Positions 1 through 64,000 of a stretch of 64,000 bases of DNA are shown here, in pieces. Position 1 is the first letter of the stretch. Every line of letters begins with the position of its first letter. This DNA is from Flintibacter muris (lineage in GTDB: Bacteria; Bacillota; Clostridia; Oscillospirales; Oscillospiraceae). The position numbers and the translations under genes are program-made. The notes beneath the pieces are model-generated. The model saw nothing but the letters and a program-made list of their open reading frames with translations. It was not told the DNA's origin and did no database searches. The stretch covers positions 1 through 64,000 of the forward strand of contig NZ_CALPCP010000014.1 of NCBI RefSeq assembly GCF_943192995.1, read 5' to 3'.

Positions 1-51
1 AGGGAAAAGCAATCACTTTGTTGTCTGCCGGTATTGACTTTTATCAGTCCT

Positions 52-213
52 TTATGGATCTATTTTGCGTGCCTGATTGATTGTTTCAAACAGCTCCCTG
101 CTGGTCTGCTCCTCCAACTCCGTGCTGACCCGGCAGTAAGCAGCTACACGAAGATGACGCAGTTCTATTGGACGATGGTCTTGCGTAGGAAGAATTTCAG
201 TCACCTTTCGCAT
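52..213 (-). pseudogene. Serine recombinase N-terminal fragment
   Basis: A 53-codon reading frame with a good ribosome site (GGGAGG, 8 nt before the ATG at 213). It contains LRVAAYCRVSTELEEQ, the typical start of the serine-recombinase catalytic domain, with the nucleophile serine in CRVST. The frame stops after about 53 residues, whereas the catalytic domain alone is normally near 150, so it cannot be an active recombinase. It follows the next recombinase fragment on the same strand, as in the tandem recombinases of clostridial integrative elements. Most likely the decayed edge of such an element. Confidence 0.7.
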
Positions 214-245
214 TCGCACGACCTCCCGCAATTTTCTTCATTATA

Positions 246-740
246 TCAAAGCGAGAGCTTCATGGCAATGTGATTTTGCGGTTCTTTGGAGCGGCTGAGT
301 TTCTCCTGCTGTACCGCCATAAACATCTCGTCAGAAATAATGGCCTCATGGGAGCCGGTATAGAGATACCGTTCCATGAGGCCATTGTTTTCGATCTGGA
401 CAGCGCCGGTGCTGAGCGTCTTCTGGAGTAGCACCCGTCCGGTGTATTTTTCATTGGAGAGCAGTTTGTCGATGGCTTCACGATTCCATCTGGGTTTGTC
501 GGTGGGGGAGGGAATGCCCTGCCTTTCCAGACCCGCAGCAATTTTCCCAAGGCTGTCACCAGCAAGATACCGTTCAAATATCCAGCTCACCACCTTGGCT
601 TCGTCCGGATTTATTTCCAGTTCTCCATCAGAATTGATCGTGTATCCATAGCACTTGCGCTTTGCCATTTTGGAGCTGCCGTCCTGAAAGCCTTTCCGGA
701 GGCCGTTCTTAATTGCTTCACTTTTTTGTACCACATTCAT
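246..740 (-). pseudogene. Serine recombinase central domain fragment (no catalytic domain)
   Basis: 164 residues matching the middle Recombinase domain of large serine recombinases: the ...KRKCYGY start, the EAKVVSWIFERYLAGDSLGKIA helix region (about residues 45-65), and the ...LLSNEKYTGRVLLQKT segment near residue 95. The N-terminal catalytic domain with its serine is missing, and the usual C-terminal zinc-ribbon/coiled-coil part is short. A strong ribosome site (AGGAGG) precedes the ATG at 740, so the truncated protein may still be made. It lies directly upstream of the other recombinase fragment. Probably a mobile-element remnant; a stand-alone DNA-binding protein is the alternative. Confidence 0.75.
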
Positions 741-768
741 TAAAATTTCCTCCTATAAACAAGAATAC

Positions 769-789
769 CGCAGTGAAATCACTGCGGCA
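769..789 (-). terminator. Palindrome upstream of recombinase fragment
   Basis: A near-perfect inverted repeat (CCGCAGTGA, short loop, TCACTGCGG). Read on the minus strand it is followed by TATTCTTG, so it could be a weak terminator. It may instead be part of an old element end. Confidence 0.35.
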
Positions 790-816
790 CAAAGGGTTTA
801 TGTGACTATACATAAA

Positions 817-854
817 AGTTGACAGACCACTCCCTTGGTGTAGTCTGTCAACTT
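817..854 (-). terminator. Terminator of the tRNA-Leu gene
   Basis: An 11-bp inverted repeat (AGTTGACAGAC / GTCTGTCAACT) with a 15-nt loop. It lies 5 nt past the CCA end of the tRNA and is followed on the minus strand by TTTTATG. Its position right behind the tRNA suggests it ends that transcript. Confidence 0.6.
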
Positions 855-858
855 ATCA

Positions 859-945
859 TGGTGCGCGAGGCGGGAGTCGAACCCGCACGCCCTTGCGAGC
901 ACTGGCACCTGAAGCCAGCGAGTCTACCAATTCCACCACTCGCGC
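859..945 (-). tRNA. tRNA-Leu (anticodon CAG)
   Basis: The minus strand folds as a class II tRNA: acceptor arms GCGCGAG and CTCGCGC, discriminator A and an encoded CCA; T arm GCGGG-TTCGACT-CCCGC; anticodon arm CTGGC-TTCAGGT-GCCAG, giving anticodon CAG (reads CUG); and a long variable arm. The long variable arm plus CAG identifies leucine. It is the only tRNA gene I see in the window and lies next to recombinase remnants. Confidence 0.95.
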
Positions 946-1079
946 ATGGTGCACTCGTTCAGCGCAAGAAAGATGTTACCACATCTAATTCCAGATGTCA
1001 ACACTTTTCGCAAATTTTTTTATTTTATTTTTTCACATGCCATACATACGAAAAGATGGGATTTTTATCCCTCCGGATA

Positions 1080-1109
1080 TTGACAGTGGTTGGGCGGCTT
1101 TGGTATACT
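1080..1109 (+). promoter_or_regulatory. Promoter of the lar-nik operon
   Basis: TTGACA at 1080-1085, an 18-bp spacer and TATACT at 1104-1109 with an extended -10 (TGG just upstream). Transcription would start near 1116, giving a leader of about 190 nt before larE. The -10 neighbourhood (CTTTGGTATACTAAACG) closely resembles that of the promoter at 16841-16869. Confidence 0.75.
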
Positions 1110-1139
1110 AAACGGGCAGCAGGAAGCTGCAAAAGGGCC

Positions 1140-1245
1140 AGAAGGCCCGCAAATCCAGACAAATCAATTTACAATACGCACCCGGCGCAGAAGGCCCGCA
1201 AATCCAGACAAATCAATTTACAATACGCACCCGGCGCAGAAGGCC
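1140..1245 (+). repeat. 49-bp tandem duplication in the larE leader
   Basis: Two identical 49-bp units (1140-1188 and 1189-1237) followed by 8 bp of a third copy, all inside the untranslated leader of larE. Each unit begins with AGAAGGCC; the first junction forms a GGGCC-AGAA-GGCCC hairpin (1136-1149). The exact duplication suggests a recent slip or a repeated RNA element. It is too short for a CRISPR and carries no reading frame of note. Confidence 0.85.
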
Positions 1246-1257
1246 GGGGCTTGCCAG

Positions 1258-1292
1258 AAGGCATACCGCAGCGGTATGTCTTTTTATTTTTT
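1258..1292 (+). terminator. Terminator-like hairpin before larE (candidate attenuator)
   Basis: CATACC-GCAGC-GGTATG followed by TCTTTTTATTTTTT ends about 18 nt before the larE start codon and just before its ribosome site. Lying inside the leader of its own operon, it is placed as an attenuator rather than an end-of-gene terminator. Upstream, TGCC-AGAA-GGCA (about 1253-1264) would use part of the same stem, so the two folds compete. The regulating signal is unknown; nickel or the cofactor are guesses from the genes controlled. Confidence 0.5.
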
Positions 1293-1309
1293 GAAAGGTG
1301 GAACCAGCC

Positions 1310-2065
1310 ATGACGCTGGAAAAATTTTTTGCGGAAAATCCCCGGGTGGCGCTGGCCTTTTCCGGAGGGGTGGACTCCGCCTACCTGCTGTGGGCAGGCG
1401 TCCAGGTGGGAGCGGAGGTGCGGCCCTATTTTGTCAAGACACCCTTTCAGCCCCGGTTTGAGCTGGACGACGCCCGGCAGCTGTGTGACAGCCTGGGCAC
1501 AAAGCTGACCATTATCCACTTTGACATCCTCACCGATCTCCAGGTGACTGCCAACCCTGCTAACCGCTGCTACTACTGCAAGCGGCGGTTATTCTCCCTG
1601 TTAAAGGAGAGGGCGGCGGCGGACGGTTTCTCCCTGCTGCTGGATGGCACCAACGCCTCAGACGAAGGGGGAGACCGGCCCGGTATGCGGGCGCTGGCAG
1701 AGCTGGAAGTCCGCTCCCCTCTGCGGGAGTGCGGACTGACTAAGGAAAGCATCCGCTGTCGGTCCAGGGAGGCGGGGCTGTTTACCTGGGATAAACCCTC
1801 CTACGCCTGCCTGGCTACGCGGGTGCCTACCAGACGGGCTATTCTCCGGGAGGACCTGGAAAAAGCGGAGGAAGGAGAAATGCTGCTGTCTGGCCTGGGT
1901 TTCCGGGACTTCCGCCTGCGGCTGACTCACGGCGGCTGCAAGCTGCAGGTGACAGAAGACCAGTTCCCCCTTGTCCAGGCCCGCCGGGCAGACATTTTGG
2001 CCGCCCTGTCCCCCCTCTTCCCTGAAATAACCTTGGACCTGCGAGCCAGAATTTCAATCGACTAA
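1310..2065 (+). CDS. larE: LarE, ATP-dependent sacrificial sulfur transferase
   Basis: 251 residues. LarE gives the sulfur atoms of the nickel-pincer nucleotide to the substrate made by LarB, after AMP activation; in the Lactiplantibacillus plantarum enzyme the sulfur comes from a protein cysteine. Visible here: the PP-loop SGGVDS (18-23), NRCYYCK (86-91) and KPSYACLATR with Cys167, the probable donor cysteine. I start at the ATG at 1310 because AAAGGTGG lies 8 nt upstream; an in-frame GTG at 1298 lies within that site. First gene of the operon, 13 nt before larB. Family call firm; donor cysteine by analogy. Confidence 0.92.
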   Translation: MTLEKFFAENPRVALAFSGGVDSAYLLWAGVQVGAEVRPYFVKTPFQPRFELDDARQLCDSLGTKLTIIHFDILTDLQVTANPANRCYYCKRRLFSLLKERAAADGFSLLLDGTNASDEGGDRPGMRALAELEVRSPLRECGLTKESIRCRSREAGLFTWDKPSYACLATRVPTRRAILREDLEKAEEGEMLLSGLGFRDFRLRLTHGGCKLQVTEDQFPLVQARRADILAALSPLFPEITLDLRARISID

Positions 2066-2078
2066 GGAGGTGCTCCAT

Positions 2079-2837
2079 ATGGACAACCGGTATGATATTT
2101 TACAGCTTCTCCGTCAGGTGGCGGAGGGGGATATCCCCCCTGAGGAGGCTCTCCTCCAACTGAAGCGGGAACCCTTTCAAGACCTGGGCTATGCCAAGGT
2201 GGATTTCCACCGCTCCGTCCGTCAGGGGGCGGCGGAGGTTATCTACGGCGCAGGCAAAACGCCGGAACAGATCGCGGGCATTGCCGGGGCTATGGGGGAG
2301 CGGGGCTGTCACAACGTCCTCATCACCCGGCTGAGCCGGGAGGCGGCGGATCTTGTGGGAAAAACGGTCCCTCTGGACTACCACCCCGTCTCCCGGCTGG
2401 CCGTGGCCTGGCCCGGGGAGACAAAGTCTCTGGGCCACATTGTGGTAGCCACCGGTGGCACCAGCGACATGGCCGTGGCCGAGGAGGCTGCCCTCACCGC
2501 CCAGGCACTGGGTAATAAGGTCACCCGGCTGTACGACGTGGGGGTGGCCGGGCTCCACCGGCTGCTGTCCAACCTGGAGCCGCTGATGAGCGCCCGGTGT
2601 GTGGTGGCGGTGGCCGGGATGGAGGGAGCGCTGGCCTCCGTCATCGGCGGGCTGGTGGACTGCCCTGTCATTGCCGTACCCACCAGCGTGGGCTACGGGG
2701 CCAACTTCGGCGGGCTGTCCGCCCTGCTGGCTATGCTGAATTCCTGCGCCTCCGGGTGCAGTGTGGTCAATATCGACAACGGCTTTGGGGCTGGATATCT
2801 GGCCAGTATGATCAATCAAATGGAGGGAATTTCATGA
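2079..2837 (+). CDS. larB: LarB, nicotinate dinucleotide carboxylase/hydrolase
   Basis: 252 residues. LarB carboxylates the pyridinium ring of nicotinic acid adenine dinucleotide and releases AMP, the first step to the nickel-pincer nucleotide. The C-terminal half resembles PurE-type AIR carboxylases, with the glycine-rich VVATGGTSDMAVAEEA and VPTSVGYGANFGGL segments. The start at 2079 follows AAGGAGG by 8 nt. Its stop overlaps the larC start (ATGA), which points to translational coupling. Full length for the family. Confidence 0.93.
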   Translation: MDNRYDILQLLRQVAEGDIPPEEALLQLKREPFQDLGYAKVDFHRSVRQGAAEVIYGAGKTPEQIAGIAGAMGERGCHNVLITRLSREAADLVGKTVPLDYHPVSRLAVAWPGETKSLGHIVVATGGTSDMAVAEEAALTAQALGNKVTRLYDVGVAGLHRLLSNLEPLMSARCVVAVAGMEGALASVIGGLVDCPVIAVPTSVGYGANFGGLSALLAMLNSCASGCSVVNIDNGFGAGYLASMINQMEGIS

Positions 2838-4063
2838 AAACCTTATATTTGGAGTGCAATATGGGGGCCGCAGGCGATATGCTCATGGCCGCGCTGTACG
2901 AGCTGCTGGACGAGAAGCAGCAAAAAAGCTTTTTGGACACCATGAACGCTCTGGGTCTGCCCGGCGTGGAGGTGTCTCCCGCCGCCGCAAAGACCGGAGG
3001 GATTGCGGGCACTCACATGAAGGTGACGGTCCACGGTCTGGAGGAGCATGAGCACGGCCACCACCACGATGGCGGCCACGAGCACGGGCACAGCCATGAA
3101 CACCACCACCATCATCACGCCACACCGGGGCACATTGCCGGGATCATCCAGGGGCTGCCCCTGCCCCAGGCGGTAAAGGAGCGGGCCCGGAGCGTCTACG
3201 ACGCAATTGCCCAGGCGGAGGCACAGGCCCACGGCTGTGATGTGGGGGATGTCCACTACCACGAGGTGGGGGCGCTGGACGCGGTGGCCGATGTGGTGGG
3301 GGTGTGCTGCGCCATGGACCTGCTGAACCCTCAGCGGGTGACGGCCTCACCCGTCCACGTGGGCAGCGGGACGGTGAAATGCGCCCACGGCGTTATGCCC
3401 GTTCCCGCTCCCGCTGCCGCCGCCCTGCTGGCGGGAGTGCCCACCTATGGCGGAGCGGTCCAGGGAGAGCTTTGTACCCCCACCGGGGCGGCGCTGCTGA
3501 AATGCTTTGTCCAGAGCTATGGCCCCATGCCCCTTATGGTGACGGAAAAAATCGGCTATGGCATTGGCTCCAAGGAGTTTGAACAGGCCAACTGCGTCCG
3601 GGCCTTTCTGGGGGAGAGCCGGGAGGAGCCCCGGGAGGAGATTGTGGAGCTGGTGTGCAACATAGACGATATGTCCCCTGAAGCTCTGGCCTTTGCCTGT
3701 TCCTGCCTGCTGGAGTTGGGCGCCCTGGACGTATACACCACCCCTGGCACCATGAAAAAGGGCCGCCCCGGTCACGTGCTCACCGCGCTGTGTCAGCCCG
3801 GCGGGGAGGACGAGTTTGCCCGTCACATCCTGGCCCACACCACTACCAACGGCCTGCGGGTCAGGCGGTGCGGGAAGTACTTTCTGGAGCCCGGCGCGGG
3901 CCAGGTCCAGACCCAGTGGGGGCCGGTTCGGGTAAAGCTGGCTCAGGGCTATGGCGTGTCCCACACCAAACCGGAATTTGAAGATGTGGCCGCCCTGGCC
4001 AAAGCCAACGGACTGCCCTATCAGACCGTATTCCAGGCCGCCATGGGACAAATCAAAGGGTGA
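2834..4063 (+). CDS. larC: LarC, nickel-pincer nucleotide cyclometallase (single frame)
   Basis: 409 residues. LarC inserts nickel into the dithiocarboxylated pyridinium nucleotide using CTP. The MKTLYLECNMGAAGDM start, the GDVHYHEVGALDAVADVVG block and the CNIDDMSPE block are typical. A very histidine-rich stretch (residues 72-95, about 14 His) probably binds or stores nickel. In L. plantarum larC is read as two frames joined by ribosomal frameshifting; here it is one uninterrupted frame. Coupled to larB by a 4-nt overlap; a palindromic repeat separates it from the transporter genes. Confidence 0.93.
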   Translation: MKTLYLECNMGAAGDMLMAALYELLDEKQQKSFLDTMNALGLPGVEVSPAAAKTGGIAGTHMKVTVHGLEEHEHGHHHDGGHEHGHSHEHHHHHHATPGHIAGIIQGLPLPQAVKERARSVYDAIAQAEAQAHGCDVGDVHYHEVGALDAVADVVGVCCAMDLLNPQRVTASPVHVGSGTVKCAHGVMPVPAPAAAALLAGVPTYGGAVQGELCTPTGAALLKCFVQSYGPMPLMVTEKIGYGIGSKEFEQANCVRAFLGESREEPREEIVELVCNIDDMSPEALAFACSCLLELGALDVYTTPGTMKKGRPGHVLTALCQPGGEDEFARHILAHTTTNGLRVRRCGKYFLEPGAGQVQTQWGPVRVKLAQGYGVSHTKPEFEDVAALAKANGLPYQTVFQAAMGQIKG

Positions 4064-4073
4064 GGCATTGGAA

Positions 4074-4134
4074 GGGGCGGTCTGCGGCCGCCCGCGATAC
4101 CCGCAAACCAGACGGGCGGCCATAGGCCGCCCCC
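4074..4134. repeat. GC-rich palindromic repeat pair
   Basis: Two copies of the dispersed palindrome (GGGGCGGTCTGCGGCCGCCC type) in opposite orientation, together able to form a long hairpin, in the 92-nt gap between larC and the nickel-binding protein gene. A member of the repeat family also seen at 13.8, 22.7, 31.4, 32.7, 39.4, 56.0 and 60.6 kb. Confidence 0.8.
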
Positions 4135-4155
4135 ATACAGAACAAGGAGTATTTC

Positions 4156-5688
4156 ATGAAAAAAGTCACCCTTTTCCTTCTGGTACTCTCCCTTTTGGCC
4201 GGCTGTCAGGCCGCGCCGCCGGAGGACGGCCCTCGGGACAAAACCAGCGTCACCGTGGTCATGCCCCCTACCTCAGAGCCGGAGGCCGGCTTTGACCCCG
4301 CCTTTGGCTGGGGGGCGGGGGAGCACGTCCATGAGCCGCTGATTCAGTCCACACTGACGGTAACCAACCCCGATTTGACCATTGGCTATGATCTGGCCAC
4401 CGGCATGGAGGCCAGTGAGGACGGCCTGACCTGGACAGTGAGCATCCGGGATGATGCAAAATTCACCGACGGAACGCCCCTCACCGCCGCCGACGCGGCC
4501 TTCACCTACAACACGGTGAAAACCACCAGCTCGGTGAACGACTTCACCATGCTGGACTACGCCGATGCGGTGGATGACACCACCGTGGTCTTCCACATGA
4601 CCCGCCCCTTCTCCATCTGGCCCTACACCATGGCCATTGTGGGCATTGTCCCGGAGCACACCTACGATCCAGCCGTCTACGGGTCCAACCCTATCGGCTC
4701 CGGACGGTACATTTTAAAGCAGTGGGATCGGGGCCAGCAGGTCATTCTGGAGGCCAACCCGGATTACTACGGCGAACCGCCCCGGATGGAGCGGGTGGTC
4801 ATCCTGTTTATGGAGGAGGACGCCGCCTTTCTGGCCGTCCAGGCCGGGCAGGCCGACTTGGCCTACACCTCCGCCGCCTATTCCGACCAGAGCGTGAACG
4901 GCTATTCCCTGCTGTCCGTCCAAACGGTGGACAACCGGGGGATCAACCTGCCCGTCTGGAACAACGCGCTGACCTCCGATCCGCTGGTTCGCCACGCCAT
5001 CAATCTGGGGCTGGACCGGCAGGCTATGATTGACCATGTGCTCAGCGGCTACGGCACCCCCGCCTACAGCGTGTGCGACGCAATGCCCTGGTGGTACAGC
5101 GCCGCCCAGGTGTCCGACAACCCGGAACAGGCAAAAAATGTTCTGGATTCGGCGGGCTGGCTTCCCGGAGCGGACGGGGTGCGGGAAAAGGACGGGGTGC
5201 GGGCATCGCTCACCGTCCACTACGCCGCCGGGGATTCTGTCCGTCAGGGACTGGCTGCCGAGCTGGCAAACCAGCTCAGGGAGCTGGGTATTGAGACGAA
5301 CATCAAGGGCGTGGGCTGGGACACCGCCTATGACGACGCGCTGTCTAACCCTCTGGTCTGGGGCTGGGGGGCCCACACACCCATGGAGCTGTATAACATC
5401 TACCACACTGCCCCTAATTCTGACAGCGCCCGGTACTCCCCCTATTCCAATGCCGCAGTAGACGATCTGATGGAGGCCGCCTTGGCCTGCCCCGGCCTGG
5501 AGGAGTCCTATACCCTGTGGCAGGCGGCCCAGGAGGAGATTGCCAAAGACGTCCCTTGGGTGTGGCTGGTGAATGTGGACCACCTGTACTGGGTGCGGGA
5601 GGGCCTGGAGATAGCGGAACAGAAAATTCACCCCCACGGCCACGGGTGGTCTGTGGTCAACAACGTAGATCAATGGAGCTGGACATGA
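4156..5688 (+). CDS. Nickel/peptide ABC transporter substrate-binding lipoprotein
   Basis: 510 residues of the SBP_bac_5 (NikA/OppA) family. The signal peptide ends in LSLLAGC with the lipidated Cys17, so it is anchored outside the membrane. FTDGTPLTAADAAFTYN and the ANPDYYGEPP block are family hallmarks. A HPHGHGW motif near the C terminus (492-498) could bind nickel, alone or with a small chelator. It sits between the cofactor genes and the permease genes, which supports nickel over peptides, but ligand choice is inference. Its stop overlaps the next start (ATGA). Confidence 0.88.
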   Translation: MKKVTLFLLVLSLLAGCQAAPPEDGPRDKTSVTVVMPPTSEPEAGFDPAFGWGAGEHVHEPLIQSTLTVTNPDLTIGYDLATGMEASEDGLTWTVSIRDDAKFTDGTPLTAADAAFTYNTVKTTSSVNDFTMLDYADAVDDTTVVFHMTRPFSIWPYTMAIVGIVPEHTYDPAVYGSNPIGSGRYILKQWDRGQQVILEANPDYYGEPPRMERVVILFMEEDAAFLAVQAGQADLAYTSAAYSDQSVNGYSLLSVQTVDNRGINLPVWNNALTSDPLVRHAINLGLDRQAMIDHVLSGYGTPAYSVCDAMPWWYSAAQVSDNPEQAKNVLDSAGWLPGADGVREKDGVRASLTVHYAAGDSVRQGLAAELANQLRELGIETNIKGVGWDTAYDDALSNPLVWGWGAHTPMELYNIYHTAPNSDSARYSPYSNAAVDDLMEAALACPGLEESYTLWQAAQEEIAKDVPWVWLVNVDHLYWVREGLEIAEQKIHPHGHGWSVVNNVDQWSWT

Positions 5689-6665
5689 GACACCGACTGC
5701 AATTTACCGCGAAAAAACTGATCCGCATGGCCTTGCTGCTGCTGGGCGTCAGCCTGACGGCCTTTCTGCTCATGGACGCATCCCCTCTGGACCCTCTCCA
5801 GACCAACGTGGGCCAGACCGCTCTGGGCTCCATGAGCTCGGAGCAGATTGCCAGGCTGGAGGAGTACTGGGGTGCAAACACCCCGGCGGCGGAGCGGTAT
5901 CTAGGCTGGCTGGGGTCGGCCCTGCGGGGGGACCTTGGCGTATCCCTGCTCTACCGCAGGCCGGTGCCGGAGGTTATTGGCCAGCGGCTGGCAAACTCCC
6001 TGTGGCTGCTGGTGCTGGCCTGGGCGCTGTCCGGGGCGGCTGGGCTGGCTCTAGGTGTGCTGGCCGGGGCCAGCCGGGGCCGGTGGCCTGACAGGCTGGT
6101 CCGGGGCTGGTGCCTGCTCATCTCCAGCACTCCCGCCTTCTGGCTGGCCCTGCTGCTGCTTATGGTCTTTGCCGTGTGGCTGAAGGTGTTACCCGTCGGG
6201 CTGTCCGTCCCCATTGGTGCGGCCGCTCCAACCCTGGCGCAGCGCCTGCGTCACGCCCTGCTGCCTGTGCTCACTCTGTCCATCACCGGCGCAGCTAATA
6301 TCGCCCTTCACACCCGGGAAAAGGTGGTTGACGTGCTGGACAGCGACTACATCCTCTTTGCCAGAGCCCGGGGGGAGAAGCACATTCTCCGCCGCCACGT
6401 ACTGCGCAACGTGGCTCTGCCCGCCATCACGCTGCAATTCGGCTCCATTGGGGAGATTGTGGGGGGCTCGGTGGTGGTGGAGCAGGTCTTCTCCTACCCC
6501 GGACTGGGTCAGGCGGCGGTGGCTGCCGGGCTGGGGGGCGACATGCCTCTGCTGCTGGGCATCACGGTTATCACCGCCGCATTGGTCTTTGGGGGAAATT
6601 TGGTCGCCGACCTGCTCTATGGGGTGGTGGACCCCCGCATTCGAAGGGGGGCGGCCAGAGGATGA
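5685..6665 (+). CDS. Nickel-type ABC transporter permease (NikB-like)
   Basis: 326 residues, DppB/NikB family: an N-terminal membrane segment (MALLLLGVSLTAFLL), a periplasmic loop, then five to six membrane segments with the permease coupling loop around ARARGEKHILRRHVLRNVALP. I start at the ATG at 5685, which overlaps the preceding stop and has GGAG 6 nt upstream; an ATG at 5673 has no ribosome site. Forms the membrane channel with the next gene. Confidence 0.88.
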   Translation: MRHRLQFTAKKLIRMALLLLGVSLTAFLLMDASPLDPLQTNVGQTALGSMSSEQIARLEEYWGANTPAAERYLGWLGSALRGDLGVSLLYRRPVPEVIGQRLANSLWLLVLAWALSGAAGLALGVLAGASRGRWPDRLVRGWCLLISSTPAFWLALLLLMVFAVWLKVLPVGLSVPIGAAAPTLAQRLRHALLPVLTLSITGAANIALHTREKVVDVLDSDYILFARARGEKHILRRHVLRNVALPAITLQFGSIGEIVGGSVVVEQVFSYPGLGQAAVAAGLGGDMPLLLGITVITAALVFGGNLVADLLYGVVDPRIRRGAARG

Positions 6666-7480
6666 AAAACCGCCGGAAAAACGCCCTCATTCTGTTGTTT
6701 TTTGCATGCTTATTACTGCTTGCTATCACATTGGCCGGGGGCGCACTATCAGAAACGGCTTCTGAGACTAACTTTGCACACAAAAACCTGTCCCCCTGCC
6801 CTGCCTACCCCTTCGGTATTGATTGGATGGGCCGCGATATGCTGGCCCGCACTTTGGCGGGGCTGTCTCTGTCCATCCGGGTGGGAGGGCTGACGGCCTG
6901 CGTCAGCGCGGCTATCGCCCTGGCCCTGGGAACGGCCTGTGCCCTGTCCGGCGGCTGGGTGGATGACCTGATCTCCTGGCTCATCGATCTGGTGATGGGA
7001 GTCCCCCACATCCTGCTGATTATCCTCATCTCCCTGGCCTGCGGGCAGGGCTTTTGGGGGGTGACGGCGGGGGTGGCCCTCACCCACTGGCCCTCCCTGG
7101 CCCGGCTGGTTCGGGGGGAGGTCATCCAGCTGTGTGCGGCCCCCTGGTTTCGGATGTCCAGGCGGCTGGGGGTATCCCGGGGCCAACTGCTCCGGGACCA
7201 CCTGCTGCCCCATCTGCTGCCCCAGTTTTTAACAGGGCTTATCCTCCAGTTCCCCCACGCCATCCTCCACGAGGCCAGCGTCACCTTTCTGGGCTTTGGC
7301 CTGCCCCCGGAGAAGCCCGCTATTGGGGTAATTCTGGAGGAGAGTATGGCCTATCTCACCACCGGCCGGTGGTGGCTGGCCCTGTTCCCGGGGCTGACCC
7401 TGGTGGCGGTGGTGGCGCTGTTCGCCCTGATGGGAGAGCGGCTGCGCCTGCTGCTGGCCCCGGCCAGCGCTCAGGATTAG
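6662..7480 (+). CDS. Nickel-type ABC transporter permease (NikC-like)
   Basis: 272 residues, DppC/NikC family. One N-terminal membrane segment (ALILLFFACLLLLAITLAGG) precedes the GIDWMGRDMLARTLAG motif characteristic of this permease family, and a second half with the coupling loop RRLGVSRGQLLRDHLLPHLL. Starts at an ATGA overlap with the upstream permease. Partner of the NikB-like subunit. Confidence 0.9.
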   Translation: MKNRRKNALILLFFACLLLLAITLAGGALSETASETNFAHKNLSPCPAYPFGIDWMGRDMLARTLAGLSLSIRVGGLTACVSAAIALALGTACALSGGWVDDLISWLIDLVMGVPHILLIILISLACGQGFWGVTAGVALTHWPSLARLVRGEVIQLCAAPWFRMSRRLGVSRGQLLRDHLLPHLLPQFLTGLILQFPHAILHEASVTFLGFGLPPEKPAIGVILEESMAYLTTGRWWLALFPGLTLVAVVALFALMGERLRLLLAPASAQD

Positions 7481-7489
7481 GAGGGAGCT

Positions 7490-8287
7490 ATGAAACCGAT
7501 TCTCACTGTGGAAAATCTGTCTGTCTCCTTCACCCGCTATGGCCGGGGGCTGTCCCGGGTGGAGCTGAACCCCATCCGCCGGCTGTCTCTCGCTGTGGAG
7601 CCAGGTCAGGTGGCGGCAGTGGTGGGGGCCAGCGGCTCCGGAAAAAGCCTGCTGGCCCACGCCATCTTCTATCTGCTCCCCCGGAATGCCCGGGTGTCAG
7701 GGACGCTGCTCTATGACGGCGTCCCCCTCACCCGTCCGCTGGCCGAAAGCCTCCGGGGCCGGGAGCTGGCCCTGATCCCCCAGGGGGTGACCTATCTGGA
7801 CCCCATGATGAAGGTAGGCCCTCAGCTCTGCAGGGGACAGCGGGACCAGGCCTCCCGCCTGCGCTGCCGCCAGGCCCTGGGCCGCTACGGACTGGGCCCG
7901 GAGGTGGAGGAGCTGTACCCATTCCAGTTGTCCGGCGGGATGGCCCGGCGGGTGCTGATCGCCTCCGCCGTGGCGGGGGAGCCCCGGCTTGTGGTGGCCG
8001 ACGAGCCCACCCCCGGCCTGGACCTTCGGGCCGCCGGGCGGGTGCTGGGTCACTTCCGGGAGCTGGCCGGTCAGGGCGCGGGGGTGCTGTTCATCACCCA
8101 CGACCTGAACCTGGCCCTCACCGTGGCCGATAAGATCGTGGTCCTTCAGAACGGGCAGACGGTGGACGAAGTTCCGGCCTGCGCCCTTCAAAAGGGTGAG
8201 GGGCTGACCCACCCCTACACCCGGGCTCTGTGGCGGGCCATGCCCCAAAATGCCTTTGACCCCGGTGAGGAGGTGGGCGGCCCATGA
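7490..8287 (+). CDS. Nickel-type ABC transporter ATP-binding protein (NikD-like)
   Basis: 265 residues. Walker A GASGSGKS (46-53), Q-loop near residue 98, signature LSGGM (147-151), Walker B with DEPT (171-174) and the switch histidine in FITHDLNLALT. The C terminus carries the oligopeptide-family tail (HPYTRALW). Hydrolyses ATP to drive uptake together with the next gene, which overlaps by 4 nt. Confidence 0.92.
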   Translation: MKPILTVENLSVSFTRYGRGLSRVELNPIRRLSLAVEPGQVAAVVGASGSGKSLLAHAIFYLLPRNARVSGTLLYDGVPLTRPLAESLRGRELALIPQGVTYLDPMMKVGPQLCRGQRDQASRLRCRQALGRYGLGPEVEELYPFQLSGGMARRVLIASAVAGEPRLVVADEPTPGLDLRAAGRVLGHFRELAGQGAGVLFITHDLNLALTVADKIVVLQNGQTVDEVPACALQKGEGLTHPYTRALWRAMPQNAFDPGEEVGGP

Positions 8288-8901
8288 TTCTGGAGGCGAA
8301 AAATCTCACCTTCCGCTATCCCCGCCAGCAGGGGGCGCCCGCGCTGGAACGGGTCAGCCTCACTCTGGAGCCGGGGGAACAGGTGGGCCTGTCCGCCCCC
8401 AGCGGGCGGGGGAAGACCACCCTGTGCCGGCTGCTGGCCGGGTGGGAGAAGCCCGACAGCGGCCAGGTGCTGCTGGACGGTCTCCCTGTCACCGGGTATC
8501 GGGGGTTCTGCCCCGTCCAGCTGCTGTGGCAGCATCCGGAGGAGGCGGTGGACCCCCTTCTCCACCTGGGTACCACCCTGCGCCAGGCCGGGACAGTGGA
8601 CCGCGCTGTCCTGGATGGTCTGGGCATTCAGGACAGCTGGCTGGAGCGCTACCCCTCGGAGCTGTCCGGAGGAGAGCTGCAGCGCATCTGTGTTGCCCGG
8701 GTCCTGCGGCCCCAGCTGCGCTTTCTCCTGTGTGACGAGGCCTCCGCCATGCTGGACCTGATTACGCAGGCCCGGCTGTGGCAGTTCCTTCTGGCTCAGG
8801 CGGAAGCGCGCCGGCTGGGCCTGCTGGTAGTCAGCCACGACACCCAGCTGCTGAAGCGGCTGTGTACCAGGATTCTCAGCTGGAAGGAGCTGACTTTATG
8901 A
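8284..8901 (+). CDS. Nickel-type ABC transporter ATP-binding protein (NikE-like)
   Basis: 205 residues, shorter than typical NikE (about 260) because it lacks the C-terminal oligopeptide-family extension. Walker A APSGRGKTT (38-46), signature LSGGELQR (127-134), Walker B followed by DEASAMLD (151-158) in place of the common DEPTSALD, and a switch histidine in VVSHDT. Last clear gene of the lar-nik operon. Confidence 0.9.
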   Translation: MILEAKNLTFRYPRQQGAPALERVSLTLEPGEQVGLSAPSGRGKTTLCRLLAGWEKPDSGQVLLDGLPVTGYRGFCPVQLLWQHPEEAVDPLLHLGTTLRQAGTVDRAVLDGLGIQDSWLERYPSELSGGELQRICVARVLRPQLRFLLCDEASAMLDLITQARLWQFLLAQAEARRLGLLVVSHDTQLLKRLCTRILSWKELTL

Positions 8902-9041
8902 CAAAAGGGCGGGCACAGGATGATATCCCACATGATGGCGAAGCCATCGCCGCAGCCCCTGTCTTTGAAAGCGAGGGTATCACCGCCAGAGACGCAGGAG
9001 AGGTCGCAGGCAATGTCCAGATGATGTGGCAGACAGTTTGA
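8898..9041 (+). CDS. Possible 47-aa ORF coupled to nikE
   Basis: An ATG overlapping the nikE-like stop (ATGA) opens a 47-codon acidic frame with no family I recognise. The overlap imitates the coupling seen all along this operon, but nothing else supports it. A longer frame on the opposite strand (8796-9173) covers the same bases and looks no better. The 8902-9271 interval otherwise holds only the terminator at 9084-9120. Confidence 0.3.
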   Translation: MTKGRAQDDIPHDGEAIAAAPVFESEGITARDAGEVAGNVQMMWQTV

Positions 9042-9083
9042 CGCCCTTGTGGTGTGTATCAATTTACACACTGTTCTTCCAAA

Positions 9084-9120
9084 GAAAAAGCCAGATGCAT
9101 ATGAACATACACATCTGGCT
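9084..9120 (-). terminator. Terminator facing the minus strand
   Basis: Perfect 9-bp stem AGCCAGATG / CATCTGGCT with a 14-nt loop, followed on the minus strand by TTTTTC. It lies about 150 nt past the end of the membrane-protein gene at 9272 and probably ends the purL-membrane protein transcript. Confidence 0.65.
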
Positions 9121-9271
9121 GAGCTTGTCAGAGTAATCTGGTTGTCCCTCACCCTGGCAAAACAGAAAGTCATCTTCTATTGAGAGCTGATTGCAGCAGT
9201 GAAACAGTGCAGATCGCTCAGACTGCTTCCACCGTTCGCTCCACAAAAGAGAGCCTGGGGAGGGGAGGCGG

Positions 9272-10096
9272 TCAGTCTTGAAGCGCCGGAGACACCAGCT
9301 TGGAAAGGTTCTCGAGCTGGTTCCGCCCAATGCAGTAGGCATACAGGTGTGTAAGGTCAATTTCATAGCCGTCCTGGAACCGCAGGGCATAGTTATAAGT
9401 GGGATAGGTGCGGCCAGCACCACGTCCGGCTCTGTAGTCTTTGCGATAGTATTCCGCTTCCTCCAGTTCCTCGAAAGGGTGCCAACTGGTCCGGATGCCG
9501 AGAACATAAGTAGATACGCCGGTGGAGGTGGCCTCGGTCCGGCTGAGGCAGGAGAGCAGAACCGGCCCCCAAAAGAGTGCCAGCCCGGCGGCAATCAGGA
9601 GCAGCCCACCTTTCAGTTGGGATATAAAGGGACGAAATTCAATCTTGGATTGGAACCAGTCCCGCAATGCGAAAAACAGGATGTTGAGCGCAATGCTAAA
9701 AATGCCGATCTCCAACATGCACACAAGGAAAGCCGCAATTGTGCTGGAGAAACCATAGCGCAGATAAAGGGTGTCAGGTCCCACCAGAAACCAGTGGTGA
9801 AGCTGATTTTGGTAGACGAAAACAAACAGGTACAGCGAAAGCGCGCAGCCCAAAATAAGGGCAAGAAAAGAGTATTCCGGCTTTTGAGCTGTATCGATTT
9901 TCTGGTCCTCCCACTCCTGTCTCTTCCGCTGGTTGGAAGGGAGGCTGCTGTAAGTGGGCCCTTTCTTTTTCTGGCACCACCAGGCCTGTCTTTTGTCCGC
10001 CTTGACGCTGGACTGTTTGGACAACGCGCTGGCCCGCTCCCGCTTCTTTTGGAGCTTTTTCCGCTCCAGGGAAGCGGGAGATTTTTTCCTTGCCAC
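9272..10096 (-). CDS. Unrecognised membrane protein with basic N terminus
   Basis: 274 residues. The first 65 are strongly basic and hydrophilic (MARKKSPASLERKKLQKKRE...), then three hydrophobic segments follow (about 75-97, 112-140 and 160-182), and the last 80 residues are soluble. I do not recognise a family. The GTG start at 10096 has no clear ribosome site and lies 6 nt after the purL stop, so it may depend on translation of purL; the true start is uncertain. Probably an inner-membrane protein. Confidence 0.6.
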   Translation of the reverse strand: MARKKSPASLERKKLQKKRERASALSKQSSVKADKRQAWWCQKKKGPTYSSLPSNQRKRQEWEDQKIDTAQKPEYSFLALILGCALSLYLFVFVYQNQLHHWFLVGPDTLYLRYGFSSTIAAFLVCMLEIGIFSIALNILFFALRDWFQSKIEFRPFISQLKGGLLLIAAGLALFWGPVLLSCLSRTEATSTGVSTYVLGIRTSWHPFEELEEAEYYRKDYRAGRGAGRTYPTYNYALRFQDGYEIDLTHLYAYCIGRNQLENLSKLVSPALQD

Positions 10097-10102
10097 GGCG
10101 GT

Positions 10103-13100
10103 TTATTTAAAGTACTCCGCCCCGCTCTCAAACAGGGGCATGTGCTTCTCGCCGGGGATGTTGACGGCTACGAAGGGCCCGCGGCGCTCCAGGTGGCCCA
10201 TCTTGCCGAAGACCCGGCCATCAGGGGAGAAGATGCCTTCGATGGCCTCCATGGAGCCGTTGGGGTTAGCCAGGATGTCCATAGTGGGGCGGCCCTCCAG
10301 GTCCACGTACTGGGTACCCACCTGGCCCTTGGCGATAAGGTCCGCAATAACGTTGGAAGGGGCCACAAAGCGGCCCTCGCCGTGGGAGATGGGGATGGTG
10401 TACTGGTCGCCCACGCTGCACTTGAGCATCCAGGGGGACTGGACGCTGGCCACCCGGGTGGTGACATACCGGCTCTGGTGGCGGCCAATCTGATTGTAGG
10501 TCAGGGTTGGGCAGCTTTCGTCCATGGGACGGATCTCGCCGAAGGGCACTAGCCCCAGCTTGACCAGAGCCTGGAAGCCGTTACAGATGCCCAGCATCAG
10601 GCCGTCCCGGTGCTTGAGCAGGTCCATGATGGCGTCGCTGAGGGTGCTGTTGCGCAGGAAGGAGCAGATAAATTTGGCGGAGCCCTCCGGCTCGTCGCCG
10701 CCGGAGAAACCGCCAGGGAGGATCACCATCTGGGCGTCCCGGATGGCTTTCTCCAGCGCCTGGGCGGACTGGGCCAGAAAATCAGTGGTCAGGTTGCGCA
10801 CCACCACAATCTCCGGGTCGATTCCGGCGCGGATGCAGGCTCGGGCGGTGTCGTACTCGCAGTTGGTGCCGGGGAAGGCGGGAATCACCGCCTTGGGGTG
10901 GGCAGTCTTATGCTTGCAGACGGCGGGGGACCGCTTGTCCCAGGAAATAGCCTGAACTTCTTCAGAACTGCCCGCCCTGGTGGGGTAAACCTCCTCCAGC
11001 ACACCCTCGTTGAGGACCAGCAGCTCGTCGATGGGGGCAGAGTCGTCCCCTAGCGTGATGACTGGCTCCTTAGTGGTAAAGCCCAGCGGTTCGGCACCGG
11101 ATTCGTTGATTTCCTCGGTCAGTTCAACTACAATGGCGCCGGGCCGGCCGACGCAATGCCAGGGAGTGGCGTAATTGTGCTCCACCCCTTGGAACCCAAT
11201 TCGGTTGCCGAAGGACATGTTCATAATTGCCGCCGCCGGACTAGTCTGCTGGTCCAGCGCCCAGGCGGCTTTGACCTTGCCCAGCTTGTGGAGCTTGGCG
11301 AGACGTTCCCAAGCGCCGATGACGGCAGATGACCAGGAGATATCAAGGTCTTCATCCGCAAAGAGATAGACCGGATGTCCTGCTTCTTTAAACTCAGGCG
11401 TGATAATCTCACCCGCCTTGACGGGAGCAATCGCAAAGGAGATAAGGGTGGGAGGTACATCCTTGTCCAGGAAGGAACCGGACATGGAATCCTTGCCGCC
11501 GATGGCGGCGCAGTTGAATTTTAACTGCGCGTGCAGCGCGCCCAACAGAGCCTGGAAGGGTTTGCCCCAACGCTTGGGGTCGTCCCGCAGCTTTTCAAAA
11601 AACTCCTGGAAGGTGAGATAAGCCTTTTTATAATCTGCTCCAGCGGCCACCAGCTTGGCAATGGAGCTGATTACGGCATCATAAGCGCCCCAGAATGGAT
11701 TGCGCGACATATCGTCCGGGTCACAGCCCCAGGCCATGACGCTGGCCTGGTCGGTCTCCTGCCCCGGCAAAACGGGCAGCAGCGCCGCCATGGCCTGGGC
11801 GGGGGTGGTCTGGGTCTTGCCGCCGAAGGGCATGAGGACGGAACCCGCGCCAATGGAGCCGTCGAACCGCTCAGTCAGTCCCCGTCGGGAGGCGCACTGG
11901 AGGCTGGAAGCCATTTCACGCAGGGAAGTAAAACGCTCCCCGGATACTTTGCCGCCCCGGTCCGCTTGAACCTTGGCGTGCTTCACCGCGCCGTTGGTAT
12001 TCAAAAAGGCCCGGGACAAATCGGCGATTTTCTGCCCCTTCCAATACATGACCATCCGGGGGCTCTCGGTGACCACGGCCACCTGATAGGCCTCCAGGTT
12101 TTCTTTCTCGGCGGCGGCAATGAACTGAGCCGCATCCTCGGGGGCGACCACCACCGCCATGCGCTCCTGGCTCTCGGAGATGGCAAGCTCGGTGCCGTCC
12201 AGGCCGTCGTACTTTTTGCGCACGGCGTCCAGGTCGATCTCCAGGCCGTCGGCCAGCTCGCCGATAGCCACCGACACGCCCCCCGCGCCAAAATCATTGC
12301 ACCGCTTAATCAGCCGGGTGACCTCCCCGTCCCGGAACAGCCGCTGGATTTTCCGCTCCTCAGGGGCGTTGCCCTTCTGGACCTCGGAGGCCATGGTGGT
12401 CAGCGACTTCTTGTTGTGGCTCTTGGAGGAGCCGGTGGCCCCGCCGATACCGTCCCGGCCGGTGCGGCCTCCCAGAAGGATGACCACATCCCCGGGGGCG
12501 GGGCGCTCCCGGCGCACATTCTCCGCCGGGGCCGCGCCCACAACCGCGCCGCACTCCAGCCGTTTGGCGATATAGCCCTCGTGGTAGACCTCGGCCACAT
12601 GGCCGGTGGCCAGACCGATCTGGTTGCCATAGGAGGAGTAGCCCGCCGCCGCCGTCTGGCACAGCTTGCGCTGGGGCAGCTTGCCCTCCAGGGTCTGGTC
12701 AAAGGGGACCCGGGGGTCCCCCGCGCCGGTAAAGCGCATAGCCTGGTGGACGTACACCCGGCCGGACAGGGGGTCCCGGATACAGCCGCCGATACAGGTG
12801 GCCGCGCCGCCGAAGGGTTCAATTTCGGTGGGATGGTTGTGGGTCTCATTTTTGAACATGAGCAGCCAGTCCTGCTCCTCGCCGTCCACCTGGGCGGGGA
12901 CGTGGATGGAGCAGGCGTTGATCTCCTCGCTCTCATCCAGTTCAGGGAGCAGGCCCCGCTTTTTCAGCACCTTGGCGCCAATGGTGGCAATGTCCATCAG
13001 GGTCTGGGGCCGCTGAGCCGCCTTCTCCTGGCCGTAGACCTCCACCCGGGCGGCCAGATACCGCTCGTAGGCGGCTTTTACATCGGGGTCGTTGATGGTA

Positions 13101-13816
13101 ATTTCGTCCAAATGGGTGGAGAAGGTGGTGTGGCGGCAGTGGTCAGACCAGTAGGTGTCCACCACCCGCACCTCGGTGATGGTGGGGTCCCGCTTCTCCT
13201 CGTCCCGGAAATAGGTCTGGAGGAATTTCAGGTCGTCAATATCCATAGCAAGCCCCAGCTTGTCCAGCAGGGCGGACAGGGCTCCCTCGTCCATGGAGAT
13301 AAAGCCGTCCACCGTGCCCACCCGGTCGGGGATGGCGTGCTCCCGCACCAAAGTCTCGGGCTTGTCCATAGACGCCTCCCGGCTCTCCACCGGGTTGATG
13401 AGAAAGGCCTTGATCTTGTCCAGCTCCTCCTGAGACAAAGCGCCCTCCAGGAAATAGACCTTGGCATAGGCAATGAGGGGCCGCTCCACCCCGGCCATCA
13501 GCTGGATGCACTGGGCGGCGGAGTCCGCCCGCTGGTCAAACTGGCCGGGCAGGGCCTCCACGGCGAAGCAGACCCCCGCAATGCGGGGCATGGGGAAGTG
13601 CTCGTCGTAGACCACGTCCACCTGGGGCTCAGAGAAGACAATGTCCTTGGCCCGCTCGTAGACCTCACGGTCAATCTGATCAGCGTCATACCGGTTCAGA
13701 ATGGTCACATTGTGGAGGGTGTGGATTCCCAGCTGCTCCCGCAGCTGTTTGCACAGCCCCTGGGCCTCCACGTCGAAGCCCTCTCTCTTTTTGGAATAGC
13801 AGCGGTAAACACTCAT
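10103..13816 (-). CDS. purL: Phosphoribosylformylglycinamidine synthase (PurL with PurQ domain)
   Basis: 1237 residues, the single-chain clostridial form. It converts FGAR, ATP and glutamine to FGAM in purine synthesis. Visible: the TYWSDHCRHTTF catalytic region, the ATP-grasp-like core with TGAGDPRVPFDQTL and SKSHNKKSLTTMASEV, and a C-terminal class I glutaminase domain with LGICNGFQ (nucleophile Cys) and ILPGGFSGGDEPEGSA. I start at the ATG at 13816, 8 nt after GGAGG; the open frame upstream is repeat DNA. No other purine genes are adjacent, which is unusual. No purine riboswitch is visible in the short upstream gap. Confidence 0.93.
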   Translation of the reverse strand: MSVYRCYSKKREGFDVEAQGLCKQLREQLGIHTLHNVTILNRYDADQIDREVYERAKDIVFSEPQVDVVYDEHFPMPRIAGVCFAVEALPGQFDQRADSAAQCIQLMAGVERPLIAYAKVYFLEGALSQEELDKIKAFLINPVESREASMDKPETLVREHAIPDRVGTVDGFISMDEGALSALLDKLGLAMDIDDLKFLQTYFRDEEKRDPTITEVRVVDTYWSDHCRHTTFSTHLDEITINDPDVKAAYERYLAARVEVYGQEKAAQRPQTLMDIATIGAKVLKKRGLLPELDESEEINACSIHVPAQVDGEEQDWLLMFKNETHNHPTEIEPFGGAATCIGGCIRDPLSGRVYVHQAMRFTGAGDPRVPFDQTLEGKLPQRKLCQTAAAGYSSYGNQIGLATGHVAEVYHEGYIAKRLECGAVVGAAPAENVRRERPAPGDVVILLGGRTGRDGIGGATGSSKSHNKKSLTTMASEVQKGNAPEERKIQRLFRDGEVTRLIKRCNDFGAGGVSVAIGELADGLEIDLDAVRKKYDGLDGTELAISESQERMAVVVAPEDAAQFIAAAEKENLEAYQVAVVTESPRMVMYWKGQKIADLSRAFLNTNGAVKHAKVQADRGGKVSGERFTSLREMASSLQCASRRGLTERFDGSIGAGSVLMPFGGKTQTTPAQAMAALLPVLPGQETDQASVMAWGCDPDDMSRNPFWGAYDAVISSIAKLVAAGADYKKAYLTFQEFFEKLRDDPKRWGKPFQALLGALHAQLKFNCAAIGGKDSMSGSFLDKDVPPTLISFAIAPVKAGEIITPEFKEAGHPVYLFADEDLDISWSSAVIGAWERLAKLHKLGKVKAAWALDQQTSPAAAIMNMSFGNRIGFQGVEHNYATPWHCVGRPGAIVVELTEEINESGAEPLGFTTKEPVITLGDDSAPIDELLVLNEGVLEEVYPTRAGSSEEVQAISWDKRSPAVCKHKTAHPKAVIPAFPGTNCEYDTARACIRAGIDPEIVVVRNLTTDFLAQSAQALEKAIRDAQMVILPGGFSGGDEPEGSAKFICSFLRNSTLSDAIMDLLKHRDGLMLGICNGFQALVKLGLVPFGEIRPMDESCPTLTYNQIGRHQSRYVTTRVASVQSPWMLKCSVGDQYTIPISHGEGRFVAPSNVIADLIAKGQVGTQYVDLEGRPTMDILANPNGSMEAIEGIFSPDGRVFGKMGHLERRGPFVAVNIPGEKHMPLFESGAEYFK

Positions 13817-13841
13817 GTCGGTTCCTCCATTATTTAAAATG

Positions 13842-13900
13842 TATGGGCGGCCTGCGCCGCCTGTTTCTCTTTTCAGGCGGCCACAGGCCGCCCATACGGA
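13842..13900. repeat. GC-rich palindromic repeat pair
   Basis: Inverted pair (GTATGGGCGGCCTG... and ...CAGGCCGCCCATAC) filling the 86-nt gap between the solute-binding protein gene and purL. It can fold into one long stem and may act as a transcript-end or RNA-stability element. Confidence 0.8.
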
Positions 13901-13902
13901 CA

Positions 13903-15423
13903 TCACTGAACGGTCCAATTCTCCAGCTGATAGAACACATTTCCCCGCACCGGCGACAGTCCGGACAGCTGGCCCCACTGGGTGAGGACGGAGCCGTTTT
14001 TGAACAGAATGGGGACAATGGGGGCCTCCTCATTCAGCAGGGCAAAGAGCTGGCTGGCACACAGGGCCTTGTCCTCAGCCGCCCCCTGCATGGCGGCCAG
14101 GAGGGAATCCGCCTCCTCGGCCCACCAGCCGCCATAGTTGAGAGCTCCGGCGGAGGAAAGCAGAGGTGCCAGGTCAAAGCCGGCGGTAAATACCGTCTCC
14201 CCCAGGTACAGGTCAAACGCTCCCCGGCTCAGGGCGGCGGTGTAATCCTCAAAGGGCAGCTGCTGCAAATCCACCGCGAAGCCGGCTGCCTCCAGCTGAT
14301 AGGCAATCAGCTGGGCGGCGGAGGTCTTGGCTACATTTTCGCTGTTTACCAAAAAAACCAGCTGGCTGCCCTGGAGCCGCAGTTCCTCCATCTGAACCGC
14401 CAGCCCCTCCGGATTGTAGACCAGGGGGGCGTCCCCCGGCTGATACAGGGCGCTGGCCGGATGGACAGGCAGAAGGGTAGAGATGGCGTGGTTAGAATAG
14501 GCGGTGGTGGCAATGGCGTCCCGGTCCACCGCCAGGGAGACGGCCCGCCGGGCGGCGGCACTGCGGAAGGGACCCGTCCGGGTGTTGAAACCCAGGTAGA
14601 GGAAGTCGGTGGTGGGGTAATCCCAGGCCTGGTAGTTGCCGCCGTAGCCCATGGCGTTGGTGGCCATCAGGTCCACGTCCACCAGCGAGATCGCCCCACC
14701 GTCAAAGGCATAGATCAGCTCGTCGCTTTTGCTTACCCCCCGGAGGAGGATGGCAGAGGCGGGGAGGGTCTTGTCCCGCTGCCACCAGCCCTCCCGGGTG
14801 GTGAGGCAGCTGCCGTCCTCTGAAAGCACATAGGGCCCGGTGCCGACTGGGCGGTCCCCATCCCCCAGGGCAATGGGGATGTCCAGCAGCACAGGCAGAG
14901 AGCCATTGGCCCGGCGGAGGGTAATTGTGAGCTGATAGGGGGCCTCCTCCGAAGAGGAGACAGAAACAACGTCGGCCAGCCGCTCCTGATAGCGGCTTCC
15001 GGCGGAGCGGGCCAGGTTCAGAGCGTCCGCCGCCTCCCGGGCGGTGAGGGGGGTACCGTCGGAGAAGGTGACTCCGGAGCGCAGAGTGAAGGTCCACACC
15101 AGCTTGTCCTCACTGGCGGTATAGCTTTGACACAGCAGGGGCTGGGCCTGGAAGGAGGCGTCCACTGTGAACAGGCTCTCGTAGAGCAGGGAGGCCAGCG
15201 TCAGATTGGCCCGGTTGCCGGCCAGAGTGGGGTGAAGGCTGTACGCCGGATAAAAAGCCAGGGTAAAGGGAACGGGCTCAGGGGGCGGAGCCTCCTCCTG
15301 GCTGGCGTCCGCAGAGGAGGACCCGGCCGCGGAGCCGGAGTCCGCAGGGGGCGCTTCACCGCCGCAGGCGGCAAGGGTGAGGAAAAGCGCGGCGGTCAGG
15401 ACAGAGGCGAGCAGTTTTTTCAT
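13903..15423 (-). CDS. Orphan solute-binding lipoprotein, SBP_bac_5 family
   Basis: 506 residues. Signal peptide with LTLAACGG (lipidated Cys20), then an Ala/Ser/Glu-rich linker, then a peptide/nickel-type binding fold (FSDGTPLTAREAADALN; RRAVSLAVDRDAIATTAYS). No permease or ATPase gene is adjacent; it sits 13 nt after pgeF and is followed by purL. It may serve a transporter encoded elsewhere or act as a sensor. Ligand unknown. Confidence 0.8.
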   Translation of the reverse strand: MKKLLASVLTAALFLTLAACGGEAPPADSGSAAGSSSADASQEEAPPPEPVPFTLAFYPAYSLHPTLAGNRANLTLASLLYESLFTVDASFQAQPLLCQSYTASEDKLVWTFTLRSGVTFSDGTPLTAREAADALNLARSAGSRYQERLADVVSVSSSEEAPYQLTITLRRANGSLPVLLDIPIALGDGDRPVGTGPYVLSEDGSCLTTREGWWQRDKTLPASAILLRGVSKSDELIYAFDGGAISLVDVDLMATNAMGYGGNYQAWDYPTTDFLYLGFNTRTGPFRSAAARRAVSLAVDRDAIATTAYSNHAISTLLPVHPASALYQPGDAPLVYNPEGLAVQMEELRLQGSQLVFLVNSENVAKTSAAQLIAYQLEAAGFAVDLQQLPFEDYTAALSRGAFDLYLGETVFTAGFDLAPLLSSAGALNYGGWWAEEADSLLAAMQGAAEDKALCASQLFALLNEEAPIVPILFKNGSVLTQWGQLSGLSPVRGNVFYQLENWTVQ

Positions 15424-15436
15424 GGGTATCTCCTTG

Positions 15437-16249
15437 TTACAGCAGCTGGATCATAGCGGCCATGCTGCCCCGCTGGCTCCCCTGGACCCGGTGGGACCAG
15501 AAGGTGTCTAACTCGCAGGCGGTGCAGGCGGAACACAGGGCAATGTGCTCCGGGCGCAGCCCCACCTCTTGCAGCATATAGGCGTTGATCCCCTTCAGAT
15601 CCACGGAGAATTTTCCTTCTCTGGACAGAGGACGGATAAAGGGCTCCGCCCCCTCCCCCAGTCCAGAGCGCAGGCCGTCTGGGACGTCGGCGTGGGTTTC
15701 AAAGCAGCATGGGCCAATCCCTGGACCGATAGCCGCCAGAATGTTTTTTGCCTGACAGCCGTAGTTATGGACCATAGCCGCCGCCGTCCAGGCGGCGATC
15801 TTGGCGGCAGTCCCCCGCCAGCCGGCGTGGGCGGCAGCGGCGCACCGGCGCACCGGGTCGTAAAGCAGGATGGGGATGCAGTCCCCGGAGAAGATGGTCA
15901 GACAGACACCGGGCTCTACGGTAATCAGACCGTCGGCCTCATAGGTGCCGGGGGCCTCGGGGCAGTCCATCACGTCCGCCCGGGTGACCGGACGCACCTG
16001 GCTGCTGTGAATCTGATGGTTTTTCACCAGCGCGTTGGGGTCGGCACCGATCGCGGCACAGAACCGGGTGAAATTTTCACGGACATTGGCCGGGTCGTCC
16101 CCCCGGTTGGCCCCCAGGTTCAGGCTGTCCATGGGCGCAGGGGACACGCCCCCCAGCCGGGTGGAGAAACCGTGGGCCGCTCCCGCCCAGGCGGGATCCG
16201 GACAGGCATAAAAAAGGACGCCACAGCGCTCCAGCTTTGTAATCTCCAT
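15437..16249 (-). CDS. pgeF: PgeF/LACC1-family multicopper-like purine nucleosidase or peptidoglycan-editing factor
   Basis: 270 residues of the YfiH/PgeF family. The metal-binding and active-site blocks are present: NHQIHSSQV (His), SGDCIPILLYDP, AHAGWRGTA and GPGIGPCCFE. In other bacteria members keep L-Ser out of peptidoglycan precursors, and several act on purine nucleosides; which applies here cannot be read from sequence. First gene of a likely pgeF-lipoprotein pair, close to purL. Confidence 0.88.
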   Translation of the reverse strand: MEITKLERCGVLFYACPDPAWAGAAHGFSTRLGGVSPAPMDSLNLGANRGDDPANVRENFTRFCAAIGADPNALVKNHQIHSSQVRPVTRADVMDCPEAPGTYEADGLITVEPGVCLTIFSGDCIPILLYDPVRRCAAAAHAGWRGTAAKIAAWTAAAMVHNYGCQAKNILAAIGPGIGPCCFETHADVPDGLRSGLGEGAEPFIRPLSREGKFSVDLKGINAYMLQEVGLRPEHIALCSACTACELDTFWSHRVQGSQRGSMAAMIQLL

Positions 16250-16281
16250 GACATCTCCTCCGGCAGTCTCTTATTTTCAGC

Positions 16282-16308
16282 GGTTTCCCGCCCTCTGGGC
16301 GGGAAACC
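16282..16308. terminator. Perfect 12-bp hairpin between pgeF and the 70-aa gene
   Basis: GGTTTCCCGCCC-TCT-GGGCGGGAAACC, with only a weak A/T tract on either side. Probably ends or stabilises the transcript of the small gene at 16404-16616. Confidence 0.5.
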
Positions 16309-16403
16309 AGCTTTGTCTTATTTTAGCCTAAAACCTGGCAAAAGACAACCCATAACAAAGGAGAATTGGAGTATATTTTTCAGGTCGCTCAGGGCAAATT
16401 GCC

Positions 16404-16616
16404 TCAAAGCTGCTCCAGCTCCCGCAGGGTGTCGTCAATGGTTTTCTGGGGCAGATAAATGGATGCCATCTCCGCCAGCTGGTCCAGAGAGAGTGTGCGG
16501 GCCGCGCTTACCATGGGATGCTTCATAAACCGGCCGAAGCGGCGCTGGAACACAGCTTTGGATTTGGGATTGTCCAGAAGTTCGCCTACTGTGATCTGCT
16601 TATTGCGTAAGTCCAT
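16404..16616 (-). CDS. Small helical protein, family not firmly recognised
   Basis: 70 residues, predicted all-helical: a KQITVGELLDNPKSKAVFQRRF segment, a middle loop and a C-terminal helix (TIDDTLRELEQL). It reminds me of the short helical tails appended to some clostridial glycoside hydrolases (ITVGELLDNP...), but I would not assign a role. The ATG at 16616 is chosen because GGAGG lies 8 nt upstream. Stand-alone gene. Confidence 0.65.
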   Translation of the reverse strand: MDLRNKQITVGELLDNPKSKAVFQRRFGRFMKHPMVSAARTLSLDQLAEMASIYLPQKTIDDTLRELEQL

Positions 16617-16797
16617 GTAGTTCACCTCCAGAACAGTCTATGCTGATAGTGCCCCGGCCTTGACAGCAGATCAACAGTATTTACAGCGGATCAGATTTGC
16701 TGTTATACTGATTCTTAATAAAACGATGTAATCTTTTTATCAAGAAACAGTATTATGTCCAGTTGGGGCCAAAAAACACCTCTACAGACCTGATATC

Positions 16798-16826
16798 AAC
16801 CTTGTCAACCTGAGGTTGACAAGGTT
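16798..16826. promoter_or_regulatory. Perfect 13-bp inverted repeat upstream of the HTH regulator
   Basis: AACCTTGTCAACC-TGA-GGTTGACAAGGTT ends 14 bp before the -35 of the promoter at 16841. It has no T-tract, so an operator is more likely than a terminator. Autoregulation by the adjacent HTH protein is the simplest idea. Confidence 0.55.
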
Positions 16827-16840
16827 CCAGCTTTCTTTTC

Positions 16841-16869
16841 TTGCCAAATAGGGCCGGTTTTGGTATGCT
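16841..16869 (+). promoter_or_regulatory. Promoter of the HTH/zinc-ribbon gene
   Basis: TTGCCA at 16841-16846, 17-bp spacer, TATGCT at 16864-16869 with TGG in front (extended -10). Confidence 0.65.
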
Positions 16870-16892
16870 GAACGTAAAAGGAGGGAACTGAT

Positions 16893-17606
16893 ATGTCATT
16901 AGGAGAACGCATCGCCCTGGCCCGGAAAAAGGCGGGGCTGTCTCAGGAGCAGCTGGGGGACAAGCTGGGGGTATCCCGCCAGGCGGTGAGCAAGTGGGAA
17001 TCGGACCAGACCAACCCGGACGTGGCCTATGTGGCCCAGATGTGCCGGCTGCTGGGGGTGTCCTCTGACTGGCTGCTGCTGGGGGAGGAGTCCGCCCAAA
17101 ATGCCGCCCCGGAGCGGTGCCCCGGCTGTCAGGCTATCGTCAGCGGACTGGACCAATTCTGCCCCAACTGCGGACGCAATTTAAAGAGCGGTCCGCCGGA
17201 GGGCTACAGCATACTTTTAAAGGCCGCCTTCTACACAATGCCCAATCCGGCGGCGGATCTGCTTCGCCTTTCCCAAAGCGGACAGTTTCCCCCAAATTCC
17301 CCTCTGGCCAATCCCATATCCTATGAGGAGGCCCTGGATTTAACCGCATCAGCCCCCTTGGTTTTGGGCCGGGGACTTTCTAAAGAACAGCTGTTCTCCG
17401 CCTGGGATGCCATAATTTATCCCAACAATTTCCTTTTCTTTAAGGATAGTGACGAGGAAGACCCACGGGTGCTGGCCCACTATCCCGGATTAAACCCCAG
17501 CACTTTGATAAGCGCTTCGCCAAGGGAGCCGATGTCTTTCGGTATGATGGTCCTGGCCGTCATTCTGGGTGTTGTGGGTGCTGTTATTCTCCTCATGTTT
17601 CTATGA
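16893..17606 (+). CDS. XRE regulator with zinc ribbon and C-terminal membrane segment
   Basis: 237 residues. An XRE helix-turn-helix at 4-58 (LSQEQLGDKLGVSRQAVSKWES), a zinc ribbon with two CxxC pairs (CPGC and CPNC, about 74-96), a soluble region of about 110 residues, and a hydrophobic C-terminal helix (MMVLAVILGVVGAVILLMFL). The layout suggests a membrane-tethered regulator that senses something through the middle region. AAGGAGG precedes the ATG. Its stop overlaps the next start (ATGA), so the two probably work together. Confidence 0.82.
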   Translation: MSLGERIALARKKAGLSQEQLGDKLGVSRQAVSKWESDQTNPDVAYVAQMCRLLGVSSDWLLLGEESAQNAAPERCPGCQAIVSGLDQFCPNCGRNLKSGPPEGYSILLKAAFYTMPNPAADLLRLSQSGQFPPNSPLANPISYEEALDLTASAPLVLGRGLSKEQLFSAWDAIIYPNNFLFFKDSDEEDPRVLAHYPGLNPSTLISASPREPMSFGMMVLAVILGVVGAVILLMFL

Positions 17607-17974
17607 GAGAAAAAGGCTTTGACCTGGCTGTCCTCCTGGCGGCCGGAGGGTTTTACCTGCTGAACCGCCTGTGGGTGGCCGGCGGTCCGGCGGGCTGGTT
17701 TCTGTCCTGCTACGCCAACGACATCTTCGCCGGGGCGGCCATCGCGGCCTGGACCGATCTGCTGCTCCGCCTGGGCCGCCTGCCCCCGGTGCGCTCCTGG
17801 AGACAGACCGTCCCCCTGCTGCTGGTGTGCGGTTTTGTTTGGGAAGTGCTTGCCCCGATGTGGAAAACAGGGGCCGTCTTCGACCCCTGGGACTTTGCCG
17901 CCTATCAGGCCGGGGGCCTGCTCTGGCTGATGGGACAAAAAACCTTCCGCAGTAAACAAACGCAAAAATCCTGA
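17603..17974 (+). CDS. Small membrane protein coupled to the XRE regulator
   Basis: 123 residues with about four hydrophobic segments (9-25, 34-57, 68-86, 95-109) and a basic end. The conserved-looking pattern SCYANDIFAG...VWEVLAP...DPWDFAAYQAGG resembles small uncharacterised membrane proteins of Firmicutes and Bacteroidetes. It starts in an ATGA overlap with the regulator. Function unknown. Confidence 0.7.
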   Translation: MREKGFDLAVLLAAGGFYLLNRLWVAGGPAGWFLSCYANDIFAGAAIAAWTDLLLRLGRLPPVRSWRQTVPLLLVCGFVWEVLAPMWKTGAVFDPWDFAAYQAGGLLWLMGQKTFRSKQTQKS

Positions 17975-18057
17975 CAAATGGGCAGGGGCCCCTGCAAATC
18001 ATCTGTAGGGGACGCCGCCCTCGGCGGCCGCTGGCCGCATTTTTGAAGATTGCTATA

Positions 18058-18222
18058 AGAACCTGTATTCACAGGCGTTGAACGCCGTCTGGCCGGGTCT
18101 TTAGCCGCCCCTGCCGCGTTAAAAAATCTTGAAATACATCCAGTATTCCTGCGATTTTTTGCCTTGCAGGCCGGCAAAATCCCTCGCCCATCCGGCGTCC
18201 TCCGCCTATGAATACAGGTTCT
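18058..18222. repeat. 165-bp foldback (MITE-like) element
   Basis: Ends are 20-bp inverted repeats matching at 19 of 20 positions (AGAACCTGTATTCACAGGCG against CGCCTATGAATACAGGTTCT). Inside, similarity continues imperfectly (GGCG..ACGCC, then a G-rich stretch) and the core has AAAAAATC...GATTTTTT around GAAATAC...GTATTC. The whole can fold into one long hairpin. No reading frame. It fills most of the gap 17975-18229; the rest, near 18003-18034, is a GC-rich palindromic repeat. Confidence 0.75.
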
Positions 18223-18229
18223 AAGGGCT

Positions 18230-19138
18230 TCAAATGCTCCGGCTGTATCGATATTGCCGGCGGTACTCCATAGGGCTGACGCCCTCCACCCGGCGGAAGC
18301 ACTGGGAGAAGTAGCTGGGAGAGGAAAACCCCAGCATTTGGGCAATGAGGGACAGGGAGTGGTCAGTCTCCCGAAGGAGGAAGCGGCTCTCCTCCACCCG
18401 CCGGGAGATCAGGTAGCTGATGGGGGAGGTGCCGAACTCCCGGCGAAAGGTGTGAGCCAGATAGTATTTGTTCACATGGGCCAGCTGTGCCAGCTGGTCC
18501 AGACTCAGATCCTCCTTAAAATGGTTGTCGATATACCGCCTTACCAGGCCGCACTCCCGGCTGGCCCTGGGGCTGGAGGCCTCCGCGCCCAGGGTCAGGT
18601 CCCCCTGACGGCTCAGGCAAACCAGCACCACCTCCAGCAGGTGACGGCATACCTCCTCGTGGCCGGCCTGGCCCTCGCTGGCCTCATGGAGCATCAGGTC
18701 CAGGCAGCTGTGCAGCTGCCGCCAGCCGCTGTGCAGATGGAACATGGAGTAGCCCTCTGTCCCTCCCATGGCCTCCAGCCCCTCCACCCCCAGAACAATG
18801 TATTCCAGGGGACTGTCCATCTGGCTCAGCTCGGTGTGGAGCACGTTGGCGTTGACGATAATCAGATCGTGGATGGCCACTGGAAACTCCTCATGCTGGG
18901 TGCGGAATCTGCCGTGGCCGTCGGTGATAAAGAACAGCTCGGCGCAGCCGTGGGTGTGCAGGTTGGAATTCCACTCCTGGGAGTACTGCGCTTTGGAGAT
19001 ATAGCTCAGCCGGAGGGTCCTGGGGCTGGAAAACTCAGGGCCGGTTTGAGGAAGGGTGTACTGTGTACTGCTCAAGGCAAACGCCTCCCGTTCTGCGCAA
19101 TTTTGCGAAAATGTGTGGGGACGAACTCTCGATTCCAT
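18230..19138 (-). CDS. AraC-family transcriptional regulator
   Basis: 302 residues. N-terminal cupin-type sensing domain (NLHTHGCAELFFITDGHGRF, then a second beta half to about 110), and a C-terminal AraC DNA-binding domain with two HTH motifs (LSLDQLAQLAHVNKYYLAHTF and LSLIAQMLGFSSPSYFSQCF). Divergent from the sugar transporter/GH112 operon, so it probably controls that operon in response to a sugar. I start at the ATG at 19138, preceded by GGTGGAGG. Confidence 0.88.
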   Translation of the reverse strand: MESRVRPHTFSQNCAEREAFALSSTQYTLPQTGPEFSSPRTLRLSYISKAQYSQEWNSNLHTHGCAELFFITDGHGRFRTQHEEFPVAIHDLIIVNANVLHTELSQMDSPLEYIVLGVEGLEAMGGTEGYSMFHLHSGWRQLHSCLDLMLHEASEGQAGHEEVCRHLLEVVLVCLSRQGDLTLGAEASSPRASRECGLVRRYIDNHFKEDLSLDQLAQLAHVNKYYLAHTFRREFGTSPISYLISRRVEESRFLLRETDHSLSLIAQMLGFSSPSYFSQCFRRVEGVSPMEYRRQYRYSRSI

Positions 19139-19432
19139 TATACCTCCACCTAAAAAATTGTGCAACTTTTAAATTCCGGCGCCATTTTCTCCGTCCGATT
19201 TCGGCGCTGTTTCGACAGACTGCCATCCCTTTGCCGGAGCGAATTATAGATTATCGCAAAAGCATCCGGGGTTTTTATGAAAAAATGTACAAAATTGCAA
19301 AAAAGCAATATATCTAAAGAGTTGCGCAAGAATCGGGCTGTTATCCGGGGCGGGGCGCATATATACTTATGAGCATAAGGCCGTTGCTTTGGCCAAACGC
19401 GTATGCCCAACCATTTGAGGAGGTTAGAAACG
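19139..19432. promoter_or_regulatory. Divergent control region, AraC regulator / GH112 operon
   Basis: 294 bp between the divergent genes. Plus-strand -10 candidate TATACT at 19362-19367 with no good -35, as expected for an AraC-activated promoter. An ATTGC-AAAAAA-GCAAT inverted repeat (19294-19309) lies about 50 bp upstream of it and could be part of an activator site. AT-rich compared with the genes around it. Confidence 0.45.
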
Positions 19433-20824
19433 ATGAAAAAGATTCTCAGCTTGCTCCTTGCATCCGCCATGTCCCTGTCCCTGCTGGCCGGCTGCGGCGG
19501 CGCACCCCAGACGCCTGCCCAGTCCAGCAATCCGCCCGCCAGCTCCAGCTCCAGCCAGAACGGCTCTGAGCCCTCCGCCCCCGCCGGCCCCATCAAGGTG
19601 GCCGCCCTGTCCTCCGGCTACATTGACGCCTACCCCGACATGTGGAAGGAGGTCTGCCAGGCCTTCACCGCCGAAACCGGCATCGAGGTCACCCTCACCC
19701 TGGAAAAAAACCTGGAGGACGTGATCGGTCCCTCCATGCAGGGCGGCGACTACCCCGACGTGGTGCTGCTGGCCACCGGTCGTGAGAAGGGCCTGACCGA
19801 GCAGTTTATCAAGGATAAGCTCATTGCCGACATCACCGACGTGCTGTCCATGACCATCCCCGGCGAAAGCGCCACCGTCAGCAGCAAGCTGATCCCCGGC
19901 TTTGTGGGCACCAACGCCACCAACCCCTACGGCGACGGCAAGACCTACCTGGCCCCCATGTTCTACTCCCCCTGCGGCCTGTTCTACAACGCCAACCTGC
20001 TCAATGAGAAGGGCTGGACCGTCCCCACCACCTGGGACGAGATGTGGGAGTTGGGCGACAAGGCCAAGGCCGAGGGCATTGACCTGTTTACTTACCCCAC
20101 CACCGGCTACTTTGACGCCTTCTTCTACGCCCTGATGTACTCCGTGGGCGGCGCTGACTTCTTCAACCAGGCCACCTCCTACGCCGAGGGCGTGTGGGAT
20201 ACCGCCGAGGGCCAGCAGTGCTTTGACATTGTGGCCAAGCTGGCCGAGTACACCGCCAAGGTGACCCCCGCCCAGGCCAACGAGAGCGACTTCAGCCAGA
20301 ATCAGCAGCTGATCCTGGACAACAAGGCCCTGTTCATGCCCAACGGCACCTGGATCGTGGGCGAGATGGCCGACGCTCCCCGTGAGGACGGCGACGCCTT
20401 CCAGTGGGGCATGACCGCCCTGCCCGCCGCCAAGGCCGGCGGCGCCGGCGCCAGCTACGCCTTCCTGGAGCAGATCTGGATTCCCTCCGGCGCGCAGAAC
20501 GTGGATGCCGCCAAGCAGTTTGTCGCCTATATGTACAGTGATGATGCCGCCGATATCTTCCTCAAGGGCGGCGCGGTTCAGCCCATCAACGGCATTGTTG
20601 ACAAGCTGGAGGGCGACAACGTGATGTTCTACTCCATCTATGACAACGGCGCCAACGCCGTGGTAGGCATTTTCTCCGCCTACGCCTCTGTGGCCGGTCT
20701 GGGCACCGTGCGTGAGGTCTTCTTCGATCCCGTCAACGGCCTGGTCAGCGGCAACGTGACTAAGGACCAGTGGATTGCCGACATTAAGGCCGCCAGCGAC
20801 CAGATGCGGGAGAATCTGGTGTAA
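19433..20824 (+). CDS. Sugar ABC transporter substrate-binding lipoprotein
   Basis: 463 residues, extracellular solute-binding family 1. Signal peptide ending LSLLAGCGG, then a Ser/Pro/Gln-rich linker and the binding fold (PDVVLLATGREKG; YLAPMFYSPCGLFYNANLL; VGEMAD). Binds the oligosaccharide outside the cell and delivers it to the next two proteins. AGGAGG precedes the ATG at 19433. A stem-loop after the gene may raise its level over the permeases. Confidence 0.9.
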   Translation: MKKILSLLLASAMSLSLLAGCGGAPQTPAQSSNPPASSSSSQNGSEPSAPAGPIKVAALSSGYIDAYPDMWKEVCQAFTAETGIEVTLTLEKNLEDVIGPSMQGGDYPDVVLLATGREKGLTEQFIKDKLIADITDVLSMTIPGESATVSSKLIPGFVGTNATNPYGDGKTYLAPMFYSPCGLFYNANLLNEKGWTVPTTWDEMWELGDKAKAEGIDLFTYPTTGYFDAFFYALMYSVGGADFFNQATSYAEGVWDTAEGQQCFDIVAKLAEYTAKVTPAQANESDFSQNQQLILDNKALFMPNGTWIVGEMADAPREDGDAFQWGMTALPAAKAGGAGASYAFLEQIWIPSGAQNVDAAKQFVAYMYSDDAADIFLKGGAVQPINGIVDKLEGDNVMFYSIYDNGANAVVGIFSAYASVAGLGTVREVFFDPVNGLVSGNVTKDQWIADIKAASDQMRENLV

Positions 20825-20861
20825 TAATAATCGCAAGTCTGATTCAATAGTCTGTCATGCA

Positions 20862-20894
20862 GGCGGCGGTGAGTGTGATCTGCTCACCGCCGCC
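20862..20894 (+). terminator. Stem-loop between binding-protein and permease genes
   Basis: GGCGGCGGTGAG / CTCACCGCCGCC, a perfect 12-bp stem with a 9-nt loop and no strong T-tract. Typical of partial terminators or RNA-stability loops that make binding protein exceed permease. Confidence 0.6.
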
Positions 20895-20922
20895 GCTGTT
20901 TCAGCGAGAAAGGAGCGATTTC

Positions 20923-21795
20923 ATGCGCAGCAAAGGCCGCAGCCGGTTTATCTTTTTGTGTGTTGCCCCGGCGGTCATCCTGTTTTTCCTCTTTATGGTT
21001 ATGCCCACCATCAATGTCTTCCGCATGTCTCTCTTTGAGCGGGGGGCCTACTCCCCCACCGAAACCTTTGTGGGGCTGAACAACTTTAAGGTCCTGTTCA
21101 AGGACACCAAGTTTATCACCTCCATGCAGAACACCATCCTGCTCATTGTCACTGTGACTATCATCACCTTTTTCTTTGCCATTGTCTTCGCGGCCATCCT
21201 CACCCGGGAGAAGATCAAGGGCCAGAATTTCTTCCGCATTGTCTTCTACATCCCCAATATCCTGTCCATTGTGGTCATTGCCGGTATTTTCTCCGCCGTC
21301 TACAAGCCGGAGAACGGCATGCTGAACAGTATCTTCTCCCTGTTCGCCGGGCGGGAGGTTATGGTGCTGTGGAAGGACCAGCCTATGGTGATTGTCAGCA
21401 TTATCATTGCCATGGTGTGGCAGGCCATTGGCTACTACATGGTCATGTACATGGCCTCTATGTCTGCCGTCCCCGCCAGCCTCTATGAGAGCGCCGGGCT
21501 GGACGGCGCGGGCCGGGTAAAGCAGTTTTTCCAGCTCACCCTGCCCCTGATCTGGACCAATATCCGCACCACCCTCACCTTCTTCATCATCTCCACCATC
21601 AATATGGCCTTCCTGTTTGTCAAGGCCATGGTGGCCAAGGGCTCTTCCGACGTGGCTCTCAGCTTCATGTACAACCAGAAGGACGCCGGACTCTACGGCT
21701 ACTCCATGGCCGCCGGCGTGGTGATCTTCCTGTTCTCCTTCCTGCTGTCCGCCCTGGTCAGCAAGGTGACGGAGCGGGAAGTGCTGGAAATGTAA
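20923..21795 (+). CDS. Sugar ABC transporter permease 1
   Basis: 290 residues, MalF/LacF-type. Six membrane segments beginning FIFLCVAPAVILFFLFMVM, with the coupling-loop motif YESAGLDGAGRVKQFFQLTLP (about 188-208). The true start is the ATG at 20923 with AAGGAG upstream. Works with permease 2; no ATPase gene is nearby, so a shared MsiK/UgpC-type ATPase encoded elsewhere is expected. Confidence 0.9.
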   Translation: MRSKGRSRFIFLCVAPAVILFFLFMVMPTINVFRMSLFERGAYSPTETFVGLNNFKVLFKDTKFITSMQNTILLIVTVTIITFFFAIVFAAILTREKIKGQNFFRIVFYIPNILSIVVIAGIFSAVYKPENGMLNSIFSLFAGREVMVLWKDQPMVIVSIIIAMVWQAIGYYMVMYMASMSAVPASLYESAGLDGAGRVKQFFQLTLPLIWTNIRTTLTFFIISTINMAFLFVKAMVAKGSSDVALSFMYNQKDAGLYGYSMAAGVVIFLFSFLLSALVSKVTEREVLEM

Positions 21796-21807
21796 GGAGG
21801 GACGGCT

Positions 21808-22698
21808 ATGAATACAACAAAAAAGACCTCCTCCGGCGAGACGCTGTATAAGGTTTTCATCTATGTGGTGCTGGCCATGCTGGCCATTGTCATCATAGTG
21901 CCGGTGGCCTGGGTGTTCCTGGCCTCCGTCAAGCAGAACAGCGAGTTCTACGGCAACCCCTGGACCCTTCCCGCCTCCTTCTACTGGCAAAACTTTGTGG
22001 ACGCCTGGAACGCCGCCAGCATGGGCAGCTACATGCTCAACTCGGTGATTGTCACTGTGCTGTCCCTGGCCATCCTGCTGGTGGTGGCTCTGCCCGCGGC
22101 CTACTGCCTGTCCCGCTTCCGGTTCCGGGGGGGACGGTTCCTCAACCTGGCCTTTATGGCGGGGCTGTTCATCAACGTGAACTATATCGTGGTGCCCATC
22201 TTCCTGATGATGCGGGACTGGGACAGCTGGATGAACTACTTTTTCGGCAAGACTATCTTTTTGAACAACCTGCTTATGCTGGCTGTCGTCTACGCCGCCA
22301 CCGCCCTGCCCTTCACCATCTATCTGCTGTCGGGCTACTTCGCCACCCTCCCCCACGACTTTGAGGAGGCCGCCTACATTGACGGCGCGGGCTACGGCCA
22401 GGCCATGATCCGGGTGATCTTCCCTATGGCCCAGCCCTCCATTATCACCATCATTCTGTTCAACTTCCTGTCCTTCTGGAACGAGTATATCATCTCCATG
22501 ACCCTGATGAGCAGCTCCACCGGACAGAAGACCCTCCCCGTGGGTCTGCTCAACCTGATGCAGGGTCAGCAGTCCAAGGCGGAGTTTGGCATTATGTACG
22601 CCGGACTGGTGCTGGTGATGCTGCCCACTCTGATTCTCTACATGTGCGTGCAGAAGAAGCTGACCCAGGGCATGACGGTGGGGGGACTGAAGGGATAA
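21808..22698 (+). CDS. Sugar ABC transporter permease 2
   Basis: 296 residues, MalG/LacG-type. Six membrane segments from VFIYVVLAMLAIVIIVPVAW, and the EAAYIDGAGYGQAMIRVIFP coupling loop near the middle of the C-terminal half. Starts 12 nt after permease 1 with GGAGG upstream. Confidence 0.9.
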   Translation: MNTTKKTSSGETLYKVFIYVVLAMLAIVIIVPVAWVFLASVKQNSEFYGNPWTLPASFYWQNFVDAWNAASMGSYMLNSVIVTVLSLAILLVVALPAAYCLSRFRFRGGRFLNLAFMAGLFINVNYIVVPIFLMMRDWDSWMNYFFGKTIFLNNLLMLAVVYAATALPFTIYLLSGYFATLPHDFEEAAYIDGAGYGQAMIRVIFPMAQPSIITIILFNFLSFWNEYIISMTLMSSSTGQKTLPVGLLNLMQGQQSKAEFGIMYAGLVLVMLPTLILYMCVQKKLTQGMTVGGLKG

Positions 22699-22707
22699 CC
22701 CCGCCGA

Positions 22708-22729
22708 AGGGGCGGCCTGTGGCCGCCCG
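22708..22729. repeat. GC-rich palindromic repeat, single copy
   Basis: AGGGGCGGCCTGTGGCCGCC type palindrome just after the permease 2 stop, within the operon. Confidence 0.7.
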
Positions 22730-22785
22730 CGACCCCGGGGACTGATAACCCCCTACACACAGCGCATTTGAAATGAGGTGCATTT

Positions 22786-22989
22786 ATGAAATTCTGGAAA
22801 GAGCACACCAGCCTGCGGGTGACGCTGATCGCCCTGTTCTTCTTTGTGGGGCTGGGGCTGGTCATCTACGGCTGGACCCTGACAGGCAAGCTGTCCGGCC
22901 TGGGGCTGATGATTGTGGGTGTCATCCTGCTGCTGGCCGCCCTGATGATCTACAACAAACCCTTCGAGACGGAAAAACGCAAGCTGTAA
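22786..22989 (+). CDS. Small two-helix membrane protein in the GH112 operon
   Basis: 67 residues with two hydrophobic helices (about 12-29 and 36-56) and charged ends (KFWKEH..., ...ETEKRKL). GAGG precedes the ATG. It lies between the importer and the phosphorylase, 12 nt before the latter. Similar short proteins accompany sugar importers in gut Clostridia, but the role is unknown; an accessory subunit of the importer is one idea. Confidence 0.75.
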   Translation: MKFWKEHTSLRVTLIALFFFVGLGLVIYGWTLTGKLSGLGLMIVGVILLLAALMIYNKPFETEKRKL

Positions 22990-23001
22990 AGGGAGGCACA
23001 T

Positions 23002-25176
23002 ATGACCGACACACACAACACAGGCCGGGTGACCATCCCCACCGACGTGGATGTGGTCCCCGAGACCCTGGAGCTGCTGAAACGCTGGGGGGCGGACGCC
23101 ATCCGGGACTGCGACGGCACCGACTACCCCGAGGAATTAAAGGGAGTGGACGCCAAGGTCTACTCCACCTACTATACCACCCGGAAGGACAACGAATGGG
23201 CCCGAGCCAACCCCGACGAGGTCCAGCAGTGCTATATCATGACCGGCTTTCACACCGCCGCAGGCGGCCCGCTGTCCATTCCCCTGATGGAGGGCATCAG
23301 CCAGGAGCTTCTGGAGGTGAACACCAGGGACGACATCAAGCGCTGGTGGGAGGTGGTGGACCGTACCACCGGCCAGCCTCTGGCCCCCGAGGCCTGGCGG
23401 TATGAGAAGGGCTGCGTCATTCTGGACAGCCCAGAGGACTTTCACGACTACACCGTCAGCTTTCTGGCCTACCTGATCTGGGACCCGGTCCATATGTACA
23501 ACGCCGTCACCAACGGCTGGACCAATTTTGAGCACCAGATCACCTTCGACGTCCGCCAGCCCAAGACCCGAAAATTCACCATGGAGCGGCTGCGGAAGTT
23601 TATCGCCGACCACCCCTATGTGAATGTGATCCGGTACACCACCTTCTTCCACCAGTTCACCCTGGTCTTTGACCAGCTGAAGCGGGAGAAGTATGTGGAC
23701 TGGTATGGCTACTCCGCCTCCGTCTCCCCTTACATTCTGGAGCGGTTTGAGAGGGAGGTTGGATACAAATTCCGGCCTGAATACATCATTGACCAGGGGT
23801 ACTACAACAACCAGTACCGGGTGCCCTCCAGGGAGTTCAAGGATTTTATGGCCTTCCAGCGCCGGGAGGTGGCCGCCCTGGCAAAGGAGATGGTGGACAT
23901 CACCCACGAGCTGGGCAAGGAGGCCATGATGTTCCTGGGAGACCACTGGATCGGCACCGAGCCCTATCTGGAGGAGTTTAAATCCATTGGCCTGGACGCT
24001 GTGGTGGGGTCCGTGGGCAACGGCTCCACCCTGCGGCTCATCTCTGATATCCCTGGGGTGAAGTACACCGAGGGCCGCTTCCTGCCCTACTTCTTCCCCG
24101 ACACCTTCCACCAGGGGGGCGACCCCGTCCGGGAGGCCAAGGAGAACTGGGTCACCGCCCGCCGGGCCATTTTGAGAAAACCCATCGACCGCATTGGCTA
24201 TGGCGGCTACCTCAAGCTGGCCTGCCAGTTCCCCGAGTTTATCGACTATGTGGAGTCGGTCTGCAATGAGTTCCGGGAGCTGTATGACAACATCAAGGGG
24301 GCCGCGCCCTACTGCGTGAAGACGGTGGCTGTTCTCAACAGCTGGGGCAGGGCCCGGTCCTGGGGCTGCCACATGGTCCACCACGCCCTGTATCAAAAGC
24401 AGAACTACTCCTACGCCGGGGTCATTGAAGCCCTGTCCGGCGCCCCTTATGACGTGCGGTTCATCAGCTTTGACGATCTCAAGGCCGACCCAAGCCTGCT
24501 GGACGGGGTTGATGTCCTCCTCAACGTGGGGGATGGCGACACCGCCCACACCGGCGGGGCGGTCTGGGAGGACCCGGAGGTCTCCGCTGCGGTGAAGCGG
24601 TTTGTCTGGAACGGCGGCGGCTTTATCGGCGTTGGCGAGCCCTCCGGACATCAGTACCAGGGCCGCTATCTCCAGCTGGGGGCCGTGCTGGGGGTGGAGA
24701 AGGAGACCGGATTTACCCTCAACTATGACAAATACAACTGGGAGGAGCACCCCGGCCACTTCATCCTGGCCGATTGCCAGGGGGATGTGGACTTCGGCGA
24801 GGGCAAAAAGGGCATCTATGCCCTGGAGGGGGCCCAGGTGCTGGTCCAGCGGGACAGAGAGGTCCAGTTGGCGGTGAACGAGTTTGGCGCTGGCCGGGCG
24901 GTGTATATCTCCGGCCTGCCCTACTCCTTTGAAAACAGCCGGCTTCTCCACCGGGCCGTGCTGTGGTCGGCCCACAGTGAGGGGGAGCTCTATGTGTGGC
25001 TGTCCACCAACTGCGATGTGGACGTCCACGCCTATGTGAAAAACGGCAAATTCTGCGTGGTCAACAACACCTATGAGCCCCAATCCACCACCATCTGCCG
25101 GGGGGACGGCTCCTCCTTCTCCCTGAATCTGGAGGGCAACGAGATCCGGTGGTATGAGATTGACGATCACCGTTGA
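23002..25176 (+). CDS. GH112 phosphorylase (beta-1,3-galactosyl-N-acetylhexosamine or galactosyl-rhamnose)
   Basis: 724 residues, normal for GH112. These cytoplasmic enzymes use phosphate to split galactosides, giving galactose 1-phosphate plus N-acetylhexosamine (galacto-N-biose/lacto-N-biose type) or L-rhamnose. TRKDNEW (60-66), the QGYYNNQYRVPS block and GDHWIGTEP (313-321) fit the family; Asp314 corresponds to the general acid (Asp313 in the Bifidobacterium enzyme). Middle and C-terminal domains are complete. Operon with the importer suggests intact disaccharide import, from mucin, milk glycans or rhamnose-containing polysaccharides. Which substrate cannot be decided here. Confidence 0.88.
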   Translation: MTDTHNTGRVTIPTDVDVVPETLELLKRWGADAIRDCDGTDYPEELKGVDAKVYSTYYTTRKDNEWARANPDEVQQCYIMTGFHTAAGGPLSIPLMEGISQELLEVNTRDDIKRWWEVVDRTTGQPLAPEAWRYEKGCVILDSPEDFHDYTVSFLAYLIWDPVHMYNAVTNGWTNFEHQITFDVRQPKTRKFTMERLRKFIADHPYVNVIRYTTFFHQFTLVFDQLKREKYVDWYGYSASVSPYILERFEREVGYKFRPEYIIDQGYYNNQYRVPSREFKDFMAFQRREVAALAKEMVDITHELGKEAMMFLGDHWIGTEPYLEEFKSIGLDAVVGSVGNGSTLRLISDIPGVKYTEGRFLPYFFPDTFHQGGDPVREAKENWVTARRAILRKPIDRIGYGGYLKLACQFPEFIDYVESVCNEFRELYDNIKGAAPYCVKTVAVLNSWGRARSWGCHMVHHALYQKQNYSYAGVIEALSGAPYDVRFISFDDLKADPSLLDGVDVLLNVGDGDTAHTGGAVWEDPEVSAAVKRFVWNGGGFIGVGEPSGHQYQGRYLQLGAVLGVEKETGFTLNYDKYNWEEHPGHFILADCQGDVDFGEGKKGIYALEGAQVLVQRDREVQLAVNEFGAGRAVYISGLPYSFENSRLLHRAVLWSAHSEGELYVWLSTNCDVDVHAYVKNGKFCVVNNTYEPQSTTICRGDGSSFSLNLEGNEIRWYEIDDHR

Positions 25177-25282
25177 ATACAGCCAGCGCGCCCCTTGTTA
25201 CACACTTCGGCGGCCGGGAGCGCCGCATGCTTCAAAAGAATCATGTTGATTTTTTGGGGTACTTTTGATTATAACTGCAATA

Positions 25283-25333
25283 AAAACATCCTTTCCGTCC
25301 CGTTTCAATGGGACAGAAAGGATGTTTTCTTTA
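25283..25333. terminator. Bidirectional terminator between convergent genes
   Basis: AAAACATCCTTTC / GAAAGGATGTTTT, a 13-bp stem with an inner CCCGTTTCAATGGG hairpin, flanked by T-tracts on both strands. Serves the GH112 operon (plus) and the dgoK-like gene (minus). The remainder of the 172-bp gap holds a short GC-rich palindrome near 25208-25226. Confidence 0.85.
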
Positions 25334-25348
25334 TTGGGAAGGACAAAT

Positions 25349-26332
25349 TTACCGCCTGACACTTAATATCTTTTTCAGACCGCTGACACCGTAGCTCTTT
25401 TCCCGAGAAATGGGCAGCCACAGCACCTGGTCTATGAAGGGGCTGTCTTCCAGGAGGATGGAGAACAAGCGGTACATGAATTCGTCAGACACCAGGGCTG
25501 CCGTGCGGCAGTTGGGCCAAAAGTGTTGGCAGTAGTACTCCAGCGACTGCCGCACACCCCCCAGGATGACCCCCTCGCCGTAGGAGAAGCGCTGGGCCGG
25601 GGTGCCCTTACCGAAGGCATCCATAGCCCGGCAGATATACAAAGCCCGGTTGAACCCGAACTTTTGCAGGTTTTCATAGCCCTTGCGGACCATCTCCGGG
25701 TCCAGAGGGGAGCCGTCAGAGACCAGGACGGGAGAGAGGATCGTGTCCTTTTGGATGGCGTGGAACAGCTCACCGGTAAAGTTGGAGATGATATCGGCAA
25801 TCTGTTCCCCCTGGAGATAGGTGACGTGGGTGTGGGAGCCTGGCAGGATCATGGCCAGGTCTTTGGGCGCGCCCAGGCTCTGGAGCTCGTCCAGAGCTCC
25901 GATAATCTCAATCTCCTCCCCGCGCATATTGTTGACGTAGGTGATATCGTCATTGACCGTTTTCAGGCCGGGGATCAGAACGATCTCCCGGTGGAAGCAG
26001 GTGTCCTCCAGAAAAGGGACCAGGCTGTCTGCAAAGCCCTCCAGGGTGAGGGGGAGGGCCAGGTGGGGCACCTCTTTCAGCCCATAGGCGCAGGTAATCA
26101 TCCCCGAGGCGTAGATGGCGGAGATGTCCCCCTCCTCCAGGCTGTTGGCAGACAGCACGTGGTCATACAGCTCTTTCAGGCCCTCAATCAGCACCCGGTT
26201 GCTCCCGGAGATGGCGGAGTCTTTGGAGCCCACCGTTTTCTTTGCGGTGTACCGCACCTGAAAGTCCCGGTCCAGCAGATAGGCCCGGGTGTTGGAGGTG
26301 CCGGAGTCGTAGTAGAGAATATAGTCTTTCAT
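25349..26332 (-). CDS. dgoK: 2-dehydro-3-deoxygalactonokinase (DgoK family)
   Basis: 327 residues. DgoK phosphorylates 2-keto-3-deoxy-galactonate. The N-terminal actin-like phosphate loop YYDSGTSNTRAYLL, the SGMITCAYGLKEVPHL segment and ILPGSHTHVTYLQG fit the family. It is the last gene of the tctC-tctB-tctA-aldolase-kinase run and starts in an ATGA overlap with the aldolase, so the two act in sequence. Use of the gluconate epimer cannot be excluded. Confidence 0.82.
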   Translation of the reverse strand: MKDYILYYDSGTSNTRAYLLDRDFQVRYTAKKTVGSKDSAISGSNRVLIEGLKELYDHVLSANSLEEGDISAIYASGMITCAYGLKEVPHLALPLTLEGFADSLVPFLEDTCFHREIVLIPGLKTVNDDITYVNNMRGEEIEIIGALDELQSLGAPKDLAMILPGSHTHVTYLQGEQIADIISNFTGELFHAIQKDTILSPVLVSDGSPLDPEMVRKGYENLQKFGFNRALYICRAMDAFGKGTPAQRFSYGEGVILGGVRQSLEYYCQHFWPNCRTAALVSDEFMYRLFSILLEDSPFIDQVLWLPISREKSYGVSGLKKILSVRR

Positions 26333-26967
26333 CTCAGCTTCTCCCTGTAGGCCCGGGCGGTGGCGGTGATTTTGTCAAAGTGCCCCTCCTTCACCAGCAG
26401 GGGGCTGACCAGACTGCCTCCTACGCCCACGCCCACAGCCCCGGCCTGGATGAAATCGGCGCAGTTGTCCACGGTGATATTGCCCACCGCGCTGACAGGG
26501 ATGTGCTTTAAGGGGGCCTTCACCGCCTTGACGTAGGCAGGACCCAGCAGGCCGGCGGGGAAGAGCTTTACAATATCCGCTCCGCACTGGTAGGCGAAGG
26601 CGGTTTCGGTGGGGGTCATGGCGCCGGGGATAGACACCTTGCCCAGGGCCTTGGTGGCCCGGATGACCGCCTCGTCCACGTTGGGGGAGATCATATACTC
26701 CGCCCCGGCCTGGGCGGCCAGCTCCACCTGCTCTGCCGTCATCACGGTGCCCGCCCCCAGGCAGACAGCATCTCCCAGCTCCGACTTGATGGCCCGGAGG
26801 GAGGCCAGGGTCTCCTCCAGGTTGGTCTGGTCAAAGGTGACCTCAATGCAGCTTACGCCGCCCTCTGCCAGGGCGCGGGCCAAATCCACAATCTGAGCGC
26901 TGGAGATGCCCCGGACAATGGCGATAATTTTTTCCGCGTAAATGCGGTCCAGAACGGACTGTGCCAT
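26329..26967 (-). CDS. KDPG/KDPGal aldolase
   Basis: 212 residues, class I Eda/DgoA family. It cleaves 2-keto-3-deoxy-6-phospho-gluconate or -galactonate to pyruvate and glyceraldehyde 3-phosphate. The Schiff-base lysine lies in CGADIVKLFPAG (about 142-153) and the catalytic Glu in CIEVTFD. Overlaps the dgoK-like kinase by 4 nt, which suggests the galactonate branch. Confidence 0.9.
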   Translation of the reverse strand: MAQSVLDRIYAEKIIAIVRGISSAQIVDLARALAEGGVSCIEVTFDQTNLEETLASLRAIKSELGDAVCLGAGTVMTAEQVELAAQAGAEYMISPNVDEAVIRATKALGKVSIPGAMTPTETAFAYQCGADIVKLFPAGLLGPAYVKAVKAPLKHIPVSAVGNITVDNCADFIQAGAVGVGVGGSLVSPLLVKEGHFDKITATARAYREKLR

Positions 26968-26985
26968 AGGTAATTCCTCCTTGTC

Positions 26986-27026
26986 AAAAAGGCGGGCAGA
27001 GCGCCGCCAGAGGGGGCGCTCCGCCG
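26986..27026 (-). terminator. Stem-loop between tctA and the aldolase gene
   Basis: On the minus strand an imperfect GGCGGAGCGCC / GGCGCTCTGCC stem is followed by TTTTTGACAAGG, just before the aldolase ribosome site. It could lower transcription into the aldolase-kinase pair relative to the transporter. Confidence 0.5.
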
Positions 27027-27035
27027 CAAAACAGA

Positions 27036-28520
27036 TTATGCCGCTTTTTTCCGGAACAGCAGGGCTTTGATCTTACCGCCAAACAGGCTGATGATAATCA
27101 GGGCGATAAAGAACCAGCAGATTACGGAGTTGAAGAACACGGTGGGGTCGCCGCCGGACTTCAGCAGAGCAGTGCGGAAGTTCTTCTCGGCCATGGGGCC
27201 CAGAATCAGGCCCAGGATGGCGGGGCTGGTGGGCACCTTGACCTTGGCCAGGAAGTAGCCCACAATGCCGGCGATGAGCATGACCCACACGTCAAACAGG
27301 CTGTTTTTCATGGCGTAGGAGCCGATGACGCACAGCACAAAGATGGCGGGGGTGAGGATGACCTTGGGCACGCTGAGTACCTTGGTAAACAGGCGGATAC
27401 CGGCAAAGCCGAACAGGCACATCAGGGTGTTGGCAATGAACATGCCCAGGAAGATGGTATACACCAGCACCTTGTTGGTGTTGAACAGCATGGGGCCGGG
27501 GGTGAGGCCCTGGATGGTGAGAGCGCCGATCATAATGGCGGTAACCGCGTCTCCGGGGACGCCCAGGGTGAGCATGGGGATCATAGCTCCGCCGGTAACG
27601 CCGTTGTTGCCGCCCTCGGGGCCGGAGATGGCTTCCACCGAGCCCTTGCCGAACAGCTCAGGCTCCTTGGCGACAGACCGGGCCACGTTGTAACCCACAA
27701 AGGAGCCGATATCCGCGCCCGCGCCGGGGATGATGCCGATAAAGGTGCCAATCAGGCCGGTGAGGGGGGCAATGCGGATGATCTTTTTTAGATCTTCCTT
27801 TCTGGGGAGGATGTTGGTCAGCTTTGCCTGGACCTCCTCCTCGCTGAAAATATCCTCAATATTCTCAAACGCCTGGCTCATGGCGAACAGGCCGATCATA
27901 ATGGGGATGTAGCTGATGCCGCCCATAAAGTTGAAGTTGCCCTCTGGGGCGAAGCGGATATAGCTGGTAACGCTGTCGATACCCACACAGGCCACCAGAA
28001 TGCCCAGACAGCCGCAGATCAGGCCCTTTTCAATGTCTTCACCGGAGATGTTGCCGATAATGCACAGGCCGAACACGGCCAGCAGGAAGAACTCAGCGGA
28101 GCTGAACTTCAAAGCCAGCTTGGCCAGCAGAGGACTGATGAGCCACAGACAGGCCACAGAGACAAGGCCGCCCAGGTAGCTGGACAGGGTGGCGGTGCCT
28201 AGGGCCCGGCCGGCCTCGCCCTTCTGGGCCAGGGTGTAGCCGTCAATGGCGGTGGCGGCGGAGGCGGGGGTGCCGGGGGTGTGCAGCAGCACGGCGGAGA
28301 TGGAGCCGCCGTAGATGGCGCCGCAGTAGATGCCCAGCAGCATCAGGATACCCTGGGCGGCGTCCATGCCGAAGGTCATGGGCAGCAGCAGGGCCACGCC
28401 CATGGTAGCGGTCAGGCCGGGCAGCGCCCCAATGCAGATGCCGGACAGCACGCCGATGGCCATATACAGAAAGACCATAGGGGTCAGACTGGTCGTAAAA
28501 ATCTCAACTAATAAGCTCAT
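27036..28520 (-). CDS. tctA: Tripartite tricarboxylate-type transporter large membrane subunit (TctA)
   Basis: 494 residues, about 11-12 membrane segments. Hallmark glycine/proline motifs are present near the start (GALPGLTATMGVALLLP; GAIYGGSISAVLLHTPGTPASAAT) and in the second half (GIIPGAGADIGSFVGYN; GNNGVTGGAMIPMLTLGVPGD). Forms the ion-driven channel for an organic acid bound by TctC. The acid is not citrate for certain; neighbours suggest a sugar acid. Confidence 0.93.
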   Translation of the reverse strand: MSLLVEIFTTSLTPMVFLYMAIGVLSGICIGALPGLTATMGVALLLPMTFGMDAAQGILMLLGIYCGAIYGGSISAVLLHTPGTPASAATAIDGYTLAQKGEAGRALGTATLSSYLGGLVSVACLWLISPLLAKLALKFSSAEFFLLAVFGLCIIGNISGEDIEKGLICGCLGILVACVGIDSVTSYIRFAPEGNFNFMGGISYIPIMIGLFAMSQAFENIEDIFSEEEVQAKLTNILPRKEDLKKIIRIAPLTGLIGTFIGIIPGAGADIGSFVGYNVARSVAKEPELFGKGSVEAISGPEGGNNGVTGGAMIPMLTLGVPGDAVTAIMIGALTIQGLTPGPMLFNTNKVLVYTIFLGMFIANTLMCLFGFAGIRLFTKVLSVPKVILTPAIFVLCVIGSYAMKNSLFDVWVMLIAGIVGYFLAKVKVPTSPAILGLILGPMAEKNFRTALLKSGGDPTVFFNSVICWFFIALIIISLFGGKIKALLFRKKAA

Positions 28521-28535
28521 GAACGTCCCTCCTTC

Positions 28536-29003
28536 TTAAATTGTGAAGATGCCGAAGGTATGCACCGGCACGTTCAGCAGGAAGCGGAAGGCACAGTACA
28601 CCACCATGGTGATGGCGGCGGCAATGACTACGGTGATTACGGGGTTCTTTTTGGCAAACCACTGGATGAAAATCAGCTCCAGCACAAAGGTGGCGATAAT
28701 AAAGCCCAGAAAGGGCAGCAGCAGCAGATAGACCATCAAAATGCCCATGGTGAGGTACACCCGGCGGGTGCCGGTGGTCCACAGCTCAATTTTGCTGTCC
28801 TTTTCTGGGGGCATTTTCAGGGTGCGGAAGAGCAGGATGGCCGTACAGGCCAGCAGGACGATGGAAATGACGATGGGCCACAGACCAGGACCGGGAACGC
28901 CGGTGCCGTAGTCGGCCGCCTTGGGATACCCGGAGGCCATGGCAATCACGCCTATGCCCAGTACCGCACAGATGGCGGCTAAGACCAGGTTGCCTTTTTT
29001 CAT
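28536..29003 (-). CDS. tctB: Tripartite tricarboxylate-type transporter small subunit (TctB)
   Basis: 155 residues with four hydrophobic segments (6-24, 39-57, 78-110, 118-141), the usual size and layout of TctB. Lies between tctC and tctA, 15 nt upstream of tctA. Family is weakly conserved, so context carries much of the call. Confidence 0.85.
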   Translation of the reverse strand: MKKGNLVLAAICAVLGIGVIAMASGYPKAADYGTGVPGPGLWPIVISIVLLACTAILLFRTLKMPPEKDSKIELWTTGTRRVYLTMGILMVYLLLLPFLGFIIATFVLELIFIQWFAKKNPVITVVIAAAITMVVYCAFRFLLNVPVHTFGIFTI

Positions 29004-29034
29004 ACGTTTTCTCCCTCTAAATCATCAAAATGGG

Positions 29035-29072
29035 GGGCCGGGAAGCGGAAGCCTTAGCCCGCTCCCCGGCCC
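29035..29072 (-). terminator. Stem-loop between tctC and tctB
   Basis: GGGCCGGGgAGCGG and CCGCTtCCCGGCCC arms on the minus strand, no strong T-tract. Like the loop at 20862, it follows a binding-protein gene and likely favours tctC mRNA. Confidence 0.5.
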
Positions 29073-29104
29073 GTCAAGTGCCAATGGTGCTATGGATCAG
29101 ATTA

Positions 29105-30154
29105 TTAGCCGATCTTCAGGCCCAGATCCTCCACCAGGCCGGTGTACAGCTCCAGCTGCTCGCCGATCATGGTGTTGAAGGACTCGCCGTCCATAATGTC
29201 GATCACGTTGTTGGTGTTGGCCATGAACTCCTTGAAGGCATCGGAATCGGCGGCCTCAGAGAAGATGCGGTACAGCTCGTCCACCACTTCGTCGGGAGTG
29301 GAGGCGGGAACGCCCAGGCCGCGCCAGGTACCCAGAACGGCGTCATAGCCGCACTCCTTGCAGGTGGGCACGTCGGGGATGGCCTCCAGACGGTCGTTGG
29401 CCATAACGGCCAGCACCTTCAGGTCGCCGGACTGGACAAAGCTGTTGACCTCGGCGTAGGACACGGCCACGGCGTCGATATGGCCGCCCAGCAGGTCGGT
29501 GATGGCGCCGTTGGCGCCGTCGTAGCCCACGTGGTTGAACTCAGTGCCGGCGGTCTTGGCCAGGCCGGCGGCGGCCAGGTGCCAGATGGCGCCGATGCCG
29601 GAGTTGCCAACCTGAACCTTGTTGGTCTTGGAGTACTCAATGAAGTCCTCCAGGGTGTCAAAGCGGTCGTCGTCAGCCTTCACGGTGATGGCGGAGGCGG
29701 CGGAGTTGACCATCATGATGGGCTTGAACTGGGAGTAGGTCAGGCCGGCGTTGTTGCCCATGGCCTCCAGGGTGGCCAGCTCAACGGTAATCATGGTGAC
29801 GATAGAGCCGTCGTTGGCGGCCTGAGCGCCGTACAGCATGCCGGTGGCGCCGCCCGCGCCGGAGCGGTTCTCCACGGTGATGTTCTTAAAGCTGCCCTTG
29901 GCCGCGTCGGCCAGGCCGCGCATCACGGCGTCGGTGCCGCCGCCCGCGTCGTAGGGAACAATGCAGGTGACGCTCAGGTTGGACAGGTCCACGCCGTCGC
30001 TGGCGCCGGAACCGGCGGTGCTGTTGCCGCTGGTGCTGGGAGTGCTGGGGGTGTTGTTGTTGTTGTTGTTGTTGTTGCCGCCGCCGCCGCAGGCCGTGAG
30101 GGACAGGGCCGTGGCCAGCGCCAGAGCAAGCGCGGTAATCTTCTTCATCTTCAT
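29105..30154 (-). CDS. tctC: TctC/Bug-family substrate-binding lipoprotein
   Basis: 349 residues. Signal peptide ending ALSLTACGGG, then a linker with eight Asn in a row and Thr/Ser/Pro/Gly, then the Bug fold: CIVPYDAGGGTDAVMRGLAD (ligand-binding loop), NRSGAGGATG and GHIDAVAVSYAE. Binds a carboxylate outside the cell. I start at the ATG at 30154 (AGAGG upstream) rather than an upstream codon. First gene of the transporter operon. Confidence 0.9.
   Translation of the reverse strand: MKMKKITALALALATALSLTACGGGGNNNNNNNNTPSTPSTSGNSTAGSGASDGVDLSNLSVTCIVPYDAGGGTDAVMRGLADAAKGSFKNITVENRSGAGGATGMLYGAQAANDGSIVTMITVELATLEAMGNNAGLTYSQFKPIMMVNSAASAITVKADDDRFDTLEDFIEYSKTNKVQVGNSGIGAIWHLAAAGLAKTAGTEFNHVGYDGANGAITDLLGGHIDAVAVSYAEVNSFVQSGDLKVLAVMANDRLEAIPDVPTCKECGYDAVLGTWRGLGVPASTPDEVVDELYRIFSEAADSDAFKEFMANTNNVIDIMDGESFNTMIGEQLELYTGLVEDLGLKIG
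30053..30076. repeat. (GTT)8 microsatellite in tctC
   Basis: Eight exact GTT units on the plus strand encode the Asn8 linker on the minus strand. Length change would keep the reading frame, so it could vary the linker but not switch the gene off. Confidence 0.9.
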
Positions 30155-30182
30155 ACTTCTACCTCTTTCCAATAAAGTTTGG

Positions 30183-30213
30183 TATATATTTGACATCCGT
30201 GAGGATGGTCAAA
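30183..30213 (-). promoter_or_regulatory. tctC promoter with inverted repeat
   Basis: Minus-strand -35 TTGACC (30207-30212), 18-bp spacer, -10 TATATA (30183-30188). An inverted repeat TTTGACATCC...GGATGGTCAAA (30189-30213) covers the -35 and spacer and looks like an operator. Confidence 0.6.
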
Positions 30214-30227
30214 CCGAAGGTCCTTCT

Positions 30228-30271
30228 CCTGCGGGTTTCCCGCAGGAGGGACAGAGGGCGCGCCCTCTGTC
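30228..30271 (-). terminator. Two palindromes after kdgK
   Basis: CTCCTGCGGG-TTT-CCCGCAGGAG-type hairpin (about 30225-30247) and ACAGAGGGCGCGCCCTCTGT (about 30250-30269) stand between kdgK and the tctC promoter. They probably end the kdgK transcript, though neither has a clear T-tract. Confidence 0.45.
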
Positions 30272-30367
30272 AAGATTGATTCCTGTGTTATGATACTATA
30301 AACCGCCCAGGCAGTCAACCGGTGTATGGAAGTTTTTGGTCGTTTTGCCCGGATACACCGGCTGGTG

Positions 30368-31393
30368 TTACCGCTGGATACGGCCGGAGCCGTCGCCGCC
30401 GGCCAACTTCTCCACCTCGGCAAGGGTGACCATGTTGTAGTCGCCCTCAATAGAGTGCTTCAAAGCGGAGGCCGCCACTGCGAACTCCACCGCCTCCTGG
30501 GTGGTCTTGCCGTGGGTCAGGGAGTAGATCAGGCCGCCGCCGAAGGAGTCGCCGCCGCCCACCCGGTCAATGATGTGCAGGTCGTACTTCTTGGAGAAGC
30601 AGTACTCGTCCTTGGCCACGTTGTACAGCATGGCGGACCAGCCGTTGTCAAAGGCGGAGTGGCTCTCACGCAGGGTGATGGCCACCATCTCAAAGCCGAA
30701 TTTGCCGGCCAGCTGCTTGGCTACGGACTTGTAGCCCTCGTGATTCAGGGAACCGGCGTAGATGTCGGTGGCCTCGGCCTCAATGCCGAACACGTCCTTG
30801 GCGTCCTCCTCGTTGGAGATACACACGTCCACATACTGGCACAGGTCGGTCATAGCCTCCCGGGCCTGGTCCCGGGTCCACAGCTTGCCCCGGTAGTTCA
30901 GGTCGCAGCTGATCTTGATGCCCTTGGCCTTAGCGGCCTTGCAGGCCTCCCGGCAGATGTCCACCACGTTGGGGCCCAGGGCCGGGGTGATGCCGGTGAA
31001 GTGGAACCACTCTACACCCTCAAAGATGGCATCCCAGTCGAAGTCGGCGGTGGTGGCCTCCTGGATGGCGGAGTGGGCCCGGTCGTAGATGCACACAGAG
31101 CCCCGCTGGGAGGCGCCCTTCTCGTTGAAGTAGATACCCACACGGTCGCCCCCCCGGACGATCTTGCTGGTGTCCACGCCATAGCGGCGCAGGGAGTTCA
31201 CCGCCGCCTGGCCGATAGCGTGGGCGGGCAGCTTGGTGACATAGGAGACATCCATGCCGTAGTTGGCCAGAGAGACGGCCACGTTGGCCTCGCCGCCGCC
31301 GAAGGTGAATTCCAGGTGGTCAGCCTGGACAAAACGCTCATAGTTGTAGGGCTGGAGCCGGATCATCAGCTCACCGAAGGTTACCACTTTCAT
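30368..31393 (-). CDS. kdgK: 2-dehydro-3-deoxygluconokinase (PfkB family)
   Basis: 341 residues. Phosphorylates 2-keto-3-deoxygluconate. PfkB marks: GGGEANVAVSLANYG near the N terminus and DRVGGGDSFGGGLIYSL with the catalytic Asp near residue 290. The MIRLQPYNYERFVQAD segment fits KdgK rather than ribokinase or fructokinase. Lies between the transporter operon and the second aldolase, separated from the latter by a palindromic repeat. Confidence 0.85.
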   Translation of the reverse strand: MKVVTFGELMIRLQPYNYERFVQADHLEFTFGGGEANVAVSLANYGMDVSYVTKLPAHAIGQAAVNSLRRYGVDTSKIVRGGDRVGIYFNEKGASQRGSVCIYDRAHSAIQEATTADFDWDAIFEGVEWFHFTGITPALGPNVVDICREACKAAKAKGIKISCDLNYRGKLWTRDQAREAMTDLCQYVDVCISNEEDAKDVFGIEAEATDIYAGSLNHEGYKSVAKQLAGKFGFEMVAITLRESHSAFDNGWSAMLYNVAKDEYCFSKKYDLHIIDRVGGGDSFGGGLIYSLTHGKTTQEAVEFAVAASALKHSIEGDYNMVTLAEVEKLAGGDGSGRIQR

Positions 31394-31421
31394 GATTATG
31401 TTCCTCCTAAAATAATTTTGG

Positions 31422-31497
31422 CAGGGGCGGCCTGTGGCCGCCCGCTCTCAAAACCCACTCTGTGATCTTGATCGGGCGGCCACAGGCCGCCCCTGCA
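31422..31497. repeat. GC-rich palindromic repeat pair
   Basis: Two opposed GGGGCGGCCTGTGGCCGCCC copies 30 nt apart, between kdgK and the aldolase gene. The pair forms a long perfect stem. Confidence 0.85.
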
Positions 31498-31524
31498 GAA
31501 TGGCGTCAGAGATGGAAAAGGCAA

Positions 31525-32469
31525 TTATTTCTGCACCAGATGGAGGGCAAAACCGCCCACCTCGCCCTTGAGGTAGATGGCTTTGGGCTTGCGGGTGGAC
31601 TCGTCGAACTCCACGCCCTGGCGGCTCAGGTGGTAGACGGCCCGGTCCAGACTGTTGGTGGAAATGGCGATATGGCCATTCCTGCCCAGATAGGGGGCCT
31701 TCATGCACTCCACGGCGCTTCCGGCGAAGATGGAGCTGCTGCCCGGCTTGTAGTCAAAGCCGAAGAAGGCGCACAGGGTCTTGGCCGCCCGCTGGGCCTC
31801 CACCTCGTTCTCACAGTTGATGCCCACGTGAGCCAGGGAGAAGCCAAGCATGGTCTTCACCGCCTCCTTGCTGATGGCGGTGATCTCGTCCCATTTCTCC
31901 TCCTCAATCAGCTCCTTCTTGCACATCCAGGTTCCGCCCACGGCCACGATCTGGTTGTAGCCCAGGTAGTCGTTGACGTTTTTGGAGTTGACGCCGCCGG
32001 TACACATCCATTTGCAGCCCTTCAGCGCCGCGCCGATATTCTTCAGCATGGCCACGCCGCCGTTGGCCTCGGCGGGGAAAAACTTCACCACCTCGCAGCC
32101 CTGATTCATGGCCTGCTGCATCTCGCCGGCGGTGGAGGTGCCGGGCACCATGATGCCGCCCTTGTCAATGACATGCTGGGTGACCTTGGGGTCGTAGCCA
32201 GGAGCCACAATAAAGGTGGCGCCGGCGGCCATAGCCCGGTCGGCCTGCTGGGTGGTGAGCACGGTGCCAGCGCCCAGCACCATCTCGGGGACCTCCTTGG
32301 CAATGGCGCGGATGGCGTCCTCGGCGGCGGCGGTGCGGAAGGTGACCTCGGCTGCGGGCAGTCCGCCGGCGGCCAGGGCCTTGGCCAGCGAGACAGCCTT
32401 GCCGGCGTCGTCAATGGCGATAACGGGAACGATACCGATGTTGGAAAGGGTTTGAAGAATTTCATTCAT
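31525..32469 (-). CDS. KDPG aldolase fused to a C-terminal VOC-like domain
   Basis: 314 residues. Residues 1-205 are an Eda-type aldolase (AAEVTFRT with catalytic Glu; GCEVVKFFPAEANGG with the Schiff-base Lys; VPGTSTAGEMQQAM). Residues 215-314 add a second fold (LAHVGINCENEVEAQRAAKT...NGHIAISTNSLDRAVYHLSRQG) resembling glyoxalase/VOC domains. Such fusions occur in gut Clostridia; the added domain might bind metal or the keto acid, unproven. Pairs logically with kdgK. A consensus-like promoter and operator lie upstream. Confidence 0.87.
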   Translation of the reverse strand: MNEILQTLSNIGIVPVIAIDDAGKAVSLAKALAAGGLPAAEVTFRTAAAEDAIRAIAKEVPEMVLGAGTVLTTQQADRAMAAGATFIVAPGYDPKVTQHVIDKGGIMVPGTSTAGEMQQAMNQGCEVVKFFPAEANGGVAMLKNIGAALKGCKWMCTGGVNSKNVNDYLGYNQIVAVGGTWMCKKELIEEEKWDEITAISKEAVKTMLGFSLAHVGINCENEVEAQRAAKTLCAFFGFDYKPGSSSIFAGSAVECMKAPYLGRNGHIAISTNSLDRAVYHLSRQGVEFDESTRKPKAIYLKGEVGGFALHLVQK

Positions 32470-32532
32470 AATGGTTTCTCCTCCAAATAATTTAATCCTG
32501 CGGCTCGCTTAATCTTTGTTCGCTATGCCTCT

Positions 32533-32560
32533 ATTATACAACTTGCATACTAGAATACAA
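32533..32560 (-). promoter_or_regulatory. Promoter and GntR-like operator of the aldolase-VOC gene
   Basis: Minus-strand -35 TTGTAT (32555-32560), 16-bp spacer, -10 TATAAT (32533-32538). The near-perfect palindrome TTGCATACTAGAATACAA (32543-32560) covers the -35 and spacer. Its form suits a GntR/FadR-type repressor, though none is encoded in the window. Confidence 0.6.
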
Positions 32561-32678
32561 TCGGCGGATTGGCAGAAATAAAAGCAGTTTTTTTGTGTAA
32601 AATACCTATACTCCCAATTTTATATTCCATCTTCGCCATAATAAGGCCAAGGGCCGCAGGATCTATAGACTGCCATTG

Positions 32679-32722
32679 CAGGGGCGGCCTGTGCCCGCCT
32701 GTCACAGGCCGCCCCTGCAGAT
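32679..32722. repeat. GC-rich palindromic repeat pair
   Basis: CAGGGGCGGCCTGTGCCCG and its opposed copy, in the gap between the aldolase-VOC gene and the HTH gene. Confidence 0.8.
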
Positions 32723-32776
32723 TCCGCGTCAGTAATTTTGAAGCTTGCAAAAGGACGGGCATGAGTTTTTGACAAG

Positions 32777-32807
32777 CAAAAATCCCGGCCTTGCGGCCGG
32801 GATTTCT
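32777..32807 (-). terminator. Terminator of the 108-aa HTH gene
   Basis: AAATCCCGGCC-GCAA-GGCCGGGATTTTT on the minus strand, directly after the stop. Strong intrinsic terminator. Confidence 0.85.
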
Positions 32808-33134
32808 TTATAGTTTATGCGCCGCCACCCAGTCAACAAAATCACTGACCAGTTCCAGCTGTCTGCCGTCCAGCGCACGCAGCTTGTCCGCCACTGCCTT
32901 CCACTCCTCCCCAGGCCATTTGCCGCTGCCCACCAGAAATTCATCCGGCGTGGTATCCAAAGCGGCGGCCAGCTTCATGATCGTCTCGGTGGAGGGAATG
33001 GATTTAGCCCGTTCAATGTTCGACATATGCTGATTACTGATATCTACGCGCTCTGCAATTTGCTCCTGTGTCAGATTCAAACTCTTCCTGCGCTTCTTTA
33101 TTCTGACTCCAATCAAACTGTAATCCAAAGTCAT
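32808..33134 (-). CDS. Small XRE-family regulator
   Basis: 108 residues. HTH at 10-63 (RRKSLNLTQEQIAERVDISNQHMSNIERAKSIPS), followed by DEFLVGSG and a short C-terminal helical part. I start at the ATG at 33134 with GGGAGG upstream. Divergent from a small unknown gene at 33272, the same arrangement as at 36.7-37.3 and 46.9-47.5 kb. Confidence 0.85.
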   Translation of the reverse strand: MTLDYSLIGVRIKKRRKSLNLTQEQIAERVDISNQHMSNIERAKSIPSTETIMKLAAALDTTPDEFLVGSGKWPGEEWKAVADKLRALDGRQLELVSDFVDWVAAHKL

Positions 33135-33209
33135 ACGAACCCCTCCCTTACCAACATCATACTGAGAAGGGTTTGCATATTTAATCATTTTAAAGCAGGA
33201 AAATATTTA

Positions 33210-33238
33210 TTGACTTATAGTAAAACTGAAATTATAAT
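33210..33238 (+). promoter_or_regulatory. Promoter of the 97-aa gene
   Basis: TTGACT (33210-33215), 17 bp, TATAAT (33233-33238). AAACTGA...TCAGTTT around the -10 is a possible operator for the divergent HTH protein. Confidence 0.65.
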
Positions 33239-33271
33239 AGGATTATCAGTTTATAGATTGAAGGGATCGTC

Positions 33272-33565
33272 ATGTATCAAAAAATGTACCACATACTGTT
33301 CAACGCCATCACTAACGCCATAGAGAAGTTAGAGTGGCAAGATTATCAGGCGGCGATGGCCCTTTTGGAGGCGGGCTGTCTGGATGCGGAAGATGTTTAT
33401 ATGATGCAGGGCCCTGAACTGTCCGTGTCTTCTAAGGACACGCCGCCTTCTGTCTGCTGTCCTATGTGGTGCCTTCAAAACGGATCACCGGAGTTTAAAA
33501 AAGAGCTGGCCCAGATGATGGAAAATGGCCTGGATGATGATGAGGAGGAGGAGGAAGAGCCTTAA
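33272..33565 (+). CDS. Small acidic protein, function unknown
   Basis: 97 residues. An N-terminal helical part (YHILFNAITNAIEKLEWQDYQAAMALLEAGCLDAEDVYM) that reminds me of short clostridial proteins of unknown role, and a very acidic end with ten Asp/Glu in a row. Two adjacent cysteines in SVCCPMWC. AAGGG precedes the ATG. Divergent from the HTH gene; its own terminator follows. Confidence 0.7.
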   Translation: MYQKMYHILFNAITNAIEKLEWQDYQAAMALLEAGCLDAEDVYMMQGPELSVSSKDTPPSVCCPMWCLQNGSPEFKKELAQMMENGLDDDEEEEEEP

Positions 33566-33580
33566 AGCTTACAGCAAAGC

Positions 33581-33612
33581 GCAAAAATCCCGGCCAAAAG
33601 GCCGGGATTTCG
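33581..33612. terminator. Terminator of the 97-aa gene
   Basis: AAATCCCGGCC-AAAA-GGCCGGGATTT. The arms are identical to those of the terminator at 32777, so one module edge may be a copy of the other. Confidence 0.8.
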
Positions 33613-33645
33613 AACAAATTCAGAATTTCTGACAGCGAAGCTGTA

Positions 33646-33666
33646 GCGGCGGCCTGTGGCCGCCCG
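33646..33666. repeat. GC-rich palindromic repeat, single copy
   Basis: AGCGGCGGCCTGTGGCCGCC palindrome between the two small genes. Confidence 0.6.
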
Positions 33667-33708
33667 CAGAAACAAATGGCCTGCCTGTGACAGCAAATCT
33701 GATGATTT

Positions 33709-33876
33709 TTATACGTTCACCAGCTCCCACTGGAAGTCCTCCAGCTTCAACCGGCTGCCCAATGTCGTGCCCTCCGGGAGCAGGAACATGGTGATGGAGT
33801 GCTCCTGGCCGCTGTCGGTAACTAATTCGGCGTAATCGCCGTTGATGGCGCGGACTGTATAAAAAATGGTGTCCAA
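33709..33876 (-). CDS. 55-aa protein, DUF3006-like
   Basis: Residues run MDTIFYTVRAINGDYAELV... to ...LPEGTTLGSRLKLEDFQWELV, the small beta-barrel pattern of DUF3006-type proteins. I choose the TTG at 33876 because GGAGGG lies 7 nt upstream; a longer frame from 33948 has no ribosome site and a hydrophilic, unrelated start. Divergent from the 40-aa gene. Role unknown. Confidence 0.6.
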   Translation of the reverse strand: MDTIFYTVRAINGDYAELVTDSGQEHSITMFLLPEGTTLGSRLKLEDFQWELVNV

Positions 33877-33923
33877 TAAAATTCCCTCCTCGCAAGAAAA
33901 GTCCGGTTTATGGGACTGCTCCT

Positions 33924-33949
33924 CTTGTATACTGTAGTCACAATACAAG
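33924..33949. promoter_or_regulatory. Inverted repeat between divergent small genes
   Basis: CTTGTAT-N12-ATACAAG, placed between the 55-aa (minus) and 40-aa (plus) genes. TATACT (33928-33933) within it can serve as a plus-strand -10. Probable operator/promoter. Confidence 0.5.
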
Positions 33950-33965
33950 AAAGGAGCAAGACGCT

Positions 33966-34088
33966 ATGGATTACAACATTGTTTGGGTAAGGGGACACGT
34001 GGAGGTCTATGACTGGGCCGGGCGGTTTTGCTTCTCCGCCGACAACGAGCGGGAGGCCCGGGAAGAGCTGGCCGCGTCCGCCGCTTAA
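33966..34088 (+). CDS. 40-aa conserved-looking small protein
   Basis: MDYNIVWVRGHVEVYDWAGR then FCFSADNEREAREELAASAA: a short beta hairpin followed by an acidic helix. AAGGAG lies 8 nt before the ATG at 33966. Similar short proteins recur in Oscillospiraceae genomes to my recollection, but no function is known to me. A terminator follows at once. Confidence 0.65.
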   Translation: MDYNIVWVRGHVEVYDWAGRFCFSADNEREAREELAASAA

Positions 34089-34115
34089 CGGGCCGTCAAG
34101 GCAGCGGCCCCTGTA

Positions 34116-34145
34116 AAAAAGCCCGGAGCTTACGCTCCGGGCTTT
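34116..34145. terminator. Terminator after groEL and the 40-aa gene
   Basis: AAAGCCCGGAGC-TTAC-GCTCCGGGCTTT, strong stem with A and T tracts on both sides; works for both convergent genes. Confidence 0.85.
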
Positions 34146-34152
34146 GGACTTT

Positions 34153-35784
<1,632 letters not shown>

Positions 35785-35805
35785 TTACCTCCAAAATATA
35801 TTTTG

Positions 35806-35956
35806 TTAAGGCTTCCCCCCCTCAGGGGGGAAGCTGGCGCCGCCGCAGGCGGCGGCTGATGAGGGGGCTGCGGAGGTGCTGAGCCTCTCAAGAACTCACC
35901 CTCATCCGCCCCAGTGTGAGCACTGGGGCACCTTCCCCCTGGAAGGGGGAGGCTTA
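35806..35956. repeat. Composite palindromic repeat between groES and groEL
   Basis: Terminal hairpins GGCTTCCCCCCTCAGGGGGG... and ...CCTTCCCCCTGGAAGGGGG enclose inner hairpins (GCCGCCGCAGGCGGCGGC; CCCCAGTGTGAGCACTGGGG) and opposed TGATGAGGG / CCCTCATCC boxes. Same design as at 58041 and 60700-60910. It fills the 178-bp groES-groEL gap. Confidence 0.75.
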
Positions 35957-36271
<315 letters not shown>

Positions 36272-36292
36272 TTAGGATCAACAAACTTTGTT

Positions 36293-36319
36293 TTAGCACT
36301 TAAAAGTTTCGAGTGCTAA
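36293..36319 (-). promoter_or_regulatory. CIRCE operator (HrcA site)
   Basis: TTAGCACTT-N9-GAGTGCTAA, one mismatch from the CIRCE consensus, about 50 nt before groES and just past the predicted transcription start. HrcA binding here represses chaperonin genes until heat shock. Confidence 0.92.
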
Positions 36320-36330
36320 CTCTGTTTAAG

Positions 36331-36359
36331 ATAATAACCTCTTCCGGCAAAAAAATCAA
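36331..36359 (-). promoter_or_regulatory. groES promoter
   Basis: -35 TTGATT (36354-36359), 17-bp spacer, -10 TATTAT (36331-36336). The -35 is built from the outer arm of the terminator at 36350-36391. Confidence 0.7.
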
Positions 36360-36391
36360 CCCCCAATTTCAAAAAATCGGGGGTTGATTTG
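36350..36391 (-). terminator. Terminator upstream of groES
   Basis: AAATCAACCCCC and its complement, separated by about 13 nt, followed on the minus strand by TTTTTTTG. It stops transcription coming from the right, including the putative antisense RNA from the promoter at 36723-36751, before the groES promoter. Confidence 0.8.
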
Positions 36392-36716
36392 AAAGGTTTT
36401 ACATTTCGTTCACAAACAGCCTTTCGGAGTGCTAAATTCGTGGAGCTTGCAAGGGCTGTCGGGCTATACTACCATTAAGCAAGAGCAGGCAGGGCCAATC
36501 CTCAGCAAGTTCCAGGAGGTGAGGCCGGTGAGCGTAGGCGAGATCCTGACATTACATTTGCTCATCATTGCGGCGATCACTTTGGTAATCACTATCGGAC
36601 GGCACCTAAAGAAGCAGCCGCCCCCTAACCCCAGTAAGAAGACGGCATTTTCTCAAGCTATAAACTTGTCTGAAGATTGACTGTCTTCCAGCTGCAACCT
36701 GGTTGACCGCCCTCTT
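36370..36716 (-). ncRNA. Candidate antisense (antitoxin) RNA
   Basis: A perfect consensus promoter on the minus strand (see 36723-36751) starts about 36 nt past the stop of the 50-aa membrane protein and reads antisense across it to the terminator at 36350-36391. No sensible minus-strand reading frame is present. Convergent placement downstream of the toxin-like ORF is like TxpA/RatA type I systems. Boundaries are inferred; a shorter RNA is possible. Confidence 0.4.
36528..36680 (+). CDS. 50-aa single-helix membrane protein, holin-like/type I toxin candidate
   Basis: MSVGEILTLHLLIIAAITLV then ITIGRHLKKQPPPNPSKK and a polar tail: one membrane helix (about 6-24) followed by a basic stretch, the layout of holin-like and TxpA-type peptides. 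The GTG at 36528 is preceded by AGGAGG at 8 nt, which favours it over the earlier frame from 36429. A -10 TATACT lies at 36465-36470 with a poor -35, leaving a leader of about 50 nt. An antisense promoter faces it. Confidence 0.5.
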   Translation: MSVGEILTLHLLIIAAITLVITIGRHLKKQPPPNPSKKTAFSQAINLSED

Positions 36717-36722
36717 GCGCAT

Positions 36723-36751
36723 ATTATAACTTTATCCCTCCGCTTTGTCAA
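36723..36751 (-). promoter_or_regulatory. Consensus antisense promoter
   Basis: Minus strand TTGACA (36746-36751), exactly 17 bp, TATAAT (36723-36728). It overlaps the end of the HTH gene by a few bases and reads toward the 50-aa ORF. No minus-strand gene other than groES lies ahead, and groES has its own promoter behind a terminator. Confidence 0.75.
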
Positions 36752-36990
36752 GCCGTCCCGTCCGGGGCGGCTTGGTTCATTTCCCGGCAGTCCGTCCGGC
36801 CCAGAAGGTAATCTGTGCTGACGTTGAAGTAGTCCGCCAAAAAGACCAGGCCGTCAAAATCCGGGCAGCTGGTGGCATACTCATAGCATTGATAGCCACG
36901 CAGTTTTAGGCCACAGATTTCCGCCATTTCACGCTGTTTCAGGCCCCGCTCCTGGCGTAGTTTCTTCAAACGTTCAGAAAATTTTATCAT
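36748..36990 (-). CDS. Small XRE-family regulator
   Basis: 80 residues. HTH region KKLRQERGLKQREMAEICGLKL then RGYQCYEYATSCPDFDGLV, ending VSTDYLLGRTD. I start at the ATG at 36990 with GGAGG 6 nt upstream. Divergent from the frameshifted small gene at 37072. May also influence the toxin-like locus just downstream. Confidence 0.82.
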   Translation of the reverse strand: MIKFSERLKKLRQERGLKQREMAEICGLKLRGYQCYEYATSCPDFDGLVFLADYFNVSTDYLLGRTDCREMNQAAPDGTA

Positions 36991-37007
36991 AAAATACCTC
37001 CAGGCAC

Positions 37008-37036
37008 TTGACACGCATAATCTTTACATATATTAT
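37008..37036 (+). promoter_or_regulatory. Promoter of the small gene at 37072
   Basis: TTGACA (37008-37013), 17 bp, TATTAT (37031-37036), in the gap between the divergent HTH gene and the small gene. Confidence 0.7.
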
Positions 37037-37071
37037 AGACGCATAGTTGTTACATAAAAGGAGCCGCAAAC

Positions 37072-37334
37072 ATGAATCCTATGCTCAACATCCTATTCCT
37101 TGACAACCCTCACATTCCAAAGCAGGTCCGCGCATTTTGCAACCCCTCCCGGAGTACCGGGAGGCGGAACAGGTCTTTCGGGCCGCAGAGCAGGAGCTTG
37201 AAAGGCGGTTGGGCTATGAGGTATTCAACCGGTTCATTGAAGCGCAGTCCCACTACACAGCCCAGCAGACCCACGCCTATTATCTTTTCGGCCTGGGTCT
37301 GCGTCAAGAGGTCTTATCGGCGCTGGTGGGCTGA
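37072..37334 (+). pseudogene. Small unknown gene split by a one-base frameshift
   Basis: AAGGAG lies 8 nt before the ATG at 37072, which opens MNPMLNILFLDNPHIPKQVR then AF. The frame then runs into nonsense-looking sequence, while the next frame continues with LQPLPEYREAEQVF...RRLGYEVFNRFIEAQ...AYYLFGLGLRQEVLSALVG to the stop at 37334. One extra T in the TTTT tract at 37135-37138 would join the halves (RAF-LQPLPEYRE). So it is either a recent frameshift, a sequencing slip or slippery translation. Family unnamed to me. Its end overlaps the convergent lipid kinase gene by 31 nt. Confidence 0.6.
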
Positions 37335-38233
37335 TAACCGGCCCCGGCGGGATAGAAGAAGTTCACCTTCTTTTCCGACAGGCGGATGGTAAAGGCGGTA
37401 TCCCGCATGACCTCGCCGTCCACCACCACGGTGATGGGCTCCCGGGCGGAAAAGCTCACACACTGGCCATGATGGGCAAAAATCAGCTCCGGATACCTGC
37501 GGTACTGCCCCTTGGCATACTTGCCCACCAGGCGCACAAAGGTAAACAGGCTGACCTGTTTTACCAGCAGCATGTCCAGCACGCCGTCGTCTGGCATAGC
37601 CTCCCCTACGGGCATGAACCCCCCGCCGTAGTGCCGACCGTTGCACACGCACAGCAGCGAGGCGGGCTTGTCCTCCCACCGGAGCTCCCCCATCTGCACC
37701 GACATAGGCCGGGCGATTCCCTTAAAAAAGATGTTTTCAATCAGAGCCAGGGTATAGGCCCCGATTCCCGAGACAAACCGCCAGTCCTTGTACCGGTGGA
37801 CATCGGCGGCCACCCGGGCGTCTACCCCGGCGCAGGCCACGTCAATGCCCAGATGTCCGTTGCAGTCGATCAGGTCAAAGGGGGTCTGGGGCCCGTTGGC
37901 CAGGGCCTCCAGGTCATAGAACACAGTCCGGTAATCGGGGCCGAAAATTTTCAGGAAGTCGTTCCCCGTCCCCTTGGGGACGTTGGTGACGGCCACATGC
38001 TCCAGCCCCGCCGCGCCGTTGACCACCTCGTTGAGGGTGCCGTCGCCGCCGCAGGCGTAGACCCGGAGAGGCTCCCCGGAACGGGCCGCCTCCAGGGTAA
38101 AGCGCCGGGCGTCCCCCTCCCCCTGGGTGTACACCACCTGGTGAGGGAAGGATAACTTGTCCAGCAGCTCTTCCATCTGACGGGTGGTCTCCTTTTTGCC
38201 CGCAGCGGGATTGATGATGAATAGATGGTGCAT
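37304..38233 (-). CDS. Diacylglycerol kinase-family lipid kinase (YegS/DgkB type)
   Basis: 309 residues. Phosphorylates a diacylglycerol-like lipid with ATP at the membrane face. N-terminal FIINPAAGKK, the nucleotide-binding GGDGTLNEVVNGA (62-74) and VPKGTGNDFLKIFG are family hallmarks. I start at the ATG at 38233, after a GGGGGGAAGG stretch. Last gene of the envelope run. Confidence 0.9.
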   Translation of the reverse strand: MHHLFIINPAAGKKETTRQMEELLDKLSFPHQVVYTQGEGDARRFTLEAARSGEPLRVYACGGDGTLNEVVNGAAGLEHVAVTNVPKGTGNDFLKIFGPDYRTVFYDLEALANGPQTPFDLIDCNGHLGIDVACAGVDARVAADVHRYKDWRFVSGIGAYTLALIENIFFKGIARPMSVQMGELRWEDKPASLLCVCNGRHYGGGFMPVGEAMPDDGVLDMLLVKQVSLFTFVRLVGKYAKGQYRRYPELIFAHHGQCVSFSAREPITVVVDGEVMRDTAFTIRLSEKKVNFFYPAGAGYQPTSADKTS

Positions 38234-38303
38234 GTCCTTCCCCCCTTGCAGGGGCGAATATGATCCGCCCAAAAGCCTCCCTTTGCAAAGGGGGCTTTCT
38301 CAC

Positions 38304-39419
38304 TTACAGGTACATAAACAGGTCACATTTCAGCATCCCGTTATACAGCTTGCGCTTTTTGTCCGCCCGCTTGCCAAAGGTCCGCTCAAATTCGGTGTGG
38401 GAGGACAGCAGATACAGCTTCCAGCCCTCCGGGAACTTGTCCCAGGCCTTGCCAAAGGCGCGGTACAGCTCCTCCGCCTCCCTGCGCTCCATCACCCGCT
38501 CGCCGTAGGGCGGGTTGGTCACCACCCGGCCGTACAGTCCGCCCCAGTGGAACCGGGTGGCGTCGTCCACGTCAAAGCGGACGATATCCTCCACCTCGGC
38601 CAGCTGGGCGTTGTGGCGGGCCAGGGCTACCGCCTCGGAGTCAATGTCGCCGCCCCAGATCTCGTACGCGCCGTCAAACTCCCGGTCCATCGCCTCACCG
38701 GCGGCGGACATCCAGTGCTTTTTATCCAGCCAGCCCCACTTCTGGGCAGAGAAGGACCGGTTCAGGCCGGGGGCCCGGTTCTTGGCGATAAGAGCCGCCT
38801 CAATGGGGATGGTCCCCGAGCCGCAGAAGGGGTCGCACAGGGGGTCCTTCCCCCGGTAGCGGGACAGCAGTACCAACCCGGCGGCCAGCGTCTCCCGCAG
38901 GGGGGCGGCCACTCCCTGGGCCCGGTAGCCCCGCTTGTGGAGGCCGGGACCGGAGGTATCCAGCATCAGTACCGCCTCATCCCCCATAATAGAAAACTGC
39001 ACCTGATACAGCGCCCCGGTCTCCGGGAGGGTATTCAGGCGGTATTTGCCGCCCAGCCGGGCGGCAATCGCTTTTTTCACAATGGACTGGCAGGCGGGCA
39101 CCGAGTGGAGGGCGGAGTTGAGGCAGTGGCCCTTCACCGGGAACTGGCCCTCTCTGGGGATAAAGTCCTCCCAGGGCAGGGCGCGCACCCCCTCAAAGAG
39201 GGCGTCGAAATCCCGGGCGGGGAAGCTCCCCAGCACCAGCAGCACCCGCTCCCCGGTACGGACGTTCAAATTGAGCCGGGGCAGATCAGCGTCCGTCCCG
39301 GCGCACAGCACCCGGCCGTTTTCCGCCCGGACCTGCGGCAGCTCCAGCCGCCGCAGCTCATCAGCGCAGATTCCCTCCAGCCCGAAGAGGGTGGGGATGG
39401 CAAATTGTAATTCTGACAT
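38304..39419 (-). CDS. THUMP-domain RNA methyltransferase (RlmL/YpsC-like)
   Basis: 371 residues. N-terminal ferredoxin-like/THUMP region (LNLNVRTGERVLLVLG; PFVKGHCLNSALHSVP-like helix) followed by a Rossmann methyltransferase with DPFCGSGTIPIEAALIA (SAM site) and NPPYGER (catalytic). Methylates guanine N2 in 23S rRNA in relatives. C-terminal FERTFGKRADKKRKLYNG matches the family end. Confidence 0.9.
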   Translation of the reverse strand: MSELQFAIPTLFGLEGICADELRRLELPQVRAENGRVLCAGTDADLPRLNLNVRTGERVLLVLGSFPARDFDALFEGVRALPWEDFIPREGQFPVKGHCLNSALHSVPACQSIVKKAIAARLGGKYRLNTLPETGALYQVQFSIMGDEAVLMLDTSGPGLHKRGYRAQGVAAPLRETLAAGLVLLSRYRGKDPLCDPFCGSGTIPIEAALIAKNRAPGLNRSFSAQKWGWLDKKHWMSAAGEAMDREFDGAYEIWGGDIDSEAVALARHNAQLAEVEDIVRFDVDDATRFHWGGLYGRVVTNPPYGERVMERREAEELYRAFGKAWDKFPEGWKLYLLSSHTEFERTFGKRADKKRKLYNGMLKCDLFMYL

Positions 39420-39440
39420 GGGGTTCCTCGTTTCTCTTTT

Positions 39441-39466
39441 GTAGGGGCGGCCTTTGGCCGCCCGTC
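39441..39466. repeat. GC-rich palindromic repeat, single copy
   Basis: GTAGGGGCGGCCTTTGGCCG type palindrome between the ankyrin and methyltransferase genes. Confidence 0.7.
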
Positions 39467-39470
39467 TTTA

Positions 39471-40499
39471 TTACGGCTGCAATCCGGTCAGCCCCGCCTC
39501 TCTCAGGTGGTCCTGGGGGGTCTTGCCGGCAAAATCGGGCTGGGTCAGGGAAATGTCCATGGCGAGCAGCTCCCCTGCCCGCTTCTCCGCCCGGCGGGCG
39601 TCGGCCTGAAAGTGCTTGTCCCCTCTGTAGTGCCGGTAGAGCAGGGCGCAGCAGGACAGCAGATTCCGGCCCATCTCGTCCCGGCTGTCCAGCCCCTTTT
39701 CCAGCCCCTTGAGGAAGGCGGTCATAGCCTTCTTGCTGGCGAAGGGCCTGGCGGTGGGGCCGGAAAAATCCTGCATCAGAAAATCATACTCCACCGTATC
39801 CAGATAGAAGGGCGGAATCTCAGGCAGGCGGTCGGGATACATCTCCCGGACGGCGGCCAGGGTCTGGGAAAAATCCCTCCAGCAGGACATCCAGGGGACG
39901 GTGCCCCCCTTCCCCTGGTGCCAGCTCAGCCAGCCATCCAGGAAGGGCCGCTTGCAGCCCTGGAGCATACTGGTTCGGGGCGTGAAGATATCACAGCCGC
40001 CCCGGACTAAAATGCTGTCCATCCGGTCATCCATGGTGGGGGTGACGTCCTGAAGCTCCACCCCGGGACAGCTCAGCAGATACTCGGCCATCTCGTAATT
40101 TTTGTCCTGCACGGCGTAGCGCAGAGCGGTATAGCCGTATCGGTCCCGCTGGTTGATGTCGCAGCCCAAGTCCACCAGCTTTTGGGCAAACTCGTTCTCA
40201 AATTGGAGCAGGTACTCCAGGGAAAAATCCCGGCACCGGAGGAAGAAGGCCCGCATCAGCTCGTTCCGGCCCTCCTGGGCGTAAAGGCCGCCCTCCTGCC
40301 TGTTCCAAAATTCCACCGCGTCCCGGACACGGCCGATGGTCAGCTCCATCAGCGCCGTCCGGCCGTACTCCTCCACCCCGTCCAGCCCGCCGCGGCTGCT
40401 GAGGAACTCCACCAGGGCGTCAAAGTCCACCTTCAGCAGAATTTCGTAGAGCTCCATACCCGAAAAATGGATCCCCTTTTTGATCGGCAGCAAACTCAT
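39471..40499 (-). CDS. Ankyrin-repeat protein coupled to murI
   Basis: 342 residues. Ankyrin-type repeats are visible at about 35-55 (EEYGRTALMELTIGRVRDAVEF), 110-150 (DLGCDINQRDRYGYTALRYA) and at the C-terminal DFAGKTPQDHLREAGL. The rest is divergent. It starts in an ATGA overlap with murI, so it is co-translated with it. Binding partner unknown. Confidence 0.75.
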   Translation of the reverse strand: MSLLPIKKGIHFSGMELYEILLKVDFDALVEFLSSRGGLDGVEEYGRTALMELTIGRVRDAVEFWNRQEGGLYAQEGRNELMRAFFLRCRDFSLEYLLQFENEFAQKLVDLGCDINQRDRYGYTALRYAVQDKNYEMAEYLLSCPGVELQDVTPTMDDRMDSILVRGGCDIFTPRTSMLQGCKRPFLDGWLSWHQGKGGTVPWMSCWRDFSQTLAAVREMYPDRLPEIPPFYLDTVEYDFLMQDFSGPTARPFASKKAMTAFLKGLEKGLDSRDEMGRNLLSCCALLYRHYRGDKHFQADARRAEKRAGELLAMDISLTQPDFAGKTPQDHLREAGLTGLQP

Positions 40500-41341
40500 G
40501 GCCGCTCCTCCCTCCTCTGTCCGCTCAGCTCCATGGGCGGGTAAAACTCCACCCGGTCCACCCGCTCCAGCCCCACCTGACGGGCCCGGAGGGCGTACTC
40601 GGCCACGTCGCCGGTGGTGTAAACGGTCAGCTTGCCGGGGGAGGTCTGGGGATTGGCCAGCCCCTCACGGTCCAGGTAAGTCTTCAGCCCCTGGGCCATC
40701 TCCTCCGCTGGATCAACGAGAGGCAGGCCGGGGTACAGCTTATGGATGCTGTCCGCCACCAGCGGGTAGTGGGTACAGCCCAAAACGCAGCAGTCCACCT
40801 TGTCCTCCAGCACCATCTGGTCCAGCTCCTGACGGAGGTTTTCCTCCACCTGGATCATCCCCTGGGGGTCCCCCAGGCTGTGCTCCACCAGCCGGGCCAG
40901 GTCGGAGCAGCCGCAGCTGAGCACCACAACCTTTCTGGGGCTCTGGGCCGATATCTTCTGCGGATAAATTCCGGAGTTGTGGGTAAAGACGGTGGAGATC
41001 ACCCCCACCTTATCTGCCTCCAGCCTGGCCGCTGCGTCCGCCCCCGCCTGAACCGCGTTGAACACAGGGCAGGACACCTCGTCCTCGCATTGGCCAATCA
41101 CGCAGGAGATGGTGTTGCAGGCCACCAGCAGGGCTTTCACCTCCTGGCACTCCATAAACCGGAACATATACCGGGCCATGTCCACAATGGTCTTCTGAGA
41201 GTGGTTGCCGTAGGGGATATGGGCGCCGTCGCCGAAGTAGAGCAGTTCCTCGCCCGGCAGCAGCTTTTGTACCTGACGGGCCACGCTGAACCCCCCGATT
41301 CCGGAGTCCAGAATGCCGATTGGGCTGGTTGAATGTGACAT
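40496..41341 (-). CDS. murI: Glutamate racemase
   Basis: 281 residues. Makes D-glutamate for peptidoglycan. PIGILDSGIGGFSVARQV at the start, first catalytic Cys in VACNTIS, second in LGCTHYPLV. I start at the ATG at 41341 with GGAGG upstream; a few more in-frame residues upstream are possible. Fits an operon with WalRK, which controls wall growth. Confidence 0.95.
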   Translation of the reverse strand: MSHSTSPIGILDSGIGGFSVARQVQKLLPGEELLYFGDGAHIPYGNHSQKTIVDMARYMFRFMECQEVKALLVACNTISCVIGQCEDEVSCPVFNAVQAGADAAARLEADKVGVISTVFTHNSGIYPQKISAQSPRKVVVLSCGCSDLARLVEHSLGDPQGMIQVEENLRQELDQMVLEDKVDCCVLGCTHYPLVADSIHKLYPGLPLVDPAEEMAQGLKTYLDREGLANPQTSPGKLTVYTTGDVAEYALRARQVGLERVDRVEFYPPMELSGQRREERP

Positions 41342-41363
41342 AGGGTTCCTCCAAGTTTCCAAT

Positions 41364-41393
41364 GTAGAGGCGGGTAATACCCGCCCCTACAGT
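41364..41393. repeat. Inverted repeat between yycI and murI
   Basis: TGTAGAGGCGGGTA / TACCCGCCCCTACA, a 14-bp stem with one mismatch; may be a partial terminator after yycI. Confidence 0.65.
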
Positions 41394-41413
41394 CTATGCT
41401 CCTCTCTCCCCGC

Positions 41414-42229
41414 TTAGGACACCCGGCTCAACCCTCCTGTGACGGTATCCAGCTGATAAGCCCCCGTGTCGGTGGTTATCCGCCACACCGGGGTGAGCGT
41501 AATGGGGCCGGACAGAGAGGCGGCGGCCACATAGCCCGGTTCAATGGCATCGATGCGGTTGCACACGTCGCCCAAGGCGCTGACGCCGTTGTAAAAATTG
41601 ATCAGAGCGGTGGCCACCGAGATATTTTTCCGGGCAGCATCCTCCTGGGGACTGCCCACCAGCTGCCTTCCGGAGGTCATAGCGGTCAGGCTGTCCCCCC
41701 GGCACACCAGGGTCACCTGCTGGTTAAACAGGGGCACGCCCCTCCAGGTCTGACGGAAAATCAGCTCGTCCTCCGCCTCCTCTAGGATAATCCCCTGGAA
41801 ACCCATGCGCGCCATCAGCTCCAGGCAGTCTGCCGCCCGGTCGCTCCCCAGGGGAAAGGCCCCCCTCTCCAGCTGGGCGGAAAAGGTGCTGTCGCTGTGA
41901 AACTGGACAGAGCCCTTGTCGTTGAAATAGCGGTAGACCTCGCCCCCCCGGGACTCGGCGGTTACCGGACCGCCCAGCAGGGCGGCGGCGGCCTTCTCCT
42001 CCCCGGTCAGGTCCCGCTCCACAGTCTGGGGTAGCAGCTCCATAGCCTGGGGGATGACGTCCTCATCCACCTCAACCCCCCGGTTGCGCAGGAACTGGAC
42101 CGCATCCTCCCGGGCCCGGCTGAGCAGACGGCTGCCCTGAATGGCCTGGCCTCCCACCAGCACCAGAAGGGCCAGGTTGGTGACGGCCAGGATGACCAGG
42201 ATGATATTTTTCATCTTGCTCCATGGCAT
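41414..42229 (-). CDS. yycI: YycI, WalK-regulating membrane protein
   Basis: 271 residues. One N-terminal membrane helix (IILVILAVTNLALLVLVGG), then an extracytoplasmic domain with a C-terminal YycI-type half (VWRITTDTGAYQLDTVTGGL). YycH and YycI bind WalK and tune its activity. Lies 3 nt after yycH. Recognition is by position and topology as much as sequence, since the family diverges fast. Confidence 0.82.
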   Translation of the reverse strand: MPWSKMKNIILVILAVTNLALLVLVGGQAIQGSRLLSRAREDAVQFLRNRGVEVDEDVIPQAMELLPQTVERDLTGEEKAAAALLGGPVTAESRGGEVYRYFNDKGSVQFHSDSTFSAQLERGAFPLGSDRAADCLELMARMGFQGIILEEAEDELIFRQTWRGVPLFNQQVTLVCRGDSLTAMTSGRQLVGSPQEDAARKNISVATALINFYNGVSALGDVCNRIDAIEPGYVAAASLSGPITLTPVWRITTDTGAYQLDTVTGGLSRVS

Positions 42230-42232
42230 GGC

Positions 42233-43594
42233 TCAGCCCTCCCCCTGGCGGTTGTCTCTGGCCGACCAGCCGGCGGTCAGGGTGTCGCCGCCGGCCTCGG
42301 TGTAGGTGAGCAGCAGCTCCTCCCCGCTCAGGCCCCGGGCCGACAGGGCGGCAGCCCCCTGTCTGGGAGGCAGGACCAGAGATGCGGCGCCGTTGTTGGT
42401 ATAGCTGCGCAGATAGAGAGAAAACTGGACCACCTCGCCCCCCTCTACCACAAAGCGGGCGGCCCGCCCGCTCTCCGTCAGAACGGGGATGCCGTTGAGA
42501 CTGTAGCCAAAATCGATCTCCCAGCCCTGCTGTGTGGCCTGGGTGGACATGAGGTAGAGCCGGGCCTCGCCGCACCTGGTCCCCATGGCGGACAGGGCGA
42601 TCTGGCGGCAGGTCTCTACGCTGTCGAAAAGGGTCCCCGCCTCCCCCTGGCTCAAAACGGGGAACAGCCCGCCGCCCTCCCGGCCCTCATACTGATACTG
42701 GGCCACCCCTCGGTCGGACAGGCGCACGCTGTCATCCCCGCTGCGGGCCACCTGTTCGTCGGTGGAGTAGAAGCTGGTGGAGTTGAGTGAGAAGCCCAGG
42801 TCCTGGACCAGAGCCCGGAGAGTCTCCTGTCCGGCGCTCATAGGGTTGGCGGCGGTGTACACCGCCGGGGCGGGCATCTGGGAGAAGAGGAGGGTATCGG
42901 GGTCCAGTTCCCGGTAGTAGTCCGACTCAAAGGCGTAAAAGGCCCCGTTGTCCGTCAGTCCGGACAGCGCTCCGGCCAGGGAGAAGGGGTCGGCCACCTC
43001 AGAGCGGCACCGGTAGTAGTTTCCGCTTTTCTCGTCCCGGTAGTACAGGTCCACCCCGTCCTCCCAAACGGTGAGCACCAGGCGGCGGACGGTGGCCGTC
43101 AGCGGGGTATCCCCTCCGGACAGCCAGCCCGCCAGCACAGGCATAGGGATCTGGCCCTGAAAGTCCATATACACGCCCAGAGAGCTGGTAAGGGCGCTCT
43201 CCCATTGCTGGCGGCCAATCCGCTCCGGCTCGCCGGCGCTGGACAGCGCCTCCACCAGCGACCCGGCCACCTGTTGGAACAGCTCCTGACAGGCCGCCTG
43301 GTCATACTGCAAGCCGCAGCGTATCCCCTCCGTCCCCTCGGGCACGCTGAAGCTGTCCGGAAGGCCGGCCCCCACCGGAATGTTGGCCACCATGGCCATG
43401 GGCAGCGCCCCCGAGCTCCGGCTGTCTCCCTGGACCTGACCGGGGGCAGTCTGACGGCCCTCCTCCCGGAGCAGACCCCGCAGGGGGGTCACCAGCGGGG
43501 TCTGGGCGGCCAGCCACAGGGCAGATATGGTCAGCAGGATGATCAGCACATCCTTGAGCAGCTCCACTGTCCAGATTCTTCTGTTATGTCCCAT
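42233..43594 (-). CDS. yycH: YycH, WalK-regulating membrane protein
   Basis: 453 residues. N-terminal membrane helix (LLKDVLIILLTISALWLAAQ), large extracytoplasmic part. The ATG at 43594 overlaps the end of walK and is preceded by GAGGGA. Its C-terminal half resembles YycI, as usual for this pair. Anchors outside the membrane with WalK. Confidence 0.85.
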   Translation of the reverse strand: MGHNRRIWTVELLKDVLIILLTISALWLAAQTPLVTPLRGLLREEGRQTAPGQVQGDSRSSGALPMAMVANIPVGAGLPDSFSVPEGTEGIRCGLQYDQAACQELFQQVAGSLVEALSSAGEPERIGRQQWESALTSSLGVYMDFQGQIPMPVLAGWLSGGDTPLTATVRRLVLTVWEDGVDLYYRDEKSGNYYRCRSEVADPFSLAGALSGLTDNGAFYAFESDYYRELDPDTLLFSQMPAPAVYTAANPMSAGQETLRALVQDLGFSLNSTSFYSTDEQVARSGDDSVRLSDRGVAQYQYEGREGGGLFPVLSQGEAGTLFDSVETCRQIALSAMGTRCGEARLYLMSTQATQQGWEIDFGYSLNGIPVLTESGRAARFVVEGGEVVQFSLYLRSYTNNGAASLVLPPRQGAAALSARGLSGEELLLTYTEAGGDTLTAGWSARDNRQGEG

Positions 43595-45362
43595 CGCCCG
43601 GTCCCTCAATGTTCAGGTCCAGCCGGATCATCAGTCCGGGGCCCTCCTTGTTCAGCAGGACAATCCGTCCCCGGTGGCGCTCCACAATCTCCTTGGCAAT
43701 GGACAGTCCCAGGCCGGTGCCCCCCGACTGTCGGGAGCGGGCCTTGTCCACCCGGTAGAACCGCTCAAAGATGCGGGGGCGGTCCTCCTCGGGAATGCCA
43801 ATGCCGTCGTCATCCACAATCATCCACACTCTGTCCCGCTTCCGTCCGGCGTAGATATCGATATGCCCCCCGTCGGGGGTATATTTGATGGAGTTGGATA
43901 CGATATTCATGATTACTTGCAGCACCCGCTCCCGGTCGGCCAGAATTTCAGGCAAATCGGGCTCCAGGTCCAGGGTGAGGGTGTGGTTGTGCTTTTGGGC
44001 CTCCATGTAGACGGCGTTGTAAATGTCCTTCACCGCCTCGCCAAAGGGGAAGCGGGACAGCTTGAGCTCGTCCCGCTCCGAGTCAAAGCGGGACAGGGTA
44101 AGCAGGTCCTGCACGATATGGGTCATCCGGTCGCTCTCGTTGAGGATGACGCCCAAAAACTTCTTCTCCATATTGGGGGGCATCTCCCCGGTGTTGTCGA
44201 TAAGGGTCTCGGCATAGGAGCGGATGTTGGTCAGGGGGGTGCGCAGCTCGTGGGACACATTGGCCACAAATTCCCGGCGCATCTCCTCGTTTTTCCGCTG
44301 CTCGGTGACGTCGTGGAGGACCACCAGCACGCCGCCCCCCGCCCTTCCCCGGTCGAAGGGGGCCATCAGCAGCTGAAGGAAACAGTCGCGGACCTGAAGC
44401 TCCCCCTCCAGGTGGTCGGGGACATCCAGCACCCGCTCCAGGGGGGCGATCAGACCAAACAGCTCCCCGTAGGTGGTCTCCGACCCGATAGCCCGGCGGA
44501 GCATCCGGTTGGCGGCGGGGTTGGAGTGGATGACCAGGCCCTCTTTTGAAAAGGCCACCACGCCGTCGGTCATGTGGAGGAAAAGGGTGTCCAGTTTGTT
44601 GCGCTCGTTCTCCACCTGGCGCAGGGTGTCCTGAAGCTGGCCGGCCATGTCGTTAAAGGTGTCGGTCAGCACGCCGATCTCATCCTGGGAGGGCACCTTG
44701 ATCTTTTGGGAAAAGTCCCGCTCCGCCACCCGCATGGCCCCCTCAGTCAGGCTCTGGATGGGGGTGACCATGGTTTTGGACAGCAGGAAGGACAGCAGAA
44801 TGGAGATGACCAGGCCGAAGATCAATGCCTCGATAATCAGCACCAGCATCTGATCGGTCAGGTCGTTGGAGGTGGACTTGTTGTCCACAATATAGATAAT
44901 ATAGTCCTCGCCGCCCCGGTGGACGGGAATGGCCACATCCATATAGTCCAGGGCCAGGTTGCTCTCGTCCCCCACCTCGCCGGTGGTCAGGCCGGTGGTC
45001 AAAGCAAAGGTCAGGTTTTCGGTGTACTCCAGCTGGGCCTCCCCCCCGTCGGGGGAGACACGGACTACGCCGCTGCCGTCCAGAATGTAAAGCTTGCGGT
45101 TGCGGTTGTCCACGCCCAGCTCGCCCACATAGGCGTCCAGCACCAGGTCCAGCTGGACCGCCCCGTCCTCCTCCTCCTCTGAGGGGGTGGTCAGGTCGTG
45201 AAGGAGCAGCGGGTCGCCAAATACGTCGGCCATCTGGCTGTAAAAATCCTCCAGGTAAAAGGCGGTCACCGAGTTAATCAGAAAGGCCCCAACCACCATC
45301 ATCAACGACAGGATCAGCAAAACCATAATCATAACCAGCTTCATATGCAGGCTGCGCAGCAT
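43584..45362 (-). CDS. walK: Sensor histidine kinase WalK/VicK
   Basis: 592 residues. TM1 (8-30), extracytoplasmic sensor domain (31-172), TM2 (173-195), HAMP (196-248), PAS (about 255-355), HisKA with the phosphorylated His371 (FVANVSHELRTPL), and ATPase domain with N-, G1- and G2-boxes (NIVSNSIKYTPDGG; DDGIGIPEED; GGTGLGLSIA). Senses wall status and phosphorylates WalR. An acidic EEEED run lies in the sensor loop. Confidence 0.95.
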   Translation of the reverse strand: MLRSLHMKLVMIMVLLILSLMMVVGAFLINSVTAFYLEDFYSQMADVFGDPLLLHDLTTPSEEEEDGAVQLDLVLDAYVGELGVDNRNRKLYILDGSGVVRVSPDGGEAQLEYTENLTFALTTGLTTGEVGDESNLALDYMDVAIPVHRGGEDYIIYIVDNKSTSNDLTDQMLVLIIEALIFGLVISILLSFLLSKTMVTPIQSLTEGAMRVAERDFSQKIKVPSQDEIGVLTDTFNDMAGQLQDTLRQVENERNKLDTLFLHMTDGVVAFSKEGLVIHSNPAANRMLRRAIGSETTYGELFGLIAPLERVLDVPDHLEGELQVRDCFLQLLMAPFDRGRAGGGVLVVLHDVTEQRKNEEMRREFVANVSHELRTPLTNIRSYAETLIDNTGEMPPNMEKKFLGVILNESDRMTHIVQDLLTLSRFDSERDELKLSRFPFGEAVKDIYNAVYMEAQKHNHTLTLDLEPDLPEILADRERVLQVIMNIVSNSIKYTPDGGHIDIYAGRKRDRVWMIVDDDGIGIPEEDRPRIFERFYRVDKARSRQSGGTGLGLSIAKEIVERHRGRIVLLNKEGPGLMIRLDLNIEGPGDGT

Positions 45363-45413
45363 GGCGGGACCTCCTTTCAGATTTCAGCCTCCCCTGAAAA
45401 GGGAGCCGGGGCG

Positions 45414-46118
45414 TTATTCGCCAAAGTAGTAGCCCATCCCCCGCTTGGTCTTGATGAACATGGGGGAGGCGGGGTCGTCCTCGATCTTTTCACGCAGGCG
45501 GCGGACGGCCACGTCCACAGCCCGGACGTCGCCCACGTAGCCCTCATAGTTCCACACGTGCTCCATCAGGGCCTCCCGGGAGAAAATCTTCCCCGGACGG
45601 GCGGCCAGAAAGCGGATCAGGTCGTATTCCCGCTGAGTCAGGTCCAGGGGAGTGCCGTCCTTAAAGATGGTGGCCCGCTCCTCGTCTACCTGCACCCGGT
45701 GGCCCAGGGGAGTCTCCGGCTGGGGCGCGGGCGCCGGAGCGGCGGGAACCATGGACACCCGGCGGATGTTGGCCTTCACCCGGGCCATCAGCTCCCGGTT
45801 TTTAAAGGGCTTGGTGATGTAGTCGTCCGCCCCCAGCTCCAGGCCCCGGACCTTGTCGTCCTCCTCCTCCCGGGCGGTGAGCATGACAATAGGGACGGCC
45901 GACCCCGCCTGGCGGAGCTTCTGGCACACATCAAAGCCGCTCATACCGGGCAGCATCAGGTCCAGAAGCACCAGATCCGGGTTCTGCTCCAGGGCCAGCT
46001 GCAAGCCGGTAGGGCCGTCCAGCGCCTCCAGGGTGTCGTATCCCTCCTTTGTCAGATTAAAGGACAGAATGTCCACAATACTCTGCTCGTCCTCTACGAT
46101 CAGGACCTTTTTTGCCAT
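45414..46118 (-). CDS. walR: Response regulator WalR/VicR
   Basis: 234 residues. Receiver domain with acceptor Asp53 (LVLLDLMLPGMSG), Ala/Pro-rich linker, and an OmpR-type winged helix (LTQREYDLIRFLA; VDVAVRRLREKIEDDP; TKRGMGYYF). Controls cell-wall hydrolase genes. AGGAGG precedes the ATG. Confidence 0.96.
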   Translation of the reverse strand: MAKKVLIVEDEQSIVDILSFNLTKEGYDTLEALDGPTGLQLALEQNPDLVLLDLMLPGMSGFDVCQKLRQAGSAVPIVMLTAREEEDDKVRGLELGADDYITKPFKNRELMARVKANIRRVSMVPAAPAPAPQPETPLGHRVQVDEERATIFKDGTPLDLTQREYDLIRFLAARPGKIFSREALMEHVWNYEGYVGDVRAVDVAVRRLREKIEDDPASPMFIKTKRGMGYYFGE

Positions 46119-46142
46119 TTGTTAACCTCCTTTTCTGCCCGC

Positions 46143-46685
46143 TTACAGGCCCAGCAACACCTTTACCTTCAATGTGGTGGACACCGTTTTGCCGTCGGTA
46201 ATGGTGCCGTCCATCACCTGCCTGACCAGCTCGTCAAAGGGCATGGTGACCACGTCCAGAAATTCGTCCTCGTCCAGGTGCTGCCTCTTCCGGGTGAGCC
46301 CCCGGGCCAGATACATGTGCAGCGCCTCGTCACAAAAGCCGGGGGAGGCCAGGCTGTAGCCCAGATAGGTCCACTCCGCCGCCTCCAGACCGGTCTCCTC
46401 GCTCAGCTCCCGCTGAGCGCCCAGCAGACGGTCCTCCTCCGCGCCGTGGTCCAGCTTGCCCGCGGGCAGCTCCAGCAGCAGCTGCTGGATGGGATAGCGG
46501 TACTGCTTGACCAGATAGACGGTGTTGTCCTTGTCCAGGGCCAGCACCGCCACCCCGCCGGGATGGTAGACTACCTCCCGGGCGGCCAGCGTGCCGTTGG
46601 GCAGCCGGGCCTGATCCAGGGTCACCTTGATAATCTTCCCCTCAAAAATCGTCTCACTGCTTACCATCTTTTCGCTCAGATCCAT
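46143..46685 (-). CDS. NUDIX hydrolase, ADP-ribose pyrophosphatase type
   Basis: 180 residues. NUDIX box GxLDHGAEEDRLLGAQRELSEETGL (starting about residue 81), the YRYPIQQLLLELPAGK motif and a downstream YSLASPGFCDE region, all as in ADP-ribose pyrophosphatases (NudF). I start at the ATG at 46685 (AGGAGG at 9 nt); an ATG 6 nt earlier sits too close. First gene of the envelope run. Confidence 0.9.
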   Translation of the reverse strand: MDLSEKMVSSETIFEGKIIKVTLDQARLPNGTLAAREVVYHPGGVAVLALDKDNTVYLVKQYRYPIQQLLLELPAGKLDHGAEEDRLLGAQRELSEETGLEAAEWTYLGYSLASPGFCDEALHMYLARGLTRKRQHLDEDEFLDVVTMPFDELVRQVMDGTITDGKTVSTTLKVKVLLGL

Positions 46686-46726
46686 AATCATAATCCTCCT
46701 TGCGGATTTTGTGCTCAGTTAGAGGT

Positions 46727-46755
46727 AGTATAACACAAGTAAGGCTTTTGGTAAA
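46727..46755 (-). promoter_or_regulatory. Promoter of the NUDIX-walRK run
   Basis: -35 TTTACC (46750-46755), 17 bp, -10 TATACT (46727-46732) on the minus strand. The -35 is weak. Confidence 0.5.
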
Positions 46756-46776
46756 GATGCGCAATGGATTTTACAC

Positions 46777-46903
46777 GGAAATCAATTTTTAGAACATCCA
46801 GCCGCATTTGTAGGGCGGGACGACCCGGCCCGCCGCTGGTTGACAGCTTTTTTGGGCGGCGCGCCGAGGCCGTCGCGCCCTACAGCGCCAAAATTGATTT
46901 CCT
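46777..46903. repeat. Foldback repeat between NUDIX and HTH genes
   Basis: Outer arms GGAAATCAATTTT / AAAATTGATTTCC and inner arms TGTAGGGCGGGACGACCCGG / CCGAGGCCGTCGCGCCCTAC (imperfect) make one long hairpin of about 127 bp. A variant of the dispersed GC-rich palindromes. Confidence 0.7.
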
Positions 46904-46920
46904 TGTGGACTTTCACTGGA

Positions 46921-46945
46921 AAAACCCGCCCCAACGGGCGGGTTT
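46921..46945 (-). terminator. Terminator of the 75-aa HTH gene
   Basis: AAACCCGCCC-GTTG-GGGCGGGTTTTT on the minus strand, touching the stop codon. Confidence 0.8.
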
Positions 46946-47172
46946 CAGTCCCGAAATTCAAACAGCTTGCAAACCGGCACCTCAAGTGCGTCTGCAATAC
47001 GGAAAATCACATCCAGAGAAGTTCCCGTTCTGGCCAGCTCAATATTTCCCATGTGGACACGCTCGATATCCACCATCTCCGCAAGCTTTGCCTGTGTCAG
47101 CTTTTTCTTTCTGCGGTAATAGTGCACATTCATGCCTAATTGCTCATATTTTTCCATTTGCGTTGCATCCAT
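46945..47172 (-). CDS. Small XRE-family regulator
   Basis: 75 residues, almost only the HTH: RRKKKLTQAKLAEMVDIERVHMGNIELAR, then LEVPVCKLFEF. Compact single-domain repressor type. Divergent from the 84-aa gene; two inverted repeats lie between them. Confidence 0.85.
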   Translation of the reverse strand: MDATQMEKYEQLGMNVHYYRRKKKLTQAKLAEMVDIERVHMGNIELARTGTSLDVIFRIADALEVPVCKLFEFRD

Positions 47173-47182
47173 AGAACCACCA

Positions 47183-47239
47183 TAAACAGTATAGGACCAT
47201 TCACTGTTTATTTAAACATCTTTAAATTTATCTAAAGAT
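47183..47239. promoter_or_regulatory. Two inverted repeats between divergent genes
   Basis: TAAACAGT-N12-ACTGTTTA (47183-47210) and ATCTTTA-N8-TAAAGAT (47218-47239). Likely operators for the adjacent HTH protein. Confidence 0.55.
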
Positions 47240-47241
47240 AA

Positions 47242-47269
47242 TTGACAAGATACATTTTCGGTCTATAAT
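47242..47269 (+). promoter_or_regulatory. Promoter of the 84-aa gene
   Basis: TTGACA (47242-47247), 16 bp, TATAAT (47264-47269): both hexamers match consensus, immediately downstream of the second inverted repeat. Confidence 0.75.
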
Positions 47270-47289
47270 ATGACATAAGGAATGATAAC

Positions 47290-47544
47290 ATGGACCAATA
47301 TATGGAGATGCTGACCCACATGCTGAAAAATCAACCCGCCAAAATCGAAGTAACCTTTCCCAATCTCAGCTTCCGTGCGGATGAAATTGTCAGCACCGCC
47401 GCCTTTCAGGCTCTGCTGCAAATTCAAAAAATACTCCAGGACAATTCCCTGAGCGACAGGGAGTGCTTCTACAAAATTGAAGCCATTGTCTATGAGCTGG
47501 AGCGGATCGGACTCTCCTGCGGCAGCCGGCATGATTTTGGATAG
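47290..47544 (+). CDS. Small protein of unknown function
   Basis: 84 residues, mixed beta/helix (AKIEVTFPNLSF; TAAFQALLQIQKILQD; CFYKIEAIVYELERIG). AAGGA lies 8 nt before the ATG. Divergent from a small HTH gene. No family recognised; no membrane segment. Confidence 0.65.
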   Translation: MDQYMEMLTHMLKNQPAKIEVTFPNLSFRADEIVSTAAFQALLQIQKILQDNSLSDRECFYKIEAIVYELERIGLSCGSRHDFG

Positions 47545-47584
47545 GAAAGGGCTCCCTCAGTGAGGGAGGCTTTTTCAACTGACG

Positions 47585-47622
47585 AAAAGGACCTGTGGCC
47601 ACAGCCGCAGGTCCTTTTTAAT
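47585..47622. terminator. Terminator after rplL and the 84-aa gene
   Basis: AAAAGGACCTG / CAGGTCCTTTT with a TGGCCA-containing loop and T-tracts on both strands. Confidence 0.8.
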
Positions 47623-47639
47623 CGTTGGTATGGAAGAAT

Positions 47640-48017
47640 TTACTTCAGCTCCACCTTGGCACCGGCCTCTTCCAGCTTCTTCTTCAGTTCCTCGGCCTCG
47701 TCCTTGGACACGGCCTCCTTCAGGGTCTTGGGGGCGCCCTCAACGGCGGCCTTGGCCTCAGCCAGGCCCAGACCGGTGATCTCGCGGACGGCCTTGATGA
47801 CCTTGATCTTGGCGGCGGCGTCGAAGCCGGCCAGAACCACGTCGAACTCAGTCTTCTCAGCAGCGGCCTCAGCGGCACCGCCGCCGGCGGCGGGAGCGGC
47901 CATAGCGGCGGCGGACACGCCGAACTCCTCCTCCAGAGCCTTTACCAGCTCGGACAGCTCCAGAACGGTCAGAGCCTTGACTTCCTCGATCATCGCAGTA
48001 ATCTTCTCACTAGCCAT
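47640..48017 (-). CDS. rplL: 50S ribosomal protein L7/L12
   Basis: 125 residues, full length. N-terminal dimer domain, Ala/Gly-rich hinge ([19 protein letters not shown]) and C-terminal factor-binding domain ([20 protein letters not shown]). Starts at the ATG at 48017. Recruits translation factors to the ribosome. Confidence 0.97.
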
Positions 48018-48089
48018 GATAAATAAACCTCCTATATTGTGTAATATATAATGTGTTGTCACCCTCACTTGGAGGACGTTGTGTGCCGC

Positions 48090-48641
48090 TTACTCAGCGG
48101 CGGCGGGGGCCTCCTCAGCGGGAGCGTCCTGAGCGGCGGGCTCGCCGTTCTTCTCGGCAATGGCTTTCAGCACGATAGCCAGGCTGGTAATGGGAGCCAG
48201 CATCATGCCCAGGGCCTGAGCCTGGAGCACATCCTTGGAGGGCAGCTCGGCCAGGGCCATGATCTCCTCCAGGGAGAGCACCTTGCCGTCCATGAAGCCG
48301 CCCTTGATGTTGAACTTGCCCTCACCCAGCTTCTTGGCGTGCTTGTTGACCACGCGCATAGGGGCAATGGGGTCGCCGGTGCTGGTGGCCAGGGATGTGG
48401 TGCCGTTGAGCACGTCATCCAGCTCCTTCAGGCCGGCGTCGTCCAGGGCGAAGCGGACCAGGGTGTTCTTCACCACAGCGTACTGCACGTCGTTCTGACG
48501 CAGCTCAGCGCGCAGTGCGGTGTCCTCAGCCACGGTGATGCCCTTGTAGTCCACCAGCACGCCGCTGGCGGCGCCCTTCAGCTGCTCTTCCAGAGCGGCC
48601 ACGATGGCCTTCTTCTCGGAAAGGACCTTTGCGTTAGGCAT
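48090..48641 (-). CDS. rplJ: 50S ribosomal protein L10
   Basis: 183 residues. PNAKVLSEKKAIVAALEEQL start, GVLVDYKGITVAEDTALRAE, and an Ala/Glu-rich C-terminal tail binding L7/L12. Starts at the ATG at 48641 (GGAGG upstream). Preceded by its own leader and promoter. rplK-rplA are not upstream and rpoB is not downstream here. Confidence 0.97.
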   Translation of the reverse strand: MPNAKVLSEKKAIVAALEEQLKGAASGVLVDYKGITVAEDTALRAELRQNDVQYAVVKNTLVRFALDDAGLKELDDVLNGTTSLATSTGDPIAPMRVVNKHAKKLGEGKFNIKGGFMDGKVLSLEEIMALAELPSKDVLQAQALGMMLAPITSLAIVLKAIAEKNGEPAAQDAPAEEAPAAAE

Positions 48642-48666
48642 TTTTGGTTTCACCTCCAGAAATTCT

Positions 48667-48786
48667 TCCGCGAAACAAAAAACCTCCCGTCGCAAGACAG
48701 GAGGACAGCACAATCAAAGCATATTCCTTTGAAAGCACTCTCGGCAGGAATTACGCCCGTAAGGGCCCCTGCTGTCTTTGAACGCA
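48667..48786 (-). ncRNA. Ribosomal protein L10 leader
   Basis: About 120 nt of leader before rplJ with the layout of the Firmicute L10 leader: a long imperfect stem, the conserved internal loop region near CCGAGAGTGCTTT, and a terminator at its end (CCTCCTGTC-TTGC-GACGGGAGG then TTTTTT; 48675-48704). L10(L12)4 binding would favour termination and so balance L10/L12 synthesis. Confidence 0.85.
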
Positions 48787-48792
48787 AAGCGG

Positions 48793-48821
48793 ATTATATC
48801 CCAGAGCGGAGAAAATGTCAA
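48793..48821 (-). promoter_or_regulatory. rplJ promoter
   Basis: TTGACA (48816-48821), 17 bp, TATAAT (48793-48798) on the minus strand: full consensus. Confidence 0.88.
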
Positions 48822-48869
48822 GCAATTTTTATAAAAATGTCTCAAGAGAGGAAATGGAGCCAGAAGCTC

Positions 48870-48898
48870 TTGTCAAAAAGAACGGATTAGTATATAAT
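48870..48898 (+). promoter_or_regulatory. Promoter of the TetR-family gene
   Basis: TTGTCA (48870-48875), 17 bp, TATAAT (48893-48898). Back to back with the rplJ promoter. Confidence 0.7.
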
Positions 48899-48933
48899 AT
48901 CTCTGTAAATAAGTAACTATTGCAGGGGGGGAC

Positions 48934-49566
48934 GTGATTGCGCTGGATGACACCAAAACGAGAATCATTCTTGCAGCAATAAAGGCGGTGCGGCAGTATG
49001 GCCTGGAGGGGGTGCGCATCCAGAATGTCAGTGAGTTGGCGGGGATTTCATCCGGGGCGATTTACCGTCACTTTGATGGCAAGGAGCAGCTGCTGGCAGA
49101 GTGTTTTACTTATGTGGACAAACAGGCGGCAGCGATTTTTGAACATTTGGAGTTCAATCCTCTGCGTATGCTCACTGACCCTGTGGGGGCGGTAAAGGGA
49201 TTATGGCTGCCCTATTTTCGGTTTTGGACATCCCACCCGGATGAAACTGTTTTTTACCACCGCTTCCGGGACAGTACATTTTTTCCTCAGTACGACAAAG
49301 GCCGGGATATTACCTATTTTAAGACATTTTTCGGAATGGTTCACGCCTTCAAAAGGGTATTTCCCAGCCTGGACAGAATCAATCAGGACCTGTTATGGCT
49401 CCATGTCCTTACATCCACTGTTATGTACGCAAAATATGTGGTGGAAGGAATACTGCCCAATAACCAGGAAACCGAGGATACCGTGTTTCAGTTTCTGACC
49501 ACTGGATTGAGTGGATATTTGAAACCAGATAAACCGCAAAAAAGCGGTTCATTTTGGGCTGTATGA
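48934..49566 (+). CDS. TetR/AcrR-family regulator
   Basis: 210 residues. HTH at about 8-52 (TRIILAAIKAVRQYGLEGVR; AGISSGAIYRHFDGKEQLLA), then an aromatic-rich ligand domain (YFRFWTSHPDETVFYHRFRD). The GTG at 48934 follows a run of seven G. Upstream of the c-di-GMP genes on the same strand, which it may control. Lower G+C than genes on either side. Confidence 0.85.
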   Translation: MIALDDTKTRIILAAIKAVRQYGLEGVRIQNVSELAGISSGAIYRHFDGKEQLLAECFTYVDKQAAAIFEHLEFNPLRMLTDPVGAVKGLWLPYFRFWTSHPDETVFYHRFRDSTFFPQYDKGRDITYFKTFFGMVHAFKRVFPSLDRINQDLLWLHVLTSTVMYAKYVVEGILPNNQETEDTVFQFLTTGLSGYLKPDKPQKSGSFWAV

Positions 49567-49647
49567 TAATAAACGTTCACTTACGTTGGAATAACCTTCT
49601 TTTTATTTGGAAAACTGTCAGCATCGAATACAAAGGAGGCTATCACT

Positions 49648-49746
49648 ATGTTCAGTCAGGAAACAGCTTTTACATTCTACAATAAAATGGAGATTCAATT
49701 TTCGCTTCAACGCAACATAAGGAAAATTAAGTTGTTTTTAGGATAA
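49648..49746 (+). CDS. 32-aa ORF upstream of the GGDEF gene
   Basis: MFSQETAFTFYNKMEIQFSL then QRNIRKIKLFLG. AAAGGAGG lies 8 nt before the ATG, as strong a ribosome site as any here, and it ends 29 nt before the GGDEF gene. It could be a leader peptide, a small partner protein or the stub of a lost gene. No family recognised. Confidence 0.45.
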   Translation: MFSQETAFTFYNKMEIQFSLQRNIRKIKLFLG

Positions 49747-49775
49747 TTTGAGCAAATATAGTGAGGAGTGCAGTT

Positions 49776-50693
49776 ATGGAAAAAATACTGATTGTTGATG
49801 ATAGTCTCCTGCAAGCGACGCAGCTGAAGACAATCATAGAGGACGAATATGATGTTACCATTGCGCAGACAGCGGAAGATGGCCTGCGCAGAGCGCATGA
49901 TGAAGATTTTTCCCTCATTTTGCTGGACGTAGTGATGCCGGAAATGGATGGATTTACGCTGCTGAAAAAGCTGCAGGAGGAACTCATCACCCAAAATGTC
50001 CCGGTCATTTTGATTACCAGCCTTGCGGACGCGACGAGTGAACAGCGCGGGCTTATTTTAGGGGCCGTGGATTATATTACAAAGCCATATATTCCCCTGA
50101 TTGTCAAAGCGAGAGTGAACACCCACGTCAAGCTGTACCGATACCGCCGGCAAATTGAAGAACAATCTATGACCGATCAGCTGACCGGGGTTGCCAACCG
50201 CCGCAGATACGACCGTTACAGCTTGACGAAATGGCACGAAGCGGCCCGCCTGCAAGTCCCCTTTTCCATCTGTATGTTCGATATCGACCATTTCAAAGTG
50301 TATAACGACACATTTGGTCACCCGGCGGGGGATAAAGTGATCGCTTCTGTGGCAAAAACAATATCCACCTATTTGAAACGCAGTACAGACTTTGTGGCCC
50401 GTTACGGGGGAGAGGAATTTGTGGCAATCTCCATGGGCGAGCCCTCTGAAAAAATATTTGAGTATCTGCAAAAAATCCGGCAGGCGATAGAAGATTTACA
50501 TATTTCCCACAACCCGGATGTGTCCGAATGGGTCACAGTCAGCATAGGGGGCGTTACCGTGATTCCGGAAACGGGGAACGACTATGACATTTACTTGAAA
50601 ATCGCTGATACAATGCTGTATGACGCGAAAAAGAATGGACGCAACAGAGTTGTTTGGGCCGACGAGCAGTTAAAGCAGAAATTTGAAAAATAG
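49776..50693 (+). CDS. Response regulator with GGDEF diguanylate cyclase domain
   Basis: 305 residues. Receiver domain 1-120 (acceptor Asp51 in ILLDVVMPEMDG; Lys103 in YITKPY), then a GGDEF domain 130-300 with active-site GGEEF (211-215) and product-inhibition site RSTD (202-205). Should make cyclic di-GMP from GTP under control of a partner kinase, PleD/WspR-like but with one receiver. The start at 49776 follows GAGGAG. No kinase gene is adjacent; a PilZ effector follows after 20 nt. Confidence 0.92.
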   Translation: MEKILIVDDSLLQATQLKTIIEDEYDVTIAQTAEDGLRRAHDEDFSLILLDVVMPEMDGFTLLKKLQEELITQNVPVILITSLADATSEQRGLILGAVDYITKPYIPLIVKARVNTHVKLYRYRRQIEEQSMTDQLTGVANRRRYDRYSLTKWHEAARLQVPFSICMFDIDHFKVYNDTFGHPAGDKVIASVAKTISTYLKRSTDFVARYGGEEFVAISMGEPSEKIFEYLQKIRQAIEDLHISHNPDVSEWVTVSIGGVTVIPETGNDYDIYLKIADTMLYDAKKNGRNRVVWADEQLKQKFEK

Positions 50694-50713
50694 GCAAAAC
50701 CGGGAGTAAACGT

Positions 50714-51397
50714 ATGAAATTTTTCAAATTATTTGGGAAGAAAACAGACGCGCCGCCTCAGGAAATAGATCATGACGAGGATGAGCTGGAGATCTATTCC
50801 GGAATGCGGGTAGAAGTGACGGCTCCGGATGGCCGTATGCTTTTCGTGGCAAAGCTGATAGGTCTGCACGGAAATCAGGCGGAATTGCATCAATATTCGG
50901 AAACCGATATTTCTCAGGAGGAACCCTTTCCTGTCAGAATCCGCGGGTACAGCGACCATAATCGAAAGGCTGTCTATATGGAGGGTGTGATTGCGCCCTT
51001 GCTGCAAAAGAAATGGTCAGTCACGGAATTGAAGGTATGCCATGTTGGAAACGACCGCGCATTTTTCCGCCTTGATACAAACCTTGACGCCACCGCCACC
51101 ATGTTCAGCGGTTTGGCAATGGGGGAAAAGCAGTGCAAGCTGCTGAATATCAGCATAGGCGGAGCCTCCATCCGTTCGGAGCACCGATACTATGTCGGTG
51201 ATAAATTTTTGCTGAAAGTCAGGCTGTTAGAGGACAGGCCGGAATCCGCCATGTTCAGTCAGGTCATGCGTGTCATCGAAAAGGGCGACGCCGGTTTTGA
51301 ATATGGATGCCGGTTTCTGGAACTGACCGACGCCGATCAGGAACAAATCACGCAAAATATTTTTGCGGCGCAAAGGAAGAAAATGGGACGGTCATAA
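50714..51397 (+). CDS. PilZ-domain cyclic di-GMP effector
   Basis: 227 residues. N-terminal YcgR-like beta domain (about 25-105) and a C-terminal PilZ domain with the binding motifs RAFFR (115-119, RxxxR) and NISIGG (145-150, [D/N]xSxxG). Both c-di-GMP motifs are intact. It follows the cyclase by 20 nt, so the pair forms a make-and-read unit, perhaps for motility or adhesion. Confidence 0.9.
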   Translation: MKFFKLFGKKTDAPPQEIDHDEDELEIYSGMRVEVTAPDGRMLFVAKLIGLHGNQAELHQYSETDISQEEPFPVRIRGYSDHNRKAVYMEGVIAPLLQKKWSVTELKVCHVGNDRAFFRLDTNLDATATMFSGLAMGEKQCKLLNISIGGASIRSEHRYYVGDKFLLKVRLLEDRPESAMFSQVMRVIEKGDAGFEYGCRFLELTDADQEQITQNIFAAQRKKMGRS

Positions 51398-51607
51398 TCA
51401 TTTTCCTGACAGGAAAGAAGATATGAAATGGGTATGTTCCGTTGTTACATCTGGAGCGGTAAACGGCTCCAACAGAAATCATAACCCGGACAGAATTCAG
51501 GAGCGCTTCTTGCCGTGCTCCTTCTCCTTTTCTGACAATGGCTCTATAAGCAGCCGCTGGAATAGAGATGCCAAATCAAACCTGTTGACAGTAAGCTGAT
51601 TTAAAAT

Positions 51608-51646
51608 AAACATGCATAGCCGGCTTGATGGCGGCTATGCATGTTT
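51608..51646 (+). terminator. Terminator after the PilZ gene
   Basis: AAACATGCATAGCC / GGCTATGCATGTTT, a perfect 14-bp stem with an 11-nt loop. The rest of the 51398-51849 gap shows no convincing gene: an in-frame 58-codon stretch from 51423 has a weak ribosome site and no family resemblance. Confidence 0.75.
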
Positions 51647-51849
51647 GCTGTTTGTGTGGTTTTTGTGCCTGAAATGCTGTATATTCAGTTGTTCTCAGTG
51701 TACAGGTGTTCTTACCTATCAGGTTGGAAAAGAGCCATTCCACATATCCTGTCTGACTTTCTCAATGTAATACTCGCAAGGCTGATATTTTTTTGCTGTC
51801 ATAACCCCCGGCTTGTCCTCATAGGATGGGACAAAGGCTGGTGAAGAAC

Positions 51850-52761
51850 ATGATACAGGTGACTGGGGCAAAGAGCTATGTCCAGGCGGTGCAGGCCCTG
51901 CCTCTGCGGCTGCGGGAGGAGGCGCTGTCCCTTTCGGAGGGGGAGCGGGCCAGGGCGGAGGAGCTGCGATTGCGGGCGGGCTGGCCCATGACGGTTCTGA
52001 TTGATGGGGTAGAGCGCCCCCTGGACGGGGATCCGGTGGAGCCCGGGGAGCTGGAGCAGTTGATAGAGATTGCCAGCCGGGCGTCGATCCACACAGTGCT
52101 GGACCAGATTCGCCGGGGCTACCTCACCGTTGAGGGAGGGCACCGTGTCGGACTGTCCGGAACCGCTGTCCTCCAAGGGGGGGAAATCCACGCCCTGCGG
52201 GCCATCTCCTCGGCCAATGTGCGCATTGCCCGGCAGGTGAGGGGGGCGGCCGCACCGGTGCTGGACAGGCTGTGTTCCAAGGGAGTGCTGACTGACACCC
52301 TGATTCTGGCTCCCCCCGGCCTGGGCAAGACCACCCTGCTCCGGGACCTGATCCGGTCGGTGTCAGAGGGGGAGGGCTGTTCCCCTCTCCGGGTGGCCCT
52401 GGCTGACGAGCGGGGGGAGGTGGCCGCGCTGTACAACGGCCGGCCTCAGCTGGAGGTGGGGCGGCGCACCGACGTGGCGGAGGGCTGTCCCAAGGCCCAG
52501 GGGCTGATGCTGCTGCTGCGGGCCATGAACCCCCAGGTGCTGGCGGCGGATGAGATTACCGCCCCCCAGGATGTCCAGGCCCTGATGACAGCGGCGGGCT
52601 GCGGGGTCACCCTGCTGGCCACCGCCCACGGAGAGGGCCGAGTCAGCCTGGAGCGCCGCCCGCTGTACCGCCCGCTGCTGGAGGAGGGACTGTTCCGGTT
52701 TTTGGTCCTGATCCGCCGGGAAGGGGAGGGGCGAGTTTATACGGTTGAGGAGCTGAGGTAG
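51850..52761 (+). CDS. spoIIIAA: Stage III sporulation protein AA (ATPase)
   Basis: 303 residues from the ATG at 51850 (an in-frame ATG at 51826 would add 8; neither has a strong ribosome site). RecA-like secretion-type ATPase: Walker A APPGLGKTT, Walker B-like ALADERGE and LAADEITAPQD. Powers the SpoIIIA-SpoIIQ channel between mother cell and forespore. First gene of the operon; a sigma-E promoter is expected but I see no convincing match. Confidence 0.94.
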   Translation: MIQVTGAKSYVQAVQALPLRLREEALSLSEGERARAEELRLRAGWPMTVLIDGVERPLDGDPVEPGELEQLIEIASRASIHTVLDQIRRGYLTVEGGHRVGLSGTAVLQGGEIHALRAISSANVRIARQVRGAAAPVLDRLCSKGVLTDTLILAPPGLGKTTLLRDLIRSVSEGEGCSPLRVALADERGEVAALYNGRPQLEVGRRTDVAEGCPKAQGLMLLLRAMNPQVLAADEITAPQDVQALMTAAGCGVTLLATAHGEGRVSLERRPLYRPLLEEGLFRFLVLIRREGEGRVYTVEELR

Positions 52762-53271
52762 ATGATTCGTCTGATGGGAGCCGTCCTGGTGGCGGCGGGG
52801 GGAGCCTTTTTGGGCTTTCAGGCGGCGGCGGGCCTGCGCCGCCGGGTGCGGGCGGTGCGTCAGATGGGGGCCGGGCTGGCCCTGCTGGAGCAGGAGCTGG
52901 AGCTGAACGCCCCGCCCCTGTCCCGCCTGCTGGAGCGGGGCGCCGCCCGGAGCGAGGGTCCGGCGAAGGCGCTGTTTCAGTGCTGTGTCCAGGGTTTGGA
53001 CCACCTGGAGCGGGAGGAATTTTCCAGCCTGTGGCGGCGGCTGGCAGGAGAACACCCCGAGCTGACTGTGGAGGGACAGGCCATTCTCTCCCCCCTGGGG
53101 GACACTCTGGGGCGGTATGAGGCCCCCCGACAGCTGGAGGCCCTGTCCGCCGCCCGCCGCCGCCTGGAGGAGCTGGCCGCCCGTTTGGAGGCGGACAGCC
53201 GGAGACAGGGGAGGGTCTATCAGGCCCTGGGCCTGTCCGGTGGGGCGTTTCTTGTTATTTTGCTGCTGTAA
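52762..53271 (+). CDS. spoIIIAB: Stage III sporulation protein AB
   Basis: 169 residues, GspF-like. N-terminal membrane helix (GAVLVAAGGAFLGFQAAAGL) and a C-terminal one (ALGLSGGAFLVILLL), helical between. Starts immediately after the spoIIIAA stop. Confidence 0.92.
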   Translation: MIRLMGAVLVAAGGAFLGFQAAAGLRRRVRAVRQMGAGLALLEQELELNAPPLSRLLERGAARSEGPAKALFQCCVQGLDHLEREEFSSLWRRLAGEHPELTVEGQAILSPLGDTLGRYEAPRQLEALSAARRRLEELAARLEADSRRQGRVYQALGLSGGAFLVILLL

Positions 53272-53304
53272 TATGATACCATCACGAAAGAGGGCGTTTT
53301 CCAT

Positions 53305-53499
53305 ATGGAGGTTGATCTCATTTTCAAAATTGCGGCCATCGGCATCCTGGTGGCGGTGCTCAACCAGGTGCTCAGCCGGGCGGGACGGGACGAGCAGGCC
53401 ATGATGACCACCCTGGCGGGGCTGGTGGTGGTGCTGATGATGGTGGTCCAGGAGATTGCCAGTCTGTTCAGCCTGGTAAAGGACCTGTTCGGGCTGTGA
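53305..53499 (+). CDS. spoIIIAC: Stage III sporulation protein AC
   Basis: 64 residues with two membrane helices (FKIAAIGILVAVLNQVL and MTTLAGLVVVLMMVVQEI). Part of the channel's membrane base. Full length. Confidence 0.93.
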   Translation: MEVDLIFKIAAIGILVAVLNQVLSRAGRDEQAMMTTLAGLVVVLMMVVQEIASLFSLVKDLFGL

Positions 53500-53888
53500 T
53501 GGAGGCCATGGTGAAGCTGGCCGCCGTGGGGGTGACGGCGGTGGCGCTCAGCGCGGTGTTAAAGCGGGGCACCCCGGAGCTGGCCCTGCTGCTGGCCCTG
53601 GCTGCGGGACTGTGGATGCTGGCTCTGGCGGCCAATGGCCTTGGGGCGGTTGTGGCGCTGATGGAGGAGCTGGCCCAGCAGGCCGGGCTGTCCGAGGCCC
53701 TGCTGGAGCCGGTGTTCAAGACGGTGGCCCTGTCGATTTTGACCAAGCTGACGGTGGAGCTGTGCCGCTCGGCGGGAGAGGGCGGGGTGGCCGCCTTTGT
53801 GGAGACGGCGGGGATGGTGCTGGCCTTGCTGGCTACCCTGCCTCTGGTGCGGGCGGTGGCCCAGCTGATGGGGGAGCTGCTGGTATGA
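53499..53888 (+). CDS. spoIIIAD: Stage III sporulation protein AD
   Basis: 129 residues, three to four membrane helices (VKLAAVGVTAVALSAVL; ALLLALAAGLWMLALAANGL; VETAGMVLALLATLPL). The ATG at 53499 overlaps the spoIIIAC stop by one base (TGATG). Confidence 0.93.
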   Translation: MEAMVKLAAVGVTAVALSAVLKRGTPELALLLALAAGLWMLALAANGLGAVVALMEELAQQAGLSEALLEPVFKTVALSILTKLTVELCRSAGEGGVAAFVETAGMVLALLATLPLVRAVAQLMGELLV

Positions 53889-54946
53889 GGCATATGCTGA
53901 TGTTCTGCCTTTTGGCGCTGCTGTGCGCCGCCCCGGCGGGGGCGGCGGAGCTGTCCGTCCCCGAGCTGGACCAGGTGTGGGAGACGGCGGAGGGCTATGG
54001 GGTGGACAGGGAGGCCACGCTGGACGGGGGGCTGTCCCGTCTGCTGGACCAGGCCCTGAGCCAGCTGGGGACTCTCTTCCGGGCCAGCCTGTCCACCGCG
54101 GCCAAGCTGGTGGCGGTGGTGCTGCTGTGCTCCCTGGCCGAGAGCGCCAAGGTGGGAGAGGGAGAGGGCCTGCAGGCGGTTACCATAGCCGGGGCGCTGG
54201 CGATTACGGCCCTCACCATGACGGATATGGCCGCCATGATCGGCTTGGGCCGGGACACGCTGACCAGAATGGAGGACTTTTCCAGCCTTCTGCTGCCCGT
54301 TATGGCGGTGCTTGCGGCGGCGTCAGGCTCGGTGAGCGGGGCCGCCGCCCGGCAGGGGGCTACGGTGCTCTTCTCCCAGCTGCTCATCACCGCTATGGAC
54401 AGGCTGCTGGTTCCGCTGGTCTACTCCTTTGTGGCGGTGAGCTGTGCCCACGCCGCCGTAGGCAATCCGGGGCTGAAAAAGGTGGCTGGTCTGCTGAAGA
54501 GCGCCGTCACCTTTATCCTCACCGCCCTGCTGTTGGCCTTTGTGGGCTATCTCACTGCCAGCGGGGCCATTGCGGGCAGTGTGGACGCCGCCGCCGTCAA
54601 GGCCGCCAAGCTGGCCATCTCCCGGGCCATCCCGGTGGTGGGGGGGATTTTGGCGGACGCCTCTGAGTCGGTGCTGGCGGGGGCGGGGGTGCTGCGGGGG
54701 ACGGTGGGCATTGTGGGACTGCTGGTAGTGCTGGCCCTGTGCCTCACCCCCTTCCTGCGGCTTGCCCTGCAATATCTGGTGTACAAGGCCGCCGCCGCCC
54801 TGTGCGCCATGGTGGCCCAGCCCAAGCTGTCCGGTCTGATTGATGCCATAGGTTCCGCCTTCGGCCTGGTGCTGGGGATGACGGGGGCCGGGGCGCTGGT
54901 GCTGCTGGTCAGCCTGGTGGCCTCCGTGTCGGCGGTGACACCATGA
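53885..54946 (+). CDS. spoIIIAE: Stage III sporulation protein AE
   Basis: 353 residues. Signal-like N terminus (MLMFCLLALLCAAPAGAA), then about eight membrane helices, including the SSLLLPVMAVLAAASGSVSG and ISRAIPVVGGILADASE segments characteristic of the family. The start at 53885 overlaps the spoIIIAD stop (ATGA). Large membrane subunit of the channel. Confidence 0.94.
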   Translation: MRHMLMFCLLALLCAAPAGAAELSVPELDQVWETAEGYGVDREATLDGGLSRLLDQALSQLGTLFRASLSTAAKLVAVVLLCSLAESAKVGEGEGLQAVTIAGALAITALTMTDMAAMIGLGRDTLTRMEDFSSLLLPVMAVLAAASGSVSGAAARQGATVLFSQLLITAMDRLLVPLVYSFVAVSCAHAAVGNPGLKKVAGLLKSAVTFILTALLLAFVGYLTASGAIAGSVDAAAVKAAKLAISRAIPVVGGILADASESVLAGAGVLRGTVGIVGLLVVLALCLTPFLRLALQYLVYKAAAALCAMVAQPKLSGLIDAIGSAFGLVLGMTGAGALVLLVSLVASVSAVTP

Positions 54947-55440
54947 TGGGGGCGGTGCGCAGCTGGCTGCTGGCTGTAATTGCTGTGTCACTGCTGTGCG
55001 CGGTGGCCGACGCCCTGATACCCTCCGGCGGGGTAAAACGGGTGGGGCGGCTGGTGTGCGGTCTGGTGCTGATGGGGGCCATTTTGTCCCCTGTGGCCAG
55101 CCTGGACGTGGAGGGAAGCCAGCGATGGCTGGAGAGCTGCCTGGCCTCGGTCCGGAGCCAGGAGGCGGAGCTGGAAGACAGGGTAAACGGTCAGATGAAA
55201 GTCATCATAGAACGGGAGTATGCCGCATATATTGTGGACAAGGCGGCGCAGCTGGGCCTGGAGTGTACTGTCCGGGTGGAGTGTCGGCTGTCGGAGGAGG
55301 GCCTGTATCTCCCCGACCGGACGGAGGCGGAGGGCCTGTGGACGGCCAGCGCCCAGGAGGAGATGATCCGGATCATTGCGGAGGACCTGGGGGTTCCGGC
55401 CCAGCGGCAGATTTACCTGGAGAAGGAGGAAATACCGTGA
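54943..55440 (+). CDS. spoIIIAF: Stage III sporulation protein AF
   Basis: 165 residues. Two N-terminal membrane helices (WLLAVIAVSLLCAVADALI; LVCGLVLMGAILSPVASL), then a ring-building motif-type soluble domain. ATGA overlap with spoIIIAE. Confidence 0.92.
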   Translation: MMGAVRSWLLAVIAVSLLCAVADALIPSGGVKRVGRLVCGLVLMGAILSPVASLDVEGSQRWLESCLASVRSQEAELEDRVNGQMKVIIEREYAAYIVDKAAQLGLECTVRVECRLSEEGLYLPDRTEAEGLWTASAQEEMIRIIAEDLGVPAQRQIYLEKEEIP

Positions 55441-55952
55441 AATGGAAGTGGCCCGAGGCGGCCCAACGGTGGAAGGGGGCGCTGGGGAAGTACATATATG
55501 TGGTATTGGTCATAGCGGTGGGGATGGTGCTGCTGCTTCTGCCCTCAGGGGGACGGGACAGCCCCGGGGAGGAAACTCCGGCCCGGGAGGAGGGGGCCTC
55601 CTTCGACCTGGATGCCTTTGAGAAGAAGCTGGAGTGCACCCTGTCCCAGATTGAGGGGGCGGGGGAGGCTCAGGTTGTCCTCACCCTGGACGGGGGCAGC
55701 CGTCAGGTGCTGGCCCGGAATCAGGACCGGGACGGAGACGGCGGAGGGTCCAACACGGTGGTCACCGTGGGCAAAGGGTCGGGCCAGCAGGAGGTGGTCC
55801 CCCTCCAGACGGTAGCCCCGGAGTTTCGGGGGGCGCTGGTGGTCTGTCCTGGCGGCGGCGACGCCCGGGTGCGCCTCCAGCTCATTGAGGCGGTGGCCGC
55901 CCTGACCGGACTGGGCTCTGACCGGATCTCGGTGTGCGCCGGGGGGGCATGA
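55437..55952 (+). CDS. spoIIIAG: Stage III sporulation protein AG
   Basis: 171 residues from the GTG at 55437 (AAGGAGG at 7 nt; GTGA overlap with spoIIIAF). One membrane helix (YIYVVLVIAVGMVLLLLP) and a ring-forming domain (EKKLECTLSQIEGAGEAQVV; VAPEFRGALVVCPGGGD; RLQLIEAVAALTGLGSDRIS). Forms the large ring in the intermembrane space. Confidence 0.94.
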   Translation: MKWKWPEAAQRWKGALGKYIYVVLVIAVGMVLLLLPSGGRDSPGEETPAREEGASFDLDAFEKKLECTLSQIEGAGEAQVVLTLDGGSRQVLARNQDRDGDGGGSNTVVTVGKGSGQQEVVPLQTVAPEFRGALVVCPGGGDARVRLQLIEAVAALTGLGSDRISVCAGGA

Positions 55953-55988
55953 GGGGATTTATGGCAATTATCAGATTTGCGGCCACAT

Positions 55989-56062
55989 GCAGGGGCGGCC
56001 TGTGGCCGCCCGACTGTTACAGACAGCGGCCAGCGGGCCGCCGGGGGCGGCGGCCCCTGCAG
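55989..56062. repeat. GC-rich palindromic repeat pair inside the spoIIIA operon
   Basis: GCAGGGGCGGCCTGTGGCCG and an opposed copy ending GGCGGCCCCTGCAGC, in the 201-bp gap between spoIIIAG and spoIIIAH. Confidence 0.8.
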
Positions 56063-56153
56063 CAGGGTCCGGCCCATGTGCCAGCATTTTGACATTTGCT
56101 GTAATCTGCATGGCAGACAACATCATACAAAATCAATATGAGGAGGAATTATC

Positions 56154-56801
56154 ATGAGGACGAAGAAGACCGACTGGTCTCAGCTGTGGAAGCGGAACGC
56201 GGTGGTGGCGGCAATCGCGCTGTTTGTATGTGCGGCGGTGTATTTGAACTGGAATTACGGCAAGGAGGACGGCACTGATGTGGGCAAGACCCTGGGCCAG
56301 TCCGCCATGGTGGGCGGCGAGACCAAGGACCCGCTGGTCAATGGAAGCGGCGCGAGCAGCTCTGCCCAGGGGGCGGCGGTGGAGGACGGCACCGGAGACG
56401 CGCCGGCGGGAACGAACGCTCAAACAGGGGGCGAAACCGGCAGCAGCAGCGCCTACTTCGCTACCGCCCGGCTCAACCGCCAGCAGGCCCGGGACAGCGC
56501 CCTGTCCCTCCTCCAGGACGCCGCCGCCCGGGAGGACGCCGACGAGGCGGTGAAAAACCAGCTCAATGACAACATCCAGACCATGGCCAACTACACCGTC
56601 ACCGAGGCCCAGATTGAAAATCTGGTGGTGGCCAAGGGATACGCCGACTGTGTGGCCTTTATCGGGGAGGACACCCTGTCTCTGGCCGTCTCCACGCCGG
56701 AGGGCGGGCTCACCGAGGCGGACACCGCCAAAATCCTGGATGTGGTAAAACAGACCGCCGGCTTTACAGCGGATCAGATCACCATTATCGAAGTGGAATA
56801 A
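56154..56801 (+). CDS. spoIIIAH: Stage III sporulation protein AH
   Basis: 215 residues. N-terminal membrane helix (NAVVAAIALFVCAAVYLNW), an Ala/Gly/Ser-rich linker (55-95), and a C-terminal ring-building domain (SLLQDAAAREDADEAVKNQL; QIENLVVAKGYADCVAFI; TAGFTADQITIIEV). Binds SpoIIQ from the forespore side. AGGAGG precedes the ATG. Confidence 0.94.
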   Translation: MRTKKTDWSQLWKRNAVVAAIALFVCAAVYLNWNYGKEDGTDVGKTLGQSAMVGGETKDPLVNGSGASSSAQGAAVEDGTGDAPAGTNAQTGGETGSSSAYFATARLNRQQARDSALSLLQDAAAREDADEAVKNQLNDNIQTMANYTVTEAQIENLVVAKGYADCVAFIGEDTLSLAVSTPEGGLTEADTAKILDVVKQTAGFTADQITIIEVE

Positions 56802-56828
56802 AAAAAGCCCCCATTAGGGGGCTTTTTC
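56801..56828 (+). terminator. Terminator of the spoIIIA operon
   Basis: AAAAAAGCCCCC-ATTA-GGGGGCTTTTT right at the spoIIIAH stop. A partial GC-rich palindrome follows near 56877. Confidence 0.85.
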
Positions 56829-56897
56829 AGCCTGTTAAAACACTTATCCGGCGTGATTCAAATGTGATACCGGGGCTGCAGGGGCGGCCGCGTTCGA

Positions 56898-57983
56898 TCA
56901 ATCGTCGCCGAAGCTGATGCCCAGCAGGCGGGCCTCGGTGATAATGTCGGACTTGGGGTCGATTGTTTTCAGCTTACCTGCGATCTCCTTCAGGGGGACG
57001 GAGGTAATCACATGGTTCTGGATGGCCACCATGTTGCCGTACTCCTCCTTGGAGATCATCAGGGCGGCGGTGGTGCCCAGGCGGGAGGAGAGCACCCGGT
57101 CGTAGGCGCAGGGGGCGCCGCCGCGCTGCATGTGGCCGGGGACGGTGACCCGGACCTCCTTGCCCGTCTTCTTCAAAATCTTGTCGGCAATGGCGTAAGA
57201 CACAGAGGGGTACTTCTCCAGCAGCTTGGCCATGTGCTGCTTATACTCCTTCTTGGACATGGCCGCCTCCTTCTGGGAGATGGCGCCCTCGGCCACGGCC
57301 AGGATGGTGAAGCCGTTGCCCGAGGCGGCCCGCTGGTGGATCTTGGCGATGACGCTGTCGATATGATAGGGAATCTCGGGGATGAGGATGATGTCCGCGC
57401 CGCCGGCGATACCGGCGTTCAGGGTGAGCCAACCCGCCTTGTGGCCCATGATCTCCACCATGAACACCCGGTTGTGGGAGGCGGCGGTGGTGTGGATGCA
57501 GTCGATCACGTCGGTGGCCAGGGAGATGGCGGACTGAAAGCCGAAGGTGGTGTCGGTGCCCCACAGGTCGTTGTCAATGGTCTTGGGCAGGCCGATTACG
57601 TTCAGCCCCTCCTCGCTGAGCAGGTTGGCCGTTTTCTGGCTGCCATTGCCGCCCAGCACCACCAGGCAGTCCAGCCGCAGGCGGCGGTAGGTGTATTTCA
57701 TGGCCTCCACCTTGTCCAGGCCATTTTCGTCAGGCACCCGCATCAGCTTGAAGGGCTGGCGGCTGGAGCCCAGAATGGTGCCCCCACGGGTGAGCAGGCC
57801 GGTAAAGTCAATGGGGGACAGCTTTTTGTAGTCCTCATAGATAAGGCCCTTGTAGCCGTCGATAAAGCCAATGATCTCCACCTCGTTGCCATAGATGTTG
57901 TACAGTCCCTTGGCAACGCCCCGCATGGTGGCATTGAGAGCCTGGCAGTCGCCGCCGCTGGTGAGAAGTCCGATCCGTTTCAT
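56898..57983 (-). CDS. 6-phosphofructokinase, phosphate donor uncertain
   Basis: 361 residues. Phosphorylates fructose 6-phosphate. GGDCQALNATMRG replaces the GGDAPGMNA of standard ATP enzymes, and GGNGS (111-115) keeps Gly at the position that is Gly in ATP- and Asp in PPi-dependent enzymes. PKTIDND (133-139) has the Lys typical of PPi-type and related enzymes, where classic bacterial ATP enzymes have Gly. NRVFMVEIMGHKAGWL and PGHMQRGG bind the sugar phosphate. So ATP is favoured but not certain. Confidence 0.9.
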   Translation of the reverse strand: MKRIGLLTSGGDCQALNATMRGVAKGLYNIYGNEVEIIGFIDGYKGLIYEDYKKLSPIDFTGLLTRGGTILGSSRQPFKLMRVPDENGLDKVEAMKYTYRRLRLDCLVVLGGNGSQKTANLLSEEGLNVIGLPKTIDNDLWGTDTTFGFQSAISLATDVIDCIHTTAASHNRVFMVEIMGHKAGWLTLNAGIAGGADIILIPEIPYHIDSVIAKIHQRAASGNGFTILAVAEGAISQKEAAMSKKEYKQHMAKLLEKYPSVSYAIADKILKKTGKEVRVTVPGHMQRGGAPCAYDRVLSSRLGTTAALMISKEEYGNMVAIQNHVITSVPLKEIAGKLKTIDPKSDIITEARLLGISFGDD

Positions 57984-58040
57984 AACCTTACTTCCTTTCA
58001 GAAAAAATATGAAAGCCGTTCCGGCTTGGTAAACGGAAAT

Positions 58041-58181
58041 ATGGCTCCCTCTGAGAGGGAGCCGTCACCGCCGAAGGCGGTGACTGAGGGAGTAAACTGA
58101 CAATTTGAATCTCTTTGCCGCGTAAAAACTCCCTCCGTCACGGCTTTGCCGTGCAGCCTCCCTCAGAGAGGGAGGCTTTTC
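58041..58181. repeat. Composite palindromic repeat upstream of pfkA
   Basis: Terminal hairpins GGCTCCCTCTGAGAGGGAGC and GCCTCCCTCAGAGAGGGAGG enclose ACCGCCGAAGGCGGTGACTGAG and its partner CCGTCACGGCTTTGCCGTG. Same design as at 35806 and 60700. It occupies most of the 57984-58226 gap. Confidence 0.8.
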
Positions 58182-58226
58182 ATCATTCATAAAGTCACCG
58201 GTTCCGGCGCGCCCAGTGGTCACGCC

Positions 58227-60452
58227 CTACGGGTCTTTCTTAATTAGCTTTCCCAGCAGTCCGCGCCGGGTCTTCCGGATGGCGGCAGCGGGCTTTTTGG
58301 CAGTCTTGGGGGCGGCGGGAGGGGCCTTGACCGGCTTGGGCTTGAGGGCGGGCTGGGGTGGTTCGGCCTGGGGCTGCTCCAGCGTCCAATCTCCGGCGTA
58401 GGCCTGGTCACAGAAGTGCTCCTGGGCGTTGAAGGGCTCCCCTGACTGCCGGACATAGGCGCCGTCCGGCTGCTGCACCCGGCCCTTGGCGGTGTCCCGC
58501 AGCTGGCAGGCGAACATCTCCTCCAGATGGGCCCGGAGCTGGGGGTCCCGAACGGGGACGGCTACCTCCACACGGCGGGTGGTGTTGCGGGTCATAAAGT
58601 CGGCGGAGGAGATATACACCTGCCTGCGCTCCTCCGGGCCGAAGATATAGATGCGGGCGTGCTCCAGATAGCGGCCCACAATGCTGTGGACGGCAATATG
58701 CTCCGTCAGTCCGGGCAGGCCGCCCACCAGGCAGCAGATGCCCCGGATCACCAGGTCGATTTTCACCCCGGCCTGGGAGGCCTGGATGAGCTTGTCAATA
58801 ATCAGCTTGTCGGTCAGGCCGTTGAGCTTAAAGCCCAGATAGGCGGGCCTGCCCAGCCGGGCCTGCTCAATCTCCCGGTCGATAAAGGCCAGCACCTTGG
58901 GGCGCAGGCAGGCGGGGGCCACCATCAGGTGGCGGCTGTCCTCCACCACCTCGCCCATGGACAGGCAGTTGAACACCTGGGCAGCCTCCGCTCCAATTTC
59001 AGGGGAGGCGGTCATCAGGGCGTAGTCGGTGTACAGCCGGACGGTGTCCTCGTTGTAGTTGCCGGTGCCCACCTGGGTGATATACTCCACCTGGTCGTGG
59101 TGCATTCGGGTGATGAGCAGCAGCTTGGAGTGGACTTTCAGCCCGTCCAGGCCGTAGATGACCCGGCAGCCGGCCTGCTCCAGCACCCGGGACCAGCCAA
59201 TGTTGTTCTCCTCGTCAAACCGGGCCCGCAGCTCCACCAGCACCACAATTTCCTTGCCGTTCTCAGCCGCGTCCACCAGGGCCTCCACAATCTTGCTGTT
59301 GTGGGCCACCCGGTACAGGGTCATCTTGATGGATACCACCTCAGGGTCCTGGCCGGCCTCCTGGAGCAGCCGCAGCAGGGGGCGGACGCTCTCATAGGGG
59401 TAGGTGAGCATCAGGTCCCGTTTTCTGATCTGCTCAGTCATGGGGCGGAGGGGGTCCACGTTGGGGGAGTTCTGGGGCACCCGGCGGGGGTAGAACAGCT
59501 GGGGCTTGTCCCGGAGTATGTCCCGCACGGCCCCGAGGAAGGACAGGTCCAGGGGGACGTCGCTGGAGAACAGGTGCTTTTTGGACAGGCCCAGGCAGGC
59601 GCACAGGGAGTCCCGCACCGTGTCGGACAGCTTGCCCTGGTACTCCAGCTTGACCGGCTGGAGCCGCTTGCGGCGGCGGATCAGCTTTTCCATGCTCTTG
59701 CGGTACTCCTCGGCCAGCATGTCGCTCATCTCAGAGGAGGCCTCGTCCATGTGAATATCGGCGCTGCGCACCAGACGGATCAAAACGGTGCCCTCCACCT
59801 TATAGTGGGTGAAAATCTTGGGCAGCAGGCTGGCAATCAGGTCCTCCACCAGGACAAAGCGCCCTCCGTCGCCGGACAGGGGGACCAGACGGCGCAGTAC
59901 GCCCTCGCCGCAGGGGACAATGCCCATGCGCTCGCTCCCGCTTTTGGTTTTCAGGATGGCCACGGCGTAGATGGCCTTGTTGCGCAAAAAGGGGAAGGGC
60001 TGCTTGCGCCCGATAATCTGAGGGGAGAGCAGGGGCAGCACGTTGGAGGTAAAGTACTTCTCTAAAAAAGACTGCTGCTTGTCAGACAGGCTGTGAAAGC
60101 GGCAGATTTCCACCCCCTGCTCCCCCAGCTCGGACATAAGGGCCTTACAGACCCGGTCCCGCTGGCAGAGCAGCTCACGGGTGCGCTCCAGCACAGCGGC
60201 GGTCTGCTGGGCGGAGGTCAGCCCCGTTTTGTCGTCGGTGGCGGTGAGGTGGAGGGTGTCCATCAGCATGCCCACCCGGACCATATAAAACTCGTCCAGG
60301 TTGCTCTGGAAGATGGAGGCGAAGTTCAGCCGCTCACACAGAGGGTTGGCGGGATCCTCCGCTTCCTCCAATACGCGCTTGTTGAATTGGAGCCAGGACA
60401 GCTCCCGGTTCACATAACACTGCGCCACAGCGGGCGCGGACTGGTCTTTCAT
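58227..60452 (-). CDS. ppk1: Polyphosphate kinase 1 with basic C-terminal tail
   Basis: 741 residues from the ATG at 60452 (AGGAGG 11 nt upstream). Reversibly transfers ATP gamma-phosphate to polyphosphate. Domains in order: N domain with NRELSWLQFNKRVLEEA, head domain, then two PLD-like catalytic domains with the phosphorylated His441 (GLKVHSKLLLI) and His598 (LEHARIYIFG). Residues 692-741 form an extra Pro/Ala/Lys/Arg-rich tail, absent from the standard enzyme, that could bind polyphosphate or nucleic acid. Confidence 0.94.
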   Translation of the reverse strand: MKDQSAPAVAQCYVNRELSWLQFNKRVLEEAEDPANPLCERLNFASIFQSNLDEFYMVRVGMLMDTLHLTATDDKTGLTSAQQTAAVLERTRELLCQRDRVCKALMSELGEQGVEICRFHSLSDKQQSFLEKYFTSNVLPLLSPQIIGRKQPFPFLRNKAIYAVAILKTKSGSERMGIVPCGEGVLRRLVPLSGDGGRFVLVEDLIASLLPKIFTHYKVEGTVLIRLVRSADIHMDEASSEMSDMLAEEYRKSMEKLIRRRKRLQPVKLEYQGKLSDTVRDSLCACLGLSKKHLFSSDVPLDLSFLGAVRDILRDKPQLFYPRRVPQNSPNVDPLRPMTEQIRKRDLMLTYPYESVRPLLRLLQEAGQDPEVVSIKMTLYRVAHNSKIVEALVDAAENGKEIVVLVELRARFDEENNIGWSRVLEQAGCRVIYGLDGLKVHSKLLLITRMHHDQVEYITQVGTGNYNEDTVRLYTDYALMTASPEIGAEAAQVFNCLSMGEVVEDSRHLMVAPACLRPKVLAFIDREIEQARLGRPAYLGFKLNGLTDKLIIDKLIQASQAGVKIDLVIRGICCLVGGLPGLTEHIAVHSIVGRYLEHARIYIFGPEERRQVYISSADFMTRNTTRRVEVAVPVRDPQLRAHLEEMFACQLRDTAKGRVQQPDGAYVRQSGEPFNAQEHFCDQAYAGDWTLEQPQAEPPQPALKPKPVKAPPAAPKTAKKPAAAIRKTRRGLLGKLIKKDP

Positions 60453-60640
60453 TGTGGATGGCGCCTCCTTTTGTGGTTTACTGCGCTGATATAAATGTAC
60501 CACCCTTTTCCAAACGGCGCAAGCCCTTTTCACGACTTTTTCTGTTTTTCCGGACCGCGCCAGCTGACAGGTGGGGCCCGCAGGGCAGACTCTCCTTCCG
60601 GCTGGAAGCGCGGCCCGCAGAGACAAACGGGCCTGTCTGT

Positions 60641-60672
60641 AACAGACAGGCGGCCAAAGGCCGCCCCTGCAT
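60641..60672. repeat. GC-rich palindromic repeat
   Basis: GACAGGCGGCCAAAGGCCGC type palindrome in the 60453-60988 gap. The rest of that gap, listed below, is also repeats and hairpins with no gene. Confidence 0.7.
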
Positions 60673-60699
60673 GTGGCTGCAAAGCTGATGATTACTACA

Positions 60700-60790
60700 G
60701 GCGGTGACTGAGGAAGTTACACAGCATTTTTCCGTGCAAACCCCCTTCGTCACGGCTCCGCCGTGCCATCTCCCTCAAGGAGGTAGGCTT
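60700..60790. repeat. Composite palindromic repeat, degraded copy
   Basis: GGCGGTGACTGAGG...CGTCACGGCTCCGCCGTG...CTCCCTCAAGGAGG, matching the right half of the element at 58041 with base changes. Confidence 0.7.
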
Positions 60791-60797
60791 TTGGCGC

Positions 60798-60825
60798 AAA
60801 AAAAACCACGGGCATATGCCCGTGG
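60798..60825 (-). terminator. Terminator of the isomerase-kinase operon
   Basis: Perfect palindrome CCACGGGCATATGCCCGTGG followed on the minus strand by eight T. Confidence 0.8.
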
Positions 60826-60845
60826 CGGATCATGGAAGAGCTGAC

Positions 60846-60975
60846 GCATTGCTTTCCCCCTTCCAGGGGGAAGGTGCCCCCAAAGGGGGCGGATGAGGGT
60901 GACCCAAGAGGTACATACATTTCCGGGATCCCCCTGGAGGGGAAAGCCTTTTCCTGTTTCCCGGGAAAAGGCTTT
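60846..60975. repeat. Composite palindromic repeat plus hairpin
   Basis: CCCCCTTCCAGGGGGAAGG, then GGGGGCGGATGAGGGTGACC (the half-element seen at 35.9 kb in reverse), then a separate hairpin AAAGCCTTTTCC / GGGAAAAGGCTTT (60943-60975) just past the isomerase-like gene. Confidence 0.65.
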
Positions 60976-60988
60976 GTGGGTTTCAAAT

Positions 60989-62476
60989 TCAGGCCCAGGG
61001 ATTTTCCGTGGGATAAGGGAGGGCCTTGGGCTGGTTGTAGGCGATATCCTGTACGCCCAGGAACTTGAAGACCTCAAACAGGGCCTTGCCGTAGTGGCCG
61101 AAGGCCACCGCCCCGTGGTGGGGGTAGCGCTTCTGAATCAGGACGTGGCGGTAGAACCGGCCCATCTCGGGGATAGCGAACACGCCAATGCCGCCGAAGG
61201 AGCGGGTCTTCACGGGGAGCACCTCGCCCTGGGCGATGTAGGCCCGGAGGATCCCATCGCTGTCGCACTGGAGACGGTAGAAGGTGATGTCGCTGGCGGC
61301 GATGTCGCCCTCCAGAGTGCCCCGGGTAAAGTCGGGCTCGCTGTCCTTGGGCTCCAGCAGCCGGTGCTGGATGAGCTGGTACTTCACCGCCCGGTCGGCG
61401 CACAGCTTGCAGCTGGGGGTGTTGCCGCAGTGGAAGCCCATAAAGGTGTCGGTGAGGGTGTAATCAAACTTGCCCTTGATGTCCTCCTCATAGATGGAGG
61501 CGGGGACGGAGTTGTTGATATCAAGGAGGGTGACGGTGTCGCCGGAGACGCACATGCCGATGTACTCGGACAGAGCGCCGTAGATATCCACCTCGCAGGA
61601 CACGGGGATGCCCCGGCTGACCAGGCGGGAGTTGACATAGCAGGGCTCAAAGCCGAAGGCCTCGGGGAAGGCGGGCCAGCACTTGTCAGCGAAGGCCACG
61701 TACTGCCGGGAGCCCTTGTGGGCCTCGGCCCAGTCAAGGAGGGTCAGTTCCAGCTGGGCCATACGCTCGTTCATGTCGGCGTAGTAGCAGCCCTCGCCCA
61801 TCTCCTTGGCCATGTCGGCGCACACCTCGGGGATGCGGGGGTCGTTGGCGTGGGCCTTGTAGGCCACCAGCAGGTCCAGCTCGGAGTTCTCCTCGATCTC
61901 CACGCCGATCTCGTACAGGCCCTTGATGGGGGCGTTGCAGGCGAAGAAGTCCTGGGGCCGGGGGCCAAAGGTGATGATTTTCAGCTGGGACAAGCCAATA
62001 AGGGCGCAGGCGATGGGCTTGAACTCGCCGATCATTTTGGCGATGTCCTCGGCGGTACCCACAGGGTACTCGGGGATGAAGGCCTTGAGATGGCGCATCC
62101 CCAGATTGTAGGAGCAGTTGAGCATGCCGCAGTAGGCATCCCCCCGGCCGTTGATCAGGTCGCCGTCACCCTCGGCGGCGGCCACGTACATGCAGGGGCC
62201 GTCGAAGTTCTTGGCGATGAGGGTCTCGGGGGTCTCGGGGCCGAAGTTGCCCAGGAAGACTACCAGGGCGTTGCAGCCGGCATCCTTCACCTCGGCCACC
62301 GCCTTGAGCATGTCCTTCTCGTTCTCCACAGTGGTCTTGCACTCGTAGACGGACAGGCCGTCCTTGGCGCAGGCGGCCACAATGGCGGAGCGGCGGCGCT
62401 CAGACAGGTCAATAATGAAGCAGTCCCGGGAGACGGCAATAATGCCCAATTTTACTTCGGGAATGTTGGTCAGCAT
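60989..62476 (-). CDS. L-fucose/L-arabinose isomerase-family protein
   Basis: 495 residues, the usual length. N-terminal Rossmann-like half (KLGIIAVSRDCFIIDLSERR; ALVVFLGNFGPETPE), then the central AraA/FucI-like part (CEVDIYGALSEYIGMC with a metal-binding Glu/Asp; HCGNTPSCKLC) and a C-terminal part with YPHHGAVAFGHYGK. Interconverts an aldose and ketose in relatives. The sugar is not evident; DUF4867 and an FGGY kinase upstream complete a probable three-step locus. Confidence 0.82.
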   Translation of the reverse strand: MLTNIPEVKLGIIAVSRDCFIIDLSERRRSAIVAACAKDGLSVYECKTTVENEKDMLKAVAEVKDAGCNALVVFLGNFGPETPETLIAKNFDGPCMYVAAAEGDGDLINGRGDAYCGMLNCSYNLGMRHLKAFIPEYPVGTAEDIAKMIGEFKPIACALIGLSQLKIITFGPRPQDFFACNAPIKGLYEIGVEIEENSELDLLVAYKAHANDPRIPEVCADMAKEMGEGCYYADMNERMAQLELTLLDWAEAHKGSRQYVAFADKCWPAFPEAFGFEPCYVNSRLVSRGIPVSCEVDIYGALSEYIGMCVSGDTVTLLDINNSVPASIYEEDIKGKFDYTLTDTFMGFHCGNTPSCKLCADRAVKYQLIQHRLLEPKDSEPDFTRGTLEGDIAASDITFYRLQCDSDGILRAYIAQGEVLPVKTRSFGGIGVFAIPEMGRFYRHVLIQKRYPHHGAVAFGHYGKALFEVFKFLGVQDIAYNQPKALPYPTENPWA

Positions 62477-62488
62477 ATAAATTCCTCC

Positions 62489-63124
62489 TTAAATATCCTT
62501 GGAAATGTCGATGTTTTCGCCTTTCAGGCCGGTGTGAGCCCCCTGAGCGGCTTCACTGGACTCCGGATGGGCCAGCAGCCACTTGTTTCGGGCGGTGAGC
62601 CACTTGTCCTCCTCGTTGATGGGCGTTGCGCCGGGGACGCCGGTGTTGGTCCCCCGGGGCAGGACTACCGCCACCCGGAATCCTTCCCCCTCGCTGACGT
62701 GGCAGGGGGCGTAGTGCAGGGTGGTGGCGTAGACCTCCACCGCCACTCCGGCGGGGACCTTAAAGGCCTTCACCTTGACAGTGTCCAGCACACCGTCCAC
62801 AATCTCCTCCTGCCTGGCCAGCAGGAGGATGAAGTCGCCAGTGCCCACGTTGACCTCGCTGTCCCGGTGGTACTCCAGGCAGTTGAGCTTGGTGTTCCGG
62901 CCCCAGCACATACCAAGCTGGACGGGCATCCCGCCGTAGGCGTTGTTTTGGAACTGGCCGTAGAGACAGGTGGCTTCCAGCACAGGGATGCTGGGCTCGT
63001 AGGCCACCCCCGCCTCGGGCAAGGGGATGGTGTTCATGGCGTTGACCAGGCAGGTGGTGTCGTAGCCCTCCAGCACCTTGCCGTAGGGGATAAATTCCGG
63101 GTCTTGGATGGAATAAATCTTCAT
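62489..63124 (-). CDS. DUF4867-family cupin-like protein
   Basis: 211 residues. Beta-rich, with NCLEYHRDSEVNVGTGDFILLLA and VYATTLHYAPCHVSEGEGFRVAV, giving spaced His/Glu that could bind metal, as in cupin-type sugar isomerases/epimerases. Found in Clostridia beside fucose-isomerase-like and FGGY kinase genes. Lies 12 nt upstream of the isomerase gene. Activity unproven. Confidence 0.75.
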   Translation of the reverse strand: MKIYSIQDPEFIPYGKVLEGYDTTCLVNAMNTIPLPEAGVAYEPSIPVLEATCLYGQFQNNAYGGMPVQLGMCWGRNTKLNCLEYHRDSEVNVGTGDFILLLARQEEIVDGVLDTVKVKAFKVPAGVAVEVYATTLHYAPCHVSEGEGFRVAVVLPRGTNTGVPGATPINEEDKWLTARNKWLLAHPESSEAAQGAHTGLKGENIDISKDI

Positions 63125-63138
63125 AAAATTACTCCTCG

Positions 63139-64000
63139 TTATTGCAGGATGGGGAACAGTTCCTTCATTGCGGGGTAAATCTGCTTGAACTGCCGGTAGC
63201 GCTCCTCATACCGGGCGGCGATAGCCGGGTCGGGGGAGACAGTCTCGGCGGTATGGACCAGCTTTTTGCAGGCGGCTGCCACCGTGGGGTATAGTCCGCA
63301 GGCCACCATGGCCAGCATAGCCCCGCCCATGCCCGGGCCCTGTTCCGACTCGGGGAGGTCCAGCTGGATGTTCAGCACATTGGCCATGATCGTCTTCCAC
63401 AGGGCGCTCTTGGCCCCGCCGCCGCACAGCTTGCTGCGCTGAATGTGGATTCCCAGCGCCTTTGCCACCTCAAAGCTGTCCCGGATGGCGAAGGCCACCC
63501 CCTCCAGCACCGCCTGGGTCAGGTCGGACCGGCTGGTGTCCATGGTCAGGCCGGTGAAGGTGCCCCGGGCGTTGGTGTCGTTGATGGGGGAGCGCTCCCC
63601 CATCAGGTAGGGCAGGAAGTAGACATGGTTGTTCCCCAGCTTTTCCGGGGTAATATCCCTCTGCTCCCCGGCGTAGTCCTGGGTCTGGAAAATGTCGTCC
63701 ATCAGCCACTTGTTGCAGCTGGCGGCGGACAGCATACAGCCCATAAGATGGTAGTGCCCGTCGGCGTGGGCGAAGGCGTGGAGGGCGTTGTTGGGGTCCA
63801 CGCCGAACTTCTCGCTGGAGATGAAGATGGTGCCCGAGGTGCCCAGGGAGATGTTGCAGGCTCCCTCTCCCACGGTTCCGGTGCCAACAGCGGCGGCGGC
63901 GTTGTCCCCCGCTCCGGCGCAGACGATCACTTGTTCAGACAGACCCAACTGTTTGGCTATGTCGGGCTTCAGGGTGCCCACGGCCTCATAGCTCTCAAAG
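63139..64000 (-). CDS. FGGY carbohydrate kinase (xylulokinase-like), 5' end missing
   Basis: 287 codons present; the gene runs off the right edge of the window. FGGY C-terminal half: VCAGAGDNAAAAVGTG (with the catalytic-region Asp), SLGTSGTIFISSE, YLMGERSP and GGGAKSALWKTIMANVLN. Xylulokinase is the nearest type, but ribulo- or fuculokinase activity is possible given the neighbours. First known gene of the isomerase operon. Confidence 0.88.
   Translation of the reverse strand, partial: FESYEAVGTLKPDIAKQLGLSEQVIVCAGAGDNAAAAVGTGTVGEGACNISLGTSGTIFISSEKFGVDPNNALHAFAHADGHYHLMGCMLSAASCNKWLMDDIFQTQDYAGEQRDITPEKLGNNHVYFLPYLMGERSPINDTNARGTFTGLTMDTSRSDLTQAVLEGVAFAIRDSFEVAKALGIHIQRSKLCGGGAKSALWKTIMANVLNIQLDLPESEQGPGMGGAMLAMVACGLYPTVAAACKKLVHTAETVSPDPAIAARYEERYRQFKQIYPAMKELFPILQ

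What the first reader, a model, noticed from the sequence alone, without database searches (positions are those of the whole stretch)
36350..36751. Candidate type I toxin-antitoxin locus beside groES
A 50-aa single-helix peptide with a basic tail (GTG at 36528, AGGAGG at 8 nt) is faced by a perfect sigma-A promoter on the opposite strand (TTGACA-17-TATAAT, 36723-36751) starting about 36 nt past its stop. The antisense transcript crosses the whole ORF and meets a strong terminator at 36350-36391. No minus-strand protein gene explains that promoter, since groES has its own promoter behind the terminator. This matches the TxpA/RatA and holin-like type I layout. A small hairpin (GTCTTCCAG...CTGGTTGAC) sits at the overlap. 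The peptide does not match a known toxin family closely by eye.
Basis: partly seen in the sequence, partly recalled or inferred. Interest (0 to 1): 0.75.

Follow-up and report, generated by a model that had tools for sequence, protein, structure and literature searches.

The report
Eroding type I toxin-antitoxin module
Beside the groES heat-shock gene of a gut bacterium lies a worn copy of a family of tiny membrane-peptide genes, each faced by an antisense RNA that probably silences it, and whose messenger RNAs are predicted to fold shut end to end.

Summary
The peptide at 36528 belongs to a multi-copy family in gut Oscillospiraceae and relatives. Intact modules have a 25-30 aa single-helix peptide with a lysine-rich end, a Shine-Dalgarno hairpin and a facing antisense promoter. 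Of 38 loci scored, 38 carry that promoter at 10 or more of 12 consensus positions. The reading frame is under purifying selection.

Three details change. (1) The natural peptide is 29 aa: close relatives stop there, and the window reads on into the 3' untranslated region. (2) The antisense RNA probably ends near 36608 and overlaps only the 3' part of the message; the 36354-36389 palindrome belongs to groES and occurs without the module. (3) The window copy looks eroded (stop, promoter spacing, RNA fold).

New: the two ends of the toxin mRNA are complementary and co-vary between loci (0 of 20000 permutations as good, again in 17 loci not used to notice it). This predicts a closed, inert message as in hok and AapA1. 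I saw no report of this for Firmicutes in ten searches of an open-access library. No transcript, translation or toxicity was tested.

The parts
36447..36470 (+). toxin promoter, apparently broken: TTGCAA at 36447-36452 and TATACT at 36465-36470 are 12 nt apart
   Evidence: coordinates; the groES-side relative L005 has 17 nt, most other relatives 17 or 18
36479..36492 (+). 5' arm of the end-to-end closing stem of the toxin mRNA (weakened here)
   Evidence: covariation
36493..36526 (+). hairpin that hides the Shine-Dalgarno sequence (GGCC..CCTC / GAGG..GGCC)
   Evidence: mean SD pairing probability 0.74, 0.82 and 0.83 in the three groups of 17, 17 and 4 loci (no shuffle control for this measure)
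36528..36614 (+). toxin peptide proper, 29 codons, GTG start, single hydrophobic helix then RHLKK
   Evidence: homologues end here; pN/pS 0.39 over 17 loci
36615..36680 (+). read-through tail: in the frame only because relatives' stop at codon 30 is a sense codon here; next stop at 36678-36680
36605..36717 (-). [quoted passage not shown]
   Evidence: model R1 hit 36603-36729 minus (the window is one of the sequences the model was built from); fold (z -1.95, 6 of 200 shuffles as good)
36608..36646 (-). conserved hairpin with U-rich tail, likely terminator of the antisense RNA
   Evidence: not listed by the terminator scan
36723..36751 (-). antisense promoter TTGACA-17-TATAAT
   Evidence: 38 of 38 loci at 10 or more of 12
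36707..36718 (+). 3' arm of the closing stem; on the minus strand it is the 5' end of the antisense RNA
36750..36782 (+). G+C hairpin followed by a U-rich stretch, candidate terminator of the toxin mRNA
   Evidence: by eye, coordinates; the scan lists only a shorter stem inside it (36762-36775)

Best explanation
This is a chromosomal type I toxin-antitoxin module of a Hol-Tox-like kind found across the window's order, and the window carries an eroded copy. In intact members a short mRNA encodes a 25-30 aa membrane peptide with a lysine-rich end. A strong facing promoter makes an RNA of about 110 nt, complementary to the 3' end of that mRNA, which probably triggers its decay as RatA does for txpA. 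The mRNA is also self-silencing: its Shine-Dalgarno region lies in a hairpin, and its 5' end pairs with its 3' end. Because the antisense 5' end has nearly the same sequence as the toxin mRNA 5' end, the two compete for the same 3' arm. Shown by computation: selection on the ORF, promoter conservation, stem covariation. Inferred: transcription, toxicity, decay by RNase III, and erosion of the window copy.
For: Homologues in the genus (16 of 64 genomes at E up to 0.1, some chance) and by RNA model in 13 of 64 genus, 25 of 400 family and 13 of 394 order genomes (several weak family hits are chance). Antisense promoter 38 of 38. pN/pS 0.39 in frame, 0.82 and 1.34 in the other frames. Own 5'-3' pairing beats permuted pairing: 0 of 20000, 17 of 20000 and 0 of 20000 in two subgroups, 0 of 20000 in 17 new loci. 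Pair counts exceed shuffled and slid controls (on a structure derived from the same alignment). The ten close relatives with a whole toxin ORF all keep the antisense promoter, and four loci that lost the toxin 5' half keep it too (three by the scan, L023 with one mismatch by eye). Window differences from relatives.
Against: No transcript, translation or toxicity data. Most of the 38 loci were found with a model of the antisense RNA that includes its -10, so only the -35 and the ORF are independent of that search. For single loci the own 3' end is often not the best partner, and only 19 of 38 beat all but one of 100 shuffled 3' ends. The U-tract after the antisense hairpin is poor. The window mRNA (z -1.12), L007 (-0.74) and the second own-genome copy L053 (-0.12) fold hardly better than shuffles (one search gives z -0.97 for the window). 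No curated family recognises the window peptide.
Confidence: 0.8

Rival explanations
1. The window copy is still a working toxin: the 50-aa read-through peptide is toxic and transcription starts from another promoter.
For: The antisense promoter is perfect, start and SD are intact, the helix and RHLKK are kept; differences from L006 are mostly at third codon positions (3, 1, 9). A weak TTCACA-18-TAAATT site lies at 36409-36438.
Against: The DNA of that upstream site is shared groES upstream DNA in genomes without the module. The -35/-10 spacing is 12, the stop of relatives is lost, and the fold is weak. A glycine present in the 16 relatives as aligned is valine, though the placement of a four-codon insert there is ambiguous; the three 29-codon relatives have the glycine. 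The tail is the conserved RNA of the 3' UTR, not a conserved peptide.
Confidence: 0.25
2. The matching ends are terminal inverted repeats of a small mobile element that spreads the module.
For: Many loci, different neighbours, remnants in the genus.
Against: The promoters lie outside the repeats yet are conserved. The repeats differ in sequence between lineages while matching within loci. Arm mismatches favour G-U over A-C, 13 against 4, p = 0.049, besides 11 transversions. I did not test for target duplications.
Confidence: 0.15
3. The conserved product is the antisense-strand RNA acting as a small regulatory RNA, and the ORF is incidental.
For: Loci that lost the toxin 5' half keep the promoter and RNA.
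Against: Frame-specific purifying selection on the ORF and a conserved SD and start.
Confidence: 0.07
4. Chance ORF plus chance promoter beside groES.
For: The peptide alone matches no curated family.
Against: Recurrence in many genomes at different sites with all parts in register.
Confidence: 0.02

Closest known systems
Hol_Tox, PF16935 (putative holin-like toxins)
   Same: Short single-helix peptide with a basic C terminus. Relatives L036 and L056 touch the model weakly (14.1 and 15.9 bits). Loci that read as Hol-Tox-like by eye (L003, L016, L048, L050) have the same antisense promoter and predicted end pairing, weaker in L016 and L048 (0.53 and 0.60).
   Different: The window peptide and L005, L008, L020, L053 list no hit to the model at E up to 10; cut-off 23.3 bits.
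txpA/RatA and bsrG/SR4 of Bacillus subtilis
   Different: No sequence match in the curated libraries tried; the end-to-end closing stem is not mentioned in the passages that I read.
Clostridioides difficile CD2517.1/RCd8 and prophage modules
   Same: Small hydrophobic peptide with lysine-rich tail, convergent overlapping antisense RNA, multi-copy (PMC6563280 sections 2 and 3; PMC7699646 passages).
   Different: Those peptides are 34-59 aa, many in prophages. I did not compare sequences directly; the review reports no homology with toxins of other bacteria.
hok/Sok and aapA1/IsoA1
   Same: 5'-3' long-distance pairing of the toxin mRNA that makes it inert, plus SD hairpins (PMC6733600 and PMC8167048, passages read).
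   Different: Other phyla; no peptide comparison was made; 3'-end processing was not tested here.
par (Fst, RNA I/RNA II) of pAD1
   Same: Convergent RNAs with repeats at the two 5' ends (PMC8167048 passage).
   Different: par has direct repeats and a shared bidirectional terminator; here the repeats are inverted, so they pair within the toxin mRNA.

Membership tests
type I toxin-antitoxin system | small hydrophobic peptide under coding constraint | tested here: met
   pN/pS 0.39 in frame against 0.82 and 1.34; peptides
type I toxin-antitoxin system | RNA antitoxin transcribed antisense to the toxin mRNA | tested here: inconclusive
   promoter conserved in 38 of 38 loci; transcript not observed
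type I toxin-antitoxin system | peptide toxic, RNA neutralises it | not testable with these tools
   needs an expression experiment
Hol_Tox PF16935 | score above the Pfam cut-off of 23.3 bits | tested here: not met
   window peptide no hit; the window locus is not among the two own-genome hits of the model, both below the cut-off
par/Fst | direct repeats at the 5' ends of both RNAs | tested here: not met
   the ends form an inverted repeat
hok- or AapA1-like mRNA closure | 5' end of toxin mRNA pairs with its 3' end | tested here: met
   computed only: closing probability above 0.85 in 34 of 34 non-Hol-Tox loci against 6 of 68 shuffles of them; covariation
hok- or AapA1-like mRNA closure | 3' processing opens the mRNA for translation | not testable with these tools
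   needs RNA probing and toeprints
txpA/RatA | sequence homology of the toxin | tested here: inconclusive
   no curated-library hit; no direct pairwise comparison was made

The most novel reading that the evidence does not exclude
Hol-Tox-like type I modules across the window's order use a hok/AapA1-type closed mRNA. The antitoxin RNA's 5' end imitates the toxin mRNA's own 5' end, so the antitoxin and the closing stem compete for the same 3' arm. Loci that lost the toxin may keep the antitoxin as trans-acting immunity against other copies.
Probability: 0.45. Interest if true: 0.72.

Novelty: new variant of a known kind. Interest (0 to 1): 0.55.

Why it matters
The ten members given to Pfam and NCBIfam match no curated model above its cut-off, so these genes are probably unannotated in gut commensals. 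If the closed-mRNA control is real, the strategy known from hok and AapA1 has an equivalent in Firmicutes, with natural covariation to guide tests. The groES-side copies also give a series of intact, eroded and remnant states for studying how such modules die.

Tried and rejected
The 36354-36389 palindrome as module-specific antisense terminator: rejected, since it occurs upstream of groES without the module; it could still stop read-through here.

Membership in Hol_Tox, PADLOC or PHROG families: no significant match (the best PHROG rows are E 0.064 to a membrane protein for L008 and E 0.095 to a holin for L048). Plasmid and phage records: no DNA match. Two IMG/VR contigs carry relatives (L074, L075); whether they are true phages was not checked.

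Rows dropped. From, L015, L017, L019 and L026 were judged unrelated by eye; L018 was not read; L022 and L025 are second pieces of L005 and L014. From, L027 and L028 repeat L008 and the window; L037, L044, L045, L046, L047, L049, L051 and L057 were left out as plain terminators or lacking a matching ORF; L054 because its 5' side is cut; three listed places had no locus and were not read. From, loci on the same contigs as earlier ones were not scored again. In one search, L066 (spurious ORF) and L067, L071 (repeats of L029, L024) were dropped; L003, L016, L024 and the window were added by hand; loci without a scored ORF (L010, L014, L038, L058, L064, L065, one of two in L072) were left out. Of the 20 loci read, one search used 17 (L113, L138 without ORF and L120 dropped; L135, poorly assigned, was kept and fails), and one search used 16 of them without L135, with 38 distinct arm pairs counted out of 54.

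RNAalifold on the more diverse half (A4) found almost no structure because the alignment of the ends fails; the permutation test was used instead. The outermost stem of model R1 pairs the -10 itself and is not credible as RNA. When 3' ends were swapped within a subgroup the closing stem mostly still formed, so closing probability alone does not show covariation. Ten paper searches were made.

Full report
What is in the window. The peptide, its ribosome site, the facing promoter and the palindrome are present as described. The facing promoter is the only 12-of-12 site in 5.5 kb. I see no minus-strand protein gene that it serves: the 38-codon frame there begins at 36722, directly after the -10 and before the expected start of transcription. 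The helix-turn-helix gene (36751-36990 without its stop, HTH_3 at 8.8e-10) lies behind it, its last codons overlapping the -35.

Relatives. A protein search of 64 genomes of the genus found matches in 16 at E up to 0.1. Reading them shows eleven loci with a whole toxin frame, counting the window, and four remnants that lost the toxin's 5' half (L010, L014, L021, L023). The ten intact relatives end in a lysine pair at 25 or 29 codons; the window reads on. Five of these fifteen lie beside groES (the window, L005, L007, L011 and the remnant L014), the others elsewhere. An exact scan with a 26-base conserved motif gave 16 stretches in genome contigs, titled Lawsonibacter, Oscillibacter, Colidextribacter, Oscillospiraceae, Bacillota or uncultured bacterium; several of those contigs match genus genomes by length, so I infer a Lawsonibacter-like host. 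Two IMG/VR contigs matched as well.

Antisense side. From 15 loci I built a model of the antisense RNA. It matched 25 of 400 family genomes at E up to 0.01 (several weak ones are chance), 13 of 64 genus genomes with 27 matches at E up to 0.001, and 13 of 394 order genomes. In 38 loci with a readable toxin frame the facing promoter scores 10, 11 or 12 of 12 in 3, 13 and 22 loci; single-base shuffles of the region reached 10 in 5 of 760 and never 11. The -35, which is hardly represented in the model, is exactly TTGACA in 32 of 38 and has at most one mismatch in the other six. The spacers between the hexamers differ, so the hexamers are what is kept. The antisense RNA has a 5' stem with compensatory changes and a 3' hairpin with a U-rich tail, which predicts an RNA of about 110 nt ending near 36608.

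The groES palindrome. A search with the groES start and upstream DNA matched 59 of 64 genomes, some only in the coding part. Of 30 fetched loci, 20 carried the anchor sequence; 15 of those 20 have no match to the antisense model, and their DNA still holds the palindrome region, degenerate in some such as L087 and L099. Fragments of the module remain in L082, L085 and L086. So the palindrome is part of groES, and I infer that modules at this site have decayed repeatedly.

Coding. Over 17 loci and the shared codons, differences at codon positions 1, 2 and 3 are 898, 526 and 1403; pN/pS is 0.39 in frame and 0.82 and 1.34 in the other two frames. The peptide is conserved as a peptide.

Ends of the toxin mRNA. 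In many loci the first bases after the toxin -10 repeat, inverted, just before the antisense -10. The sequence differs between lineages but matches within a locus. Mean duplex energy is -27.1 for own pairs and -22.9 (sd 0.55) for permuted pairs, 0 of 20000 permutations reaching it. Within the window's own subgroup the effect is weaker (17 of 20000), in the more diverse subgroup 0 of 20000. For single loci the own partner is often not the best, and 19 of 38 beat all but one of 100 shuffled 3' ends. In 17 loci read only after the idea was noted it is again 0 of 20000, and 0 of 20000 in nine diverse ones, although one of them (L135) shows no pairing. Closing probability is above 0.85 in 34 of 34 mRNAs outside the Hol-Tox-like four, and above 0.5 in 38 of 38; of 68 shuffles of the 34, 6 exceed 0.85 and 17 exceed 0.5. 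Swapping 3' ends within a subgroup mostly keeps the stem, so that measure alone does not show covariation. Pair counts on 17 sequences exceed shuffled and slid controls, with the caution that the structure was derived from the same alignment; in the closing helix 3 of 9 pairs have changes on both sides. Arm mismatches favour G-U over A-C, 13 to 4, p = 0.049, with 11 transversions besides, which fits RNA pairing a little better than DNA repeats. Toxin mRNAs fold better than shuffles (mean z -4.5; 35 of 38 below -2).

The window copy. It departs from relatives in the stop after codon 29, in the 12-nt promoter spacing where L005 has 17 and in fold strength (z -1.12; z -0.97 with 37 of 200 shuffles as good). 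A glycine present in the 16 relatives as aligned is valine here; the gap placement there is ambiguous, but the three 29-codon relatives have the glycine. I read this as erosion of the toxin with the antisense promoter still perfect. The genome also holds a second copy with its stop in place (L053) and a Hol-Tox-like locus (L003).

Literature. The review that I read counts experimentally validated type I modules in Clostridia only in C. difficile (PMC6563280 sections 2 and 3; PMC7699646 passages). 5'-3' closure is described for hok and AapA (PMC6733600 and PMC8167048 passages). A holin-like toxin with a mapped transcription start is reported in C. acetobutylicum (PMC9045289, passage), and holin-like toxins are listed among small membrane proteins (PMC10903887, passages). 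In the ten searches no listed title or abstract start dealt with such closure in Firmicutes or with type I modules in Oscillospiraceae; most listed papers were not read, and subscription papers and T1TAdb itself were not available.

Verdict. A member of a real type I-like family, probably eroded at this site, with a conserved end-to-end mRNA pairing that deserves an experiment.

Noticed in passing
L003 1402-1682 (own genome, contig C5 near 91686): A Hol-Tox-like peptide gene with facing antisense promoter TTGACA-16-TATAAT and a strong inverted repeat over its stop codon; below the PF16935 cut-off (16.9 bits).
   Followed up: partly
L053 1502-1726 (own genome, contig C3 near 215298): Second copy of the module in the same genome with its stop in place, but its mRNA folds no better than shuffles (z -0.12).
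   Followed up: partly
36425-36439: A lone GAGTGCTAA, which looks like half of the groES operator motif at 36293-36319, is kept beyond the palindrome in groES upstream regions of the genus, with or without the module.
   Followed up: no
36990-37334: Helix-turn-helix gene (minus) facing a short plus-strand ORF behind a TTGACA-17-TATTAT promoter at 37008-37036; by eye the HTH gene also follows the module in L005 and L011.
   Followed up: no
L078 and L086, beside groES: The toxin's 5' half is replaced by a palindromic GTAGGGGCCGCC..GGCGGCCCCTAC stretch that looks like an inserted repeat element.
   Followed up: no
35815-35955: Long G+C-rich palindromic stretch between groES and groEL that looks like a dispersed repeat.
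   Followed up: no
48667-48799 minus: Ribosomal protein L10 leader (Rfam RF00557, 50.5 bits).
   Followed up: no
L010, L014, L021, L023: Loci that lost the toxin 5' half but keep the antisense promoter and RNA; possible orphan antitoxins.
   Followed up: partly
L024 and L075: A genome locus and an IMG/VR contig share both promoters letter for letter but differ in the toxin peptide, as if module parts had been exchanged.
   Followed up: no
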